Below are positions 1 to 64,000 of a DNA stretch of 64,000 nucleotides, in pieces. The position numbers were made by a program, and so were the translations under genes. Origin of the DNA: Desulfobulbaceae bacterium. GTDB taxonomy: Bacteria > Desulfobacterota > Desulfobulbia > Desulfobulbales > Desulfocapsaceae. Positions within the stretch are counted from its first letter, which is position 1. Each line of letters starts with the position of its first letter. The stretch spans positions 62,001 to 126,000 of the forward strand of contig JAHEER010000001.1 in NCBI GenBank assembly GCA_024640625.1, read 5' to 3'. The notes beneath the pieces are model-generated. The model saw nothing but the letters and a program-made list of their open reading frames with translations. It was not told the origin of the DNA and did no database searches.

Positions 1-343
1 AGTAGGCAAACATATCGCCGGGAGTTACAAATCCATAGCGCTTGCCCATCAGCCAGTTTCTCTTGGCGAAAAATGCACCGGTGATCGGAATCGTCAGTAC
101 ATAAAATGAAGCGAAAGCGTAAGCCAGACCGTCACGCCAGATGAGACCGGGGTGCCCAACCGTGGTCCAGCCTGAAAACGAGGCCGCGGTTGCAGCCATG
201 AGAAACGCGATAAACGGGATTGAACGGCCGCCGATGGCGTACCCTGAAGCGGTTTTTTCGGTGAAGTACCCTCTGAGCCCCCACCAGAAACAATAGATTA
301 TGTATAATCCTAGAAAGATATACACCCACATTTTTGGATCCAT
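1..343 (-). CDS. Sodium:solute symporter family protein, N-terminal part (cut by window edge)
   Basis: The leftward frame starts at an ATG (341-343) preceded by the ribosome site GGAGGG and runs off the left edge, so only about 114 residues are visible. It opens with a hydrophobic helix rich in Tyr, Trp and Phe, then a short loop with a GY-x-IGGRS segment and a second helix ending in an SGWTT motif. These are typical of the first two or three membrane helices of the SSS (PutP/PanF-like) family, which couple Na+ entry to uptake of organic acids, amino acids or sugars. The substrate cannot be told from this fragment. The upstream leader carries a second strong ribosome-site-like element (431-440). 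Confidence 0.75.
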   Translation of the reverse strand, partial: MDPKMWVYIFLGLYIIYCFWWGLRGYFTEKTASGYAIGGRSIPFIAFLMAATAASFSGWTTVGHPGLIWRDGLAYAFASFYVLTIPITGAFFAKRNWLMGKRYGFVTPGDMFAY

Positions 344-430
344 GTAACGTCCCTCCTCTATCTCTCACTCAGTTATTCTAGTTTCATAACCGTTGGGGTT
401 ATCGTTTTGCGGCTGAGCGCCAGATTCTTT

Positions 431-440
431 ATCACCTCCT
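431..440 (-). promoter_or_regulatory. Perfect Shine-Dalgarno-like element without a clear start codon
   Basis: The minus strand reads AGGAGGTGAT, a full match to the anti-SD end of 16S rRNA, about 90 bases upstream of the symporter start. No ATG follows at a usual distance. The frames that follow give at most a 16-20 residue peptide from a CTG or GTG. It may be the relic of a lost small gene, or a very short leader peptide. Confidence 0.3.
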
Positions 441-479
441 CTTGTTGTCTACGCTCGAAAGTTTTGATGTTTGTTTGCC

Positions 480-725
480 TCTGCCTGCATCAACCTGAGT
501 TATTGATCGGAGCCGATGTCCGTGACAACAGGGTCGTCCGCACTCAGGACCTGGACTGCCCAGGAATGGCGGAATTTCCCTGCTTTCACTTTTATCGACA
601 GTACAGCCGTCTGCTTTTTGATCGTCTAGAAATCTATGCGACTGACGCCCGTCTCTACCTTCTCAGTGGCTCAAAGCGATACGGGCGTCTTTATTGTAAG
701 CGGGCATAGCCCGCTTATTTTTTTA
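480..725 (+). ncRNA. Candidate structured RNA divergent from the symporter
   Basis: This stretch contains several perfect inverted repeats: CCTGAGT (494-500) with ACTCAGG (542-548), enclosing a small ATCG/CGAT hairpin near 506-517; CCTGG/CCAGG (550-564); and GACGCCCGT (644-652) with ACGGGCGTC (681-689). It ends in a GC-rich hairpin with a T run on the plus strand (698-725), followed by a second terminator. An open frame runs through it (407-709) but ends inside the terminator hairpin and has no recognisable protein features. I did not recognise a known RNA family. A weak sigma70-like promoter near 415-445 is possible. Strand is chosen from the terminators. Confidence 0.35.
698..725 (+). terminator. 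Rho-independent terminator
   Basis: The stem AAGCGGGC / GCCCGCTT has a three-base loop and is followed by ATTTTTTTA on the plus strand. There is no T run on the minus side, so it stops rightward transcripts. Confidence 0.7.
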
Positions 726-730
726 GGCAA

Positions 731-758
731 AATGATGAGAGACATCATCTTTTTTTTT
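731..758 (+). terminator. Second, tandem rho-independent terminator
   Basis: The stem ATGATG (732-737) / CATCAT (743-748) is followed by a run of nine T. It lies only six bases after the previous terminator, and such a tandem arrangement suggests a rightward transcript that must be stopped efficiently. Confidence 0.6.
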
Positions 759-771
759 AACATTCTAGAAT

Positions 772-795
772 AAAAAATGATAATAAGCATCATTT
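772..795 (-). terminator. Likely leftward terminator
   Basis: The stem AAATGAT (775-781) / ATCATTT (789-795) has a seven-base loop. On the minus strand it is followed by six T. It would end leftward transcripts from the 800-1400 region. The plus strand also has a T-rich tail, so it may act both ways. Confidence 0.5.
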
Positions 796-1017
796 ATTTT
801 TATCTGGAAGTGGTTTTTTTCTGAAGAGAACCACTCGATGAATTTCATTAGTACCAGTATAAACGAATGAAAACAATATGTTATGGTAAATTTTTGACAA
901 TTGTGAGCAATCACCTATAGTTAAACACATTAGGGAAACCGAATAGCTGCAAAGCCTCTTAATTGGGCCAATATCTGTTACCAGATGGACAGAGACATTC
1001 TTGTCTCCGGAGAGCAT
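790..1017 (-). pseudogene. Remnant of an acyl-CoA dehydrogenase C-terminus
   Basis: The leftward frame ends with YTGTNEIHRVVL followed by a few basic residues. This closely resembles the conserved C-terminal YEGTNEIQRxVI motif of acyl-CoA dehydrogenases, which binds FAD in the partner subunit. The roughly 45 residues before it do not resemble the family, and no upstream frame restores the 350 missing residues. The region is AT-rich compared with its neighbours. I read it as the decayed 3' end of a lost beta-oxidation gene. The alternative is a chance similarity in a non-coding stretch. Confidence 0.4.
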
Positions 1018-1138
1018 GTCGCGAGCATATTGTGGAGCCAGAGCGGATCGAGAATTGCTCAGGATAGAGCGCCTGACAGTTCGGCAAGGTTGCTGTGGTG
1101 AATAGCAGAGGTGGGGTACGGGTGCCCTGGCAGATCTC

Positions 1139-1342
1139 TCACATGAGCTGTTTCATCACTACTGTAATGATACTGAAGTACAGGGTCGTAAGGCTTAAAT
1201 AGACTAAAAATCCATGCCGGCTTAAGGCGGGAAAAAAGCCGGCCACCCACTTTGAGGTAAATCCTGCCAAAGAGATTGAAGCCCCGAAAATTGCGATGAT
1301 AACTATCCAGTTGCCACCAGCGGGGAGGGCGAATCTGTCCAT
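1139..1342 (-). CDS. Small membrane protein, unknown function
   Basis: This is a 67-residue protein starting at an ATG with GGAGG nine bases upstream. It has two clear hydrophobic helices (about residues 12-32 and 44-63) separated by a short loop with aromatic and basic residues, and a short charged start. I do not recognise the family. It stands alone between the dehydrogenase remnant and dodecin. A longer overlapping frame (1059-1406) in another phase looks non-coding. It could also be the tail of a decayed larger transporter. Confidence 0.45.
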   Translation of the reverse strand: MDRFALPAGGNWIVIIAIFGASISLAGFTSKWVAGFFPALSRHGFLVYLSLTTLYFSIITVVMKQLM

Positions 1343-1527
1343 CCGGAATAGCCTCCAGTTTTCCTTTAAAGATTATATCGCTATCTGTAGGAGAGGTATC
1401 ATACATGCTTTGCGATCATTTGTCTTTGGGGAATAAGAAAAATTGGTCGCAACACACCTGATCGTGAAGTCTCATGGAGCTTTCACCATGTTCCATCGTT
1501 AAACCGCAGCTGGTAAAAGACCCTAAA

Positions 1528-1556
1528 AAGGATGAGAGGCCCACAAACTGGCCTCG
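1528..1556 (-). terminator. Possible terminator of the dodecin gene
   Basis: The perfect repeat GAGGCC / GGCCTC (1536-1541, 1550-1555) is followed on the minus strand, after about six bases, by CTTTTTAGG. It lies about 150 bases downstream of the dodecin stop. The rest of 1343-1703 shows no convincing gene. Confidence 0.4.
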
Positions 1557-1703
1557 TGGAAGTGCAGACACACTGATCCCTCAAGGACCGAAATGGTCCG
1601 CATTGAAGATAGCAGGATGGTAGTGCTGTCCGGGGCACAAGCCTTGCTGCCCCCTCAACAATTGGTGTTTCGAGTTGACCGGCTGCTCGCTGGCTTTGTC
1701 TCG

Positions 1704-1916
1704 TCAGTCGGAAAGAATCTTGAACGACAGGTTCACCCGCGCTCTGTATATGGCCGCCTTACCATCATCGATAATCATATCAAGTTTGACAACCTCTGCG
1801 ATGCGCAGGTCCCGTAAGCTCAAACCTGCTGACCTAACGGCGCTCTGAGCAGCTTCCTCCCAGGAGACGGGGCTTGATCCTACCATTTCGATAATCTTGT
1901 AGACACTTTCTGACAT
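1704..1916 (-). CDS. Dodecin family protein with non-canonical ligand site
   Basis: This is a 70-residue protein starting at ATG 1914-1916 behind the ribosome site CGGAGG. It shows the whole dodecin fold: N-terminal strand (YKIIEMVGSS), the helix with SWEEAAQSAV, the LRxLRxAEVV strand and a last strand ending in FKI. Dodecins form hollow dodecamers that store or buffer flavins. The Trp that stacks on the flavin in known dodecins (LRWxEVV) is Ile39 here, and the usual Gln of the YQV strand is Arg58. The protein therefore may bind another ligand or none. It appears to be monocistronic, with possible control sites just upstream. Confidence 0.85.
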   Translation of the reverse strand: MSESVYKIIEMVGSSPVSWEEAAQSAVRSAGLSLRDLRIAEVVKLDMIIDDGKAAIYRARVNLSFKILSD

Positions 1917-1955
1917 GGCGATCCTCCGTAAAAGAATTGGGGAAGGTGGGGAACC

Positions 1956-2048
1956 GGTTCGAACCAAACCGATCAAGTAAAGTATAGGTACTAAGAACTC
2001 CGAGGTCCATCCACAGCCTGACAAAAATATTGTAATAGATCAAGTAAA
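1956..2048. promoter_or_regulatory. Palindrome and direct repeat upstream of dodecin
   Basis: A perfect 10-base palindrome GGTTCGAACC lies at 1956-1965, 40 bases upstream of the dodecin start. The 11-mer GATCAAGTAAA occurs at 1971-1981 and again at 2038-2048. These are plausible operator or promoter elements for the leftward dodecin gene. No factor can be named. Confidence 0.35.
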
Positions 2049-2405
2049 AACAGTGATACAGCAGCCGCAAACCGGATGGAGCACCACCGCTAGGATGGTG
2101 CTCCGAGGGGGTCGTGTCCCCTGCCTTAATACCAAACCGCAGGGAACATGGAGGAGTTCTAGGCTACCAACGCTCAGTACCAATAATTTGACTTACATCG
2201 GTACAACGTCGTTTTTCTTTTTCACTCAGATCTTCATACTTCGCTTTATCACTGTTCTCGAGTGAACAGATGTATTCTTTACCATTTTTATCCCTGATCC
2301 AAGTGAGTGATTCAATGCCGCCTTTCATCGGTTTAGCTCCCAGAAAAACTATATCTAAAGATGGTTTTGCCCATCGTTATAGAAAAATTCTAAGATCTAA
2401 CCCTC
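2049..2405. other. Intergenic stretch with two adjacent hairpins, no convincing gene
   Basis: GGAGCACC (2078-2085) pairs with GGTGCTCC (2097-2104), and directly after it AGGGG pairs with CCCCT (about 2105-2120). No T run follows, so these are not ordinary terminators. Open frames here have no RBS or family likeness. The remainder up to the promoter at 2406 looks non-coding. Confidence 0.35.
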
Positions 2406-2434
2406 TTGACACAACAAAAGAGAAATGGTGTATT
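2406..2434 (+). promoter_or_regulatory. Sigma70-type promoter of the PAS-LuxR gene
   Basis: A perfect -35 TTGACA (2406-2411) is followed by a 17-base spacer and TGTATT (2429-2434). Transcription would start near 2441. That supports the start codon at 2469 rather than the in-frame ATG at 2451. Confidence 0.6.
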
Positions 2435-2468
2435 ATTGATAGTATAAACTATGAATAAAGGGGGTGTC

Positions 2469-3341
2469 ATGGGTACAAGCGATCTCTATAGGGAAGTGGT
2501 CAACTCGATTTCCGCTCATGTGGCAATCATTGACGAGGAAGGAATCATACTGGAAACCAACCGGACCTGGGATCAGTTTGCCAGCGATAATGAAATGCAG
2601 GAATCCTTCCAGAGCGTTGGCACCAACTATCTCAATATTTGTCAATTGGCCTCAGATGATAAAAGTGAAGAAGCTGCAGAAGCAAATAAGGTGGCCCAGG
2701 GTATTCGCGCAGTGTTGACGGGGAAACTGCCTGAGTTCATGGCTCACTACCCCTGTCACTCTCCCGAGCAGAAGCGCTGGTTCATCGTTCGGGTGGTACC
2801 TTTTAGGGAAGAACAGCAGGCCAAAGCAATTGTCACTCATGAAAATATTACCCCGATCATGGAGATGCAGGAAGCGCTCCGGGAAAAAGAGCTGGAATTG
2901 CTTCAGGAAAGAGAAAAACTGGAAGAAACCAATACGGCGCTCCGGGTACTTTTACGACAGCGCGATGAAGACAGAACCAGGCTTGAAGAAACGGTCTATA
3001 ACAACGTCGATCGTCTGGTGCTGCCCTACATCGAGAAGCTGCTGCAGGGCAGGTTGTCGGACAAGCACCGCACGCTGGCTGAAATAGCCGACAACAACCT
3101 CAGAGATATCATTTCCCCGTTTTTAAGAACACTATCATCACTGGGGTTGTTGCTTACCCCGCAGGAAATCGAAGTGGCGAACCTGGTACGCAACGGCCGA
3201 TCGAGCAAGGAAATTGCCGATATCATGGCGCTTTCTGTGGCCGGGGTAGACTTCCACAGGAAACGGCTGCGGCAGAAACTTGGGCTGGCCAACACCAAGA
3301 AGAATTTGAGGTCATTTCTGCTCACTCTGGAGAGTAAATGA
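2469..3341 (+). CDS. PAS domain / LuxR-type HTH transcriptional regulator
   Basis: This is a 290-residue cytoplasmic regulator. An N-terminal PAS domain (about residues 5-120) begins with the usual I-D-E-x-G-I-I-x-x-N pattern and is followed by a coiled coil rich in Glu, Arg and Leu (about 125-170). A C-terminal LuxR/FixJ helix-turn-helix (about 225-285) has the LTPQEIEVANLV start and the SSKEIADIMALSVAGVDFHRKRLRQKL recognition region, given here only as its two ends: SSKEIADI and KRLRQKLG. ATG 2469 is chosen because GGGGGTG precedes it; the upstream ATG has no ribosome site. It has no receiver domain, so the PAS domain probably senses a ligand directly. Its target is unknown. Confidence 0.85.
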   Translation: MGTSDLYREVVNSISAHVAIIDEEGIILETNRTWDQFASDNEMQESFQSVGTNYLNICQLASDDKSEEAAEANKVAQGIRAVLTGKLPEFMAHYPCHSPEQKRWFIVRVVPFREEQQAKAIVTHENITPIMEMQEALREKELELLQEREKLEETNTALRVLLRQRDEDRTRLEETVYNNVDRLVLPYIEKLLQGRLSDKHRTLAEIADNNLRDIISPFLRTLSSLGLLLTPQEIEVANLVRNGRSSKEIADIMALSVAGVDFHRKRLRQKLGLANTKKNLRSFLLTLESK

Positions 3342-3411
3342 CGCCGAAGTGCTGCTTCTTTACACACCTGGACCAGCGAAGTGGCTGGTGAGACGCCGGC
3401 GATGGTGCGCC

Positions 3412-4782
3412 TCACTGGACCAGTGGATCAAGCATGTAGAGCAGATCACTTTCCCTCGACGGATAGGGGCTGGTGATCGACTCCTGGCGAAGTTTTCTGA
3501 TATCGATGCCGCCCAGCATTGCCATTCGAAAGGTGTTGATGAGTCCGGTGGCGTTGTCGGAGAGGATGTGAGCCCCGAGGACATGGTCGTGCTCATCCAC
3601 CAGAATCTTATAAGCGGCATAGCTCAGACCGACTCTTCGATAGGTCGGCCAGCCGAGGCGGGTATCCGTGCTCTTCCAGTAGCGAATTTGTTCGGCTTTG
3701 AGCTGCTCTTCGGTTTTTCCGACCATGGCCAGCTGCGGGTAGGTGAATAAGACAGCGGGGACTTCAGCATAGCTTACCAGGTCCTGCTCACCCGCCCCCT
3801 TGGCGGCAAGGATGTTGTGTGCCGCCGCCAAAGCCTCCCGATCTGCCACCCGGGCCAGCATAAGGGTGGCGGCACAGTCGCCCACGGCGAAAATGGTGTC
3901 CACCGAGCTTCTCATGGCCTTGTCGACGTGGATGCCTGCGCGGGAATAGTCCACCCCGGCGTTTTCAAGCTGCAGCCCGTCGACAGCTGGTGTGCGACCA
4001 GCCCCATTGATGACCAGGTCGGCGCTGATCAGTTCGCCATCATCCAGGCGCACAGCAAACCCGTCAGCCGTTTTCTCAACAACCGATATCTTTACCCCGC
4101 AGCGAACATTGATGCCGTCATGGGTGGAAGCCTCAACAAGCTGTTGCACCATATCACCGTCAAAGGGGCCCAGAGGGCGCTCCATTGCTTCAAGAATGGT
4201 TATTTCGGAGGGGGCGCCGCCCAGGCGTGCGGCGAAATGGGCGAATTCAAAGGATATGAACCCGCCGCCAACAAAAACAAGACGCCGCGGCAGTTCTTCA
4301 AGAGCCAGAAATTCGTTGCTGTTCAGCAGGAACTCACTGCCTGCAATGGGCAGCTGCATGGGCTGTGCGCCGGTGGCGATGATAAAAAAATCGGCCTTCA
4401 GCTGTTCTTCCCCGACCCTGAGAATGTTGCTGGCTTCAAATGCTGCCGATCCGGAGAGGTAGCTGATGCCGTTGCCTTTCAAACTCGCCACGGTATTATC
4501 CGGTACCTTGGCGGTGAATCTATTTTTGGCGGCAGTTATCTGGGCCCAGTTTACCCCCGGAGGAGCGTTAATGCCCAGACCCTCAAGGTGCTTCGTTTTG
4601 GCTACAATTTCGGCCACCTCGTAATAGTACTTTTTGGCCTGACAGCCATGCAGGGCGCAGATGCCCCCGGGAGTAGCGCTTTGTTCCACTACTGCAACCC
4701 TGAAACCTTCAGCTGCCAGTTCCACAGCGGCGGTCTGACCGCCGGTTCCTGTACCGATGACGACAACATCAAAAGATTGCAT
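3412..4782 (-). CDS. FAD-dependent pyridine nucleotide-disulfide oxidoreductase lacking the C-terminal His-Glu
   Basis: This 456-residue protein belongs to the dihydrolipoamide dehydrogenase / glutathione reductase group. It has an N-terminal FAD Rossmann motif (VVIGTGTGG, residues 7-15), a redox disulfide CALHGC (Cys42, Cys47), a second nucleotide-binding GGGFISFEFA segment, and the GDCA FAD site in the last third. The catalytic HxxxxE pair of lipoamide dehydrogenases (HAHPTxxE) is absent from the C-terminus, which has a SPYPSRESD stretch instead. It is therefore not a standard lipoamide dehydrogenase; a mercuric-reductase-like or other disulfide or NAD(P)H oxidase role is possible. No 2-oxoacid dehydrogenase genes are nearby. 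The start has AAGAGGTG upstream. Confidence 0.8.
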   Translation of the reverse strand: MQSFDVVVIGTGTGGQTAAVELAAEGFRVAVVEQSATPGGICALHGCQAKKYYYEVAEIVAKTKHLEGLGINAPPGVNWAQITAAKNRFTAKVPDNTVASLKGNGISYLSGSAAFEASNILRVGEEQLKADFFIIATGAQPMQLPIAGSEFLLNSNEFLALEELPRRLVFVGGGFISFEFAHFAARLGGAPSEITILEAMERPLGPFDGDMVQQLVEASTHDGINVRCGVKISVVEKTADGFAVRLDDGELISADLVINGAGRTPAVDGLQLENAGVDYSRAGIHVDKAMRSSVDTIFAVGDCAATLMLARVADREALAAAHNILAAKGAGEQDLVSYAEVPAVLFTYPQLAMVGKTEEQLKAEQIRYWKSTDTRLGWPTYRRVGLSYAAYKILVDEHDHVLGAHILSDNATGLINTFRMAMLGGIDIRKLRQESITSPYPSRESDLLYMLDPLVQ

Positions 4783-5101
4783 GAGAACACCTCTTAGGGA
4801 AAAGGATTGGTGGTGGGCTTAACAATCACTTGGCTATGGTGATAAATTCCCGCTTTTAAATCCACTAAAAAGAGGCGTCGACAGAGTTCGGGGAAGCTTT
4901 TTACCGCCCTCTAGCCAGGCGCTGGCAAAATATCGCTGCCCGGTCGGATGATGATGGAAGCAAATGTCGCCAGGCCCGGAGCCGAGCCTGTGAAGCTGGG
5001 AACATCCGTTGGACAGGCATGGTGCCAAACTTGTATAGGCAGAGAAAGATGCCTACATTGTAGGTGCGCCACAGAGATCATCTTGAGTATGGAGGTGAGT
5101 T
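4783..5101. other. Divergent intergenic region between the oxidoreductase and the YHS gene
   Basis: No gene is supported here. There is a possible hairpin GCCTGT/ACAGGC (4986-4991, 5013-5018), a second TAGGCA/TGCCTA near 5036-5056, and a small dyad CTACA/TGTAG just after it. These may belong to the leader of the YHS gene. No known riboswitch core was recognised. Confidence 0.3.
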
Positions 5102-5575
5102 ATGCTTAAACATCTATCTCTTCTGGTGCTTAGCCTTGTTTTGGTTTCGCTGTCTGCCAGTGGGATTGATGCTGCAGACTCAAAGCTGAATACCGACAAC
5201 GGGCTGGCTCTGCATGGTTATGATTCCGTGAGTTACCACACCGGGCTGCCTCTGAAGGGCAAAGAGACCTGGTCCATTGACCACGGGGGCGCCACCTATC
5301 TGTTCGCCAGCCAGGCGAACCTTGACTCATTTATGGAATCTCCTGATAACTACATGCCAGCCTATGGCGGCTGGTGCGCCTGGGCCATGCTCGACGGCGA
5401 ACTGGTGGATGTCGATCCCCTTTCCTTCAAGGTGATCGATGGTACGACATATCTATTCTACAAATCATTTTTTAGTAACACATTGAAGAAATGGAATGAC
5501 CGTGCCGCCGAAAACGGAGAGCCATCCCTGATCGAATTGGCAGATAAAGCCTGGAAATCGATTGCCGAAGAGTAA
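5102..5575 (+). CDS. Exported YHS-domain protein
   Basis: This 157-residue protein has a strong ribosome site (GGAGGTGA) and an N-terminal signal peptide with a hydrophobic core and cleavage near Ala24-Ala25. The mature part is a YHS domain: GYDSVSYHTG near the start, FASQANLDSF, and the metal-site-like YGGWCAWAM segment around residue 97. YHS proteins are thought to bind metals (Cu, Ag or Fe) or to serve redox roles in the periplasm. The canonical Cys of the final motif is present. It seems to be a single gene with a structured leader. The specific metal is not known. Confidence 0.8.
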   Translation: MLKHLSLLVLSLVLVSLSASGIDAADSKLNTDNGLALHGYDSVSYHTGLPLKGKETWSIDHGGATYLFASQANLDSFMESPDNYMPAYGGWCAWAMLDGELVDVDPLSFKVIDGTTYLFYKSFFSNTLKKWNDRAAENGEPSLIELADKAWKSIAEE

Positions 5576-5700
5576 GGTAGAGGATCCGCAGTGAAATGGA
5601 GAAATCGGCAGATCTTTTCCAAGAAAAATTGGGTGATGCAACAGGAGTCACACCACCCATGGAGGAGAGAGGAAGGGCAAATAAATGTTTTCAGTCAGGC

Positions 5701-5862
5701 CTACTGGTCGGAACAGTTCTTGTCCTCGGCTTCGCTTCTGGTCTGCAGCCACTTTTCCCGTTCTTCCTTGGCACGAACCACGGCCTGTCGATCTTTCTGA
5801 TTATACTCCTCTATTCGAGCCTTCAACTGGTCAAATAATCTGCTTTCGTCTTCCGGCGGCAT
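5701..5862 (-). CDS. Small hydrophilic coiled-coil protein
   Basis: A 53-residue leftward frame starts at ATG 5860-5862 and ends at TAG 5701-5703. It is extremely rich in Glu, Lys, Arg and Gln (LFDQLKARIEEYNQKDRQ near the start), as expected for one amphipathic helix or short coiled coil. Codon use is sensible, and the opposite-strand frames here look like shadows. The ribosome site is weak (GTTGG). I do not recognise a family. Confidence 0.4.
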   Translation of the reverse strand: MPPEDESRLFDQLKARIEEYNQKDRQAVVRAKEEREKWLQTRSEAEDKNCSDQ

Positions 5863-6083
5863 AATCCAACACGATTAAATGATAATAAAAACAGAGGGGA
5901 ATTTATGACTGGAACCATAATAGTACAACGGCAGGTAAAATTCAATAGACCGGATAAAATTTTCGTATAATTACATGATGCTACAGTGTGGTGAAAGGCA
6001 AAAAAAGCTTTACCTGAAACGAAAAGCCAGGTAGATAGGGGGGCTGTGTTTCACTCTAATTTTGTCAGGAAAGGAAGTGACGA

Positions 6084-6380
6084 ATGAGCAAGATCGTCTC
6101 AATATATCTGGAGTGGGTATATACCCCGGAGAACTATTTCGAGGGTCCGGTTAGCATCTCTTTCGAGGGAGGTGCAATTGAAATTGATCGGGGTAAGGTT
6201 CTCGCCCAAATCAATCCAGAAATGTTCGAGGGAAATGATGACCTGGCTGAAGACCTGGATGTGCAGGTCGAAAATCGATTCCATGATGCGCAGCTGGAGA
6301 GCAATAAATCATATGAGCTGAGCATGCCGTTTAAGGTCATTGTGCGCGATGATGGCAGCAAAACAGTAACCACCAGTTGA
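6084..6380 (+). CDS. Conserved-looking hypothetical protein
   Basis: This is a 98-residue acidic, soluble protein with a good ribosome site (GGAAAGGAAGTG). It alternates short hydrophobic strands with charged turns (IYLEWVYTPENYFEGPVSI at the start, FKVIVRDDG at the end), suggesting a mostly beta fold. There is no signal peptide and no metal or catalytic motif. It stands alone; about 220 bases upstream hold only a small TACCTG/CAGGTA hairpin and a possible 21-residue frame. No function is claimed. Confidence 0.55.
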   Translation: MSKIVSIYLEWVYTPENYFEGPVSISFEGGAIEIDRGKVLAQINPEMFEGNDDLAEDLDVQVENRFHDAQLESNKSYELSMPFKVIVRDDGSKTVTTS

Positions 6381-6636
6381 TAGTAAGGCACCATATTTAT
6401 CATCCCGACCGTATCGGCCCCGCTCAGAGACCGGAAATACACCCGCTCTGCCAGTCGGATAGCAACCAGGCCGCTGCCCGGTTCCACCAGATCCGATAAC
6501 ATCCTGTAGATTGCCCAGACGGACAAAGAAAGAGGTGAATCAGGGTGGTGATGATTGTATAGTGAAGCCAGCATCAGCGAAATTGACCAGCGGCAACCAT
6601 TGATCAACCACCTGCGGTGCTGCATTCATTGGGGAT

Positions 6637-7212
6637 ATGAAAGAAGCTCTCGCCCTGCTCGACCTTGGCAACCAGGTAAGAAAACTCAGAAACAAGCGCA
6701 GCCTTACCCTTCAGGATCTGGCGGGTCTTACCGGTCTGTCAAAACCAAATCTGTCCCAGATAGAAAACAATCTGGTAACTCCGCCCATAGCCACCCTGCT
6801 CAAAATTGCCACCGCTCTGGGGGTTCCCATCGGCTACTTTTTCCAGGAATCACCCCAGGAACGGAATATGATCGTCGTCCGCAAGGAGGACCGATACGGG
6901 GTTGCGAAAGGTCCGCATATCTCACATATCGGCTATCAGTATGAACCGCTCGCCTATCCCAAAATAGATAAGTCAATGGAGCCTTTCATCGTCGAAATGG
7001 AGGAACGTGAAGCCAGCGATATCGTTTTCAACAATCATCGCGGGGAAGAGTTCCTTTATGTTCTGCATGGGTGCCTGGAGTTCTACTATGGTGAAGACCG
7101 GGTGCTCCTCGCGGAAGGCGATAGTCTCTACTTTGACTCCATCATCCCCCATGGCTATCGGGGGATTGACGGTCCCGCCACAACCCTCGTTGTTATTTAC
7201 AGACCGCAGTGA
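6637..7212 (+). CDS. XRE-family regulator with C-terminal cupin sensor
   Basis: This 191-residue protein has an N-terminal XRE helix-turn-helix (residues about 12-66; LTLQDLAGLTGLSKPNLSQIE in shape, shown by its core GLSKPNLSQIE) and a C-terminal cupin_2 domain (about 110-188) with the HRGEEFLYVLHG barrel motif. This architecture (PuuR/YdcN-like) binds a small carboxylate or amino acid in the cupin and controls neighbouring catabolic genes. It lies just upstream of, and on the same strand as, the 2-oxoacid oxidoreductase/leucine dehydrogenase operon, so it is the natural candidate regulator. That link is inferred. Confidence 0.85.
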   Translation: MKEALALLDLGNQVRKLRNKRSLTLQDLAGLTGLSKPNLSQIENNLVTPPIATLLKIATALGVPIGYFFQESPQERNMIVVRKEDRYGVAKGPHISHIGYQYEPLAYPKIDKSMEPFIVEMEEREASDIVFNNHRGEEFLYVLHGCLEFYYGEDRVLLAEGDSLYFDSIIPHGYRGIDGPATTLVVIYRPQ

Positions 7213-7534
7213 CTGCAAAACTATAGTTCTGCGTTTCTGAGACAGTTGGCTGATTTTCCCAGCCGCGCTCAAGTCAGGCCCTCACCAGACCCGGAAGCCG
7301 GACTGGAGCAAGTCACCCGATCGCCTCGATATAATTTCATATAACCAAAGATTTTTTGATTTTTATAAGCTTTTTAAGAATTCATAATAGCCTGCAATTA
7401 TTTTATTAAGATATTAATTTAATTATAATATTTGTCATATTACGCAGGCCTCACGCAGTTTGACAATAATTAAATTTATTTGATAAAATTAAACAAAGGC
7501 AAGGTTTCTCTACCACTTTGACGTGGAGGTGGGC
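7213..7534 (+). promoter_or_regulatory. AT-rich control region of the branched-chain 2-oxoacid operon
   Basis: The 320 bases between the regulator and the operon are very AT-rich from 7330 on. A good sigma70 promoter lies at 7460-7489: TTGACA, 18-base spacer, TAAAAT. The six-base arms GCCTGC (7390-7395) and GCAGGC (7444-7449) face each other across 48 AT-rich bases just upstream of -35, a possible operator pair for the XRE-cupin protein. Confidence 0.55.
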
Positions 7535-7783
7535 ATGGACGGTAGAAGGGCGATACCGCACATCGCAGCCGACAGCTGCAAGGGCTGTGGACTGTGCCTG
7601 TCCGTCTGTCCTGAAAACGTGCTCGCCATCGAGGCGGCGCAGGTCAACCTCAAGGGATATTTTCCCGTCTCTGTCAAGGCCGAGGAAAACTGTATCGGCT
7701 GTCTCAGCTGTGCCCTGATCTGTCCCGACGTGGTTTTTACCATCGAGCGAATTGATGACCACCTGGAGGGGCGTGATGAGTAG
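7535..7783 (+). CDS. 2-oxoacid:ferredoxin oxidoreductase, ferredoxin-like delta subunit
   Basis: This 82-residue iron-sulfur protein has two [4Fe-4S] motifs: CKGCGLCLSVCP and CIGCLSCALICP. It is the small electron-transfer subunit of a four-subunit 2-oxoacid oxidoreductase and passes electrons to free ferredoxin. ATG 7535 is preferred over GTG 7523 because GGAGGTG sits seven bases before it. Its end overlaps the next start by eight bases, which indicates translational coupling. It is the first gene of the operon. Confidence 0.85.
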   Translation: MDGRRAIPHIAADSCKGCGLCLSVCPENVLAIEAAQVNLKGYFPVSVKAEENCIGCLSCALICPDVVFTIERIDDHLEGRDE

Positions 7784-8843
7784 AACACTGATGAAAGGCA
7801 ACGAGGCGCTGGCCCGCGCGGCGATCCGCGGTGGGTGCACCCATTTTTTCGGCTACCCGATAACCCCGCAGAACGAAATACCGGAATATTTTGCCCGGGA
7901 ACTGCCGAAGGCTGGGGGCCTGTTTCTGCAGGCTGAAAGCGAGATTGCTGCCGTTAATATGCTCTATGGGTCGGCGGCGGCTGGAGCCCAGGCCATGACC
8001 TCTTCCTCTTCGCCTGGCCTGGCCCTCATGCAGGAGGGAATTTCGATGCTGGCCGCCACCGAAATCCCCTGTGTCATTGTCAACGTGATGCGCGGCGGAC
8101 CGGGTCTGGGCACCATCCAGCCGGCCCAATCCGATTACTTTCAGATGACCCGGGGAGGAGGCAACGGCGACTACCGGATCCTCTCTTTGGCGCCGGCAAC
8201 AGTGCAGGAATCAGCCGAGATGATGGAGGAATCATTCGCGCTGGCGCAGAAGTATCGCACCCCTGTATTCCTGGTCAGCGACGGCCTGCTGGGGCAGATG
8301 ATGGAACCGGTGCAATTCGATCGGCATACCAAGAAAAAAAGAGCCGGGAACAAGAGGTGGATTCTCACCGGGCATCACCATCGCCGTCCTCCAAGAACCA
8401 TTAAGTCCTTGAGGCTCGATCCGGCCAAACTGGAGAGTCACAATCTGGAACTGCAGGATAAATATGGCCGCATAAGCAGGAGAGAGACCCGGTTTGAGCT
8501 CTACCGGATGAATGATGCCGAGCTGGTTTTCTGCGCCTTTGGCTCTACTGCGCGTATTGTTAAAAACAGCATAGATGATCTGCGACAAAAAGGGTGCCGG
8601 GCCGGTCTGATTCGTCCCCAGACGCTCTGGCCGTTTCCTGTTCAACCTTTTAAAACACTTCCCGAGAGCGGCAAAGCGGTAATCTGCGTGGAAATGAACT
8701 GCGGTCAGATGGTGGATGATGTCAGACTGGCGGTGGAGGGCAGGATGCCCGTCCATTTTTACGGCCGCTGTGGCGGTGTGATTCCGGAACCCGCTGAACT
8801 CAGTGAGTACGCCCTGGAGTTGCTCACCGGAGGTGCGGCATGA
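7776..8843 (+). CDS. vorB: 2-oxoacid:ferredoxin oxidoreductase, alpha subunit (VorB/KorA type)
   Basis: This 355-residue subunit begins MSRTLMKGNEALARAA and has the FGYPITPQNEIPEY motif near residue 30 that defines alpha subunits of 2-oxoacid:ferredoxin oxidoreductases. The later region has the transketolase C-terminal-like domain. It forms part of the thiamine diphosphate and CoA site that converts a 2-oxoacid to acyl-CoA plus CO2. ATG 7776 follows GGAGGGG. The Vor assignment (branched-chain 2-oxoacids) rests on the linked leucine dehydrogenase; 2-oxoglutarate is the main alternative substrate. Confidence 0.8.
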   Translation: MSRTLMKGNEALARAAIRGGCTHFFGYPITPQNEIPEYFARELPKAGGLFLQAESEIAAVNMLYGSAAAGAQAMTSSSSPGLALMQEGISMLAATEIPCVIVNVMRGGPGLGTIQPAQSDYFQMTRGGGNGDYRILSLAPATVQESAEMMEESFALAQKYRTPVFLVSDGLLGQMMEPVQFDRHTKKKRAGNKRWILTGHHHRRPPRTIKSLRLDPAKLESHNLELQDKYGRISRRETRFELYRMNDAELVFCAFGSTARIVKNSIDDLRQKGCRAGLIRPQTLWPFPVQPFKTLPESGKAVICVEMNCGQMVDDVRLAVEGRMPVHFYGRCGGVIPEPAELSEYALELLTGGAA

Positions 8844-9583
8844 GTGTCATTTTCAAGAAAACCACCGGGCTCACCGAGGCAGCCACTCATTATTGCCCGG
8901 GGTGTACCCACGGCATCGCTCATCGTCTGGTAGGCGAGGCACTTGAGGAACTCGGGCTTCTGGGCGACACCATCGGTTGTGCTTCGGTGGGGTGTTCTAT
9001 CTTCTCCTACAACTATTTCAACGTCGATATGATCGAATGTTCCCACGGCAGGGCTCCCGCGGTGGCAACGGGAATTAAGCGTACGGTGCCCGATAAAACG
9101 GTCTTCACCTACCAGGGGGACGGTGATCTTGCCGCCATCGGAACTGCGGAGATCGTTCACGCTGCCCACCGGGGGGAGAACATAACGGTGATATTCATCA
9201 ATAATGCCATTTACGGTATGACCGGCGGACAGATGGCCCCCACTACGCTGCCCGGTCAAAAGGCCACCACCGCCCCCGCAGGCAGGATCGCGGAGTTCAG
9301 CGGTAGGCCGCTGAAAATGTCTGAAATGCTTGCCGAGGTACCCGGTGCTGCTTATGTGGAGCGGGTTTCCCTCCATCATCCCAAGTATATTCGCAAGGCG
9401 AAAAAGGCCATACTCAAGGGGTTTACCTGTCAGCTGGCGAAGGGAGGCTTCGCCATGGTGGAACTGCTCTCTACGTGTCCAACAGGATGGGGGCTTGATC
9501 CTGTGGAGGCAATGGAATGGCTGGAGGCGAATATGATCCCCTACTATCCACTCGGTGTTTTGAAGACACCGGAGGAGGTCTAG
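8840..9583 (+). CDS. 2-oxoacid:ferredoxin oxidoreductase, beta subunit (TPP-binding)
   Basis: This 247-residue subunit has the thiamine diphosphate fold: CPGCTHGIAHR near residue 20, GCASVGCSIF, and the GDGD-x(n)-NN metal/TPP motif (QGDGDLAAIG, about residue 95, then INNAIYGMTGG). It binds the cofactor at the interface with alpha. Start and previous stop overlap as ATGA. The Cys pairs in the N-terminal part fit the usual iron-sulfur site of this class. Confidence 0.85.
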   Translation: MSVIFKKTTGLTEAATHYCPGCTHGIAHRLVGEALEELGLLGDTIGCASVGCSIFSYNYFNVDMIECSHGRAPAVATGIKRTVPDKTVFTYQGDGDLAAIGTAEIVHAAHRGENITVIFINNAIYGMTGGQMAPTTLPGQKATTAPAGRIAEFSGRPLKMSEMLAEVPGAAYVERVSLHHPKYIRKAKKAILKGFTCQLAKGGFAMVELLSTCPTGWGLDPVEAMEWLEANMIPYYPLGVLKTPEEV

Positions 9584-10153
9584 ATGCAGAACGAAAGGAT
9601 TCTCTGTGCAGGATTTGGCGGCCAGGGGGTCATGTCGCTGGGTAAACTGATTGCCTGTGCAGCCATGCTCGATGGCCGAGAAGTCACCTGGATGCCGTCC
9701 TACGGTCCTGAAATGCGCGGTGGAACGGCCTACTGCAGCGTAGTCGTGGCCGATCGACCGGTCGGCTCCCCAATTGTCACAACCAATGCCACCAGTCTGA
9801 TCGTCATGAATCTGCCCTCGCTCGATAGATTTGAACAGAGCGTCGTACCCGGCGGCCTCATTCTGCTCAACAGATCGCTTATCGACAGAGAGGTCGGCAG
9901 AGAAGACGTGGTGGTGCATGCACTGGAAGCCACTACAATGGCAGCACAGTGCGGCGACCCCAGGGCAGCCAATATGATCATGCTGGGTGCCTATATGGCC
10001 CTGAGGGGGACCCCCCGGCACCGCCATGTGGAAGAGGCCTTCAGCCTGGTATTCGGCAGTGGATCGTCGACCTCGTTCAATCTGAACAGAAAAGCGCTGC
10101 GCTGCGGCTTCGATTCGGTAAGCGCTGAGGCTGTGATTAGAAAAGCAGCCTAA
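9584..10153 (+). CDS. 2-oxoacid:ferredoxin oxidoreductase, gamma subunit
   Basis: This 189-residue subunit has the GFGGQGVMSLGKLIA motif at the N-terminus and SYGPEMRGGTAYCSV near residue 45, both diagnostic for the gamma subunit, which helps shape the CoA site. It follows the beta gene without a gap. The order delta-alpha-beta-gamma matches the classic four-subunit Vor/Kor layout. The start follows GGAGGAGGTC. Confidence 0.85.
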   Translation: MQNERILCAGFGGQGVMSLGKLIACAAMLDGREVTWMPSYGPEMRGGTAYCSVVVADRPVGSPIVTTNATSLIVMNLPSLDRFEQSVVPGGLILLNRSLIDREVGREDVVVHALEATTMAAQCGDPRAANMIMLGAYMALRGTPRHRHVEEAFSLVFGSGSSTSFNLNRKALRCGFDSVSAEAVIRKAA

Positions 10154-10201
10154 GGACGGCCTGCGAGTGGAGCGAACAACGGTGGAGGATTATCTGCCCA
10201 G

Positions 10202-11242
10202 ATGAACAGGTATCAGACACTTACTGTCGACGGTTATGAAGAGGTGGTGCGCTGCGACAACAGAGAAGCTGGTTTTGCGGCTTGGATAGCCATTCACAAT
10301 ACCAACCGGGGACCTGCTCTGGGTGGCTGCCGGGTGTGGAATTATGGCAGTGATGAGGAGGCCTTTTTTGATGTGCTGCGCTTGAGCAGAGGCATGACTT
10401 ACAAGAACAGCCTTGCCCACCTGCCGCTGGGAGGAGGCAAGTGTGTGGTCAGGGTCGATCTCGGCCGGGTTGACCGGGCTCATTTGTTCGAGTCTGTCGG
10501 TGAGTTTGTGGACACCCTCGGGGGGAGATATATCACCGCTGAGGATGTCAACTCAACGGTTGAAGACATGGCCCATGTTCAGCGCTCGACAGCCCATGTG
10601 GCAACGGTCGGAGCTTCCGGCAATCCCAGTCCCTTTACGGCCTATGGTGTCTATTGTGCGATCAAGGCCGGGATTCTTTATACCCGCGGCCGTAAAAATT
10701 TATCCGGACTTCGGGTGGCTATCCAGGGAGTGGGTGAAACGGGTGGGAGGCTGGCAAGGCTGCTCGCCTCGGCAGGCTGTAATGTGGTGGCAGCCGATCT
10801 CAGTCAGGAGCGCCTGGATCGTCTGCGCAGTCAGGTAGATGCTCAGGTGATCGGCCCCGCTGACGTCCACCGCTGCCGCTGTGACATATTCAGCCCGTGC
10901 GCAATGGGGGGAACGCTTAATCACAAAACTATTCCGGAACTACGGTGCGCACTTGTGGCGGGCAGTGCCAACAACCAGCTGCTCAATCCCTCGGACGGCC
11001 ATCTCCTGGATCGTCTCGGTATTGTCTATATTCCCGACTATGCTGCCAATGCCGGCGGAGTCATAAACATCAGCTGCGAGATCGACGGTGAATATGATGG
11101 GGAGCGGGCCCGCATTCGCACCGCCAGGATTGGAGAAACCGTCACCGAGATTCTGCACCGTTCAGTAGCCACCAGGTTGCCGACCAGCGTCGTCGCCGAC
11201 GCCATGGCCGAGGAACTCTTCAAACTCGAAAAAGTAGCCTGA
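10202..11242 (+). CDS. Leucine/valine-type amino acid dehydrogenase
   Basis: This 346-residue Glu/Leu/Phe/Val dehydrogenase carries the substrate Lys of LGGGKCVV and the catalytic MTYKNSLA Lys segment near residue 65. A Rossmann domain (VAIQGVGETGGRLA) provides NAD+ binding. It deaminates branched-chain amino acids to 2-oxoacids, which the preceding oxidoreductase can oxidise to acyl-CoA with reduced ferredoxin. It sits 48 bases after the gamma gene, so it probably belongs to the same operon. Its length fits leucine dehydrogenase (about 350-365 residues) rather than glutamate dehydrogenase (over 410). Confidence 0.85.
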   Translation: MNRYQTLTVDGYEEVVRCDNREAGFAAWIAIHNTNRGPALGGCRVWNYGSDEEAFFDVLRLSRGMTYKNSLAHLPLGGGKCVVRVDLGRVDRAHLFESVGEFVDTLGGRYITAEDVNSTVEDMAHVQRSTAHVATVGASGNPSPFTAYGVYCAIKAGILYTRGRKNLSGLRVAIQGVGETGGRLARLLASAGCNVVAADLSQERLDRLRSQVDAQVIGPADVHRCRCDIFSPCAMGGTLNHKTIPELRCALVAGSANNQLLNPSDGHLLDRLGIVYIPDYAANAGGVINISCEIDGEYDGERARIRTARIGETVTEILHRSVATRLPTSVVADAMAEELFKLEKVA

Positions 11243-11273
11243 AGAACATCCGCTCTCCATAAGCAGAGATGAA

Positions 11274-11307
11274 AAAAGGGGTGGAAGAACTATCTCCCGC
11301 CCCTTTT
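11274..11307 (+). terminator. Terminator closing the 2-oxoacid operon
   Basis: AAAAGGGG (11274-11281) pairs with CCCCTTTT (11300-11307), eight perfect pairs, 32 bases after the dehydrogenase stop. It ends in TTTT and could act in both directions. Confidence 0.65.
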
Positions 11308-11479
11308 CAGCTCCACTACCGTACATTGCGGCAGCAGGTATTCTGTAATTATTCGTATTCATATCTGCTGTCATTGACTACCCTGACTCCGTAAATAATG
11401 TAGTACCTTGAAAAGCTATGATAGAGAACGATTTGCGTCAGAGAAGCTTTTCGGAAGATGGCGCAGAATGGGGGATACT

Positions 11480-12043
11480 ATGAGAAAATTGTCGTTCATT
11501 ATCCTGCCGATACTTGTCGGACTTTATGGACTCACCGCTGCCGCGGCAGCCCAGCGTACGGCCGAGCTGCTTCCTGCGTTTGTACTGGAGGTTCCCGCTG
11601 AAAAGAAGCACCGTTCCTACCTTGGACTTGAGGTAGAAAGCGGGTCATTCAGCGTAGCCGATATCGATGCCGAAATCGTGCTTATCGAGTTGTTTAGCAT
11701 GTATTGTCCGTATTGCCAGAAAGAGGCACCGCTCATAAATGAGCTGTTCGAAGCAATGAACGAGCTGCCGGAGGACGCTCCGAGAGTAAAAATAATAGGC
11801 ATCGGCGCCTCTAACTCCGAGTTCGAGGTGGATCATTTCCGTTCCACTTACAATGTCCAATTCCCGCTTTTTCCTGACCAGGATATGGCAATTTACAAAG
11901 CCCTGTCCGGGGCAGGCACCCCCGGGTTCATCGGCGTCCGCCTCTCGGGTAGGGGCGATCCGGTCATTGTCCTGAGGCAGTCCGGTGGATTTTACTCAAA
12001 AAAGGATTTTCTCGCTGAACTGCTAGAATTTGCCCAACAATAA
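11480..12043 (+). CDS. Exported thioredoxin-like protein (CPYC)
   Basis: This 187-residue protein has an N-terminal signal peptide ending near AAAAAQ (residue 25) and a thioredoxin fold with the redox pair CPYC at residues 76-79, close to TlpA-like proteins. A cis-Pro segment (GAGTPGF) follows near residue 150. The start at 11480 is chosen because GGGGGA precedes it and the signal peptide then begins directly; earlier in-frame starts would add a charged tail. It is followed after 15 bases by a periplasmic peroxiredoxin, with which it may form a redox pair. Confidence 0.75.
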   Translation: MRKLSFIILPILVGLYGLTAAAAAQRTAELLPAFVLEVPAEKKHRSYLGLEVESGSFSVADIDAEIVLIELFSMYCPYCQKEAPLINELFEAMNELPEDAPRVKIIGIGASNSEFEVDHFRSTYNVQFPLFPDQDMAIYKALSGAGTPGFIGVRLSGRGDPVIVLRQSGGFYSKKDFLAELLEFAQQ

Positions 12044-12058
12044 TGAACGGGACCAGCT

Positions 12059-12655
12059 ATGCGACTGTTTGACAGGAGAGCGTCGTTGACGGCTGTGCTG
12101 CTTCTGCTTCTCTTCTTTGGGAACGCAGCAGCAGTGGAAAACGGTCTGAGAGATGCGTTGTATGATACGGGCCAGCTCAAACCTGTTGATTCCACCCTCA
12201 AAGTAGCCCCAGGACAGGCTGCCCCGGACTTCACCCTGCCTGCCATTTCAGGCAAAGAAGTGACATTGAGCAGTCTGCGAGGCCGCAACGTGGTCATTTC
12301 CTTCGTCCCGGCCGCCTGGACCCCGGTCTGTTCAGATCAATGGCCGGGCTACGGGATCAGCCGCCATTTCTTCGACGACAACGAGGCGGTGCTGCTGGGG
12401 ATCACGGTGGATAATATTCCAACCCTGCACGCCTGGGTCATTCAGATGGGCAATATCTGGTTCGAGGTACTCTCAGATTTCTGGCCCCACGGTGAAGTGG
12501 CATCGGCGTACGGCCTGCTCAGAACCGATGGTACCTCTGAGCGGGCGTTGGTGTTCATCGACCGGCAGGGCATCATCAGTGATATCTACGTGTCCGATAT
12601 CAATGTCCGCCCGCCTCTGGAATATATCGTGACGCAGTTGCGGTCAATGAAATAG
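12059..12655 (+). CDS. Exported peroxiredoxin-like (AhpC/TSA) protein
   Basis: This 198-residue protein has a signal peptide (cleavage near residue 25) and a redoxin domain. The peroxidatic motif is PAAWTPVC with Cys91, and GxxAPDFTLP precedes it as in AhpC/TSA proteins. No resolving Cys is visible nearby, so it is probably a one-Cys enzyme reduced by a partner such as the CPYC protein just upstream. It would remove peroxides in the periplasm. It ends 20 bases before the convergent response regulator. Confidence 0.75.
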   Translation: MRLFDRRASLTAVLLLLLFFGNAAAVENGLRDALYDTGQLKPVDSTLKVAPGQAAPDFTLPAISGKEVTLSSLRGRNVVISFVPAAWTPVCSDQWPGYGISRHFFDDNEAVLLGITVDNIPTLHAWVIQMGNIWFEVLSDFWPHGEVASAYGLLRTDGTSERALVFIDRQGIISDIYVSDINVRPPLEYIVTQLRSMK

Positions 12656-12675
12656 CGAAAGGTGGTGAGAGGCAG

Positions 12676-13335
12676 CTACTTGGAAGTGCCGAAGTGCTCT
12701 TTTTCCTTCCAGATCACCGCGTGCCTGGTGAGCTCGGCGGCACTCTTGATGCACAGTTTCTGCTTTATCCTGTCCCGGTACGTGCCGATGGTTTTGATTC
12801 CCAGTTTCATTCGTTCGGCGATCTCCCTGGTTGACAACCCCGAGCCGATGAGTCTGAAAACCTCGAGTTCGCGGTCGGTTAAAATGTCCACCGTGGGGGC
12901 CCCCCGGGCATCCGGGTTGCCCTGAAATTTGTCGAGCAGGTGGGCCATCATATCGGGACTCACGTGAATCTTGCCGTTGAGTATGTTCCTGATCGCCGAA
13001 ATGACCGATTCGGATGCTTCTTTTTTCATCACGTAGCCGCGCGCACCGGCCCTGATGGCCCGCTCGGCCCAGACCGACTCATCGTGCAGAGACAGAACAA
13101 GCACCGGCAGGCCGCTGTAGTTGAGGGTGATCTCCTTGACCAGATCAAGGCCATTTTCCTCGGCCAGGGAGATGTCGATGATGGCCAGGTCAGGCCGGTT
13201 TTGGCTGAGCGATTTGCGGGCACTGGCAAAATCTTCAGCTACGCCGCAGACGGTCAGATCATCTTCCTGATTCAAGAATTCTTTCATGCCCATCCTGAAA
13301 ATGGGATGGTCATCGACGATAAGTATTTGTTTCAT
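12676..13335 (-). CDS. NarL/FixJ-family response regulator
   Basis: This 219-residue protein has a receiver domain (1-120) with the acidic pair Asp8-Asp9, phospho-acceptor Asp54 (AIIDISL) and the conserved Lys of VMKKEAS. It is followed by a LuxR-type helix-turn-helix (about 150-210: LTDRELEVFRLI, STREIAERMKLGIKTI). All key residues are intact. Its start overlaps the end of a histidine kinase remnant, so it was half of a two-component pair. With the kinase core lost it is now either orphan or served by another kinase. Confidence 0.85.
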   Translation of the reverse strand: MKQILIVDDHPIFRMGMKEFLNQEDDLTVCGVAEDFASARKSLSQNRPDLAIIDISLAEENGLDLVKEITLNYSGLPVLVLSLHDESVWAERAIRAGARGYVMKKEASESVISAIRNILNGKIHVSPDMMAHLLDKFQGNPDARGAPTVDILTDRELEVFRLIGSGLSTREIAERMKLGIKTIGTYRDRIKQKLCIKSAAELTRHAVIWKEKEHFGTSK

Positions 13336-13817
13336 CAGTTTATCATTTCACGCGAAACGGAGATGGCAGTCCCCGAATAGCCGGTCGATTCGATGCGCAG
13401 GTCGGCCCCGATGGCTTTGGCCCTGTACTCCATGGTATGCAGCCCCATGCCTTTTCTCGTCGAGAAGGTATCAAAGCCCTCCCCGTTGTCAATAATCTTT
13501 ACTTCCAGCAGATCTTTTTCGCTGTGCATGGTGATGCCGATATGGTCAGGCTTGCCCACTTCCCCGATGAGCAAAAACACTTGGTCTTCATTGATCAACC
13601 TGAGGGTGTTGCGCACCGCCTTATCCGGCTCATAACCGTCATCCAGGCCGAAATTTTTGGCCGGTCCGCTGAGGGCGCAGGACTGACCGAGCACGATGGA
13701 GCCCGACGAAGGTTGCGCCTCAACAATGCACGGTGCTAGGAGAATCGCACAAATAAACCAAACTAACAGCGGCGTGCGGCACAGTATTATATGGAGGGGG
13801 AGTAAGCCGACCAGCAA
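13335..13817 (-). pseudogene. In-frame-deleted remnant of a sensor histidine kinase
   Basis: The 160-residue frame joins pieces of one large kinase. Residues 1-34 are a signal peptide. Residues 40-57 (IVLGQSCALSGPAKNFG) and 58-88 (LDDGYEPDKA through LIGEV) match two non-adjacent parts of a periplasmic ABC-type substrate-binding domain. Residues 89-160 are the end of a HATPase domain with DNGEGF (G1) and KGMGLHTM (G2). The rest of the sensor, the membrane segments, the phospho-accepting His domain and the N box are missing. The two junctions (near 13649 and 13556) both keep the frame. Protein activity as a kinase is not possible. An assembly error is the alternative. Confidence 0.75.
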
Positions 13818-13818
13818 C

Positions 13819-14679
13819 TTATTTACTCACCCCCCCTATGATGCCGCGCACCGCCGCCGGGATGTCGGCAGGGAGGACGATGGTCTTGCCGTTGTCGCTC
13901 TTTGCCATGTCCCTGATCGATTCGATATATTTCTCGCCGAGCAGATACATCGCCGGCAGTTCCTGGTCTTTAATCGCCTGGGTTACTTTCTCAATGGCCT
14001 GCTGGCTCGCCTCGGCCAGGACAATTTTGGCCTCGGCGTCGCGCCTGGAAGCCTCAAGACGGCCGTCGGCCTGGAGGATTGCCGCCTGCTTCTCGCCGTC
14101 GGCCCGGGTGACGGTGGCCCGTCGCTCGCGTTCCGCGGCTGCCTGCTCCTCCATTGCCTTTTGCATGGTCGAACTTGGGTTTATATCCTGGATCTCGACT
14201 GTTTTCAGGGTGATCCCCCAGTCGGAAATATCGTCGGAAATCGATGCCTTCAGGGTAGCTTTGATGGCATCGCGGCTGGACAGAGCATCGTCAAGCTGCA
14301 TCTCGCCGATGATCGAACGCAGTGAAGTCTGGACCAGGTTCTGGATGGCGATAATGTAGTTTTCCACACCGTATACCGCTTTTTCCGGATGAACAATGTT
14401 GATAAAGGCCACTGCATTGGCAATAATCACCACGTTGTCCTTGGTAATGACATCCTGGCTGGGGATATCGAGGACGATGTCCTTGGTGGTCACTTTGTAA
14501 GCCACCCGGTCGAAATAGGGAACGATGAAATTGAGCCCCGGAGTCAGGGTCGAGTTGTATTTACCCAAGCGCTGGATCACCCACTTGGAACCCTGCGGCA
14601 CGATTTTGACTCCTTTGAAAACCGTGACGGCTACGATCAGAACGAAAATAAACGATGAATACAAGATGCCGAATTCCAT
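13819..14679 (-). CDS. qmcA: SPFH/stomatin-like membrane protein (QmcA type)
   Basis: This 286-residue protein has one N-terminal membrane helix (about 5-22), an SPFH/Band 7 domain (VPQGSKWVIQRLGKYNSTLTPG core at 27-48, shown here only by VPQGSK and LTPG), and a long coiled-coil region rich in Ala and Glu (about 190-245), ending in a small hydrophobic tail. Such proteins form large oligomeric cages in the inner membrane, often with FtsH. It directly follows the NfeD gene in the same leftward unit, the usual partner arrangement. The frame and length match the family. Confidence 0.85.
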   Translation of the reverse strand: MEFGILYSSFIFVLIVAVTVFKGVKIVPQGSKWVIQRLGKYNSTLTPGLNFIVPYFDRVAYKVTTKDIVLDIPSQDVITKDNVVIIANAVAFINIVHPEKAVYGVENYIIAIQNLVQTSLRSIIGEMQLDDALSSRDAIKATLKASISDDISDWGITLKTVEIQDINPSSTMQKAMEEQAAAERERRATVTRADGEKQAAILQADGRLEASRRDAEAKIVLAEASQQAIEKVTQAIKDQELPAMYLLGEKYIESIRDMAKSDNGKTIVLPADIPAAVRGIIGGVSK

Positions 14680-14705
14680 GATCAGCCCTCCCCCTTATCT
14701 GAGCC

Positions 14706-15161
14706 CTATTTCTTTAAATTGACTACCAGCGTGTTGCCCGAGACATCGACCACCTCCACCCGGTCACCCACCTGACACTCCTGACTGCAGATGAACTCCC
14801 ATTCGTCGGCTCCCAATAGCGGCAGGGAAAAGCGGACGATTCCCCTGATTTCGTCATGGGGCGCCCTGATGACGATGCCCGTCTCCCCGGTAACCGCCTC
14901 CTTGGAGATGCCCGCCTTGGTCTTGTCGGTCATGGTCGGTTTGAAGAATTTAAACCACATGACGGTGAAGACAATCGAGGCCAGGGCCCAGAACAGCAAT
15001 TGCAGGCTTAGGCCGAGATCAGGCATGACAAGCAGCAGCAATCCGGTAAGCATAGCCGCCAGGCCGAACCAGAGAAGGGTAAAGCTGGGCAGCAGCATTT
15101 CTCCGAGGAGCAAAAGCATTCCCGCAATAAGCCAGTAGTACCAGAGAATGGTTATGGTCAT
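14706..15161 (-). CDS. NfeD family membrane protein (short form)
   Basis: This 151-residue protein has three N-terminal membrane helices (about residues 5-85) followed by a small C-terminal OB-fold (NfeD domain, about 95-150) with the GETGIVIRA segment. It starts at ATG 15161 behind AGAAGGAGA; a longer in-frame extension lacks a ribosome site. The short NfeD class occurs next to SPFH proteins, as here with the QmcA-like gene 26 bases downstream. Its role is to support SPFH cage assembly and membrane quality control. Confidence 0.85.
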   Translation of the reverse strand: MTITILWYYWLIAGMLLLLGEMLLPSFTLLWFGLAAMLTGLLLLVMPDLGLSLQLLFWALASIVFTVMWFKFFKPTMTDKTKAGISKEAVTGETGIVIRAPHDEIRGIVRFSLPLLGADEWEFICSQECQVGDRVEVVDVSGNTLVVNLKK

Positions 15162-15191
15162 GGTTCTCCTTCTTTGCAACAGGTTGGTATA

Positions 15192-15785
15192 TCAGCCCGG
15201 TTTAATCCCGATTATCTGCACGACCGCGCCGGTACCTAGGTGATAGCTGCCTTCACGAATCTCCCTTTCGGTGTGTATCGCATGGCTCAGGTCCAGCGGC
15301 TTCAGCTCCTGCTTCAACTGTTCCAGGTCCATCAGCATTTCAATTTTACGGGGCCCTCCCGTGTCGTAATTGATTTGCTTTTTAGAATAGCCCTCGAGGA
15401 TAAAGACTCCGCCCGGGGCCAGCCCCTCGCAGGCGCGTTTATGAAGGCCTGCTTGAACGGCAGGGGGCAGATGACAGAAGATCGAGACGATGGCCTGGAA
15501 GGAACCGGGTGTGATGAGGTAGCCGTCCAGGTCGGCTTCTATGATTTCTAACGTTACTCCCTGTTTCCGGGCCAGCAGACTGGCTTTTTCGAGACCGACG
15601 GAGGACGAGTCAACCGCGGTAACCCGGTGCCCCAGGGAAGCCAGGTAGACGGCGTTTCGCCCCTCGCCCTCGCCCAGGCAGAGTACTTCTGATCGAGGCT
15701 GCAGCTTTGGAGCCGAAGCGACAAGAAAATCGTTGGGTTTAGTTCCAAAGGCAAAGCCCGGTTCACTGTAGCGCTCATTCCACAT
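15192..15785 (-). CDS. Class I SAM-dependent methyltransferase (TehB-like)
   Basis: This 197-residue soluble protein has methyltransferase motif I (VLCLGEGEGRNAVYLA, about residue 34), the acidic end of strand 2 (VTAVDSS) and a FHLPP-like post-motif. TehB-type enzymes methylate tellurite or other metalloids, but many relatives act on unknown small molecules. It lies 31 bases upstream of the NfeD gene on the same strand and may be co-transcribed. Substrate unassigned. Confidence 0.75.
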   Translation of the reverse strand: MWNERYSEPGFAFGTKPNDFLVASAPKLQPRSEVLCLGEGEGRNAVYLASLGHRVTAVDSSSVGLEKASLLARKQGVTLEIIEADLDGYLITPGSFQAIVSIFCHLPPAVQAGLHKRACEGLAPGGVFILEGYSKKQINYDTGGPRKIEMLMDLEQLKQELKPLDLSHAIHTEREIREGSYHLGTGAVVQIIGIKPG

Positions 15786-15868
15786 GGTTTAGGCGGTCGT
15801 TGCCGCAGGTGCTGCTGGTTGTGCAAGACTAAGATTCGATTGTTCATTGTGCAATAAACTGTTAAAAA

Positions 15869-16774
15869 ATGCGAGGAAAAGAGACCTGCCCGGCGGTTGC
15901 CGATAACCCGTTTCCACCAGAGTGCGCCTCGTTGACTTCAGCCCGACACTACCCGCTGCTCCCCGAAACCATTTTGAACATCTATTGTCTCAAGGGAGAC
16001 CTTGCGAGTATAGACATTGAAATGGACGGATTTATAGGTACCTGGGAAGATGACGGCTATTCTTTTCTTTTTTTCTCCGAGCCGGCAGATGAAGCACTCA
16101 AACGGCTGCTCGAAGAACACCGGGACATTGGCCTGGAGGACCGGTTCAGAATGTCCTACAGGGAATGGCAGGGAGGCTTCGACGTTCCGGTGAAAATAGG
16201 CCGCTTCCTGCTCAGCCCCCCAGGGCTGAAAAAAGTGGCCGCAGATGATGAAATTGCCCTCAAATTCGACCCGGGACTGGTGTTCGGCAACGGTACCCAT
16301 CCAACCACGCTGGCCTGTTTGACGGCAATAGAGATAGCCTGCGCCGGAGGCAAAGTGGAGCGCATGCTCGATCTGGGTACCGGCACCGGCCTGTTGGCCC
16401 TGGCTGGCGCCAGTCTTGGCTGCCGCCAGGTGCTTGCCGTTGACAACAACATGCTGGCCGCCTTGACAGCGGCGCGGAACATACGCATTAACAAGCTCGA
16501 GCAGCGAATTCTTGCCGTCAACGGTCAGGCCCAGAGCCATGCTGGGCTGCCAGCTGATCTCCTGGTGGCCAACATCGGCTATCCTGTGCTGCGGGAGCTG
16601 TTGAGAGCCGAAAATCTATGCCGTCACCGCTGGCTGGTTCTCTCCGGCCTGCAGCACGGGGAAGCTGAAAAGATTTTGAAAATACTAACAGAACTTAATG
16701 CGCTGGTACTCAAACATTGGCACAGTGATGCACTGTGGAGCACAATTTTAGCGATTACAACGGACGGCCACTAA
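15869..16774 (+). CDS. PrmA-like (ribosomal protein L11) methyltransferase
   Basis: This 301-residue protein has the PrmA-specific FGNGTHPTT motif (about residue 137) and motif I LDLGTGTGLLALA (about 167), followed by DLLVANIGYP, where PrmA normally has DLVxANIxxxxL. PrmA trimethylates ribosomal protein L11. The N-terminal half is diverged from the E. coli enzyme, so another protein substrate is possible. The start at 15869 has no good ribosome site and may be annotated too early. It is followed by the NAD-salvage pair. Confidence 0.75.
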   Translation: MRGKETCPAVADNPFPPECASLTSARHYPLLPETILNIYCLKGDLASIDIEMDGFIGTWEDDGYSFLFFSEPADEALKRLLEEHRDIGLEDRFRMSYREWQGGFDVPVKIGRFLLSPPGLKKVAADDEIALKFDPGLVFGNGTHPTTLACLTAIEIACAGGKVERMLDLGTGTGLLALAGASLGCRQVLAVDNNMLAALTAARNIRINKLEQRILAVNGQAQSHAGLPADLLVANIGYPVLRELLRAENLCRHRWLVLSGLQHGEAEKILKILTELNALVLKHWHSDALWSTILAITTDGH

Positions 16775-16864
16775 GAAGTCGAACGAACCATTTTTTGCAC
16801 AAACAGCTAAAAAAGATTAGGGTTTCACGGGGGAAACCTGCACAACAATCTCAGGTGCAAAACC

Positions 16865-18433
16865 ATGCCGGATGATGATGTAAATACCGGGATCTACCCC
16901 GGAACGTCCCGGGCCCTGGCCACGGATCTCTACCAGCTGACCATGGCCCAGGGCTATTTCAGCACCGGACTCAGCGACCGTCAGTCAATCTTCCATATGT
17001 TCTATCGAACACCACCGTTTGGCGGCAGGTACGTGGTCGCCGCAGGACTGCAGAGTTTTGGAGATTGGCTCGAGAACCATTGTTTCAACAGCGATGACCT
17101 CGACTATCTGTCGTCTTTGACGGGCAGGGACGGGTCACCGCTTTTTTCAAAAGATTTTTTAACCTATCTCGGCAGCTGGAGATTTCGCGGCTCCATCGAA
17201 GCCGTTCCCGAAGGCACCATCATTTTTCCTCACGAACCCATGGTTCGGGTGCGGGGGCCGCTGCTCGACTGCCAGATCATTGAAACGACCCTGCTGAACC
17301 TCATGAACTATCAGACCCTGGTCGCCACCAAGGCTTCGCGGGTTAAAATGGCGGCGGGCAGTGACGAGGTGCTCGAGTTTGGACTTCGGCGGGCCCATGG
17401 CCTCGACGGCGGCTTATCCGCCAGCCGGGCTGCCTATATCGGTGGTGTGGATGCTACTTCCAACGTCCTCGCCGGGGCTCGTTTCGCCATTCCGGTGCGG
17501 GGAACCCACGCCCACAGCTGGGTCATGGCTTTTGACAGCGAACCCCAGGCTTTCGAGGCCTACAGCGATCTCTTTCCCCACAATTCGGTGCTCCTGGTGG
17601 ACACCTACAACACCCTGGACGGGGTCAGAAACGCCATTGAGGCAGGACACAGGCTCAGAGAGAGGGGCAGCGACCTGATGGGCATACGACTGGATTCGGG
17701 CGATCTGGCCTATCTGTCCAGTCAGGCCCGGGCGCTGCTTGACGAGCACGGCTTCACCGAGACCAGAATAGTCGCCTCCAACGATCTTGACGAACGACTG
17801 ATCATCAGCCTCAAGAGCCAGGGAGCCCCGATCGATATCTGGGGGGTCGGCACCAAGCTGGCCACCGCCTTCGATGAACCGGCGCTGGGGGGCGTCTATA
17901 AACTGGCTGCCATCGAAAACAGGGACGGAGAAACGGTGGAGCGCATAAAGCTTTCCGAACAGGCCGCCAAGAGTTCATTGCCGGGCTGTCTTGACATCGC
18001 CAGGATAAAACAGAATGACATCAATGTTGGCGACGTCATTTTCGATACCCTGACCGAAGAGCCACCGTCGGTCAGGGAAAAGGTAATTACCATTATTTCC
18101 CCGGAAGATCCCTGGCGGCGCAAGATCATTCCCACCAAGAACCTGACTATAGAGCGCCTTCTGGCGCCTCTGATTGATAGCGGCCGCAGGGTGGGAGAGA
18201 GAGAATCCGTGGCCACGATGCGGGCCAGGACGCTGGCGGGTATTGCCAGGTTCGACCGGGCAATTTTTCGCTTTGAAAACCCCCACGTCTATCCCGCAGG
18301 ACTGTCGCAGGATCTTTTTGATCACCGGGAGGAGATGCGGATCCACGAGTTCGAGATTATCAAGCAGCGGCTCAGTGCCATGGATAACAACGGGCGGAGC
18401 AATCACAATTCCAAACCGGGTGCAGGCAAATGA
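16865..18433 (+). CDS. pncB: Nicotinate phosphoribosyltransferase
   Basis: This 522-residue enzyme converts nicotinate and PRPP to nicotinate mononucleotide in the NAD salvage route. It opens with TDLYQLTMAQGY, diagnostic for the family, and has FGLRRAHG near residue 175, GTHAHSW (with the active-site His) near 215 and the GIRLDSGDL phosphate-binding segment near 275. The C-terminal portion is longer than in E. coli PncB, as in many anaerobes. It overlaps pncA by four bases (ATGA), so nicotinamide deamidation and capture are coupled. Confidence 0.9.
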   Translation: MPDDDVNTGIYPGTSRALATDLYQLTMAQGYFSTGLSDRQSIFHMFYRTPPFGGRYVVAAGLQSFGDWLENHCFNSDDLDYLSSLTGRDGSPLFSKDFLTYLGSWRFRGSIEAVPEGTIIFPHEPMVRVRGPLLDCQIIETTLLNLMNYQTLVATKASRVKMAAGSDEVLEFGLRRAHGLDGGLSASRAAYIGGVDATSNVLAGARFAIPVRGTHAHSWVMAFDSEPQAFEAYSDLFPHNSVLLVDTYNTLDGVRNAIEAGHRLRERGSDLMGIRLDSGDLAYLSSQARALLDEHGFTETRIVASNDLDERLIISLKSQGAPIDIWGVGTKLATAFDEPALGGVYKLAAIENRDGETVERIKLSEQAAKSSLPGCLDIARIKQNDINVGDVIFDTLTEEPPSVREKVITIISPEDPWRRKIIPTKNLTIERLLAPLIDSGRRVGERESVATMRARTLAGIARFDRAIFRFENPHVYPAGLSQDLFDHREEMRIHEFEIIKQRLSAMDNNGRSNHNSKPGAGK

Positions 18434-19056
18434 AAAAAGCGCTTCTTGTCGTTGACATTCAGCACGACTTCTTGCCAGGGGGAAGCTTGGCCGTTGCCGA
18501 AGGGGACGCTGTCATCCCCTATGTTTCCGACCTGATGAATCAAAAAGGCAGTTATGAGTTGATAGTCGCGACCCAGGACTGGCATCCCCCGGGCCACGGC
18601 TCCTTCGCCTCGGCACACCCGGGCGCCGCGCCCTTCGACCTGGGCGAACTGAACGGACTGGAGCAGGTATTCTGGCCTGATCACTGCGTTCAGGGGCAGG
18701 ATGGAGCCCGGATTCATCCCGACATAATGCAGCTGCTCATCAGCATAACGGAGACGGGCCAGCGAACCTTGATTATCAAAAAGGGGCAGCATCCCGAGGT
18801 GGACAGCTATTCCGCCTTTTTCGACAATGCCCGCCGCCACGATACCGGGCTTCACCGGGCTCTGCAGTCCTACGAGATCAGCGCGCTGGATGTCGTCGGC
18901 CTGGCCTTTGACTATTGTGTAAAGTTCACCGCCCTGGATGGTGCTTCCCTGGGCTATGCTACCACAGTATTGCTGCAGGGAACCCGCTCGGTCGATCCGA
19001 CAACCATCGAGGCGACGACGGCAGAACTCGAGGCAGCCGGGGTGCGCTGCCGGTGA
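18430..19056 (+). CDS. pncA: Nicotinamidase
   Basis: This 208-residue cysteine hydrolase turns nicotinamide into nicotinate. The catalytic triad is visible: Asp9 (VVDIQHDF), Lys118 (IIKKG) and Cys163 (FDYCVKF). The metal-binding Asp-x-His pair is in QDWHPPGHGSF (about 50-58). It overlaps pncB upstream, forming a two-step salvage unit. After the stop, a 240-base gap contains the promoter of the TRAP genes. Confidence 0.9.
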   Translation: MKKALLVVDIQHDFLPGGSLAVAEGDAVIPYVSDLMNQKGSYELIVATQDWHPPGHGSFASAHPGAAPFDLGELNGLEQVFWPDHCVQGQDGARIHPDIMQLLISITETGQRTLIIKKGQHPEVDSYSAFFDNARRHDTGLHRALQSYEISALDVVGLAFDYCVKFTALDGASLGYATTVLLQGTRSVDPTTIEATTAELEAAGVRCR

Positions 19057-19187
19057 TTTTGCCAGACGTCCTGATGCAGTGGTTCTACCACTCACCGGAA
19101 AAGCCACCTTCTCGTGCTGCTTCCCTGTTCAAGGTCGGCGCTGCAGCGACGCGGTGGCATCAATGGAAAACGGCTGTTAAACAAGTG

Positions 19188-19216
19188 TTGACCGGGATAA
19201 TATAATTGTGTTTAAT
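19188..19216 (+). promoter_or_regulatory. Likely promoter of the TRAP operon
   Basis: TTGACC (19188-19193), a 17-base spacer and TTTAAT (19211-19216), about 80 bases upstream of the binding-protein start. A TATAAT also occurs within the spacer and might serve a different start. Confidence 0.5.
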
Positions 19217-19298
19217 TTTCAGACGTTGCCGTGACAGGGCAGCATCTTCAACCATTCCTATTTCAGGAATAAAATTAATTCAATAAAAGGAGGAGTTT

Positions 19299-20327
19299 AT
19301 GTTGAACACATTGAAAAGGTCCCTGATGGTCGGCGGTGTTGCGATGGCCACCTTGTGCCTCGCGACCGCGGCAGTATCAGCGGATAAGACGAATCTGCGC
19401 ATCCAGTCACACTACGCGCCGGAGCAGCTCTCCGGTAAACTGGCGGCGGAATATGTCGACAACATCCAGACCATGTCCGGTGGAGAGATCGAAGTGGAAT
19501 TATTCTATTCGTCCTCTGTCGTTAAAACGGTCGAAACTTTTGACGCGGCTGCAACCGGTATCCTCGATTGCGATTTCACCGGCGGTGCCTACCAGACCGG
19601 CAAGAACCCGGCCTTCCAGTTCGTCGGCGATATCATGGGCGGTTACGATACCCCGTATCAGCAGCTCTCATGGCTCTATTACGGCGGTGGTCTGGAAGCA
19701 GCTCAGCAGCTGTACAACAAGTTCGATATGGAACTCATCGGCTGGTGGGTGTATGGTCAGGAATCGCTGTCTTCGTCCAAGCCCATTCGCACGGTCGAAG
19801 ACCTGAAAGACTGGAAATTCCGTTCACCGCCAGGTTTGGAGACCAAAATTTTTGAAAAACTCGGCGCCAAGCCCATCGTAATGGATTTCACCGAGATCTT
19901 TACGGCTCTGGAATCCGGTATCATTGATGGTTCGGACGCGTCTAGTCTCGCCAACAATACCGGCCTTGGCCTCTATGACATCGTCAAGCATGCCACCTAT
20001 CCAGGCTTTCACTCCATGCCGTCGGATCATCTGGCCTGCAACAAGACCGTCTGGGATGCAATGCCTGAGAAGCACCAGAGAATCATGAAAGTGGCGATGG
20101 AATCGCTGGCACTGCGCACCGCTCTGGCCAACGATGTCCGCAACTTAGAAGCTGCTGCAAAATTGAAGGGGCAGGGTGTCACGCTTCACAACTGGTCGCC
20201 AGAAGAACGCGCGAAGTTCCGCGCTGCCGCCCTGGCCTCCTGGCCTGAGTTCGCCACCACTCCGGAAGCAAAGGCCCTGGTAGAAAGCCATATGGCATAT
20301 CTCAAACAACTTGGTCTGGCAGAATAG
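19299..20327 (+). CDS. TRAP transporter substrate-binding protein (DctP, mannitol/chloroaromatic type)
   Basis: This 342-residue protein has a cleaved signal peptide (cleavage near Ala28) and a DctP fold. It has YYGGGLEAAQQLYNKF near residue 130, the KFRSPPGLETKIFEKLGA segment (containing the conserved substrate Arg) and the GIIDGSDASS hinge. These match the group related to TakP, which binds 2-oxo acids or similar carboxylates. It has an excellent ribosome site (AAAGGAGGAG) and starts the operon with the two membrane subunits. The true ligand is unknown; the linked IlvD/Edd gene suggests a sugar acid or dihydroxy acid. Confidence 0.85.
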   Translation: MLNTLKRSLMVGGVAMATLCLATAAVSADKTNLRIQSHYAPEQLSGKLAAEYVDNIQTMSGGEIEVELFYSSSVVKTVETFDAAATGILDCDFTGGAYQTGKNPAFQFVGDIMGGYDTPYQQLSWLYYGGGLEAAQQLYNKFDMELIGWWVYGQESLSSSKPIRTVEDLKDWKFRSPPGLETKIFEKLGAKPIVMDFTEIFTALESGIIDGSDASSLANNTGLGLYDIVKHATYPGFHSMPSDHLACNKTVWDAMPEKHQRIMKVAMESLALRTALANDVRNLEAAAKLKGQGVTLHNWSPEERAKFRAAALASWPEFATTPEAKALVESHMAYLKQLGLAE

Positions 20328-20334
20328 ATCAAAC

Positions 20335-20420
20335 GGGGGTATCTCTCGCAGGTACCCCCGAAAATCTAATTGCAGAATCAGTGGATTTTTAAACCCAGTC
20401 CCCGGCTGCATAAGCCGGGG
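20335..20420 (+). other. Two hairpins between the binding-protein and permease genes
   Basis: GGGGGTA (20335-20341) pairs with TACCCCC (20353-20359), and CCCCGGC (20400-20406) pairs with GCCGGGG (20414-20420). Neither has a T run. They probably protect the 3' end of the abundant binding-protein message or partly attenuate the permease genes. The remaining intergenic stretch to 20672 shows no gene. Confidence 0.5.
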
Positions 20421-20672
20421 CATCTGATTGTCAGCCGTCTATGGTCTACTTCCACCGCCCGCCAGGCTGTCCTCTGGGCGAAATTCCATATTATAACCAC
20501 TGTTACTGACTGTCCGATTGCTATCCTGAAACGATGTTGAAAAATTGGGAGTTACCAGAGCAGGAGGTCCGATCAAGAAAAAACCTGCAGTGATCCGGGA
20601 TGCTGGTTTTTCCAGGCTGCATCGATCTAAACGAAGCCTGGTCAAGATGAACAAGGAAGCAGGAAAGGAAAA

Positions 20673-21476
20673 ATGAAAGAACACCAGGGCTCCGGCCCCC
20701 TTGATATGGTGACCCACACCTTTAGTCGGATCATGATGTGGGCACCATTTTTTATCGTCCTGATTATCCTGTATGAAGTAGTCATGCGCTATTTCTTTGC
20801 CGCTGCGACATTATGGGTCAATGAAATGTCGCTCTGGATTGCCGGCGGCATCTATCTGTCGGCAGGCCTTTACGCTATGCTGCAGCGCAGTCATATCCGC
20901 ATCTTTATTATTTACGATATGGCGCCACTCTGGCTGCGTCGGGTATTCGATGTTCTTTCCACCCTGTGTGTCGGTATTTTTGCCTTTGCCGTGATCTGGG
21001 GTGGGTTCGGGGAGGCAAAAGCCAAGTTCTGGCGTTGGGAAACATTCGGCACCGCTTTTGATCCGCCGATACCGGCGACCAACAAACCGCTGATTCTGAC
21101 CATGCTGCTATTCTTGGGGCTGCAGGCTGTCTCCAACCTGGTCCGCGACTGGCCCGCAGCTGCCTGGGTACGCAAGCTGTTCGATGTGTTCGTAAGTGTC
21201 GTTATCGTCGGATTGGCATCGACGGCAGCCTACAGACTCTTTGTTGTGCCGCCGGAAGGAAACGCTGTTCCGCTTAGGTGGCAAATCGGGATTGGCATCT
21301 TTCTTGGGGGGGCCGTTCTTCTTGTTATCTTCGGGTTAATCCGTGATTTCAACAAGACGCCGACCCCGATCAGCGAGATGGACGAAATCGAAGAGGAAGC
21401 TGAGATAATGAAACGACAGACGGGTGGCGTTCCCGATGAAATCCTGTCTGGAGATCCTCCTAAAAAGAAATCTTAG
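20673..21476 (+). CDS. TRAP transporter small permease (DctQ), enlarged
   Basis: This 267-residue protein has the DctQ core with four helices (about residues 20-160) and the Trp-rich WVNEMSLWIAGGIYL region, where WxNExxxW is a family mark. Two more hydrophobic segments follow (about 170-188 and 205-225), and then a charged cytoplasmic tail rich in Glu and Lys. Usual DctQ proteins have 160-200 residues and four helices, so this one is extended. It lies nine bases before the DctM gene. Confidence 0.8.
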   Translation: MKEHQGSGPLDMVTHTFSRIMMWAPFFIVLIILYEVVMRYFFAAATLWVNEMSLWIAGGIYLSAGLYAMLQRSHIRIFIIYDMAPLWLRRVFDVLSTLCVGIFAFAVIWGGFGEAKAKFWRWETFGTAFDPPIPATNKPLILTMLLFLGLQAVSNLVRDWPAAAWVRKLFDVFVSVVIVGLASTAAYRLFVVPPEGNAVPLRWQIGIGIFLGGAVLLVIFGLIRDFNKTPTPISEMDEIEEEAEIMKRQTGGVPDEILSGDPPKKKS

Positions 21477-21485
21477 GACAGCATT

Positions 21486-23141
21486 ATGGATATAGGAACA
21501 ATATCTCTCGTATTATTGATCGGCATGCTGACCTTGCTGGCCATCGGCATGCCCCTGGGATTCGCCTCCGGCTTCCTGGCAGTGGTTGTCATGGTGATGA
21601 AATTCGAACCGACCCTGATCACCGATCCCTTTATCTACGGCTTCGATTTTGCCCAATGGACGGTGGGCAGCGGAGTCCTGTCAAAATCTTTCGGTACCGG
21701 GCCAATGAATATTCTGGCCCAGCGGCTCTACGGTATTATGGTCAATTACGTGCTGATCTCGGTGCCGCTGTTCATTTTCATGGCAACGCTGCTGGAGCGC
21801 TCCGGCATCGCCCGCGACATGTACTCCTGCCTGAATATGTGGATGGCCCGTACCCGGGGTGGCATCGCGGTCGTCACCGCCTTGATGGCCATCGTCATGG
21901 CAGCCATGTCCGGCATCATCGGCGGCGAAGTCGTACTGCTCGGTCTCATCGCCTTACCACAGATGTTGCGGCTTGGTTATAATCAAAATCTCGCCATAGG
22001 CACCATTTGCGCCTCCGGCTCTTTGGGAACGATGATCCCGCCATCCATCGTGCTGATTTTTTACGGCCTGATTACGGAAACATCCATCCATGCCTTGTTC
22101 AAGGCGGCCTTTCTGCCCGGTTTTATGCTGGCAGGTCTTTACATTATTTACGTCCTTGTACGTACGCGCCTGAACCCCAAGCTTGCGCCGCTGCCCGAGC
22201 CGTCACCCGACACAATGACGATGAGGGACAAACTCAGGTTGGGTCCAACGATGGTAATCATGCTGGCCGGTGTTGGTGCAGCGATCGTTACACTGCGCTG
22301 GATCTATATTAAGGTCGGGGCAACGATCAATCCGAAGATGATCGATGAAAACACCAAACTGATTGGCGATTCGATACTGTGGATAGGTTTGGCGATTGTG
22401 GCACTGGCCATTATTTTCATCTTTCTGCTTGTCGGTGTTAATACCGCCAGGGAAGCCTGGCAGAAAACTAAAGGAATGGTGGCGCCGCTGCTTATTGTCT
22501 TCGTCGTACTTGGTTCTATCTATGGCGGCATAACTGGCATCACCGAAGCCGCGGCGATGGGATCGCTGGCGGTCCTGACCCTGATCTGGATACGCAAGGA
22601 ATTCTCGTTCAACTTGCTGCGTGAAGCATCGATGCGGACCTTCAAGTCGACCGGCACGATTATCTGGGTGACCCTGGGTGCCACGGCGCTGGCCGGCGCC
22701 TACACCATTGCCGGCGGCCCGGCCTATGTGGCCAACCTGATCGTCGGATCTGAGCTGCCGACCCTGGGAGTTCTGCTGGTGATGATGGTGATCTTCCTCT
22801 TCCTCGGTGCTTTTATGGATTGGACGGGCATCGTGCTGCTGGTTATGCCGGTGTTCCTGCCGATCGTTCTGAAACTGCCGATGAATGAGCTTGGCCTGAC
22901 CGGTGGTCTCGAGTCTGAGACGATGGTAAGGGTCTGGTTCGGCATTCTGTTCTGCGTCAATATGCAGGTGAGTTTTTTATCGCCGCCGTTTGGTCCGGCA
23001 GCCTTCTATCTGAAATCGGTGGCCCCGCCGCACATCACTCTGCCCGATATTTTCCGTGGTTTTCTGCCGTTTATATGCATGCAGCTCATGATTCTCGCAC
23101 TGATTTTGCTGGTGCCTGAAATCACCACTATCTTCCTGTAA
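21486..23141 (+). CDS. TRAP transporter large permease (DctM), enlarged
   Basis: This 551-residue membrane protein has the DctM signature GMPLGFASGF at the start, MSGIIGGEVVLLGLIALP near residue 140 and the ASGSLGTMIPPSIVLIFYG loop (substrate pathway) near 180. Typical DctM has about 430 residues. The excess is an inserted segment at about 225-335 containing three extra helices and a hydrophilic loop. This fits the mannitol/chloroaromatic subclass. It drives Na+-coupled uptake together with DctP and DctQ. Confidence 0.85.
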   Translation: MDIGTISLVLLIGMLTLLAIGMPLGFASGFLAVVVMVMKFEPTLITDPFIYGFDFAQWTVGSGVLSKSFGTGPMNILAQRLYGIMVNYVLISVPLFIFMATLLERSGIARDMYSCLNMWMARTRGGIAVVTALMAIVMAAMSGIIGGEVVLLGLIALPQMLRLGYNQNLAIGTICASGSLGTMIPPSIVLIFYGLITETSIHALFKAAFLPGFMLAGLYIIYVLVRTRLNPKLAPLPEPSPDTMTMRDKLRLGPTMVIMLAGVGAAIVTLRWIYIKVGATINPKMIDENTKLIGDSILWIGLAIVALAIIFIFLLVGVNTAREAWQKTKGMVAPLLIVFVVLGSIYGGITGITEAAAMGSLAVLTLIWIRKEFSFNLLREASMRTFKSTGTIIWVTLGATALAGAYTIAGGPAYVANLIVGSELPTLGVLLVMMVIFLFLGAFMDWTGIVLLVMPVFLPIVLKLPMNELGLTGGLESETMVRVWFGILFCVNMQVSFLSPPFGPAAFYLKSVAPPHITLPDIFRGFLPFICMQLMILALILLVPEITTIFL

Positions 23142-23160
23142 GCGAGAAGCATAAGTTTTT

Positions 23161-24885
23161 ATGTCCGTATTAAAGCAGAAAAGTAAACCGCACAGGCAGT
23201 TCTGGGCGCAATTTGACGCTTTGCAGATGGGCTCCGGGTGGGATGAGGAGGATGTCAAGAAGCCTCAGATCCTGCTCGATGATGTCTACGGTGACAGCCA
23301 TCCGGGCTCCGTTCATCTCGATAGGCTCATGGACCAGGCCAGCTACGGAGTCCTTGAGCAGGGCGGGTTTCCCGCCCGATTTCACACCACCGACATCTGT
23401 GACGGCTGCGGCCAGGGGCACGACGGGATGAACTATATCCTGCCCTCTCGAGAGGCAATCTGCGATCTGGTGGAGGTTCACGGCAGCGTCAGCCCCTGGG
23501 ACGGCATGATCCTCTCATCCTCCTGCGATAAATCGGTACCCGCCCATCTCCAGGCGGCCGCCAGACTTGATATTCCGACCATCTTTATTCCGGGCGGCAG
23601 TATGCGACCGGGGCCGAATATGACCACCTCCCTGGTGGCCGGCGATATTTCGTTGCGCCAGAAAAAGGTGGGAGCAATCACTGAGAGGGAGATCAGAGAC
23701 TACAAGCTGACCGGCTGTCCCTCAGAGGGTGCCTGTGCGTTTCTGGGGACGGCCAGCACCATGCAGTGCATGGCCGAGGCCCTGGGCCTGGCGCTGCCGG
23801 GCACGGCATTGATGCCAGCCACCATGAGAGATATCCTCCAGGGCGCGCGCCAGGCCGGCAGGACAATACTGAACCTGGCAAGCCGCGACCTTAAGCCGAG
23901 CGCCATCATGACCAGAGAGGCGTTTGAGAATGCCATAATCGTGCACAGCGCCATCGGCGGCTCGACCAACGCCCTGCTGCACCTGCCTTCGATGGCCAGG
24001 GAACTGGACATCACCATTGAGCCTGAACTGTTTGATGAGATCAACCACCGCGTCCCCCACCTCGCCAACCTGATTCCCAGCGGCCCTTTCCTGACCGAAG
24101 TATTCTGGTTTGCCGGGGGAATTCCGATGGTGCAGAAGACGCTTGGACAAACACTTAACCTCGATGTCTTGACGGTGACCGGTAAAACCCTTGGAGAAAA
24201 CCTCGAGGAGTTGGAGCGGCAGAATTTTTTTAATCGCAACCTCGGCTATCTCAACAACTACGGAATCAAAAGAGACGAAGTAATAACACCTCTGGAAAAG
24301 AGCACGTATAAAGGGTCGGTGGCGATCCTCAAGGGCAATCTTGCACCGCAAGGCGCAGTGATAAAATATTCCGCCTGTGTCGAGGAGATGCGCTCCCACG
24401 AAGGTCCCGCCAGGGTGTTTAACAGCGAGGAGGCGGCCTACAAGTCAGTGGTCGATGGCCATATCAAGCCCGGGGATATTCTCATCATACGTTACGAAGG
24501 CCCCCGAGGCTCGGGGATGCCGGAAATGTACATCACCATGGAGGCGCTGGTCTGTGATCAGCATCTCAACGGCCAGGTGGCCCTCATCACCGACGGCAGA
24601 TTTTCGGGGGGGACCAAGGGTGCTGCCATCGGCCATGTCTCACCCGAGGCGGCTGCCGGGGGACCGCTTGCCTTCGTTGAGGAAGGTGACATTATTTCCT
24701 ACAGCAGTTCCGCACGAACCCTCAATGTGGTGGGGATAAACGGCGAAAAACACTCTGCGGATCACATCCAGTCGATTCTTGCAGAGAGGGCCAAGGCAGG
24801 CATTATCCCGCGGCCCCGGAGAAAAGGGCTTCTGGCCCGCTACACCAGCCTGGCTCGCTCGGCAATGGAAGGGGCCGGCTATTGA
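23161..24885 (+). CDS. IlvD/Edd family dehydratase, TRAP-linked
   Basis: This 574-residue dehydratase has the Fe-S cluster ligands of the family: Cys80/Cys83 (DICDGCGQGHDGM), Cys122 (SSSCDKSVP) and a Cys in TGCPSEGACAF. The C-terminal half has the family [19 protein letters not shown] motif. The family removes water from dihydroxy acids (IlvD) or aldonic acids (Edd and sugar-acid dehydratases). A second, canonical ilvD lies at 52405-54240, so this copy probably serves a catabolic pathway for the acid brought in by the TRAP genes 20 bases upstream. Exact substrate unknown. Confidence 0.8.
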   Translation: MSVLKQKSKPHRQFWAQFDALQMGSGWDEEDVKKPQILLDDVYGDSHPGSVHLDRLMDQASYGVLEQGGFPARFHTTDICDGCGQGHDGMNYILPSREAICDLVEVHGSVSPWDGMILSSSCDKSVPAHLQAAARLDIPTIFIPGGSMRPGPNMTTSLVAGDISLRQKKVGAITEREIRDYKLTGCPSEGACAFLGTASTMQCMAEALGLALPGTALMPATMRDILQGARQAGRTILNLASRDLKPSAIMTREAFENAIIVHSAIGGSTNALLHLPSMARELDITIEPELFDEINHRVPHLANLIPSGPFLTEVFWFAGGIPMVQKTLGQTLNLDVLTVTGKTLGENLEELERQNFFNRNLGYLNNYGIKRDEVITPLEKSTYKGSVAILKGNLAPQGAVIKYSACVEEMRSHEGPARVFNSEEAAYKSVVDGHIKPGDILIIRYEGPRGSGMPEMYITMEALVCDQHLNGQVALITDGRFSGGTKGAAIGHVSPEAAAGGPLAFVEEGDIISYSSSARTLNVVGINGEKHSADHIQSILAERAKAGIIPRPRRKGLLARYTSLARSAMEGAGY

Positions 24886-24897
24886 ACAGCCGGCCCC
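24871..24897 (+). terminator. Strong hairpin enclosing the dehydratase stop codon
   Basis: GGGGCCGGCT (24871-24880) pairs with AGCCGGCCCC (24888-24897), ten perfect pairs with the TGA stop in the loop. It ends the TRAP operon, although there is no T run afterwards. It may also protect the message end. Confidence 0.5.
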
Positions 24898-24929
24898 TCT
24901 GCTGGAAGCTCGGAGTGGAGCAGTATGGC

Positions 24930-25265
24930 TTACTTGAACAAAGACAGGAATGCGTTTCTGGTCGATTTGATCGACTGCTGATTTTCCAGGATTTCCTTTA
25001 GCTCACCCGGGTCCAGATGCACCGCCCCGCAGTCTTTGTTGACGCATATATCTATTTTGACATTGCCCTCGTCAACTTCTGCGAGGCTCGCGGTTCCGCA
25101 GCGGAAACAATGATATTTGTGCTCGTCGCGGTATTGTTGATCCGACTCTTTGGCTGAGTCTTGTCGCAGTTTTTCAATGAGTTTCTTTTCACGCTCTGCA
25201 AAATAGGCTTCTTCGGATGCTTTTTTCGGCTGCACAATACTGACGGAAACGGTTTTTCTTGCCAT
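24930..25265 (-). CDS. TFIIB-type zinc-ribbon protein
   Basis: This 111-residue protein starts after GAAGGAGGAA. Its N-terminal part is highly charged and helical (residues 18-48). The C-terminal part is a zinc ribbon of the zf-TFIIB type: CFRCG (about residue 53), then ICVNKDCGAVHLDPGELKEIL (shown by CVNKDCG and DPGEL). Four Cys can hold one zinc. Proteins of this sort are widespread and of unknown role. It is transcribed leftward between the TRAP operon and the aminotransferase. Confidence 0.7.
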   Translation of the reverse strand: MARKTVSVSIVQPKKASEEAYFAEREKKLIEKLRQDSAKESDQQYRDEHKYHCFRCGTASLAEVDEGNVKIDICVNKDCGAVHLDPGELKEILENQQSIKSTRNAFLSLFK

Positions 25266-25380
25266 TTGGAATTCCTCCTTCTTTATGTTTACAGTTACTT
25301 ACCATTTACTCAGCACTCAGAGTAGTGACCATGGATACGCATGTCAATGGACGCTGGGATACTCGCACCGTTTTTTAAGA

Positions 25381-26673
25381 TCAGAAACTGCAGATCCAGT
25401 CGACGACCCGGCGCACCGCCTCGATGGTTTTGCTGCAATGCTCCCCGACGAAGGCCCGGTCGATGATGCTGTCATCGGGATAGTTTGCCAGCGCTGCGGA
25501 TCCGTCAAAGTCAACAAAGGCGATGCGGACCGTAAGGTCTTCTATGGGTCTGCCGAAATCGCTGCCCGGCAGGACGGCAACCCCGGTGTCGGCCAGCAGG
25601 CGCTGACAGAGTTCCCTGCTGGTCGATATGTTAGAACGACGTAAACGCTCTCGATAGGGTTCGAAGTCGGGGAACACGTAGAAACCGCCCCGGGGCTTGT
25701 GCACCTTTATTTCCAGGACATTGAGCATTTCCATCACGGTCTCGGAAAGTCTGGCAAGAATTGATCGGCATTGCTCCACGTATATGTCGATCAGCGGATT
25801 GGCAGTGAAAGCACTCATGGCCGCATACTGAATCGGGGCGCTGGTCGAGGTGTAGGTCTCGCTGGCCACGGTGGCCATGGCATCGCTGAGCCAGGTGGCG
25901 CTGGACGGCACGACGAAAAGACCCAGGCGCCACCCGCCGGCGCCGCACCATTTGCTCAGGCCGCCGCTGAATATGGTACCCTCGGGATAAATGGTGACCA
26001 GCGATTCATGCGAGCTGTCATAGGTGGTTTTGGCATAGATTTCGTCGCTGAGAACCAGCAGCTTGTATTTCCTGCAGACTTCGCTTAAGGCCTCAAGCTC
26101 GTCCCTGGAGTAAGTTTGTCCAGTCGGATTGGAAGGATAATTGAGAATCAGCAGACGGGCCCGGGTCGGATCGAGGCGGCAGATGGCGTCAAGCTGTGCG
26201 GGCGTTATTTTCCAGCCGCTTTCATAAGTGGTCATGATCGAGTTCACCGGACGGCCCACGATTCTGGCCTGGGGGAGATAGGAAACCCAGGCCGGCATGG
26301 GGATGATGATCTCCCCGTCGTAGACGAGCTGGAGAATGAACATCAACTCCTTTGAACCCGGCCCGACGATGACATCCTCGGTGGAGCAGTCGATACCGAA
26401 CATTCGCTGGTGATGTTCGGTAAGGATTTGCCGCAGCTCCGGCAATCCCTTTACCGGCAGATAATCTTTCTGGTGAGCGTTGTCCTGCAGGGCCTTGACC
26501 ACGGGGGCGGGCACCGGAAAGGGGGACTGTCCCAGTCCGAGCCTGAATATCTGTCGGCCCTCACCGGCAAGGTCGCGGCAGAGCTGCTGGATGGCAATGG
26601 TAGCCGAGGTGGTCAGTCCGGTCAGGTTGGTGTTGAGATGTTTGTCGGGGACCCAGAGACCTGCATGAGTCAT
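25381..26673 (-). CDS. Class I/II pyridoxal-phosphate aminotransferase
   Basis: This 430-residue fold-type I enzyme has the NYPSNPTGQTYS segment with its Asn (about residue 178), the DEIYAKTTYD cofactor Asp/Tyr region and the SGGLSKWCGAGGWRLG site with the catalytic Lys (about residue 247). An Arg in LTVRIAFVDFDG at the C-terminus would bind the substrate carboxylate. It has a good ribosome site (GGAGGACAA). Substrate specificity cannot be told; aspartate, aromatic or branched-chain amino acids are all possible. Confidence 0.8.
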   Translation of the reverse strand: MTHAGLWVPDKHLNTNLTGLTTSATIAIQQLCRDLAGEGRQIFRLGLGQSPFPVPAPVVKALQDNAHQKDYLPVKGLPELRQILTEHHQRMFGIDCSTEDVIVGPGSKELMFILQLVYDGEIIIPMPAWVSYLPQARIVGRPVNSIMTTYESGWKITPAQLDAICRLDPTRARLLILNYPSNPTGQTYSRDELEALSEVCRKYKLLVLSDEIYAKTTYDSSHESLVTIYPEGTIFSGGLSKWCGAGGWRLGLFVVPSSATWLSDAMATVASETYTSTSAPIQYAAMSAFTANPLIDIYVEQCRSILARLSETVMEMLNVLEIKVHKPRGGFYVFPDFEPYRERLRRSNISTSRELCQRLLADTGVAVLPGSDFGRPIEDLTVRIAFVDFDGSAALANYPDDSIIDRAFVGEHCSKTIEAVRRVVDWICSF

Positions 26674-26804
26674 AATTTGTCCTCCATCACTTCATTGGGC
26701 CTGGGGTTGAGAAGTTACAGTCACCATCTCGGAGACGGTAAGACCTGAAAAGAGATCGACAAGCAGGAGTTTTCCTTCCTGGAGCGGAAGGCTTAAAGGG
26801 TTCG

Positions 26805-28499
26805 TTAAAGTTCGGTGAACAGTTTTTCGTTTTCCGCGGTGCCGATGACGATGAGTTCGTCCTGTTCATTAATTTCAGTTTGCGGCGGGGGGCTGACGGT
26901 CAATCGGTCCTCTCTTCTTATGGCGATAATTGAAAAGCCGGTTTTTTCGCGAATGCCCGATTCCATGATGCTTTTGCCGGCCAGATCGGTGCCGGCCTTT
27001 TTGTTCATGACGATCAACCCCTCGGTGAAAAGCGACACCTCATTAGGCCGCAGAAGCTGGAAAATCACCCCCGCTCCGAGGGAAGAATAAGACATCACCA
27101 GATCGGCGCCGGCCATGTGCAGTTTGGAGACGTTGCGCTCCAGAATGGAGCGGCTGATAATCTGTATATCTGCGCGCAGCTGTCGGCAATAGAATGTCAG
27201 GTAAATGTTCATGTCGTCACTGTGGGTGGTGACGATGACCGATTTGGCAGATTCGATGCCGGCCGCCTTGAGGGTGTTGATGTCGGCCGCGTCGCCCAGG
27301 ATGGTGAATTCGTTGTGTGGACCGTCCGCACGGACCGCGCGCTTTTCCACGATCCGATACTTAATGCCGTGTTCGGCCAGGGTCTGGGCCGCAACCTGAC
27401 CGACCCGGCCTCCTCCCAGAATCAGCACCTGGGGCTTGTCCGGATCCTGGGTATAAGTGACCGGATATGCTTCTTCGAAGGCCTTGAGCTGACTGGTGGA
27501 GCCGGCCAGCATCAGGATTGCGTGCGGCTCGATTACCGACCGCGGGTTGGGGGCCCCGAATCTGCCCTCGTCCATGATGCCGATTACCGTCACTCCGGTG
27601 GACTGCCTGATCCCGGATTCAGCCAAGGTCATGCCTTCGATGGCGGTATAGCGCACCGGCAATTCGGAAATCAGCAGGTCATCGAAACGGCCGATAACGG
27701 CCGCCCCCGAACCAACCCCATACGCTCTTCTGCTGAGAGATTCGCCTAGCATCTTCATGAATTCATAGACGCTGATATTGCCGGAGAACTCGAGAATGTC
27801 GATGGAATGTTCGTGGTTGGCATTGGTGACGATGGGTACATCCTGGCTTACCTGCCTGATGGTAAAGGAGATGTTGGTGGAGATCAGGTCGTCGTTGGTG
27901 ACCACCACCAGAGCAGCCCTGTCAACCTGGACTCGACGGTAGGTTTCGGGCCGGTCCGGTTCACCGACGACTACCTTGTATCCCTGGTCGAGCAGGGCGC
28001 TGGCCTCCTGGGAACTGTCGGTTAAGATGTAGTATTGGATATTCTGGCGGTTCAGATATTCGATGAGTCTGGTAGTGACCGGATCGACACAGGTGATGAT
28101 CACATGGTCCCGAATCGATTCGGGCAGCTTTCTCGGTGAACGCGCACTTTCCTGCGCTTCCAGCCAGGGTGCGTAGAAGAATTGAATAAAGGTGAAAGGC
28201 AGGATGATGAGCAGAAACAGCACGCCGGAGATCAACACGATCATGGTGAACAGCAGACCAAAATCGGAGTGGAAGGTGATGTCCCCGAAGCCCAGCGTCG
28301 ACATCACCGTCATCGTCCAGTAAAACCCGGTGATCCAGCTGTAATAGCGATCTTCGTACATCATCAGCAGGTGGAAGCAGACCGAGTAGACACAGATGAT
28401 CAGCAAGAGGAAGGCGAAAAACTTCCAGAGCGTGGCGAGGTTGCGGCGGGCGGTCTTGTGCTGGAAGAAATAGAGAAGCTGGGTAAAGAGAAATTTCAT
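26805..28499 (-). CDS. K+ channel protein with two RCK (TrkA-N/TrkA-C) units
   Basis: This 564-residue protein has two membrane helices (about 22-45 and 80-110) around a pore loop with the selectivity filter TLGFGD (residues 68-73). Then come two tandem regulatory units: the first RCK-N begins near residue 130 (HVIITCVDPVTTRLIEYL) with a TrkA-C part to about 340, and the second near 355 (VLILGGGRVGQVAAQTL), which has the full GxGxxG NAD-binding motif, plus its TrkA-C end. The first unit lacks that glycine motif. It probably gates K+ flow in response to a nucleotide. It is monocistronic and leftward. Confidence 0.85.
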   Translation of the reverse strand: MKFLFTQLLYFFQHKTARRNLATLWKFFAFLLLIICVYSVCFHLLMMYEDRYYSWITGFYWTMTVMSTLGFGDITFHSDFGLLFTMIVLISGVLFLLIILPFTFIQFFYAPWLEAQESARSPRKLPESIRDHVIITCVDPVTTRLIEYLNRQNIQYYILTDSSQEASALLDQGYKVVVGEPDRPETYRRVQVDRAALVVVTNDDLISTNISFTIRQVSQDVPIVTNANHEHSIDILEFSGNISVYEFMKMLGESLSRRAYGVGSGAAVIGRFDDLLISELPVRYTAIEGMTLAESGIRQSTGVTVIGIMDEGRFGAPNPRSVIEPHAILMLAGSTSQLKAFEEAYPVTYTQDPDKPQVLILGGGRVGQVAAQTLAEHGIKYRIVEKRAVRADGPHNEFTILGDAADINTLKAAGIESAKSVIVTTHSDDMNIYLTFYCRQLRADIQIISRSILERNVSKLHMAGADLVMSYSSLGAGVIFQLLRPNEVSLFTEGLIVMNKKAGTDLAGKSIMESGIREKTGFSIIAIRREDRLTVSPPPQTEINEQDELIVIGTAENEKLFTEL

Positions 28500-28783
28500 T
28501 TCGGTAAGGGTCGTTATCCCTGATCGAGTGGTTGCAACAGCCCTGTGCCCTGCAGGCGGTATAGTGGCCGCTCTGTTCAGGGACTATAGCATAAATGTTT
28601 ATAAATCGGAAATGATTGCAGTAAATTGGCTTGTGCCCCAGGAGCGGCCGATTAACATTAGCGATGGTCTTATCCGGTATGCTATGATCAGGAAGAGAGA
28701 AGAATCCCCCGCGGGAAAGAAGACCACTAACTGGTGGTTTCCACTCAGATGTGTTGTACTTACCCTTGACCGGAGTCTATCAG

Positions 28784-29980
28784 ATGACTGCAACGACACC
28801 CGCTCCGCGTGAAGTAATCACCGAGCATCGCCAGCTTCCCCTCGACATTCCCGAACGAGTCGCGCCCACCGAGTTTTACAATAGCCCCTGCAATCTCAGG
28901 CACCTGGCCAGGGAGAACGGTCTGCTGCGCAATTCCCTGGGCTTTCTGCTCTATCGCAAGGCGATCGGGCACTCGAACCTGTTCGATGCCTCGATCATTT
29001 ATGACACCTCGCAGCAGGTGCTCGATCCGATGGGGCGCCCGGTCCGGCGGGACCAGCTGACCAGGGAGGAAAACATTGTCTTCAGCCGGATGACCAAGGT
29101 GGTTCTTCAATATATGCTCGAGAAATATCCTGACCCTGAGGAGCACCTCGTATTCTGCGGTGAAGCCAGCCTCGATGCAACCTGGCCGCTGAACAAGCCC
29201 GGCGTTCCCAGCATCCGGATGATCCACAATCATTTCATGGTCTTTAAAAACGGGATGCTCAAAACTGCCAGCCTGGCCGACGACGACGACCCCAATTTGA
29301 CTGACAGCGGCCACAACGGCCTGTTTCTCGACTATCTCAGCGATGTCTATCTGAGATTTTTCCAGGTGCTGGATCTCGAGGTGCTGGTGCCGCTTCCGCC
29401 TGAAGCGGGCAGGCTGGCAATAACCGGCTACCCCCAGGGGCTGCCGAGCTGGGAGATAAAAGGCGGGGTCGAGACCCTCAACGACGGCCGCTTCTGGAAG
29501 GAATATGACCTGGTCCTAAGTGGATTTCTCGATTTCTACCGGGCCTTTTTTGCACTCGTTTCCTCGGAAGACACCCGCATTCCCGGGGCAGCAAGATTCC
29601 CGGACCAGATCGAGAATATTCTTCTCTACAGCGACGATTTTCATCAGGCAGCCCGGATGCTGCGTCTGCAGATCATGGAAGATCCGACTTTTGCCAACGA
29701 GATACGCTGGCAGCCGGCCTACAAACAGCTTATCTACCGTGACGACGAGGGGCGCCTGATTGTCACCATAAGCCAGAATTCGGTGGGCAATGCCATCACC
29801 GAGCTGCTCGGTATTGTCGTCAAGCGAATTGCCGACGAAGCGGCCTACGCCAAGGCCGAGCCGGAGATTGTCAGGCAGCTGCTGGAACTCAGAACCAGGA
29901 TGGTCAAGTATAATCTCGGCAGCGCCATCCATACGCCATCATGGCCGAATGGACTATTCGTGCCGCCTGCCGGCGACTAA
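28784..29980 (+). CDS. Conserved-looking soluble protein, unknown function
   Basis: This 398-residue soluble protein is not one I recognise. It starts at ATG 28784 behind GGAG; an in-frame start 33 bases earlier has no ribosome site. The centre has a notable IRMIHNHFMVF segment (about residues 144-154) with two His in a hydrophobic strand, somewhat like HIT/GalT-type active sites, but not enough to assign it. There is no signal peptide or membrane helix. It is convergent with the MFS gene (gap of two bases) and divergent from the K+ channel. Confidence 0.65.
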   Translation: MTATTPAPREVITEHRQLPLDIPERVAPTEFYNSPCNLRHLARENGLLRNSLGFLLYRKAIGHSNLFDASIIYDTSQQVLDPMGRPVRRDQLTREENIVFSRMTKVVLQYMLEKYPDPEEHLVFCGEASLDATWPLNKPGVPSIRMIHNHFMVFKNGMLKTASLADDDDPNLTDSGHNGLFLDYLSDVYLRFFQVLDLEVLVPLPPEAGRLAITGYPQGLPSWEIKGGVETLNDGRFWKEYDLVLSGFLDFYRAFFALVSSEDTRIPGAARFPDQIENILLYSDDFHQAARMLRLQIMEDPTFANEIRWQPAYKQLIYRDDEGRLIVTISQNSVGNAITELLGIVVKRIADEAAYAKAEPEIVRQLLELRTRMVKYNLGSAIHTPSWPNGLFVPPAGD

Positions 29981-29982
29981 TA

Positions 29983-31332
29983 TCAAACCTCCTTCTTTTT
30001 CAGTATACGGGCGCTGTACAGACCAATTGCAGTGATCAGGGCCAGAAAATAGCCCGGCATCCACAGAAACGAGTCTTTGAAGGCCTGATTGTCGATGAGC
30101 TGCCCGGTCCAGTCCGGATGGGCAGCGGAGAGGTCCGTGCGCAGATGGATGATGAGCCAGGCGAAAAGGATGCCGATGATACCGTAGGCCAAGTTGAAAG
30201 CGAGCCCTTTGAAGCTGAGCACCGTGGCCCGCTGCTCGGAAGAGGTGATTTCGTTGAGATAGTGGCTGGTAAAGAAGGCGGTGAGCATCAGACCGACCAT
30301 GACCATGGCGATCGGGATGATGCCCAGGTAAGGAATGAAGAAGGTCAGTCCCATCAGGGTCAGGATTGTGAGCAGGCCGAGCCAGCCGCAGTTCTGGGCG
30401 GGGCTGTAGCGGGCGACCATGAATTCGGCCAGTTTGGGCACCACCAGCCCCAGCAGGGTAAGGGAGGCCATAATCGCTCCGAAACTGGCATCGGGCAGTG
30501 AGATCAGACGAAAATACTGACTCGTCAGCGTGATGATGAGGCGCAGTACATGGTCGTACATCATGCCGAAGAGGATGACGGCCATGGCCAGTGGTGTTTT
30601 CAGAATCCAGCGCCCGGCCTGGAGGGTGAGCTGCCCTGCCCGCCAGATAGTTGCCAGGGAGACCTCCGATTCCTTCTGCGTGTCCGCGTCTACTTCTCTC
30701 ATCCGAACCGTAGTCCAGAAAGCCAGCAGGGCCAGGATAAGGGTAAGGTAAACCGGAAAGCGCATGGTTGCCTGCTGGTTAAGTTCCGACTGAACCCCGA
30801 ACAGGGCCGCAAAACGAGTAACCATGGAAGGGTCGTAGACCATTGCGCCAAGGGTGGTCGAGACGACACCGGCCAGCGCTTTGACCCGCATCTGCACACT
30901 GAGAACGCGGGGCCAGTGTTGAGACATCCCCTCGGCAACCAATGAATCGTAGGCAATGGCCTCGTCAGCACCGCTGGCCATGGCCTCCGCCAGACCACTC
31001 AGCACCCGGTTCACCAGGAAGGCCCAAAAGACAATACTCATATTAGCAATGGGCACAAAGGCAATGACGCTCAGTTCAACAATCATGAGCAGCGACGTCA
31101 GCACCAGAAGCCGTTTTCGGCCCAATAGGTCAGCAAGCGCCCCGGAAGGAACCTCGGCACAGACGATGGTAATGGCCCAGACGGTATTGAGAATCGAAAA
31201 CTGCTCGATGGTCAGCCCGTAATCGAGAAACAAAATGGTGAAGACCGGATAGTAGAAGCGGGCGTTGAAAAAGACCCTGAAGGCGATGAACAGTCTGATG
31301 TTCTTTATTCTAAATGGCGAAGGTGCGCTCAT
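29983..31332 (-). CDS. MFS transporter
   Basis: This 449-residue membrane protein has about twelve helices and the loop-2 MFS signature GALADLLGRKRLL (about residues 65-77). Its start follows AGGCC, ten bases after the preceding permease stop, so it is the last gene of the leftward envelope operon. It resembles drug/proton antiporters in general. No specific substrate can be named; export of a lipid, peptide or toxic product is possible. Confidence 0.75.
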   Translation of the reverse strand: MSAPSPFRIKNIRLFIAFRVFFNARFYYPVFTILFLDYGLTIEQFSILNTVWAITIVCAEVPSGALADLLGRKRLLVLTSLLMIVELSVIAFVPIANMSIVFWAFLVNRVLSGLAEAMASGADEAIAYDSLVAEGMSQHWPRVLSVQMRVKALAGVVSTTLGAMVYDPSMVTRFAALFGVQSELNQQATMRFPVYLTLILALLAFWTTVRMREVDADTQKESEVSLATIWRAGQLTLQAGRWILKTPLAMAVILFGMMYDHVLRLIITLTSQYFRLISLPDASFGAIMASLTLLGLVVPKLAEFMVARYSPAQNCGWLGLLTILTLMGLTFFIPYLGIIPIAMVMVGLMLTAFFTSHYLNEITSSEQRATVLSFKGLAFNLAYGIIGILFAWLIIHLRTDLSAAHPDWTGQLIDNQAFKDSFLWMPGYFLALITAIGLYSARILKKKEV

Positions 31333-31342
31333 CTATAAGGCC

Positions 31343-32236
31343 TCAGGCCGGTTGCCTTCTGAAGATGTTCAGACGGTTTTCCAGATGATTGACCAGAACC
31401 GACAGGCTCAGGCAGATGATCAGGTACATGGCGGTGATGGTAAGCCATACTTCGATGGTCACCTGGGTCGAGGACATTACCTGCAGTCCCTGGAAGGTCA
31501 GTTCCTGAATCGAAATAATCGAAACGATAGAGGAATACTTGATGGTGTTGATGAATTCATTGGCCAGCGGCGGCAGCATGATGCGCAGGGCCTGGGGAAG
31601 AATCACCAGCCTGAGTTGTTGAAAATAGGTCAACCCAAGAGCCTTGGAGGCATCCCACTGGCCCTTTTCTATCGCTTCGATACCGGCCCTGACAATCTCG
31701 GTGATGTAGGCGCTCTGGAAGATGCCTATGGTGATCACTCCAGAAAGAAAAGGGATGAATAAATCGGGCGTGGTGGCGACCAGGGACAGCCGTTGCATCC
31801 ACTGCTCGGAAAGTCCCCGGACAAAGGTATCGGCGCCAATCGCCGGCAGTACCTGATCACTGACAAAAAAATAGAAAATGAAGACCAGTACCAGGGGGGG
31901 GGTGTTGCGGATCAGCTCCACGTAAGTTCTGGTGCTAAGACGAAAAAATAGCCTTCGTGAGGTTCTGAGGATGCCGATAATCAAGCCGAGAAGGCCGGCG
32001 AGAAGCATACCCCAGATGGATAATTTAATGGTGGTGAAGAGTCCCTGCAGTAGAATATTGGGGAGCCATCTGCCGCTTTGCTCATCATAGCGCACCATGT
32101 AGGTGGGGATGACAGACCAGTTCCAGTTGTAATTGAGGGCGAAGAACAGGCGGTAAAGAAGAAAAGCGAAAAATCCGCTCAGAACAGCGATCAGGAGAAG
32201 ATTGAGCCAAAACAGGCGCGGTGAAGATCTGTTCAT
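31343..32236 (-). CDS. Amino-acid ABC transporter permease (second)
   Basis: This 297-residue permease of the His/Glu/Gln/Arg family has the RxNPxLVLxxxF segment near residue 110 (ELIRNTPPLVLVFIFYF, shown by its core) and the EAA loop motif DASKALGLTYFQQLRLVILPQA (core ALGLTYFQ). It forms the membrane channel with a similar permease further up. The binding protein is between the two, while no ATPase gene is in the cluster. An extended N-terminus holds one extra helix. Confidence 0.8.
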   Translation of the reverse strand: MNRSSPRLFWLNLLLIAVLSGFFAFLLYRLFFALNYNWNWSVIPTYMVRYDEQSGRWLPNILLQGLFTTIKLSIWGMLLAGLLGLIIGILRTSRRLFFRLSTRTYVELIRNTPPLVLVFIFYFFVSDQVLPAIGADTFVRGLSEQWMQRLSLVATTPDLFIPFLSGVITIGIFQSAYITEIVRAGIEAIEKGQWDASKALGLTYFQQLRLVILPQALRIMLPPLANEFINTIKYSSIVSIISIQELTFQGLQVMSSTQVTIEVWLTITAMYLIICLSLSVLVNHLENRLNIFRRQPA

Positions 32237-32311
32237 GACCGATCCGTCTGCAGTCGCCGGCTGCGAACCATCAGGCGGCGGCTGCAGAGGTGGTAACGTT
32301 CGGAGTAAGGG

Positions 32312-33142
32312 CTATTCAACCTGGTCGGCCCAATCCCTGGTTTCGAACCAGTACTCGTGCCGTTCCTGCAACCATCCTTCCAGGCTGACGCCGGTAATCC
32401 AAGAGTTGAAGAAGGCCAGGGCATCGGGGTCTCCTTTGCGCAAGGCGAAACCGATTGGTTCCTTAGTGAAGGTGCCCTTGACCGGCAAAAAAAGCGTGTC
32501 CTCGTATTGCAGTGCCTCAAAAGCGGGACGCGGTGCGGATCCAACCACGGCATGGACTTTGCCGTTTCTGAGTTCCTGATATGTTTGCGTCTCGTTTTCA
32601 AACATCCTCAAGGTTGCTTCGGGAAGATGCTTCTTGGCGGCAATTACTGCGGTGGTGCCCAGTTTAACCGCCACCTGAACATCTTTCTTGTTGAAATCTT
32701 CAAGCGAGGAGAAGCCCTCAGCCAGCTCTCTATGGGCAACTATCGACATGCCTGAAAAATCATAGGGCCGGGTGAAGTTAACCTTCAGGGCGCGCTTGGG
32801 AAGGATGCCCATACCACCGATGATAACATCGAATTTTCCGGTAAGAAGAGCGGGGATTATGCCTGACCAGGCGGTGGGCACGAACTCGACCTTGACGCCC
32901 ATATCGTTGGCGAGGCGCCTGGCGACATCAATCTCAAAGCCGATGAAGGTGCCGTTTTTGTCTTTCATGGCCCAGGGCTGAAAGGTGTCCATGCCGACCC
33001 TCAGAACGCCGCGTTTAAGGATCTGCTCGATCACGCTTCCCTGGGCAAGATCCTGTTGAACAGACGCCGAGTGGGCGCCGACCGAAGTGAAAAACAGCAG
33101 CAGGCCGGCAATAAATAGATAGAGAAAGAACTTGGTCTTCAT
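32312..33142 (-). CDS. Amino-acid ABC transporter substrate-binding protein
   Basis: This 276-residue protein has a signal peptide (cleavage near Ala23-Ser24) and an SBP_bac_3 domain: RGVLRVGMDTFQPW at the start, GFEIDVARRLA (family mark), and the Arg/Asp ligand contacts in RALKVNFTRPYDFSG. It starts at ATG 33142 behind GGGGGAAAA. It captures a polar amino acid in the periplasm for the two linked permeases. It is from the same fold family as the N-terminal part of the MltF-like gene in this operon. Confidence 0.85.
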   Translation of the reverse strand: MKTKFFLYLFIAGLLLFFTSVGAHSASVQQDLAQGSVIEQILKRGVLRVGMDTFQPWAMKDKNGTFIGFEIDVARRLANDMGVKVEFVPTAWSGIIPALLTGKFDVIIGGMGILPKRALKVNFTRPYDFSGMSIVAHRELAEGFSSLEDFNKKDVQVAVKLGTTAVIAAKKHLPEATLRMFENETQTYQELRNGKVHAVVGSAPRPAFEALQYEDTLFLPVKGTFTKEPIGFALRKGDPDALAFFNSWITGVSLEGWLQERHEYWFETRDWADQVE

Positions 33143-33204
33143 TGGTTTTCCCCCAGATAGCATTGTGCAGGCAACATTGCCAAAATTATTATACCAAACC
33201 CGGA

Positions 33205-34017
33205 TCAGTACCGTTTCAAACGGTTCTCCAGAAAAGCGACAAGAATTGACAAAGTCATTGTAATCACCAGGTAGAGAATGGCAACGGTAAACCAGATCTC
33301 GAAAGTCAGAAAGGTTTCTGATATCAAGGCTTGAGCCTGCATGGTCAGGTCATAAATGGCAATGGTCGAGACCAGGGCCGAATCTTTGATCAAAGAGATT
33401 GCCTGACTGGTCAAAGGCGGTAAAATCGTGCGTATGGCCTGGGGCAGAACGATCAGGCGAAAAATCTGGTAACGGCTGAGTCCCAGGCTGGCCGCCGCCT
33501 CGATCTGGCCGCGGTCCACCGACACAATTCCCGAGCGGAAAATCTCCGAGGCATAGGCACCCTCAAACAGGCTCAAAGCGAGTACCGCGGCAGGAAAACG
33601 ATCGAGTCCCAGAACCGGACCGAGGACGAAATAGATGAAAAATATCTGAATAAGCAGGGGCGTGTTACGCACCACTTCCAGGTAGCAGCGGGCAATAACC
33701 CGGCCCATGACCAGATCTGAGAGGCGCAGCACGGCGGTCAGAAGGCCGATCAGAAAGGCCAGGATGAGGCTGATGGCGGAAATTTTCAAGGTGATGCCGA
33801 GACCGAAAAGCAGCGGTCCGGCCCTCAGGCCTTCGGCCGTTGATTCGAGGATGAACGGCGGGACTTGATACCATTGCCAGTTATAGCCCAGATTCTCCAG
33901 CCCCCTGGAAAACAGATAGGTAAGAACGAGCAGCAGGCAGATAAACTGAAGTATGTCGGTATAGGGAGGTCTCAGCAGAGACCGGTTTGCTCTTCTCTGC
34001 TCTTCCACACCGGTCAT
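33205..34017 (-). CDS. Amino-acid ABC transporter permease (first)
   Basis: This 270-residue membrane protein of the HisM/GlnP class has the RNTPLLIQIFFIYF segment (about residue 128) and the EAA-type loop EAAASLGLSRYQIFRLIVLPQA (core ASLGLSRYQ). It starts four bases after the ligase stop. Together with the other permease and the binding protein it makes an import system; the ATP-hydrolysing subunit must come from elsewhere or be absent. Confidence 0.8.
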   Translation of the reverse strand: MTGVEEQRRANRSLLRPPYTDILQFICLLLVLTYLFSRGLENLGYNWQWYQVPPFILESTAEGLRAGPLLFGLGITLKISAISLILAFLIGLLTAVLRLSDLVMGRVIARCYLEVVRNTPLLIQIFFIYFVLGPVLGLDRFPAAVLALSLFEGAYASEIFRSGIVSVDRGQIEAAASLGLSRYQIFRLIVLPQAIRTILPPLTSQAISLIKDSALVSTIAIYDLTMQAQALISETFLTFEIWFTVAILYLVITMTLSILVAFLENRLKRY

Positions 34018-34021
34018 GGGG

Positions 34022-35554
34022 TTACTTTTTATTTTTTTCTTCGGCCCGCATTTCCTTGACCGTCTCCGTCAGGCTGCGGAAATCAATCTTGCCGCTGCCC
34101 ATCTTGGGGAGGTCTTCGATGACCAAAAATTCTTTGGGCAGGGCTATTTTGGGCAGCTGTTCAGCCAGTTGTTTGAGCACCGGTTTGCGCTCGAGCTTCT
34201 CGGTGGTGACGGCAACGATGCGGGCGCCTTTGGTGGAGTCAGGCACTTCCACCACACAGCACTGCACATCCTCGGGGATGATTCTCTCCAGCACCGATTC
34301 GATCTTAACCAGCGATACCATCTCCCCGCCGATTTTCACAAACCGCTTGACCCTGCCGACGTGCCAGAGATAGCCATCCTCATCGAGGTTGCCCATATCT
34401 CCAGTGTCATACCAGCCCTGGCGAATGTGCAGGGAGGTCTGTTCAAAATCGTCGTAGTAGCCCAGCATGACGTTGTCGCCTTTGACCAGGATGCGGCCAT
34501 CTTCTCCAGGGCCGCACTCCTCGCCGGTTTCGTAGTGCTCGATGCGGACCTGTACGCCGGGAATGGGCTTACCAACGCTGCCCGGGCGATTGCTGCCCGG
34601 GATATTGGTGGATATGACCGGTGAACACTCGGTGGCCCCATAGCCCTCGAACAGGGTCTGCCCGTGCTTTTCCTTGTAGGCTTCGCGCAACGATTCGGGA
34701 CATTTGTCGGCACCGACCAGGGCCACCCGGAGCGCGTCGAAGTCACCTTTTTCCGACCTGCGCAAATAGCCCCAGTAGAAAGCCGGCGTGCCGACCAGCA
34801 GGGTGGCCTGGTGATCTCTGGCGATTTCGCAGATTTTCCGGTATTCGAGCGGATTGGCATAGGTGAGGATTCTGGCCCCGTGATAAATGGGGATCCAGAA
34901 ATTCACTGTCAGCCCAAAGACATGAAAGTAGGGAAGGGTGGAGAGAAACACATCATCTGAGTTGAACTCGAAACACTCTGAGCATGAGGCCACGTTGGCG
35001 AGGATATTCTTGTGGGAAAGCTGAACCGCCTTGGGATCTTTTTCACTGCCGCTGGTGAAGAGAATAACAGCGATATTGTTTTCTTTGCCGCCGTGCACGA
35101 AGGTTTTTATCATCGCTACCGGCAGTTTGGAGATCAGGGCCGCCCTTACTTTCTGAAGTGCATTGATCGACTCCATTATATCTTCTATGTAGACCATGCC
35201 GTCCACATAAGGACACTCGATCTTCTCGAGCAGCGCTTTCGAGGTGATGATGGTGCGGAATCCACATTTTTTCTGGGCATACATGGCATTCTGATCCGCC
35301 CCGGTGGAGTAGTTGATCATCACCGGCGTGCGGCCGCTCATCAGTGCCCCTATTTTAGCCAGGATACAGCCCGCCGAAGTGGGCAGCATGATGCCGATGA
35401 AGCCGTGGTCATATTTCTTCAGTATCGAGGCCAGCAGGATAGAGGCGATGAGCGAACGGGAGTAGGTCAGTTTCCTGTTGGTGGTAAAATCCTCGATGGC
35501 CATTTTTTCGCCGTGTTGCTTGGCGATCTGGATAAACCGATGATGTAGCAGCAC
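34022..35554 (-). CDS. AMP-forming acyl-CoA/acyl-ACP synthetase-like ligase
   Basis: This 510-residue adenylate-forming enzyme starts at GTG 35554 behind GGGGAGG. It has the P-loop-like LFTSGSEKDPKAVQLSHKN region (core TSGSEKDPK, about residue 172), the FEGYGATECSPV motif near 310 and the GWYDTGDMG adenylate motif near 395, and ends with the catalytic Lys region MGSGKIDFRSL. It most resembles the synthetase half of Aas, which activates fatty acids for membrane lipid repair. The acyltransferase half is missing. It sits between an MltF-like transglycosylase and ABC permeases, suggesting an envelope role. Confidence 0.75.
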   Translation of the reverse strand: MLLHHRFIQIAKQHGEKMAIEDFTTNRKLTYSRSLIASILLASILKKYDHGFIGIMLPTSAGCILAKIGALMSGRTPVMINYSTGADQNAMYAQKKCGFRTIITSKALLEKIECPYVDGMVYIEDIMESINALQKVRAALISKLPVAMIKTFVHGGKENNIAVILFTSGSEKDPKAVQLSHKNILANVASCSECFEFNSDDVFLSTLPYFHVFGLTVNFWIPIYHGARILTYANPLEYRKICEIARDHQATLLVGTPAFYWGYLRRSEKGDFDALRVALVGADKCPESLREAYKEKHGQTLFEGYGATECSPVISTNIPGSNRPGSVGKPIPGVQVRIEHYETGEECGPGEDGRILVKGDNVMLGYYDDFEQTSLHIRQGWYDTGDMGNLDEDGYLWHVGRVKRFVKIGGEMVSLVKIESVLERIIPEDVQCCVVEVPDSTKGARIVAVTTEKLERKPVLKQLAEQLPKIALPKEFLVIEDLPKMGSGKIDFRSLTETVKEMRAEEKNKK

Positions 35555-35570
35555 CTGCGCCTCCCCGTGT

Positions 35571-37049
35571 CTACTTCTTCTTCTTCGACGATCCACTCAG
35601 GTGGACCGTTCCCTTCGCTTCCATTTTATCTTCCAGCAGCTTATAGGCCACGTAGTATTTGAGTATGTTGCTGACGTACTGCACTGTCTCCCGGCCAATC
35701 TGTTTGGCGGCGACTACTTCGACATTGCCGAACCACTGGTTGGGATCGAGCCCCATCTTCTTGGCGTCGGCCCGCATCTTCGCCACTTTGGCCGGACCGG
35801 CGTTGTAGGAGGCGAAGGAAAACAGAGCACGATTCCGTTCGTCGAGATCGGGATCTTTGGCGAAATAGTTGTCTGCCATGAAGCGCAGATATTTGGTCCC
35901 CGCATGGATATTGGGGTCGAGCTCGTAGATGTCAGGAATCCCGACATTTTTGTCTTTGGCCGTGGAGGGCAGAATCTGCATGACGCCGACCGCCCCGGCC
36001 TGACTTTTGAGGTTCTGGTCAAGCTTCGACTCCTGGTAGGCGAGGGCGGCGAGCATCAGGTGGTCGAAATCGTATAGTTCACCATACTTCTTGAAGAACC
36101 GTACAGTGAGGTTAAAGCGTTGCATATGCTCGTTGTAGATGGAGTTGGTGATGTAGTCGGAATCTTCAAAATAGCGTTTGATGAGGATATTTCCCATCAG
36201 GGTTCCCGCTTTATGATTTTTGATGAACTCATTGACCGCGGTCATCAGTCTGGGTGTATTCTTACGAACTGCCCAGCCGATTTTTCCTTCGGTGCGGAAC
36301 TTGATTTCCGGGTGCAGCTGAATCTTATCAAAAACCTGGGCCCAGAGTTCACCTTTATGGCTGTCGATGACCATATACTCGATCAAGCCGGCGTTGAGCA
36401 TCTCGAGTAGATCCTCATCTTCGAGGTGGTCGTCCGCTTCGACAATCTTGACTTTCTTTTTGTTTAACGATTTCAGAGATTCATTGAGCTTGACCAGGCT
36501 TGCATAATAGCTGCTTGACTTCCTGGCGTGGATTTCTTTGCCGGCCAGATCGAAGATTGAATTCAGCGTGTCTTCACCCGCCTGGGAAACAAGAATTTCA
36601 TCGATTCCTTTGCCGATTGGATCGGAGAAATCCACCATTTTTAAACGTTCTTTTGTGATGGTCAGGTTGCCGACCGCCAGATCCCCTTTACCTGCTGCCA
36701 GGTGCGGGAGGAGGTCTTGGCGGGCGGTGGGAATGACCAACACATGTAATTTCAGCGTCTTGGTCTTGAATTTCTCATTGATGAATTTTTCGAAAAGTTT
36801 GACCAGGTCGTAGCTGGCTCCCCGCGGCTGGGCACCGTCAAAGAAGTAAAAGGTCCTCGAGTAGGGCATCAGCACCCTGATGAGCCGTTTGTCGGCCATT
36901 TTGTCGAGATCACCTTTAAATTCCGCACTTATTAAAGGGAAATCATCCGCCTCAGAACTCTTGTCAGCAGCATCTGCCAGGCAGTTAACAAGCGCCGGTC
37001 CAGAGAAGAGCTGAACAAAAGCCGTCAAAATAAGGATACGCAATAGCAT
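35571..37049 (-). CDS. mltF: Membrane-bound lytic murein transglycosylase F-like protein
   Basis: This 492-residue exported protein has a signal peptide, an N-terminal SBP_bac_3 domain (about 50-290) and a C-terminal SLT lysozyme-like domain (about 310-470). The catalytic Glu is in AALAYQESKLDQNL (about residue 340), followed by GAVGVMQILPSTA and FASYNAGPAKV, all typical for MltF. It cleaves glycan strands of peptidoglycan, regulated by the binding domain. ATG 37049 is chosen; a TTG 12 bases upstream is also possible. It heads the envelope operon, downstream of rmuC. Confidence 0.85.
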   Translation of the reverse strand: MLLRILILTAFVQLFSGPALVNCLADAADKSSEADDFPLISAEFKGDLDKMADKRLIRVLMPYSRTFYFFDGAQPRGASYDLVKLFEKFINEKFKTKTLKLHVLVIPTARQDLLPHLAAGKGDLAVGNLTITKERLKMVDFSDPIGKGIDEILVSQAGEDTLNSIFDLAGKEIHARKSSSYYASLVKLNESLKSLNKKKVKIVEADDHLEDEDLLEMLNAGLIEYMVIDSHKGELWAQVFDKIQLHPEIKFRTEGKIGWAVRKNTPRLMTAVNEFIKNHKAGTLMGNILIKRYFEDSDYITNSIYNEHMQRFNLTVRFFKKYGELYDFDHLMLAALAYQESKLDQNLKSQAGAVGVMQILPSTAKDKNVGIPDIYELDPNIHAGTKYLRFMADNYFAKDPDLDERNRALFSFASYNAGPAKVAKMRADAKKMGLDPNQWFGNVEVVAAKQIGRETVQYVSNILKYYVAYKLLEDKMEAKGTVHLSGSSKKKK

Positions 37050-37086
37050 AGAGGGTCTCAAAAGGTTGTGAGCGGGTTTTAAACAC

Positions 37087-38334
37087 TCATTTGGTCTTGC
37101 CGACCGTAAGAGTCGGTAGTTCTTCTTTCACTTTGACTCCCAGATCCGGAAATCTGGCGGCCTGGGATATCAGATTGCCGCGGCCCTGAGTCAGCTTGCT
37201 TATCGCCATGTCGTAGCTGTCTTTGCAATTGTCGAGCTGATGACCAAGTTTCTCCATATCGGCGAGAAATCCACGCAGCTTATTGTACAGGGACCCTGCT
37301 CTTTCTGCAATTTCCACCGCGTTGCGGTTCTGGCGTTCATGCTGCCAGAAATATTCGACCATACGCAGGGTGGCCAGCAATGTCGTTGGAGTTACGATAA
37401 TCACTTTCCGGGCATACATTTCGGTGAGCAGCTTCTCTTCGCTCTGAATGGCTGTGGAAAAGGCTCCTTCGATGGGAATAAACATGAGGACGAAATCGAG
37501 GCTGCGCAGCCCCCTGAGCGAGCTGTAATCCTTCTGGCTCAATGATTTCACGTGACTGCGTATCGATCTGATGTGCTCGGTTAAAGCGTCCTGGCGCTCA
37601 GACTCGCTGTCTCCATTGACGAATTTGGTCCAGCCGGCCAGCGACACTTTTGAATCGATGACGATATCCTTGCCGTCAGGAAGATGGATAATGACATCAG
37701 GTCGATAGAGACGGTTGGTGTCGTCCCGCAAGGCGCTCTGGGTCTCAAATTCATGCCCATTTCTCAGCCCCGACTGCTCGAGCACCCGCGTCAGTATGAT
37801 CTCACCCCAGGTTCCCTGCTGCCGGTTGTCTCCCGAAATTGCCCGGCTCAACCGAACAGCCTCTTCATTAATCCTGTCATTGAGTTCCCGCAGGTTCAGC
37901 AGTTCCTGTTTCAGTGAGGAATGATCCCTGGATTCCTCCAGAAAAATCGTCTCAATTCGGTCACGAAAGGCACTTAGCTGATCCTGGTAGGGCTTGAGCA
38001 GGTGGTCGATCTTTTCACTATTTTGGCGAGTGAGAATCTGAGTTTTCTCATCGAAGATCTCCTGGGCGAGATTTCTGAACTGCAGACGCATCGATTCTCC
38101 CGTCTTTTGCAGCAGATCAATCTTCTCTTCCTTGAAATGGGTTTCGAGCTCGACTTTTTCCCGGTAGCTGTTGTGCTCGGCAAGCAGTTCCCGGTAGCGC
38201 TTCTTCCACTTGATGATGAGCCAGACCATCAGAAAAAAGCAGACCAGTGCTCCGAGACCTGCCCAGAAAAAGGGCAGAAGTTGACCAATCGACAGAGATT
38301 CCAGGTAAGAATCCAGTTTGTCTGCAAGATTCAT
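37087..38334 (-). CDS. rmuC: RmuC family protein (DNA recombination/inversion limiting)
   Basis: This 415-residue protein has one N-terminal membrane helix (about 15-42), a long coiled coil (about 50-165) and an RmuC nuclease-like domain (about 175-390) with the GTWGEIILTRVLEQSGL start and the VIDSKVSLAGW motif containing the Asp and Lys expected of a PD-(D/E)xK fold. RmuC reduces inversion at short inverted repeats in E. coli. It may start the operon that continues with mltF 37 bases further. No strong ribosome site is seen. Confidence 0.85.
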   Translation of the reverse strand: MNLADKLDSYLESLSIGQLLPFFWAGLGALVCFFLMVWLIIKWKKRYRELLAEHNSYREKVELETHFKEEKIDLLQKTGESMRLQFRNLAQEIFDEKTQILTRQNSEKIDHLLKPYQDQLSAFRDRIETIFLEESRDHSSLKQELLNLRELNDRINEEAVRLSRAISGDNRQQGTWGEIILTRVLEQSGLRNGHEFETQSALRDDTNRLYRPDVIIHLPDGKDIVIDSKVSLAGWTKFVNGDSESERQDALTEHIRSIRSHVKSLSQKDYSSLRGLRSLDFVLMFIPIEGAFSTAIQSEEKLLTEMYARKVIIVTPTTLLATLRMVEYFWQHERQNRNAVEIAERAGSLYNKLRGFLADMEKLGHQLDNCKDSYDMAISKLTQGRGNLISQAARFPDLGVKVKEELPTLTVGKTK

Positions 38335-38555
38335 TTAGATAATTGGAAGACCATTGCACTGCTCTTCCGGAAATACTTCAGAAGTTCGAGCGGGGACGAA
38401 TTATACATAGCGACATAAGTCCACTCCATCCCCTCATGCAGCGTTGCTCGCTGTGGTGGTTGCTTACCGCGCTACCAGGCTGCTCCGCCGGTTCCTCGCT
38501 GGCGCCTTGCCTGCCTGGGTGCCTAGAACTTATGCCGTTATGTATACTTGTATAC

Positions 38556-38897
38556 TTAGCCCAGCGGGCCTCTCAGCTGCCGGCCGCCGAGGATATGCAT
38601 ATGAACGTGAAAAACGACCTGGCAGCCTTCAGGGCCATTGTTGAAAATTACCCGGTAGCCTTTGTCGAGCCCTTTCTCGGCAGCCAGTTCGGCGCCCGTG
38701 CGCACCATTTTGCCGATTAACTGGTCATCTCCCTGTTGAATTTCGCTCAGATCACTATAGTGTTTTTTGGGAATGACCAGAAAATGGGTTGGAGCCTGGG
38801 GAGCAATATCATTGAACGCCAGGACCTCGTCATCTTCATAGACTTTATCGGCCGGAATCTCTCCGGCGATGATTTTGCAGAACAGGCAGTCACTCAT
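38556..38897 (-). CDS. HIT family nucleotide hydrolase/transferase
   Basis: This 113-residue protein starts at ATG 38897 behind GGAGAGGG. It has the zinc-ribbon-like CLFCKI at residues 4-9 and the histidine triad HVHMHILGG near the C-terminus (about residue 98). HinT-type enzymes hydrolyse nucleotide phosphoramidates such as AMP-lysine. It is a single leftward gene. The gap 38335-38555 toward rmuC has two GTATAC repeats (38542-38555) and no gene. Confidence 0.85.
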   Translation of the reverse strand: MSDCLFCKIIAGEIPADKVYEDDEVLAFNDIAPQAPTHFLVIPKKHYSDLSEIQQGDDQLIGKMVRTGAELAAEKGLDKGYRVIFNNGPEGCQVVFHVHMHILGGRQLRGPLG

Positions 38898-39211
38898 GAT
38901 CCCTCTCCTTTTCTGAATTGGCGGTGAGGATATTTTTACTATACCCGGTGATTTGTGCAACGGGGAATTTGTCTGGCCCCTTGAGAATTGGGAAGTCTGG
39001 TGTTAGGCTCTAGCGCTCGTGAGGAGCGGCTACCGTGGAAAAGTGGTTTGTGGTCCAATGGCCGGGGTCGGCGGGAAATTTTTCTCCTCGGGCGCCTCTA
39101 CATGGGTGCGGTTAAATTTCACTGTACGCCTTGATAGCGCGGCAAAATCAAAATTTTGCAGAGTAGTCTGAGAAAAGGGAAACATTTTAATTTGCTGTCT
39201 GCGGGTGGTTC
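38898..39211. other. Divergent intergenic region, no gene seen
   Basis: Between the HIT gene and the radical SAM gene are 314 bases with no supported coding frame or terminator. Both genes probably have their promoters here, but I could not place convincing boxes. Confidence 0.3.
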
Positions 39212-40780
39212 TTGATAACGACTTCAGCGCCAAAGATTCTTCTCGTCAACCCTCCGGTTGCCAAGCCTGCCGAGCCTCCTGCGGGTATTGCACGGCTGGC
39301 AGGAGCGTTGCGCAGCAACGGTATCGCCTGCGGAGTGCTCGATCTTAACCTGCATTGCCTGCTCGGCCAGTTCGACCATGAGGTTGAAGCCGAGGACACA
39401 TGGAGCAGGCGGTCCCGTAAAAACCGGCAACGAAATCTCGTCCAGCTGAGAGCTCCGGAGCTTTACCAAAGTTTCGACCGCTACCAGCGGGTGATCAACG
39501 ATCTGGGGAGGCTGCTGAGCCTGGCCGGCAGAAAATCAGGCTGCGAGATTACCCTGGCAAACTACCACGATCCCCAGAGGTCTCCTGTGAGCAGTACTGA
39601 TCTGCTGGCCAGTGCTGAGCAGTTCGAAGACAATCATTTCTATCCCCTGTTCAGCTCCGTAATTGAGGAAGCGCTGGCTGTCCATCAACCCTCTTACGTG
39701 GGACTGTCCCTCTCCTATCTCAGCCAGGCGCTGCCTGCTTTTGCCGTGGCCGGGTTCCTTCGGCGCCACCATCCAAAACTCAGGATCATTGCCGGCGGCG
39801 GCCTGATCAGCTCGTGGATGAGCAGCCCCGCCTGGAACGAACCCTTCAGGGGACTTTTTGATTACTGCATAGCCGGCCCCGGGGAAAACCCGCTGCTCCA
39901 GCTGTGTGGCCAAGAGTCCGGAAGCGCTCTGGGCCGATTCTGCTATGACGATTACAACATGGCCGCCTACCTGTCGCCGGGCACCATTGTGCCTTATAGC
40001 GCATCCCATGGTTGCTATTGGCAAAAATGTCAATTTTGCCCGGATTTTGCGGAGGGTTCCTGCTACACGGCCAAACCGGCCTCCGCGGCTCTGGCGGAAA
40101 TCGACACGCTCGTACACACGCACCATCCGGCGCTGGTGCACCTGCTTGATAATGCCGTCAGCCCCGCTCTATTGAGAGAACTCGCCGGTTCGGGATTGAC
40201 GGTTCCCTGGTATGGTTTTGCCCGTTGTGAAAAAGAGCTTGAGGACTTCGATTTCTGTGCCGCTCTGAAACAGTCCGGCTGCGTGATGCTTAAACTGGGG
40301 TTGGAGTCCGGCTCAGCGCGGGTATTGGAAAGGATGAACAAAGGAATCGATCCGGAGCGGGCGGCCCGTATACTTGGCAACCTTCACCGGGCCGGAATCG
40401 GGGCTTATGTGTATCTGCTCTTCGGCACACCGGCAGAAACCGAGTCAGAGGCATTGCTGACCCTTGATTTCGTTCGCAGGAACCGGGAGGCGATCACCTA
40501 TCTCAATCTGGCGATTTTCAACATGCCGGTCTGCAGCCCTGAAGCGGTCAATTTGCAGAACCGGTTTTCCGACGGAGATCTCTCTCTTTATTGTGATTTC
40601 GTTCATCCCGGAGGCTGGGATAGAAAAGCGGTACGCAATTTTTTGCAGAAGCGCTTTCGCAGGGATCCGCTTATCAGAGCGATCGAACGCCGCAGCCCGG
40701 GCGTCTTCGGCTCCAATCACGCCCCCTTTTTATTGCAGAGCTACCGGGAGCCGTGGAGCGGGCTCCGTTATTCTATTTAG
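39212..40780 (+). CDS. B12-binding-type radical SAM protein
   Basis: This 522-residue enzyme starts at TTG 39212 behind GGGTGG. An N-terminal cobalamin-binding-like Rossmann part (residues 8-225, ILLVNPP at the start, GGGLISS near 195) precedes a radical SAM TIM-barrel with Fe-S Cys268, Cys273 and Cys276 (CYWQKCQFC, the CX4CX2C variant common in this subgroup). The DxHxxG site for corrinoid is not seen, so cobalamin binding is uncertain. It ends overlapping clpA by eight bases in convergent orientation. Its reaction is unknown. Confidence 0.8.
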   Translation: MITTSAPKILLVNPPVAKPAEPPAGIARLAGALRSNGIACGVLDLNLHCLLGQFDHEVEAEDTWSRRSRKNRQRNLVQLRAPELYQSFDRYQRVINDLGRLLSLAGRKSGCEITLANYHDPQRSPVSSTDLLASAEQFEDNHFYPLFSSVIEEALAVHQPSYVGLSLSYLSQALPAFAVAGFLRRHHPKLRIIAGGGLISSWMSSPAWNEPFRGLFDYCIAGPGENPLLQLCGQESGSALGRFCYDDYNMAAYLSPGTIVPYSASHGCYWQKCQFCPDFAEGSCYTAKPASAALAEIDTLVHTHHPALVHLLDNAVSPALLRELAGSGLTVPWYGFARCEKELEDFDFCAALKQSGCVMLKLGLESGSARVLERMNKGIDPERAARILGNLHRAGIGAYVYLLFGTPAETESEALLTLDFVRRNREAITYLNLAIFNMPVCSPEAVNLQNRFSDGDLSLYCDFVHPGGWDRKAVRNFLQKRFRRDPLIRAIERRSPGVFGSNHAPFLLQSYREPWSGLRYSI

Positions 40781-43037
40781 GAAAACTAAAGCTGAGCTTA
40801 TTGCCGTCGATGTCTATCTGGGCAACGCCGCCACCGGTCAGTTTACCGAACAGAATCTCTTCTGAGAGTACATCACCGATTTCCTTCATGATCAGCCGGC
40901 GCAGCGGTCTGGCCCCGAAGTCCGGATCGTATCCCTCGGTGGCGAGCCAGTTTCTCGCCGCGTCGGTGAGCTGGATTTTAACTTTCTTCTCCAGCAGCTG
41001 GCCTTCAAGCTCGATGATCAGTTTGTCGACCACCTGCTGCATGGAATCGTGGTCGAGGGGGCCGAAGGTGACGGTCGCATCCAGTCGATTCCTGAATTCA
41101 GGAGAAAACAGTTTCTCCACGGCCTTGTCGCTTTTACCTTTCTTGTCACCGACAAAACCGATGGTGTTGGCCGCTATCTCCCTGGCTCCGGCATTGGTGG
41201 TCATGATGATAACCACGTTTCTGAAGTCCGCCTTTCTGCCGCTGTTGTCGGTCAGCGTAGAATGGTCCATGACCTGAAGCAGAATGGAATAGATATCCAT
41301 GTGCGCCTTTTCTATCTCGTCGAGCAGCAGGACGGAATAGGGATGCTTGCGGATGGCCTCGGTCAGCAACCCTCCCTGGTCAAAGCCGACATAGCCCGGG
41401 GGAGCACCGATAAGACGGGCAACGGCGTGCTTCTCCATGTATTCACTCATGTCGAAGCGTTCGAAGTGGACCTCGAGGCACCTGGCCAGTTGCCGCGCCA
41501 CTTCGGTTTTGCCGACGCCGGTAGGTCCGGCAAACAGAAAACTGCCCATGGGCGAGTCGGGATTACCAAGTCCGGCCCGGGATCTTTTGACCGCCTGGAC
41601 GATGACGTTGATCGCTTCATCCTGGCCAAAGATGACCGACTTCATATTGATTTCCAGCCCTTTGAGCGACTCCAGTTCGGAACTCTTCCTGGTGCGGGCG
41701 GGTATGCGGGCAATGGCCGACACCACCCGCTCGACATCGTTGATCTTTACGGTCGAATTCTTTTTGCCCTCGAGGCGGAACAGGGAGCCAACCTCGTCCA
41801 TCACATCGATTGCCTTGTCCGGCAGGAAGCGTTCGTTGATGTAACGATCGGACAGTTCAGCCATGGCCTGCACGGACGTTTTCGAGTAGCGCACCCGATG
41901 ATGCTCTTCGTAGCGGGGCTGCAAGCCTTTGAGTATCTGACAGGTATCCTTGACCGAGGGTTCCTCAATGTCGATTTTCTGAAATCTTCTCGACAGGGCG
42001 CGATCTTTTTCTATCTGGTTTTTATACTCCTCATAAGTGGTCGAACCGATGCAGCGCAGGATTCCCGACTGCAGAGCCGGTTTCAGCAGATTCGACGCAT
42101 CCATGGAGCCGCCGCTGGTGGCGCCGGCGCCGACGATGGTGTGCATCTCATCGATAAACAGGATGGCGTTGTCCTTCTTCTCGATGGCGGCCACCACTCC
42201 TTTGATCCTCTTTTCGAAGTCACCGCGGTATTTGGTTCCAGCCACCAGGGTACCCATTTCAAGCTGATAGATTTCCACATCCTGTAAAAGCTCGGGAACT
42301 ATGGCTTTTTTGCCCTCCTGACGAACGATCTTGTCTTCATGAATTCTCAGGGCCAGCCCTTCAGCCATGGCGGTCTTGCCGACACCCGGTTCACCGACCA
42401 GGAGGGGATTGTTCTTTTTGCGGCGGCAGAGCACCTGCATCATCCGGTTGATCTCTTCATTGCGGCCGATAAGCGGATCGAGTTTACCTTGCTCGGCCAG
42501 GATGGCGTAATTGACCGTGTAGTCCTTCAGGGCCTTGTCTTCCTTGTCGCCTTTATCCGAAGGCGATCCGGAATCGGGAGGATGGGGCAGCGGTTCCTGC
42601 TGCAAGCCCTCGGGCAACTCGTGGGAAACCAGATTGACCACTTCCATGCGGCCGACGCCGATAGAGCTCAGAAAATAAACGGCATGGGATTCCGTTTCCG
42701 AGAAAATGGCCACCAGTACATCGCCGGAATCCACCTCCTTCTTGCCGCAGCTCTGGACGTGGGCGACGGCCCGCTGCAGTACCCTATTGAAGGCGATGGT
42801 CTGGGTCGGATCGGTGCCGGCTGATTCGGAAATGGTCGGCACTTCCTTGATCAGAAACGACTCAAGCCGCTGCTTGAGTGACTCTACCGACCCCCCGCAT
42901 TCTCTGATAATATAGGTAGTCAATTCGTCATGCAGGAGACCGTAGAGCATGTGTTCCACGGTAACGAATTCATGGTTGTGACTTTTAGCTTCCTTGATTG
43001 CTTTGATAAGCGATGCTTCAAGAGTTTTGCTTAGCAT
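40773..43037 (-). CDS. clpA: ATP-dependent Clp protease ATP-binding subunit ClpA
   Basis: This 754-residue AAA+ unfoldase has an N-terminal Clp-repeat domain (1-145), a first ATPase module with Walker [10 protein letters not shown] (about 214) and a second with GPTGVGKTE (about 490). It feeds proteins into ClpP. It starts at ATG 43037 like E. coli ClpA; GTG 43046 is an alternative. A hydrophilic linker rich in Pro, Asp and Lys is found at about 145-175. It is translated with clpS, 22 bases upstream, the usual pair. Confidence 0.9.
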
Positions 43038-43058
43038 TGTGCTCACATGTTGTTGGTG

Positions 43059-43373
43059 CTATTCTAATTCCATGCTGCAGCGCAGCGGGTATTCATTTTT
43101 TTTCGCCAGTTCGTGCACGATGGCGATTTTGGTCTCGCAGATCTCACGCGTATACACCCCGGCCACCCCAACGCCATCGTTGTGAACGTTGAGCATGATT
43201 TTCGTCGCATCGTGTCTTGATTTATGAAATATACTTTCAAGAACCGAGACGACAAACTCCATGGTGGTGTAGTCGTCGTTATGGAGCAACACTTTGTACC
43301 GCGGCGGCTCCTTGGTCTCAACCACCTCGTCAGCCAGAATGGAGCCCTGAAGGTCTCCTTTTTTGTCTCCCAT
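43059..43373 (-). CDS. clpS: ClpS adaptor protein
   Basis: This 104-residue adaptor has the ClpS core: PRYKVLLHNDDYTTMEFVV (N-end rule binding site with the Asn-Asp-Asp) and the VHNDGVGVAGVYTREICETK region (core GVYTREICETK). It carries proteins with hydrophobic N-termini to ClpA. It precedes clpA in the same direction. The N-terminal extension of about 25 residues is charged, as expected. No strong ribosome site is seen. Confidence 0.9.
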   Translation of the reverse strand: MGDKKGDLQGSILADEVVETKEPPRYKVLLHNDDYTTMEFVVSVLESIFHKSRHDATKIMLNVHNDGVGVAGVYTREICETKIAIVHELAKKNEYPLRCSMELE

Positions 43374-43501
43374 CGTATGTTCTAAACGTTATTTAAGCAA
43401 CGGGTGCTAACATCTGCTGTTGGTCTGCACATAATAATAATCCCGATTACCGGGTTTTCAAATGAGGCTTTTCAAGCTTTTCTAAACAAAGACTCACGTT
43501 G

Positions 43502-44872
43502 CTATGCAGACTGCAGCATTGCAGATGGATGCTGCAGCTTTGCCAGGCTGAATAGCAGTTCTTCCAGGACAACGCGGCCGGGCACCGGACTGCCCTTGAG
43601 TTTAAACTCCGCTTCGAGGAGCAGGGCCAGAGATTTTTTCAGGTTCGACTGGGAATGTTGGGCCGCTTTGTTGAACCCCACATAAAGTGCATAGGGGTGT
43701 CCTTTCAGCAGATCGGACCAGACCCCGGTTTCTTTTAGAGCCGGCAGGTAATGTTGCTGAAAGTCGTTGCTCGACATCGGCGTCCAGAGCGGCTTTTCCC
43801 TGGATTGCAGAGAATTGAATATCAGCAGCCTGCGCAGATAATTGCGCAGCGAGGCGATGATCGCCAGGGGATGGACGGCATCGCTGAGCAGGTGATCGAG
43901 TACCGTCATGACCCGAGCGGGAGTAGTGTCTCCAAGGGCTTCGGTCAGCTCGAAAATGGCGTCTTCTCTGGTTCTGCCAACCATCTGGTCGACATCGCCA
44001 CGGGTAATTATCTGGTGCTCGCCCACGTAGAGCGCAACTTTTTCGATTTCCAGAACTGCACCTACCGGATGAAAGCCAACGCGTTCGAACAGCATGTCCA
44101 GGGCTTTGGGCTCGATGGCTTTATTCATCTGGGCCAGGGCGGTCTGGACCATTTCCCTGATTACCTCTTTCTGCTGTTGAAGCGCTGCCCGTGAGCTGCC
44201 CTCGGCGACGGAGCAATCGATGACTGCGCCATGTTTTTTAATGGTGGTGAACAGTTTTTTCCTCTTGTCCACGTGCTCGGCGGTGAACAGCAGCAGGTTG
44301 TGGGGCGGCAGCCCTTCTTCGATGGCAGCAATCAGTTTGTCTACCGGGTCCTGCGCCGTCGTCGGCCGGCGTTCGATTCCGCTGACCAGTTCATCGGCCC
44401 AGTCCAGTTTCCCGCCGGGATGAGGGAAACCGAATAGTTTCGGCCACTGCTCGCTGCCAATATCACTGAACACGCTGGAGCCCTTCAGGTTCACCGAGCC
44501 GAGGCGGAGCAGACTCAGCAGGTATCTCAGCGCCGCGCCCGAGTTGTCCTTGTCCCTGGCCTTGCGGGCCTTTTCCCAAAGCGGCCCGCCGACCTCCCGG
44601 CTGTGAAACAAAGTGGTATCCGTGACCCTGTACACCTGAAGTCCGGGCAGTAGGGTCATGCTTCTCAGCCTGGACAGCAATTTACTCGTGTCTTCCAGGG
44701 AGCCATCGAGTGTATGCACCGCTCCTCCCCCTTCCAGCAGTTGCTCCTCGAGCCGTTCGGCAGCCTTGCGGCAGAGGTAGCGCTCGCCGTAACAGAGATA
44801 CACCTGGAAGCGCTCACCAGCAGTGATCTTATCCAGCAGTGTTCCGATTTCCGTTCGTTTATATAATCCCAT
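43502..44872 (-). CDS. holA: DNA polymerase III delta subunit, enlarged
   Basis: This 456-residue protein resembles HolA, which opens the sliding clamp in the clamp loader. The C-terminal two-thirds have the normal delta fold with VGFHPVGAVLEIEKVALYVG and FELTEALGD (about 305-325). E. coli HolA has 343 residues; here an inserted segment around 90-185 (KARKARDKDNSG and onward) accounts for the extra length. The start lies behind AGGAGCTGAGG, inside the end of the preceding gene, so translation is coupled to the large exported protein. Confidence 0.75.
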   Translation of the reverse strand: MGLYKRTEIGTLLDKITAGERFQVYLCYGERYLCRKAAERLEEQLLEGGGAVHTLDGSLEDTSKLLSRLRSMTLLPGLQVYRVTDTTLFHSREVGGPLWEKARKARDKDNSGAALRYLLSLLRLGSVNLKGSSVFSDIGSEQWPKLFGFPHPGGKLDWADELVSGIERRPTTAQDPVDKLIAAIEEGLPPHNLLLFTAEHVDKRKKLFTTIKKHGAVIDCSVAEGSSRAALQQQKEVIREMVQTALAQMNKAIEPKALDMLFERVGFHPVGAVLEIEKVALYVGEHQIITRGDVDQMVGRTREDAIFELTEALGDTTPARVMTVLDHLLSDAVHPLAIIASLRNYLRRLLIFNSLQSREKPLWTPMSSNDFQQHYLPALKETGVWSDLLKGHPYALYVGFNKAAQHSQSNLKKSLALLLEAEFKLKGSPVPGRVVLEELLFSLAKLQHPSAMLQSA

Positions 44873-44876
44873 TTCC

Positions 44877-47270
44877 TCAGCTCCTGGTATCCATCATCTT
44901 GTGGAGAATGGCCGGCAGTGAGCCGGGCTGCAGATAGTCACTGCCGCGACCGTCGGCGAAAATCGGGTTCAGCTGAACGGAGACTTCGTCCCAGCTGAGG
45001 TGGTTGGGAGAGGCGGCAATGATTTCGAAAAGCCGCTGGTTATAAGGATCGTTGACCACAGCTTTGCCGGTGCCAACGGTGGCGAATATATCAATGGTGT
45101 TGTCAAACAGACGGTTGAGTTCAGAATAAATTCTGATCCCGCCGCAGGAACCGATGCTCAGGAAACGATTGATGTCGGGAATGGTCTCACGGCCTATTTC
45201 CCCTGTTTTCAGCAATTCCCGCATGGGCTCGAGGAGCTGCTCTTCACGCCAGTAGCTGTGGCCGCGCTGGGCAAACATTTCCATTCCGCTGGTCAGAAAC
45301 TGCTTGAGGAGCCGACGTTGGGTGGCACGATCATGGTAGACGGTGACTGCGTGGGAAAGTTCTATGCCGTTTACCGTCTTGTAATATTCGACTATCAGCG
45401 GTGCATTGAGCGACAGCCGATAGAGCGCTGCGGTCTTACCCTGGGCTATCAGGCGCCTGGCTTCGGCCTGCAGCGAACTGGAGTGGTCGAGCAGGCTGAT
45501 GGTTTCCGGCAGTCTGGGGCGGTAGCCGTTATTGATCAGATTCCTGGAATTGGACAGATAGGAGATGCGGCCATCGTCGTCGTCCTGGAAAATGGACAGA
45601 CTGCTCAGTCTCCCGTCAGCTTTCCAGCGGGCAAAGTCAGTGGCGGTGTAGGAGCTGAGATCAACGGAACCATACCGGTCGATCAGATCTCTGATCAATT
45701 TGTGATCCGTTATCGAGAGGAGTTGGGGATTTTTCTCGTAGTAGAACTGGAGAATTACACGCAACTGAAGCGAAAAGGTCGAGTCCGGCTCCCCGATCGT
45801 GGCGATCATTTTTTTCAGCAGATAGGTTCTGGCGTCCGGGCGCAGCTTGTCCAAGAGGGCGGCAAAGGTGGCGGAGAAAAGGATCAGGCTCTGCTCGTCC
45901 TGAAAGGCCGACCGGGCCATGAGATCAAGAACAGCAAGCTGCTCCTCACTGTCTTGCGGGAAAAAGGCTGTCAGTTTACCCTTCTGGGCGCAGCTGATAA
46001 TGAAATCTGAGACGTGATTGTTTGCCGGATCGGTCTGCTTGAGAAAGACCAGCAGATTGTTGTTGAAGGTCTGGTTCAGCCGCGACAGAAGCACCGGAAC
46101 CAGCACATCACGAAAGGACGAATCGTAAAGCTCGCTGCCTCTGGCCAGCAGAATGTAGATATTGGCGGTGGTCAGGTCTCGGGCCGTCTGCGTGCGGGCA
46201 GAGGCGGTTGCCTGCTTGAGCACGTTAATTGCCTGATAGATCTTTTTCTGGGTCAGAGCCTCGTCGAGCTTCTGTTGATAGCCGTTTCTGGCCTTGGGAT
46301 GGAGTCTGGAAAAATGCGCGATCACCTTGCTCGGCCCGCCCGCTGCCAGGGTGCCGGTGCTAATCTCAGCACCATAGTGATTGGTGACCGCATGCAGATC
46401 ATTGATGATGCGGATATGTGGGCCGGCGGCTGCATCAAATGAGGCCAGCAGGATCGATCGCTGCTCCGGGAACAGGGTATAAAACTTTTTGTCTTCCTGG
46501 GGGGTCGGCAGGTTGAAATAGTTGTGCAGCCAGAACAGAGCCTGGTCCGGTGTGGTCGTTTCCAGCTCGAATAATCCCTTGCTGTTGATACTGTCGTTGC
46601 GGGACAGGCTGGCTATCTGCGGCAGTATCTTCATGATCGTTTGCCTGTCCATTCCTTTAATCAGACAACTCTGTTCGGCGCTCAACCGCTGTTCGGCGGT
46701 CATTATTCCAAGCAGGCGCAGACCCGTGCGAACAGCGTCTCTGTCAATACCTTCGACCGCAAAAAGTGCTTTGGCCGCCCAGCGGCCCCGATCATCGAGC
46801 GCTCTGGTCTGGCGAACCAGAGCAATCAGTGCATCGGCATCGATCCCTTCAATTTCGCTGATGGCCGCTACTGTCTGCATGGTGGTGAAGTCAAGCTCAG
46901 AGGTAAGCTCGAGAAGCTGCCAGCTTTTAGCCACAGTAGCCCCGTCAAGCCCGGCGAAGGTCTCGAAAATCAGCACCTGTTCAAAGCTGAGCGGCGCAAA
47001 AACAAGCCGATCAAGGGTCTCGATCGCTTCCTCGGCATAAATCTCCTCAAGGGTGCAGAAGGCTCTCAGGGCTCTCATCCTGGTATACGACAAGGCGCGG
47101 ATGACATCTTTGTGATAGCGGTAGCGCTGGTCATCCATGCAGTCGACTTGGCGGAAAGCAGCCAGAGTAGTTTCCGTCGGACTGTCAAGGGCGCTGGCCC
47201 CCCGGGCGGGCGCCTGATTGATTAGCGCGGCAAGAAGAAAGATGCAGAAACTGCAGAAAATGCGTATCAC
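44877..47270 (-). CDS. Large exported helical-repeat protein, unknown function
   Basis: This 797-residue protein has a GTG start and a signal peptide (cleavage near Ala25). Residues about 72-260 form tandem repeats of 32-35 residues, each beginning G(L/I/M)D and followed by two hydrophobic helices: Gly107, Gly142, Gly174, Gly206 and a degenerate unit at 240. This suggests an alpha-solenoid. The rest is helical with no catalytic motif that I know. Position right before holA (four-base gap) probably reflects shared transcription, not function. It is likely a periplasmic or outer-membrane-facing scaffold. Confidence 0.7.
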   Translation of the reverse strand: MIRIFCSFCIFLLAALINQAPARGASALDSPTETTLAAFRQVDCMDDQRYRYHKDVIRALSYTRMRALRAFCTLEEIYAEEAIETLDRLVFAPLSFEQVLIFETFAGLDGATVAKSWQLLELTSELDFTTMQTVAAISEIEGIDADALIALVRQTRALDDRGRWAAKALFAVEGIDRDAVRTGLRLLGIMTAEQRLSAEQSCLIKGMDRQTIMKILPQIASLSRNDSINSKGLFELETTTPDQALFWLHNYFNLPTPQEDKKFYTLFPEQRSILLASFDAAAGPHIRIINDLHAVTNHYGAEISTGTLAAGGPSKVIAHFSRLHPKARNGYQQKLDEALTQKKIYQAINVLKQATASARTQTARDLTTANIYILLARGSELYDSSFRDVLVPVLLSRLNQTFNNNLLVFLKQTDPANNHVSDFIISCAQKGKLTAFFPQDSEEQLAVLDLMARSAFQDEQSLILFSATFAALLDKLRPDARTYLLKKMIATIGEPDSTFSLQLRVILQFYYEKNPQLLSITDHKLIRDLIDRYGSVDLSSYTATDFARWKADGRLSSLSIFQDDDDGRISYLSNSRNLINNGYRPRLPETISLLDHSSSLQAEARRLIAQGKTAALYRLSLNAPLIVEYYKTVNGIELSHAVTVYHDRATQRRLLKQFLTSGMEMFAQRGHSYWREEQLLEPMRELLKTGEIGRETIPDINRFLSIGSCGGIRIYSELNRLFDNTIDIFATVGTGKAVVNDPYNQRLFEIIAASPNHLSWDEVSVQLNPIFADGRGSDYLQPGSLPAILHKMMDTRS

Positions 47271-47442
47271 GCCGGATTGTAATCCATTCTGGGTTGTGTC
47301 AGGGACAGGAACAGCTCAGAGCTATGGTAGCCATGATTGGCAGATAATTCAAGCGGCAATAGGGAAGGAACGGGGCCGGCGGGCCAGGCCCATGGACCAT
47401 GGCCGCCGACCCTGGTGCTGCTGGCTCCTGGATCAGTGACGT

Positions 47443-48495
47443 TCAGCGGAGGCTTTCGTTGAAGGCCTGAAGCACCTCGTTGCCAGGGCACAACTCCTCT
47501 TCGGTAAGCTGGTTGAGGGGCGTGTCGGTGGTCTGGTTGATATCGTGAAAGTCCTCACTGTCGGGGTTCAGATAGAGAATTCCGGTGAGTATCTGGTCTT
47601 CAGCTTTGGCTTCTTCGAGTGAGTTGATGGCATCTTTCTTGTTGGTGAGGATTTCCTTGTCTTCCCGTTTGTAGAGGGTAATGATCGATCCATCATGCAG
47701 GGCAACCGGTATTGTCGTGCCGTGATCATACTCGGTGAGAATCTCCTGCTGCAGCGGAATGAAATCGAAGGTCGCCGTGGCTTCCATGTGGTCTCTGACC
47801 CAGGAATAGCTTTTGGTCGAGGTCGGGGCATTGTTGAAGGTCACGCAGGGCGAAATGACATCGACGAAAGCCATTCCCTTGTGGCTGATCGCCGCCTTGA
47901 GCATGGGCAGCAGTTGTTTTTTGTCGCCGGAAAAACCGCGGGCGACGAAGTCGGCGCCCAGCAGAATGGCGAGTTCACAGAGGTCAATCGATTCAAAGGA
48001 GACCGGTGCTCCTTTCCTGCTTTTCGAGCCTTTGTCGGCGGTGGCTGAATCCTGCCCCTTGGTAAGGCCGTAGCAGCCATTGTTCATGACCACGTAGATC
48101 ATGTTGAGATTGCGTCGAACTACGTGGGCAAATTGTCCCATACCGATAGAGGCGGTATCGCCGTCGCCGGATACGCCGAGATAGACCAGGTCCTTGTTGG
48201 CCATGTTGGCCCCGGTTGCCACCGAAGGCATGCGTCCGTGCACCGAGTTGAAGCCGTGCGAACGACCCAGAAAATAGGCCGGCGTTTTTGACGAACAGCC
48301 GATACCGGATAGCTTGACAACCTTATGTGGCTCGATGGACATCTCGAAGAAGGCGGTGATAATCGAGCTGACAATGGAATCGTGACCGCAGCCCGCACAG
48401 AGGGTGGATATTGCCCCTTCATAAGCTTTTCGGGTATAGCCCAATTTGTTTTTCTGAGCGTCCGGGTGTCTGAACGTGGGTCTGACATAACTCAT
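47443..48495 (-). CDS. korB: 2-oxoacid:ferredoxin oxidoreductase, beta subunit (KorB type)
   Basis: This 350-residue TPP-binding subunit starts at ATG 48495 behind AAGGAGA; a longer in-frame extension is not supported. It has TLCAGCGHDSIVSS near residue 34, GIGCSSKTPAYF and the TPP motif SGDGDTASIG (about 125) with NNGCYGLTKGQ. Unlike the vor-type beta it has a long C-terminal extension (about 290-350). It works with the fused alpha subunit upstream (four-base ATGA overlap). Substrate is likely 2-oxoglutarate or another 2-oxoacid. Confidence 0.85.
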   Translation of the reverse strand: MSYVRPTFRHPDAQKNKLGYTRKAYEGAISTLCAGCGHDSIVSSIITAFFEMSIEPHKVVKLSGIGCSSKTPAYFLGRSHGFNSVHGRMPSVATGANMANKDLVYLGVSGDGDTASIGMGQFAHVVRRNLNMIYVVMNNGCYGLTKGQDSATADKGSKSRKGAPVSFESIDLCELAILLGADFVARGFSGDKKQLLPMLKAAISHKGMAFVDVISPCVTFNNAPTSTKSYSWVRDHMEATATFDFIPLQQEILTEYDHGTTIPVALHDGSIITLYKREDKEILTNKKDAINSLEEAKAEDQILTGILYLNPDSEDFHDINQTTDTPLNQLTEEELCPGNEVLQAFNESLR

Positions 48496-50351
48496 GGGGT
48501 CTCCTTCTGGGCCACCGGGGCAGGGCTTATAAACGGTTTTTCCCTGGCCAGCAGGGTCGTGTGAATCTGGTTGGTTATCATTCTGGCGGTAATTGCCAGG
48601 CCGTTGAAATTGTTGACATGCATCATTTTTCCTGGGGCCACCTGGCATTCCCCGGCCAGCAGAATCTCCATTTGAGAATCGCGATTCTGCTCGATGATAA
48701 AGACGAGCTCGTGTTCGGCGATGAAATCAAAGACTTCGCCTTGAAACGGAAAGGCCTTGACCCTCATGCTGTTGATTGGAATGCCGCTTTCCTCCAACCG
48801 GTCCAGAGCCTCGACCGCCGAGGCTGCAGTGGAGCCGAAATAGACGGCTCCGAGTTTTTTCTGGTTGTCACGCATGACGATTTCAGGCATGGGGACCAGC
48901 CGACGGGCAGTTTCCCATTTGCTCAGCAGCCGGTTCATGCCGCGCTCGTAGGCCGCACTGCCTTCGGTGTAGGCGGCGTATTCATTGTGGGATGTTCCCC
49001 TGGTGGTGTAGGCGCCCTTATCCGGATGGGCTCCCGGAAGCGTCCGGTAGCAGATGCCGTCCTTGTCGATATCCAGGTAGCGGCCCCATTTCTTCTCCAG
49101 CTTGTCGAGTTCCTCGCCGCTGAGCACCTTGCCGCGGTCATAGCGCCGCTGATCATCCCAGGAGAAGGGTGTGCAGAGATGATCATTCATCCCCAAATCG
49201 AGATCGCTCATGATGATGACCGGGGTCTGCAGACGCTCTGCCAGATCGAAGGCGTCGGCGGTCATCTCGAAACACTCGTGGGGATCACTGGGGAAGAGCA
49301 GCACGTTTCTGGTGTCGCCGTGGGAGGCATAGGCACAGGAGAGCAGATCTGACTGCTGGGTTCTGGTCGGCATGCCGGTACTCGGACCGCTGCGCTGCAC
49401 ATTTATTAAAACCACCGGAATTTCAGTAAAATAGGCGAGACCCAGAAATTCACTCATCAGGGAGATACCCGGTCCCGAGGTGGCGGTAAAGGCGCGAGCT
49501 CCATTCCAGCCTGCACCGATGGCGATGCCGATAGCGGCCAGTTCGTCTTCGGCCTGAATGGCAGCATAGTATTTCCTGCCAGTCTCAGCCTCAATACGGT
49601 AGCGGCTGGCAAATCGTTCAAACGCTTCAACCACCGAAGTCGAAGGGGTGATTGGATACCAGCCCACCACGGTAGCCCCGGCATAGAGGGCGCCCAGGGC
49701 GGCACCGCTGTTGCCGTCGATGAGAATTCTTTCACCCACGCTATCCGACGGTGCGATCGACAAGCCGCACGAATCCGTATGGTGCTTCTTGGCATAGCGA
49801 TAACCGATTTCCAAGGCCCTGATATTTGGTTCTGCGAGCTTGGGCTTCTTGGCGAACTGCTTGGTGATCGAATCGGAGACTGGTTCCAGACCAATATCAA
49901 GCAGATAGGCGAGGGCGCCGATGTAGATGATATTTTTCATCAGCTGCCGCATGCGGTTGTCGCTGAACTCATCGTTGCAGAGCTGGGTCAGCGGGATATC
50001 GATGACGGTGATGTCCTCCCGGTCGAAACCGGCCGGCAGCTCCCTGGTGGAATCGTAGAGGAAATAACCGCCGGGCTGTACCATGTCGTAGTCATCGCGC
50101 AGAGTCTGGCCGTTTACCGCGATGATGAAGTCGGCCCCGCCCCGCCTGCCGAGATAGCCTCTGTCGTTGATCCTCACCTCGTACCAGGTGGGCAGTCCCT
50201 GGATATTTGAGGGGAAGACATTTTTAGGGCTCACCGGCACGCCGAGCCGGTACACTACTTTGGCAAAAAGATTGTTGGCGCTGGCGGAACCTGAGCCATT
50301 GACATTGGCAAAGCGGACAACAAAGTCGTTGGTTCGTTCGATACGTTTCAT
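48492..50351 (-). CDS. korA: 2-oxoacid:ferredoxin oxidoreductase, fused gamma-alpha subunit (KorA type)
   Basis: This 619-residue subunit is a fusion: residues about 1-180 are the gamma part (VRFANVNGSGSASANNLF, then YLGRRGGADFIIAVNG), and about 200-600 are the alpha part with the GWYPITPSTSVVEAF motif near 230. The two-gene alpha-beta layout with fused gamma is typical for KorAB. It catalyses CoA-dependent oxidation of 2-oxoglutarate with ferredoxin reduction. Overlaps both neighbours by four bases (ATGA), so the three genes form one translational unit. Confidence 0.85.
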   Translation of the reverse strand: MKRIERTNDFVVRFANVNGSGSASANNLFAKVVYRLGVPVSPKNVFPSNIQGLPTWYEVRINDRGYLGRRGGADFIIAVNGQTLRDDYDMVQPGGYFLYDSTRELPAGFDREDITVIDIPLTQLCNDEFSDNRMRQLMKNIIYIGALAYLLDIGLEPVSDSITKQFAKKPKLAEPNIRALEIGYRYAKKHHTDSCGLSIAPSDSVGERILIDGNSGAALGALYAGATVVGWYPITPSTSVVEAFERFASRYRIEAETGRKYYAAIQAEDELAAIGIAIGAGWNGARAFTATSGPGISLMSEFLGLAYFTEIPVVLINVQRSGPSTGMPTRTQQSDLLSCAYASHGDTRNVLLFPSDPHECFEMTADAFDLAERLQTPVIIMSDLDLGMNDHLCTPFSWDDQRRYDRGKVLSGEELDKLEKKWGRYLDIDKDGICYRTLPGAHPDKGAYTTRGTSHNEYAAYTEGSAAYERGMNRLLSKWETARRLVPMPEIVMRDNQKKLGAVYFGSTAASAVEALDRLEESGIPINSMRVKAFPFQGEVFDFIAEHELVFIIEQNRDSQMEILLAGECQVAPGKMMHVNNFNGLAITARMITNQIHTTLLAREKPFISPAPVAQKETP

Positions 50352-52129
50352 CGGTCACCGGCCTTTGCGGATTTATAGGTATATTTAATCATCTCCCAGG
50401 CAGCGGTAGGGCACCTCTCGGCGCATATACCGCAATGCAGACAGACATTTTCATCTTTGACCATGACCCGCCCGGTGGACAGGATATCTGAGACATACAG
50501 GGACTGTTCCTTGTTTCTGGCGGGGACCAGCAGCCGTTCTCGCAGTTCCTCCTCCTCACCATTCTCGATGAAATTGATACAGGTGGTCGGACAAGCGTCG
50601 ACACAGGCGTCGCACTCGATACACAGCCCTTCATCAAATACCGTCTGGACATCACAGTTCAGACACCTCTTGGCCTCGACCTTGCCGCCCTGCTCGCCAT
50701 AGCCGAGTTCGACCTCGACCAGCCGGTCGCGGAGCGACTTGGCCTTGTCGACCATCGGTACGTGCTGGCGTTCATCCTCTGTTACATGGCTGTCGTAGAG
50801 CCAGTCATGGAAACCCAGCTTCTGTCCGGCCAGGGTAACCTCCGGCTCCGGCCGGTTGTGCAGATCCTCGCCGCGGCAGAGAAGATCGATGGAGATCGCG
50901 GCTTCGTGTCCATGGGCGACGGCGATAATTATGTTGCCGGGGCCAAAGGCCGAGTCACCGCCAAAAAAGACAGTGGGCACCGAAGACTGCAGGGTGACCG
51001 GGTCAAGCTTGGGGAGTCCGTAATCGTCGAAAGCGATGTTACATTCCGGTTCGATAAACGGAAAAGCGTTCTGCTGACCGATCGCTAAAAGCACCTCGTC
51101 GCACTCAAGCACGACAGGTTCCTCTCCGGTGGGAACAAGTTTCCTTTTACCCTGCTCGTCATACTCCGGCATTACCTTCTCAAAACGCATGCCTTGCAGA
51201 CGGCCGTCCTCAACGATGAATTCCAGCGGGGTCAAATTTTCGAGAATGGGGATATCTTCGTGCAGGGCGTCTTCAATCTCCCATTCCGAAGCTTTCATTT
51301 CACTCCGGGGGCTGCGGACGATGACCTTGACGTCCTCGCCGCCCAGCCGCCGCGCGGTGCGGCAGCAATCCATGGCGGTATTGCCGCCGCCCAGTACCAG
51401 CACGCGTTTTCCTGTTTTTTCCACATGATCGAACACCACGCTCGCCAGCCAGTCAATCCCGACATGGATGAATTTATCCCCCTCCTGACGACCCGGCAGG
51501 TTGGGCAGGTCTCGTCCGCGGGGCGCGCCGGAACCGATGAACACCGCATCGTAATCCTGGTCGAGGATCTCCTTGAGGCTCGACACATAGGTGTTGAGAT
51601 AGGTGGTGATACCCCCCATATCCAGAATGTAGTTTATTTCTTCGTTGAGTACCCTTTCCGGCAATCTGAAGGAGGGGACCTGGCTCCGCATGAAGCCTCC
51701 GGCCTTGGTGGCATCGTCATAGAGATCGAGTTCGTAGCCCAGGAGCGACAAGTCCCGGGCCACTGTGAGTGAGGCGGGGCCACCGCCTATCAAGGCGATT
51801 TTTTTGCCGTTCTTTTTCTCTGGTGCCTTTGGGAGACGGGCTGAAATATCGTCACGGTTGTCAGCCGCTACCCTCTTGAGGCGGCAGATGGCCACCGGCT
51901 CGTCCTCCACCCTATCACGTCTGCAGGCAGGCTCGCAGGGACGGTCGCAGACTCTACCCAAAATCCCCGGGAAGACGTTGGAGACCCAGTTGATCATGTA
52001 GGCTTTGGTGAACCTCTCATGGAGGATCAGCCGGATGTATTCAGGCACCGGTGTGTGCGCCGGGCAGGCGTATTGACAGTCTACAACCCTATGGAAATAT
52101 TCGGGATTTTTAATATCGGTTGGCTTCAC
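50348..52129 (-). CDS. GltD-like FAD/Fe-S oxidoreductase coupled to KorAB
   Basis: This 593-residue protein has an N-terminal Cys cluster (CQYACPAHTPVPEY, then CDRPCEPACRR), an FAD motif ALIGGGPASLTVA (about 113), an NAD(P)H motif VLVLGGGNTAMDCC (about 248) and two C-terminal [4Fe-4S] sites: CIECDACVDACP (about 520) and CLHCGICAERCP (about 570). It resembles the small subunit of glutamate synthase with extra ferredoxin sites. Placed first in an operon with korA and korB, it probably moves electrons between reduced ferredoxin and NAD(P)+. Such a third gene is known beside some KorAB. Confidence 0.8.
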   Translation of the reverse strand: MKPTDIKNPEYFHRVVDCQYACPAHTPVPEYIRLILHERFTKAYMINWVSNVFPGILGRVCDRPCEPACRRDRVEDEPVAICRLKRVAADNRDDISARLPKAPEKKNGKKIALIGGGPASLTVARDLSLLGYELDLYDDATKAGGFMRSQVPSFRLPERVLNEEINYILDMGGITTYLNTYVSSLKEILDQDYDAVFIGSGAPRGRDLPNLPGRQEGDKFIHVGIDWLASVVFDHVEKTGKRVLVLGGGNTAMDCCRTARRLGGEDVKVIVRSPRSEMKASEWEIEDALHEDIPILENLTPLEFIVEDGRLQGMRFEKVMPEYDEQGKRKLVPTGEEPVVLECDEVLLAIGQQNAFPFIEPECNIAFDDYGLPKLDPVTLQSSVPTVFFGGDSAFGPGNIIIAVAHGHEAAISIDLLCRGEDLHNRPEPEVTLAGQKLGFHDWLYDSHVTEDERQHVPMVDKAKSLRDRLVEVELGYGEQGGKVEAKRCLNCDVQTVFDEGLCIECDACVDACPTTCINFIENGEEEELRERLLVPARNKEQSLYVSDILSTGRVMVKDENVCLHCGICAERCPTAAWEMIKYTYKSAKAGDR

Positions 52130-52362
52130 AAGTCGGCTCTCAGAAAGGGGTGGTGGAAAAGGGCAGCGGACGATTCCTTCTTACCAGTATGTAGGGAAAA
52201 TGCCAAGTTTATTCGTGGTATCAAATGGTTAGATAATAGCAACAATAATCATTATCAACTCCATTAAAATAATGCCTGCGCCCTGAAAAGCAAGCCAAAT
52301 TTACATTTATGTAAAAACGAAATTTATATTTATTTTAGACAGTTAGGGAGGGCAAGGCGAGT

Positions 52363-52394
52363 GCTGCGGGAGATTTCTGTATCCCCCGCAGCAG
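52363..52394 (-). terminator. GC-rich hairpin after ilvD
   Basis: TGCTGCGGG (52363-52371) pairs with CCCGCAGCA (52386-52394), nine pairs, 11 bases beyond the ilvD stop in the leftward direction. There is no T run. The stretch 52130-52362 contains no gene and must hold the promoter of the korC-like operon. Confidence 0.5.
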
Positions 52395-52404
52395 GTTGGT
52401 GAAA

Positions 52405-54240
52405 CTATTCGGGCACTATCCGCACCGCCCCGAGATCGGCGGACGAGGCGAGCAGTGCATAGGCTTTAAGAGCCGTGGAAATCTGGCGGGGCCGGGACGG
52501 TGGCTTGAAAGCCAGGGAGCCGCGCTTTTCCTCCTCAGCTCGCCTCGCTTCCAGCTCGGTCACGCTGATTGCCACGTTGATGGTTCTCTTGGGGATATCT
52601 ATGGCAATGGTATCGCCGTCTTTCACCAGGCCGATTGCGCCACCCGCTGCTGCTTCGGGGCTCACATGACCAATCGACAGACCGGAGGTGCCCCCTGAGA
52701 ACCTGCCGTCGGTGACCAGGGCACATTCCTTGCCCAGGTTTCTCGACTTGAGATAGGACGTGGGATAGAGCATTTCCTGCATGCCGGGGCCGCCACGCGG
52801 GCCCTCGAAGCGAATAACCACCACGTCGCCGGCACCGATGGTGCCGTCTAAAATCGCCTCACAGGCGTCTTCCTGGGAGTCGCAGACGCGGGCGGTTCCG
52901 GAAAATACCAGGATGGACTCATCGACCCCGGCTGTTTTCACGATGCAGCCGTTTTCGGCAATGTTGCCGAACAATACAGCCAGGCCGCCGTCTTTTGAGA
53001 AGGCGTGTTCAGCCGAACGGATGCAGCCGTTCCGCCGATCGAGATCGGCTTCTTTGTAGCTGCTCTGCTGGGAGCCCATCACCAGGTTTCTGCCAATATT
53101 TCCCGGTGCGCTCAGGTAGAGTTCTCTGGCTTCCGGGGTCGCTGATGCCAATGTGATGTCGTGGCTTTCGAGCACCGCCTTTAGGGTGGGGCTGTCCACC
53201 CTGCTCACCGACGTGTCAATCAGCCCGGCCCGGTCCAGCTCAGCCATAATTCCCAGGATGCCGCCGGCCCGATTCACATCTTCAACATGGTAGGACGAGG
53301 AAGGGGAAACCTTGCAGAGGTTGGGGATTTTTCTGGACAGCTCGTCGATATCCTTCATGGTGAAATCGACCTTAGCCTCATGGGCTATGGCCAGCAGATG
53401 GAGCACCGTATTGGTCGAGCCGCCCATGGCGATGTCGAGCGACATGGCATTTCGGAAGGCGGCTTTGGAGCCAATCGAGCGGGGCAGGACCGTGCCGTCT
53501 TCGCTGCCGTAGTAAGCGTCCGCCATTGCAACAATACGCTCCGCCGCTTTCTCGAACAGAGAGATTCGCTGTGCATGGGTGGCCACCACCGTGCCATTGC
53601 CCGGCAGGGCCAGGCCCAGGGCCTCGTTGAGGCAGTTCATCGAATTGGCAGTAAACATGCCCGAGCAGGAGCCGCAGGTCGGGCAGGCGCAGCGTTCGAT
53701 GCGCTCCATGTCGCTGTCGGACACGGCTTGATCGGCAGCCATGACCATGGCGTCAATCAGGTCGTACTTCTCGTCGCCGTCGACCCCGGCTTCCATGGGG
53801 CCGCCAGAGACAAATATGGTCGGGATGTTGAGCCGCATGGCAGCCATCAGCATGCCGGGGGTGATCTTGTCGCAGTTAGATATACAAATCATGGCGTCGA
53901 CGGTGTGGGCGTTGCACATGTACTCAACGCTGTCGGCGATCAGATCCCGTGAAGGCAGCGAATAGAGCATGCCGTCATGACCCATGGCGATGCCGTCGTC
54001 AATGGCGATGGTGTTGAATTCGGCCGCAAAACAGCCTTTCTTTTCGATTATCTTTTTTAAGTGCTGACCTATTTCATGCAGGTGCATGTGGCCCGGAACG
54101 AACTGAGTAAAGGAGTTGACGATGGCGATGACTGGTCTGCTCATGTGCTCCTCTCGCATTCCGTTTGCCCGCCAGAGACTGCGGGCTCCGGCCATTCTTC
54201 GGCCCTGGGTTGTGGTGGCGCTGCGTAGGGGGATGGTCAT
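52405..54240 (-). CDS. ilvD: Dihydroxy-acid dehydratase
   Basis: This 611-residue enzyme makes 2-oxo acids from dihydroxy acids in isoleucine and valine synthesis. Canonical motifs are seen: [14 protein letters not shown] near residue 37, [12 protein letters not shown], the Fe-S Cys in [10 protein letters not shown] (about 122) and [11 protein letters not shown] (about 192). The C-terminal [16 protein letters not shown] segment completes the active site. The start follows GAGG. It is monocistronic, divergent from pilT. It is more typical of IlvD than the copy at 23161. Confidence 0.9.
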
Positions 54241-54382
54241 GGGGTACCTCGCTCAAAGAAAATCCGCTCCCGACTTGGGTCGGAATGAGCGGAAAATGTT
54301 AGAAAAAACTGTACTTTTTCAAAAATCTATTACAGTATACAATGAAACAGAGGAGTATTGCACAATTTTTCAGGAGGTTGGT

Positions 54383-55555
54383 ATGAAAAAGACGGAGATT
54401 GATTATTGGATCACCGCAATGCTGGAATCCCACCCCAATGTTTCCGATTTAAATATCACGGTTGGCAAGACTCTGCAGGTAGAATCGGCGGGTGTTCTGA
54501 AACCGGTCGAAGTTGAGCCTCCGATAAAGGAGCTGACGCCGTTCCAGTCTGAAACTTTCGCCCTCAACCTGATTGGCAACAACAAGCGGCTGCTTAACGA
54601 TCTGGTCGTCAACGGCTCCTGCGACCTATCGTACGCATTCAGCGAGGAGGCCCGTTTCAGGGTCAATATCTTCACCACCAAAGGGTACATCACCACGGTG
54701 ATGCGTAAGCTGGAGACCAAGGTTCCTTCGATTGAGGACATGAACTTTCCCCATGCCTTTGAAAAAATGGCCGCGGAACTCAACGGCATCGTTATTTTCA
54801 CCGGTGCCACCGGTACCGGTAAGACAACCTCGCTGGCGGCCCTGCTGAACCGAATCAATCAGGAGCGGGCGGTGCATGTGGTCACGCTCGAAGATCCCAT
54901 CGAATATATGCACACCCATAACCAGGCGACCTTCAACCAGAGGGAATTGGGACATGATTTCTCGAGCTATGCGATGGGAATGAGGGCAGCCCTCAGGCAG
55001 GCGCCCAAGGTTATTCTGGTGGGTGAGATGCGCGACAAGGAGACCATGGAGATCGGCTTGACAGCCGCCGAAACGGGCCATCTTGTATTGTCCACCCTGC
55101 ACACCATTGATGCCGGCCAGGCCATCAACCGTTGCCTGGGTATGTTCGAGCAGGAAGAGCAGCCCCAGATCCGGCACCGGCTGGCTGACACCATCCGCTG
55201 GGTTGTCAGCCAGCGGTTGCTGCCGAGAGTCGGGGGCGGCCGGATCGCCGCCATGGAGATCCTCTGCACCAGTCTCAGGGTGAAGGATCTGATTCTCAAC
55301 GGCGAAACCGAAGACAAGACCTTTTACGAGGTCATAAAGGCGGGGTCTGCGCTGGAGATGCGAACCTTCGACCAGCATATACTCGAATTGTTCAGCCATG
55401 GCCTGATCACCGAGGAAACGGCTGTGAGGTATTGTTCCTACCGCAACGAGATCTTCCGCGGCATTGACCAAATTAAGGCGGCCCGGGGCGAAGCGACCTC
55501 GAGCCTCAAGGACCTGGCCATGGAAGAGGAGGAAGATCAGTCGTTTGGGTACTAA
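54383..55555 (+). CDS. pilT: PilT/PilU-family type IV pilus retraction ATPase
   Basis: This 390-residue ATPase starts at ATG 54383 behind CAGGAGGTTGG. It has Walker A GATGTGKTTS (141-150), the Asp box VTLEDPIEYMH, a Walker B-like VILVGEMRD and the His box TGHLVLSTLHT. These are the classic PilT motifs, and the protein drives pilus retraction and twitching motility. No other pilus genes are in the window. An acidic tail (EEEEDQSFGY) ends the protein. An upstream in-frame extension overlaps ilvD and is not used. Confidence 0.85.
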   Translation: MKKTEIDYWITAMLESHPNVSDLNITVGKTLQVESAGVLKPVEVEPPIKELTPFQSETFALNLIGNNKRLLNDLVVNGSCDLSYAFSEEARFRVNIFTTKGYITTVMRKLETKVPSIEDMNFPHAFEKMAAELNGIVIFTGATGTGKTTSLAALLNRINQERAVHVVTLEDPIEYMHTHNQATFNQRELGHDFSSYAMGMRAALRQAPKVILVGEMRDKETMEIGLTAAETGHLVLSTLHTIDAGQAINRCLGMFEQEEQPQIRHRLADTIRWVVSQRLLPRVGGGRIAAMEILCTSLRVKDLILNGETEDKTFYEVIKAGSALEMRTFDQHILELFSHGLITEETAVRYCSYRNEIFRGIDQIKAARGEATSSLKDLAMEEEEDQSFGY

Positions 55556-55627
55556 GCAGACGCACATCTTTTCCGGGCTGAGCTAATCAGCAACTGAACT
55601 AAGCAGATCAGCAGAAGAGAGACGGTT

Positions 55628-56299
55628 ATGAAGATCACATGCAGCGCGTGCGGTAAATCCCATAAATCGAATTCCAAACTGGAAGCGAGCCTGGACAAAC
55701 TTCTACCCGGCCAGAGGATTCGCCTTAAATGCGGTCAATGCGGGGAGCCCATACCCCTGAGCAGAGAGGATCTCTATGGCGATAGGGCTAGCACGATCAG
55801 GCCGCCGGAACCGCCCGATATCAGTTGGCTCAAAGATGGAGTCTTCGACGATGAGGAAATCGTTGCCGACATTCCCCAGGCACTGATCGTCGCCAGGCCC
55901 GGCGATGCCAGGGAGAAAATGAGCAGTGCCCTGTCCGGTCTCGGGTATCGAACCGAAACCACTGAACAGACAGGGGACATGGTTACTCAGATGCAGTTCG
56001 TCAATTACACCTGTGTGGTGCTGAATACAGAGTGTGTTGAGGGAAATTTCGCAGACGATCCGCTGCATCGCTTCCTCTGCTCCATGGAAATGTCACGCCG
56101 GCGAAATGTTCTCTATGTACTCGTAGGACCGGAATTCAAAACCTTCTATAATCTACAGGCTCTAACAAATTCAGCTAACCTGGTGGTCAATTCCAGTGAC
56201 ATTCCCCATTTCGGAGTTATATTGAGAAAAGCCATTCCGGAATATGAACAGCTTTTTGGCCCCTATATGGATGAAATGAAAATTCAGGGGAAACAATAA
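55628..56299 (+). CDS. Zinc-ribbon protein with receiver-like C-terminal domain
   Basis: This 223-residue protein begins with a zinc ribbon with Cys pairs CSACGKSH (about residue 5) and LKCGQCGEP (about 35). After a linker comes a domain (about 85-215) with a receiver-like pattern: PQALIVARPGD, then NYTCVVLNTE where the phospho-acceptor Asp would be Asn or absent, and NVLYVLVGPEFK. It thus looks like a degenerate, non-phosphorylated receiver. It follows pilT by 72 bases and may assist pilus control. Function is unknown. Confidence 0.65.
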   Translation: MKITCSACGKSHKSNSKLEASLDKLLPGQRIRLKCGQCGEPIPLSREDLYGDRASTIRPPEPPDISWLKDGVFDDEEIVADIPQALIVARPGDAREKMSSALSGLGYRTETTEQTGDMVTQMQFVNYTCVVLNTECVEGNFADDPLHRFLCSMEMSRRRNVLYVLVGPEFKTFYNLQALTNSANLVVNSSDIPHFGVILRKAIPEYEQLFGPYMDEMKIQGKQ

Positions 56300-56389
56300 C
56301 TGCAATGAACCCATTCCGGCAGTCCGCCTGATCGCCGGCGGGCTGCATGAAGTCAGTCTGCCTCCCTGCCAATTTACCACGTCTGCCCC

Positions 56390-56887
56390 ATGAAGCGCTT
56401 CCTGCCTATCACCCTCATCGCTCTCCTGCTCTTGACGAGCGGTGTCTGGCTGTTGTCAGGTCCATCGACCCCGATCACTCAAGCCGATGTACAGCAAGGT
56501 GCGTCTGTAAGGGATGGAACGCAAGCAGTATCTGCGGTCGAAGTCCAGCCGCGTTTCAAGACGGTGTCCGCCGCTGAAGCCGCGGAGTTGATGAGAACAA
56601 GAGAAAACTTGCAGATCATAGATGTGAGAACTCCTCAGGAACGCAAACAATTCCGCATCGCCGACTCCAAGCTGGTGCCCGTGGGCGATGTGTTGCGGGG
56701 CGTCTTCGAGGCCGATCCAGAACAACCGCTGATGCTCATCTGCGCCGTCGGCGGCCGCAGCTATGTAGCTTCAAAAGTGATGTCAGCCCGCGGCTACCGG
56801 GAGGTCTACAACCTGGATGGAGGGATCGAATCCTGGCGCCGGGCAGGCTTTCCCCTGGAGAGCGGCCCCGAAGGCCCGGCTCGATAG
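56390..56887 (+). CDS. Exported rhodanese-like sulfurtransferase
   Basis: This 165-residue protein has an N-terminal signal peptide or membrane anchor (residues 4-23) and a single rhodanese domain (about 58-160). The active site is LICAVGGRSY with the catalytic Cys near residue 125, and the domain ends in YNLDGGIESWRRAGFP, as is usual. It would handle sulfur or polysulfide in the periplasm. The start has no clear ribosome site. It stands 90 bases after the zinc-ribbon gene and before rpsA. Confidence 0.8.
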   Translation: MKRFLPITLIALLLLTSGVWLLSGPSTPITQADVQQGASVRDGTQAVSAVEVQPRFKTVSAAEAAELMRTRENLQIIDVRTPQERKQFRIADSKLVPVGDVLRGVFEADPEQPLMLICAVGGRSYVASKVMSARGYREVYNLDGGIESWRRAGFPLESGPEGPAR

Positions 56888-56977
56888 TCCTATCTTATCG
56901 TAATCAATTATAAAAAAACAGTTTTTGTGGAATCGATTCAAGGGCCTTTCCGGCACTGACTCAGGTCTAATAAAACC

Positions 56978-57006
56978 TTGTCTCTCCATCACTTTCATGG
57001 TATAAA
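56978..57006 (+). promoter_or_regulatory. Likely promoter of rpsA
   Basis: TTGTCT (56978-56983), 17-base spacer, TATAAA (57001-57006). It predicts a leader of about 125 bases before the rpsA start. The rest of the 250-base gap contains a possible CCCC/GGGG hairpin at about 57019-57030. Confidence 0.55.
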
Positions 57007-57109
57007 GCACAATTCCCCTGCTGGGGCTGCCCTCTGGAGTTTGGAGCGCAGTTCCACAGTTGTGCAGGTGTCTGTTACATAACAGGCTGAGATTAATAAC
57101 AAAAACCTT

Positions 57110-57124
57110 GCGGGATGTTCCCGC
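57110..57124 (+). promoter_or_regulatory. Hairpin just upstream of the rpsA start
   Basis: GCGGG (57110-57114) pairs with CCCGC (57120-57124), flanked by TT and GCAA, ending 15 bases before the ATG. No Shine-Dalgarno sequence is visible. In E. coli, the rpsA leader also lacks a good SD and folds into hairpins for S1 autoregulation, so a similar control is plausible here. Confidence 0.45.
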
Positions 57125-57139
57125 GCAACGAGCAAACCA

Positions 57140-58870
57140 ATGAGCGAAGAAACCAACCAATCAAATCAAACAGAGAGTAATGAAGAGCTCAGCTTTGCCG
57201 AGCTTTTCGAGATGGAAGAAAACAACAAGGTCGTCGAAGTGGGCAATGTTGCCTTTGGCACCATAATTGGAGAAGACGACGATTGTTACCTTGTCGATGT
57301 CGGGGATAAAGCCGAGAGCTACATCCCTAAATCTGAGTTTCGCCTCGACGACGCTGAGGAGATCAAGGTGGGCGACACCATCGAGGTCTTCGTTGAGCGG
57401 CGTAAAGATGAAGGCGGTTTACTTCTGTCTCGTGAAAAGGCCATCGCCATCAAGGTCTGGGAAGATATTGCCAGGATCCAGGAAGCTGACGGAACCATTC
57501 AGGGTAGTATCGAGAGCCGGGTCAAGGGTGGCATGTCGGTCGATATCGGCGTGCCTGCCTTCCTGCCTTATTCCCAGATTGATTTGCGGCCGGTCAAGGA
57601 CCTGGACGGTTTGATTGGTCAATCATATGACTTCAAGATTCTCAAATTCAACCGCAAGCGCAACAACGTGGTTATCTCCCGCCGGGCAATTCTCGAGGAA
57701 GAACGCAATAAACTGCGTGAGGAGATGCGCTCCCGTCTGGAAGAAGGACAGATTATCAGCGGCTCCATTACCAATATCACCGACTACGGCCTGTTCATCG
57801 ATATGGGCGGCATGGACGGCCTCTGCCACATCACCGACCTGAGTTGGGGACGGGTTTCCCATCCGGCCAAGCTCTACAAGGTGGGGCAAGAAGTCGAGGT
57901 CAAGGTGCTCAAGTACGACCGTGACAACGATCGGGTCAGCCTCGGTATAAAGCAGTTGCGTGACGATCCCTGGGCCACCGTTACCGAGCGTTATCCGCTG
58001 GGCGAGAAGGCGGTGGGTAAAGTCGTCTCGATCACCGATTACGGTGTCTTCGTCGAACTCGAGGAAGGGGTCGAGGGACTTATCCATGTCTCCGAAATGA
58101 CCTGGTCGAAAAAACCCCGGCATCCGTCCAAAATCGTCGCGGTTGGAGATACCATCGAGATTATGGTGCTCAACATCGAACCGGAGACCAAGCGCATTTC
58201 CCTGGGTATGAAGCAGCTTCAGCCCAACCCCTGGGATATGGTCATCGAGAGCTATCCAGTGGGGGCAATCATCGAAGGCAAGATCAAGAACATCACCGAC
58301 TTCGGTGTCTTCATCGGTATCGAGGAAGGTATCGATGGACTGATTCATGTCTCAGATCTGTCCTGGACCGAGCGCATCAAGCATCCTGCAGAAAAATACG
58401 CCAAGGGCGACACAATTCAGGCGGTCGTTCTGAAGATCGACAAGGAGAACGAGCGTTTTTCACTGGGCGTCAAGCAGCTCACCCCGGATCCCTGGCAGAC
58501 GGCCTATAACAATTATCCCTCGGGCACCGTGGTTGAGGGTGAAATTACCAACGTCACCGATTTCGGCGTCTTTGTGAAACTCGAAGAAGGCATAGAGGGG
58601 TTGGTTCACGTTTCAGAAATTCCCAAGGACAAGGTGAAGAGTCCGGCGGAACATTACAACGTCGGTGATACTCTCAAGGCTATCGTCATCAACGTGTCCG
58701 CCAAGGACAGAAAGATCGGGTTGTCGGTGAAGACTCTCGAGGATGAAGGAGAAGCCGAGGCAGTGGAGAAGATCAAGAAAGCGGAAGCAGAAATCGCCGA
58801 GGCTGCTCCGGCAACCTTTGGTGATCTGCTTAAGGCCGCCGCCGAGGGAGGCCCCAAAACCGAAGAGTAG
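57140..58870 (+). CDS. rpsA: 30S ribosomal protein S1
   Basis: This 576-residue protein has six S1 RNA-binding repeats. The first two (about 35-185) are the diverged ones, and the last four show the clear pattern GxV..ITDYGVFVELEEGVEGLIHVSEM, of which ITDYGVF and GLIHVSE are visible. The acidic N-terminus and the Ala/Glu-rich tail are normal. S1 helps the ribosome unfold and bind messages. It is followed by a strong terminator. Length is slightly above E. coli S1 (557). Confidence 0.95.
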   Translation: MSEETNQSNQTESNEELSFAELFEMEENNKVVEVGNVAFGTIIGEDDDCYLVDVGDKAESYIPKSEFRLDDAEEIKVGDTIEVFVERRKDEGGLLLSREKAIAIKVWEDIARIQEADGTIQGSIESRVKGGMSVDIGVPAFLPYSQIDLRPVKDLDGLIGQSYDFKILKFNRKRNNVVISRRAILEEERNKLREEMRSRLEEGQIISGSITNITDYGLFIDMGGMDGLCHITDLSWGRVSHPAKLYKVGQEVEVKVLKYDRDNDRVSLGIKQLRDDPWATVTERYPLGEKAVGKVVSITDYGVFVELEEGVEGLIHVSEMTWSKKPRHPSKIVAVGDTIEIMVLNIEPETKRISLGMKQLQPNPWDMVIESYPVGAIIEGKIKNITDFGVFIGIEEGIDGLIHVSDLSWTERIKHPAEKYAKGDTIQAVVLKIDKENERFSLGVKQLTPDPWQTAYNNYPSGTVVEGEITNVTDFGVFVKLEEGIEGLVHVSEIPKDKVKSPAEHYNVGDTLKAIVINVSAKDRKIGLSVKTLEDEGEAEAVEKIKKAEAEIAEAAPATFGDLLKAAAEGGPKTEE

Positions 58871-58890
58871 GACACCCGTCCAAGGGTGAT

Positions 58891-58929
58891 AAAAGGTTGT
58901 TTCGCCTGACCGCGGAGCAACCTTTTTTT
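58891..58929 (+). terminator. rpsA terminator
   Basis: AAAAGGTTG (58891-58899) pairs with CAACCTTTT (58918-58926), ending in a run of seven T. A smaller CACCC/GGGTG hairpin precedes it at 58873-58888. Confidence 0.8.
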
Positions 58930-58958
58930 ATATCTTATTTTAATGGGTTAGAAAGTCA

Positions 58959-59249
58959 ATGAGCATGCTAAAGAAAGAACTGGTTGATAAAATCAGCGAT
59001 AACCTGGCCCTGCACAAGCAGGATGTCAATGTTGCTGTCGATATAATTCTTGACTCGATGGCCGAAGCACTCGCCGAGGGCAGAAGGGTGGAGTTACGAG
59101 GCTTCGGCAGTTTCTCAACAAGGAATCGCAAAGCCCGTCAGACCAAAAATCCCCGGACCGGAGTGATGATGGATATCGGTGAGCGCAAAACGATCCACTT
59201 CACCATGAGTAAATCACTTAAAGAAGCACTCATTAACGGAAAGGGCTGA
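58959..59249 (+). CDS. HU/IHF family DNA-binding protein
   Basis: This 96-residue histone-like protein starts with KKELVDKIS and has the beta-arm segment VELRGFGSFSTRNRKARQTKNPRTG (core GFGSFSTR and KNPRTG), typical for the HU/IHF family, closest to the IHF-beta type. It binds and bends DNA as a dimer. Its 3' end overlaps the convergent tsaC-like gene by 17 bases. The ribosome site is weak. Confidence 0.85.
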   Translation: MSMLKKELVDKISDNLALHKQDVNVAVDIILDSMAEALAEGRRVELRGFGSFSTRNRKARQTKNPRTGVMMDIGERKTIHFTMSKSLKEALINGKG

Positions 59250-59844
59250 CATCGCCTTTTCCTTCCCTGAGAATTTCCGGCCTGTCGCCGGTGAGATCGA
59301 TGAGCGAGGAGGGGTCCGGGTAGACCGGGCCTCCGTCGATGATCACATCGACATGATTGTTGAGAAGTATTTCGATTTCGAAGGCCTGGGTGGGCGGTGC
59401 CGTATCGTCATTAACGGGGATACTGGTGTTGATGATCGGGGAGCCGAGTTCCTCGAGCAGTGACCGGCAGATGACATGTTCCGGAACCCTGATACCGACC
59501 GTTTTCTGCTTGGTCGTCATCACCTTGGGAACCAGTTTGGTTCCGGGAAGTACAAAGGTGTAGGGCCCGGGCAGATTTTTTTTCAGCAGCCGATAGGCCG
59601 TGTTTGAGACATGGGCATACTGACTGATGTTCTTCAAGTCGTAGCACATGAACGAGAACGGTTTGCTGGGCGGCCGTTTCTTCAGTCTGACAATCCTTTT
59701 TATTGCTTTTGGATTGAAAATATCGCAGCCAATGCCGTAACCGGTATCGGTGGGGTAACAGATTACGGCTCCCTGGTTAATCTTTTCGACTACTCTGCGG
59801 ATGAGACGGAGCTGCGGGTTATAAGGGTTAATCTCGACAATCAT
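59233..59844 (-). CDS. L-threonylcarbamoyladenylate synthase (TsaC/Sua5/YrdC family)
   Basis: This 203-residue protein has the YrdC fold: AVICYPTDTGYGIGCD near residue 27, the KKRPPSKPFSFMC substrate-binding segment (about 55) and LPGPYTFVLPGT (about 92). The last part shows TVGIRVPEH and the SLIDLTGDRPEILREG end. It makes the threonylcarbamoyl-AMP used for the t6A tRNA modification. It is closer to the YciO side branch than to E. coli TsaC, so the enzyme role should be taken with care. It ends in convergent overlap with the HU gene. Confidence 0.75.
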   Translation of the reverse strand: MIVEINPYNPQLRLIRRVVEKINQGAVICYPTDTGYGIGCDIFNPKAIKRIVRLKKRPPSKPFSFMCYDLKNISQYAHVSNTAYRLLKKNLPGPYTFVLPGTKLVPKVMTTKQKTVGIRVPEHVICRSLLEELGSPIINTSIPVNDDTAPPTQAFEIEILLNNHVDVIIDGGPVYPDPSSLIDLTGDRPEILREGKGDVSPFR

Positions 59845-60005
59845 GGGAGCATGTCAGATGCGGGATGCCCGGCTGCTTATCATCTGATGAGCCTGAAATA
59901 CACTCATATTCTAAAACGCTGGAATTTTTTTTTATAGGCATTTAAACTAAGGCAGCGTTTCTCGGAGATTTCTAACAATTTCTAGTTTTTTCAATAGCTT
60001 GTGAC

Positions 60006-60011
60006 ATATAA
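60006..60011 (+). promoter_or_regulatory. Possible -10 box of guaB
   Basis: A perfect TATAAT lies 19 bases before the guaB ATG, but the -35 region is poor (TAGTTT at 17-base spacing). Transcription from here would give a very short leader that still keeps the AAAGGAG ribosome site. Confidence 0.4.
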
Positions 60012-60030
60012 TTGGCAAAAGGAGTTACCT

Positions 60031-61494
60031 ATGTTACCAGATAAGATCGAAATGGCACTAACTTTTGATGATCTGCTGCTTAAACCGGCGGCATCCAAGG
60101 TATTGCCCAGTGAGGTTTCCCTTGTAACCCGCCTGACCAGCAAAATCCAATTGAATACCCCGCTGATCAGTGCCGCCATGGATACGGTGACTGAATCGGC
60201 TGCGGCAATAACTATGGCCAGGGAAGGCGGGATCGGCATCGTGCACAAGAATATGGGCATCGACCAGCAGGTGCTTGAGGTTGAACGGGTGAAGAAGTCG
60301 GAATCGGGCATGATCATTGATCCCATCGTCGTCAGGCAGGATCAATCGGTGGCCGAGGTTCAGCAGATTATGGCCCATTACAAAATTTCAGGATTGCCGG
60401 TGCTCGACAGCGGCAAACTGGTGGGCATCGTGACCAACCGTGATCTGCGCTTCGTCTCCGACAACGATCTGCGGGTGTCTGACGTGATGACCAGTAAGAA
60501 TCTGGTGACCGCCAAGGTCGGTATCGACCTCGAACACTCCAAGGCTCTGCTCCACGAGCACCGTATCGAAAAGCTTCTGGTGGTAGATGATGAAGGTTCT
60601 TTAAAAGGATTGATCACCATCAAGGACCTGGAAAAGATCAAGAAATATCCCCACTCCGCCAAAGACGAATTTGGCCGGCTGCTGGTTGGTGCTGCCATCG
60701 GGGTCGGCGAGGATGTTGAGGAGCAGACGGAAAAACTGCTGAATGCGGGGGTCGATGTCGTGGTTCTTGATTCGGCCCACGGCCATTCCGCCGGGGTAAT
60801 CAGTTCCATAGAAGCGGTGCGGGGTGCCTTTCCCGATCTGCAGATAATAGCCGGCAACATTGCCACGGCGGAAGGTGCTAAGGATCTGATAAGGGCCGGG
60901 GCCAATGCAATCAAGGTAGGGGTCGGTCCGGGATCGATATGTACCACCAGGATCGTTGCCGGGGTTGGCGTGCCTCAGATTACGGCCCTGCACGACTGTG
61001 TTCAGGTGGCCAAAGAGTACGATATACCGGTGATCGCCGACGGCGGTATCAAACATTCCGGCGACCTGGCCAAGGCGATTGGGGTCGGCGCCTCGACGAT
61101 TATGATTGGCAGTCTCTTTGCCGGGACCGACGAAACCCCTGGGGAAACCTTTCTTTACCAGGGCCGGACCTACAAGGGATATCGCGGCATGGGGTCCCTG
61201 GGAGCCATGGCTGAAGGGTCATCGGATCGTTATTTTCAGGCCGAAACCAATATTACCGCGAAGCTGGTGCCCGAGGGAATCGAGGGCAAAGTACCCTATC
61301 GAGGCCCGCTGGCCAATGTGATTTACCAGCTTCTCGGCGGGCTTCGTTCCGGCATGGGCTACGTGGGCGCGGCCACCATCGAAGAGCTGCAGCAAAAGGC
61401 TCAGTTTGTCCGCATCTCGGCCGCCGGCCTCAGGGAATCACACGTGCACGATGTCATCATCACCAAAGAGGCTCCCAACTACCGCATGGCCTGA
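60031..61494 (+). CDS. guaB: IMP dehydrogenase
   Basis: This 487-residue enzyme oxidises IMP to XMP, the first step to GMP. It starts at ATG 60031 behind AAAGGAG; the GTG 30 bases upstream is not needed. The catalytic Cys is in [15 protein letters not shown] (about residue 303). Two CBS domains (about 90-210) are inserted in the TIM barrel, as is normal, and the [11 protein letters not shown] flap segment (about 388) is present. It is followed after 53 bases by guaA, making a GMP operon. Confidence 0.95.
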
Positions 61495-61547
61495 GCCAGG
61501 GAATTGGCCCGCGAACCTGCAAACGCTAACCTGAGACCAGAGAAATT

Positions 61548-63095
61548 ATGAAAATCGGCGAGATGATCCTCATTCTGGATTTCGGTTCCCAGACCACCCA
61601 GCTCATTGCCCGGCGCATCAGGGAGCAAAAGGTCTACTGCGAGATTCATCCTTATTCGACCACAGTCGGGAAGATAAGAGAGATGAGGCCGGTCGGGATC
61701 GTCCTCTCTGGAGGTCCCTGTTCTGTGTACGATGAGGGAGCACCCCACTCGGATCCAGCCATCCTGGATCTGTCGATACCAATTCTTGGGATCTGCTACG
61801 GTGCCCAGCTGATGATTCTGCAGAGCGGCGGGCAGGTCGAAAAAGCCGAGAAACGGGAATTCGGCAAGGCCGAACTGGAGATACTCAATACCGACGGACT
61901 GTTCGCCGGTCTGGAAACCGGTGAGACCCATCATCAGGTATGGATGAGCCACGGTGACCGGGTGGAGGTGGTACCGGATGGCTTCGAGGCCAGTGCCGTG
62001 AGCGCCCACAGTCCTTTCGCGGCCCTGCGCCACCGGCAAAAGCCCTTGGTGGCAGTACAGTTCCATCCGGAAGTGGCCCACACCCTGATCGGTGTCGATG
62101 TGTTGCGCAATTTCGTGTTCGGGTTCTGCGGCTGCAAACCCGACTGGACCATGCATTCGTTCATAGAGACCCAGGTTGCCCTGATTCGTGAACAGGTTGG
62201 CGAAAAACAGGTGATCTGCGCACTTTCCGGGGGGGTCGATTCATCGGTGACAGCGGCAATCGTGCACCGAGCCATCGGTGACCAGCTCACCTGCATCTAC
62301 GTCAACAACGGCTTGATGAGAACCGGCGAATCGGAGGCCATTCTCAGATTCTTCAGGGAAAAAAGCAAACTGAAAGTGATCAGTGTCGATGCCACCGATT
62401 TTTTTCTCTCGGAGTTGGACCAGGTCGTAGATCCTGAATTCAAGAGGAAAAGAATCGGTCTCGGATTTATCAAAATTTTCGAAGAGGAAGCTGCCAAAAT
62501 CGGCAATGTCAGTTATCTGGCCCAGGGTACGCTCTACCCGGATGTGATTGAGTCGGTGAGTTTTCGCGGAGAAGCACCCATCAAATCCCACCATAATGTC
62601 GGAGGGCTCCCCGAGGTGATGAAACTCGATCTCATCGAACCGCTGCGCGAGCTCTTCAAGGACGAAGTAAGGGAACTTGGCCTCGAGCTGGGGCTGCCGG
62701 CTGAGGCCATCCACCGGCAACCCTTCCCCGGGCCCGGACTGGGCATCAGGATCATGGGCGAGGTCACCCGTGAACGCCTCGACATTCTTCGCAAGGCTGA
62801 CGTGATCGTGCTCGACGAGATGAAAAAGCACGGCTGGTATCGTAAAGTGTGGCAGTCTTTTGCGGTGCTGCTGCCGATTCAGACCGTCGGGGTCATGGGC
62901 GACGGGCGCACCTATGAGCACGTGATTGCCATTCGCTGTGTAGACTCGAGGGATGCGATGACGGCTGACTGGTCGAAAATTCCCTACGAGATCCTGGGAA
63001 TAATCTCCACCAGAATCATCAACGAGGTCAGGGGGGTCAACCGGGTGGTCTACGACATCTCCTCCAAGCCTCCGGCGACGATAGAGTGGGAGTAG
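61548..63095 (+). CDS. guaA: GMP synthase (glutamine-hydrolysing)
   Basis: This 515-residue enzyme has an N-terminal glutamine amidotransferase (LDFGSQTTQLIARR start; nucleophile Cys in GICYGAQ, about residue 84; His/Glu in QFHPEVAHT) and a C-terminal synthetase with the SGGVDSS P-loop (about 227). The end motif PPATIEWE is typical. A second in-frame ATG lies five codons in (61563). It overlaps nothing downstream but the next ATG is two bases after the stop. It completes GMP synthesis with guaB. Confidence 0.95.
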   Translation: MKIGEMILILDFGSQTTQLIARRIREQKVYCEIHPYSTTVGKIREMRPVGIVLSGGPCSVYDEGAPHSDPAILDLSIPILGICYGAQLMILQSGGQVEKAEKREFGKAELEILNTDGLFAGLETGETHHQVWMSHGDRVEVVPDGFEASAVSAHSPFAALRHRQKPLVAVQFHPEVAHTLIGVDVLRNFVFGFCGCKPDWTMHSFIETQVALIREQVGEKQVICALSGGVDSSVTAAIVHRAIGDQLTCIYVNNGLMRTGESEAILRFFREKSKLKVISVDATDFFLSELDQVVDPEFKRKRIGLGFIKIFEEEAAKIGNVSYLAQGTLYPDVIESVSFRGEAPIKSHHNVGGLPEVMKLDLIEPLRELFKDEVRELGLELGLPAEAIHRQPFPGPGLGIRIMGEVTRERLDILRKADVIVLDEMKKHGWYRKVWQSFAVLLPIQTVGVMGDGRTYEHVIAIRCVDSRDAMTADWSKIPYEILGIISTRIINEVRGVNRVVYDISSKPPATIEWE

Positions 63096-63097
63096 CG

Positions 63098-63859
63098 ATG
63101 CTGAAAACCGGTATTTACGTCGATGCTGAGAATGTCAGGTTGTGCGGCGGTTATGGGATGCGCTATGACGTGTTGGTGGAACTGGCCAACGCCGGAAACT
63201 CCACGTTGCTCCGGGCTAACTCGTATCTGGCCGAGGATCGAACCAGGACAAGGGAAGACGATGAATATCGGCTGAAGCTTTACCACTATCACGATATCGT
63301 CAGGCAGTGCGGATTCAAGGTGATCAAGAAATATGTCAAACGCTTCATCGATGATGAAGGGGTGATGACCACCAAAGCCAACGCTGATATGGATCTGGCC
63401 ATAGACGCTTTGCAGCAGGCCAGAAATCTCGATCGCATTATCCTGCTCACCGGCGACGGCGATTTTATCAGACTGGTGATCGCCCTGCAGAATATGGGCT
63501 GCCGAGTCGAGGTGATCGGTTTCAACAACGTCAGCCAGGAACTGAAAGAGGCAGCCGACAGCTATATATCTGGATTTCTGATTCCCGGCCTGCTGCCCTT
63601 GTCAGCTGAAGGTTCCCGCCGCCAGCGGGGTACCCCCGCCAAGTACAATCAGGACAGAGGCTTCGGGTTCATGCGTTACCACGTTCTGACAGAGGACGGA
63701 CTGCAGACCGAGACGGTTTTTTTCCACTGTTCAAAATCCAATGTTGCCAACGATGTGGTATTTCTCGATCCAGGTAATATATTTGAGTTTGATATCCTGC
63801 AGAATCCGGAAAACAATAACCGCACCGAAGCGGTTGACATCACTCTGCTCGACACGTGA
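63098..63859 (+). CDS. NYN-domain (LabA/DUF88-type) putative ribonuclease with cold-shock-like C-terminus
   Basis: This 253-residue protein starts at ATG 63098 behind GGGAGTAG, immediately after guaA. The NYN/PIN-like domain (about 1-165) shows the acidic catalytic set: Asp9 (YVDAENV), Asp98/Asp103 (ADMDLAIDAL) and Asp120/Asp122 (TGDGDFIRL). The C-terminal part (about 182-235) has DRGFGFMRY and VFFHCSKS, resembling the RNA-binding RNP1 and RNP2 strands of cold-shock proteins. It is probably an RNA-cleaving or RNA-binding protein co-expressed with GMP synthesis. No target is known. Confidence 0.75.
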   Translation: MLKTGIYVDAENVRLCGGYGMRYDVLVELANAGNSTLLRANSYLAEDRTRTREDDEYRLKLYHYHDIVRQCGFKVIKKYVKRFIDDEGVMTTKANADMDLAIDALQQARNLDRIILLTGDGDFIRLVIALQNMGCRVEVIGFNNVSQELKEAADSYISGFLIPGLLPLSAEGSRRQRGTPAKYNQDRGFGFMRYHVLTEDGLQTETVFFHCSKSNVANDVVFLDPGNIFEFDILQNPENNNRTEAVDITLLDT

Positions 63860-63900
63860 GTCAAATCTGAGCCGGTAATCAGAGAAATGGAGGAAGGGAA

Positions 63901-64000
63901 ATGAATATAGGAGACCTGCTATCCAGTGATCTCATCCTGCACTGGGGCTTAAAAGTTATCGCAGCACTGGCGATACTGGTCATCGGTAATTGGCTGGCCA
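63901..64000 (+). CDS. Mechanosensitive channel (MscS family), N-terminal fragment
   Basis: A frame starts at ATG 63901 behind GGAGGAAGGGAA and continues beyond the window end. The first 33 residues show a short amphipathic start and one hydrophobic helix with a VIGNWLA end, which closely resembles the first or only N-terminal helix of MscS-type channels (WxxKxxxALxILxIGxWxA). Assignment is from this fragment only. It may form a unit with the NYN gene 41 bases upstream. Confidence 0.5.
   Translation, partial: MNIGDLLSSDLILHWGLKVIAALAILVIGNWLA

Follow-up and report, generated by a model that had tools for sequence, protein, structure and literature searches.

The window, a stretch of 64,000 nucleotides, comes from a sulfate-reducing Desulfofustis, whose draft genome (231 contigs, 4.29 Mb) is 92% complete. 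Its reverse strand carries an open reading frame of 160 codons (13335-13817) with a TTG start, a hydrophobic leader, pieces resembling Peripla_BP_6 and, finally, the end of a HATPase domain. The encoded order is the leader, GSIVLGQSCALSGPAKNFG, DDGYEPDKAVRNTLRLINEDQVFLLIGEVG and then DHIGITMH...SREMIN. The frame ends in a TGA that shares bases with the ATG of the following response regulator gene (12676-13335), giving TGATG, and the same arrangement is found in relatives. Both the combination of a leader, two periplasmic snippets and a HATPase end in one frame and the overlap of the regulator start with the stop had been read in the original prediction, and the sequence and, for the former, Pfam bear them out. 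The regulator reaches the Pfam cut-offs for Response_reg (88.3 bits) and GerE (52.1 bits), and thus has both a receiver and a helix-turn-helix domain. The features of the locus are listed in Table 1.

Table 1. Features of the locus, in window coordinates
Feature	Position	Strand	Basis
Fused remnant ORF, 160 aa: binding-protein start, leader and two pieces, plus the last ~73 kinase codons	13335..13817	-	
5' piece: original TTG start and leader of the Peripla_BP_6 gene, to about GPAKNF	13656..13817	-	
Junction 1: 87-bp (29-codon) in-frame deletion inside the binding-protein part	13648..13655	-	Alignment with relatives
Second binding-protein piece, (L)DDGYEP...LIGEVG	13554..13650	-	
Junction 2: binding-protein codon ~118 joined to kinase codon ~744	13553..13566	-	Alignment with relatives
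3' end of the histidine kinase gene: G1 (DNGEGFD) and G2 (GMGLHT) kept; N-box, HisKA_3, GAF and Cache gone	13335..13553	-	
NarL/LuxR-type response regulator, intact, 94% identical to the closest congener; partner kinase gone	12676..13335	-	
SPFH/Band_7 protein, conserved upstream neighbour in congeners	13819..14679	-	
NfeD-like protein, conserved upstream neighbour in congeners	14706..15179	-	
Interval between Glu/Leu dehydrogenase and redoxin genes, expected site of the formate dehydrogenase operon by congener synteny	11243..11407	.	

All Pfam matches of the fused protein stay below the cut-off; they are to Peripla_BP_6 and, further on, HATPase_c. The first covers 31 of the 343 profile positions with 14.3 bits (cut-off 31.7), while the binding-protein homologue of the closest genome (G004) covers positions 2-335, the full two-lobed domain having about 340 positions. 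The second scores 21.4 bits against a cut-off of 26.4 and begins just before G1; comparison with relatives places the N-box region within the deleted block. The Pfam search detected no HisKA_3 domain, which holds the phospho-acceptor histidine, in the fused protein, and in the closest relative this domain lies at residues 621-685. The predicted product cannot work as a sensor, since it lacks the Cache domain and most of the binding domain as well as the ATPase N-box and the phospho-acceptor histidine.

In a scan of named genomes, the closest regulators were found in Desulfofustis metagenome-assembled genomes (88-94% identity), followed by Desulfofustis glycolicus (83%). The gene order in G004 (locus L041) is methyltransferase, NfeD, SPFH, a 399-aa Peripla_BP_6 protein, an 818-aa kinase with dCache_2, GAF, HisKA_3 and HATPase_c domains, and the regulator. 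Among the relatives, the last three genes correspond to a secreted Peripla_BP_6 protein (~400 aa), a dCache_2-GAF-HisKA_3-HATPase kinase (~818 aa) and a NarL-type regulator. The order of binding-protein gene, separate kinase gene and regulator was present in all 14 relative loci that were fetched, a few of which are clipped by contig ends or have slightly broken frames. Where the original prediction saw one sensor kinase that included an ABC-type periplasmic domain, the relatives examined have two separate, adjoining genes, and so the second of the proposed in-frame deletions is a fusion between genes and not a deletion within a kinase. The conserved operon (L041-L054) often lies beside formate dehydrogenase (FDH), MobB or TorD-like genes. 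A full-text literature search retrieved no description of a binding protein/dCache kinase/NarL-type regulator system of this kind.

The junctions were mapped by alignment with four relatives, and the similarity of their ends was judged from these alignments. At junction 1, 87 bp are absent between GPAKNFG and LDDGYEP, a length that is equal against all four relatives, and the ends share up to about 7 nt (GCCTGGA-like, inferred from the relatives). The gap at junction 2, between LIGEVG of the binding protein and HIGIT of the kinase, is 3092 bp against G004 and between 3098 and 3113 bp against the remaining relatives, and the microhomology inferred from relatives is of GGCA/GCC type. The full-length orthologues thus delimit two deleted blocks, of 87 bp and about 3.1 kb, and in the larger one the binding-protein gene lost its end and the kinase gene about 90% of its length. 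Since these two genes are in different frames in G004, junction 2 had to restore the frame. Two deletions beside an intact regulator, both with the frame kept, had been proposed; these parts hold, with the junctions refined to about 13648-13655 and 13553-13566, but the placement of both inside one kinase does not, as the second spans two genes. Judged by the relatives and not by the exact ancestral sequence, the ends at both junctions have no more than about 4-7 nt in common, which suggests that the deletions arose through illegitimate (microhomology-mediated) recombination rather than repeat-driven misassembly.

The missing parts of the kinase and binding protein were not found elsewhere in the window, nor in the rest of its own assembly, where only distant paralogues match. 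Of the 93 family genomes surveyed, 57 have a match, and the two halves are joined in the window's own genome only; a short form conserved among relatives, which would have changed the reading of the locus, was thus seen in none of the other 92 genomes. There, the halves mostly occupy two different frames, one of about 320-480 and one of about 780-900 residues, the exceptions being contig ends, broken frames or long open frames (for example G022, G084, G085 and G007). The closest congener match to the fused protein covers the kinase tail only, with 85% identity, within a 906-residue open frame. In one congener (G002), a contig (C77; L112, 5856-6670) breaks off within the SPFH gene, and a close match to the regulator, the kinase or FDH was not found in the assembly; the sensor system may be lost or unassembled there too.

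Against G004, the dN/dS of the kinase tail is 0.15, compared with 0.04 for the regulator and 0.06 for the SPFH gene. The value for the tail is within the range of intact-lineage pairs with measurable dS (0.13-0.23), so most of its divergence predates the deletion. The tail has about eight residue differences and, in comparison with other relatives, these are not concentrated in the window lineage. The deletion is probably recent relative to the split from G004, the closest sampled species, in agreement with the recent reduction considered in the original prediction, and the remnant has changed so little since then that selection on it can hardly be read from the sequence. Low synonymous divergence of the tail from G004 (14 differences, pS 0.30 versus about 0.54 in the flanks) raised the possibility of recombination; this was dropped, as fourfold sites (11/30) gave no significant difference (Fisher p = 0.43).

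The region downstream of the regulator also differs between the window and its congeners. In G003 the regulator is followed by two redoxins and then an FDH operon with alpha, FDH3-type beta and gamma subunits, the alpha subunit being putatively read through an in-frame TGA as selenocysteine. In G004 the FDH operon comes directly after the regulator and precedes Glu/Leu dehydrogenase and 2-oxoacid oxidoreductase genes. The window counterparts of the latter genes (7752-11242) directly adjoin redoxins at 11408-12655, with no FDH operon between them. No convincing remnant of the operon was found in the intervening segment or elsewhere in the window, and the rest of the assembly has no FDH3-type operon, apart from distant molybdoenzymes. 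The window lineage is thus missing both the sensor and the adjacent FDH operon, a likely target. The FDH3-type dehydrogenase follows the regulator in G004 and G003, is represented downstream in G001 by its start only, and is absent from G000. Across the relatives, an FDH alpha gene adjoins the system in G004, G003, G024 and G021 (of FDH-N type in the last two) and is nearby in G015, G005 and G001. Other neighbours of the regulator are MobB in G007, a similar protein in G017 and TorD-like genes in G012 and G016; neither FDH nor molybdoenzyme accessory genes were seen beside the system in G009, G006 and G020. A strict coupling of FDH and sensor was rejected, because the system occurs in G009 without an FDH3-type FDH, and the FDH occurs in G010 with no close regulator. 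From its gene neighbourhood, the system would probably have a role in the control of formate dehydrogenase or a molybdoenzyme. G015 also has a second, apparently decayed copy (C7:227-2601), with three internal stops in the regulator and FDH gene fragments in broken frames.

Taken together, the open reading frame is very probably a non-functional scar of a three-gene sensory operon, left by deletions. The ancestor would have had a secreted type-I binding protein, a dCache histidine kinase and a NarL-type regulator in one operon. Microhomology-mediated recombination, recent compared with the split from the closest sampled species, would have removed about 3.1 kb from binding-protein codon ~118 to kinase codon ~744, fusing the gene ends in frame, and 87 bp within the remaining binding-protein piece. 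These deletions would have followed or accompanied the loss of the adjacent FDH operon, the probable regulation target, and left the regulator as an orphan. The locus looks like ordinary, fairly recent gene loss. Against the scar reading, the frame and the regulator overlap survived both deletions, for which the chance is 1/9, and the start codon and leader are kept, so that a product could still be made. It is nevertheless highly improbable that the retained leader peptide and open frame denote a functional secreted chimera of 160 residues with a new role, for instance as a dominant-negative or signalling protein, because such a product would export one-third of an ATPase domain with two binding-domain snippets, and it neither belongs to a conserved family in the other 92 genomes nor reaches a Pfam cut-off.

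Selection may be invoked in another form, with the short frame held as a translated leader whose TGATG coupling keeps the orphan regulator made. Two frame-preserving junctions, the lack of stops, the unchanged overlap and the strong constraint on the regulator agree with this, but we consider it unlikely. Both deletions would keep the frame by chance in 1/9 of cases, which also weakens the earlier argument that random decay would usually add stops or shifts; the observed constraint is mostly older than the deletion, and none of the 92 other family genomes uses such a leader. That the deletions were themselves selected to stay in frame, a minimal leader keeping the orphan regulator translated after the sensor and its likely target were lost, is quite unlikely. 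The draft state of the source genome would allow an assembly artefact, or a minority deletion variant picked by the assembler in an organism with an intact operon. This is very unlikely, given that the shared ends of about 4-7 bp are under usual assembler overlaps, that the missing 3.1 kb is on no contig of the assembly and that the adjacent FDH operon is missing too. On the favoured interpretation of a deletion scar, the orphan regulator may decay next, or may take phosphate from another kinase or from acetyl phosphate.

Three-component sensing with a periplasmic binding protein, a histidine kinase and a regulator is known from TorT-TorS-TorR, in which TorS is a hybrid kinase and TorR an OmpR-type regulator. 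As in that system, the operon of the relatives has a type-I binding-protein gene directly before a membrane kinase and a regulator, and a molybdoenzyme or accessory genes for one are often close by. It differs in its LivJ-like Peripla_BP_6 binding protein, its dCache_2-GAF-HisKA_3 kinase and its NarL-type regulator, and the window copy has neither sensor nor binding protein. MctS-MctR and NarX/NarQ-NarL provide the best NCBIfam models (the kinase of the relatives matches MctS best and NarQ next, and the regulator matches MctR, NarL being listed as well), but all scores are far under the family cut-offs. Fusion pseudogenes can form by microhomology deletions, and the window locus resembles these in that two gene ends are joined, the intervening DNA is lost and the shared end sequence is very short; nothing sets it apart from typical cases save that both junctions are in frame.

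The scar itself represents ordinary gene decay. It does draw attention to a conserved operon, apparently not yet described, in which Desulfofustis and its relatives combine a binding protein, a dCache kinase and a NarL-type regulator, and the link between the loss of the sensor and the absence of the neighbouring FDH operon is modestly interesting. The species of the window is a natural deletion of both the sensor and the FDH operon, which makes a functional link between them testable.
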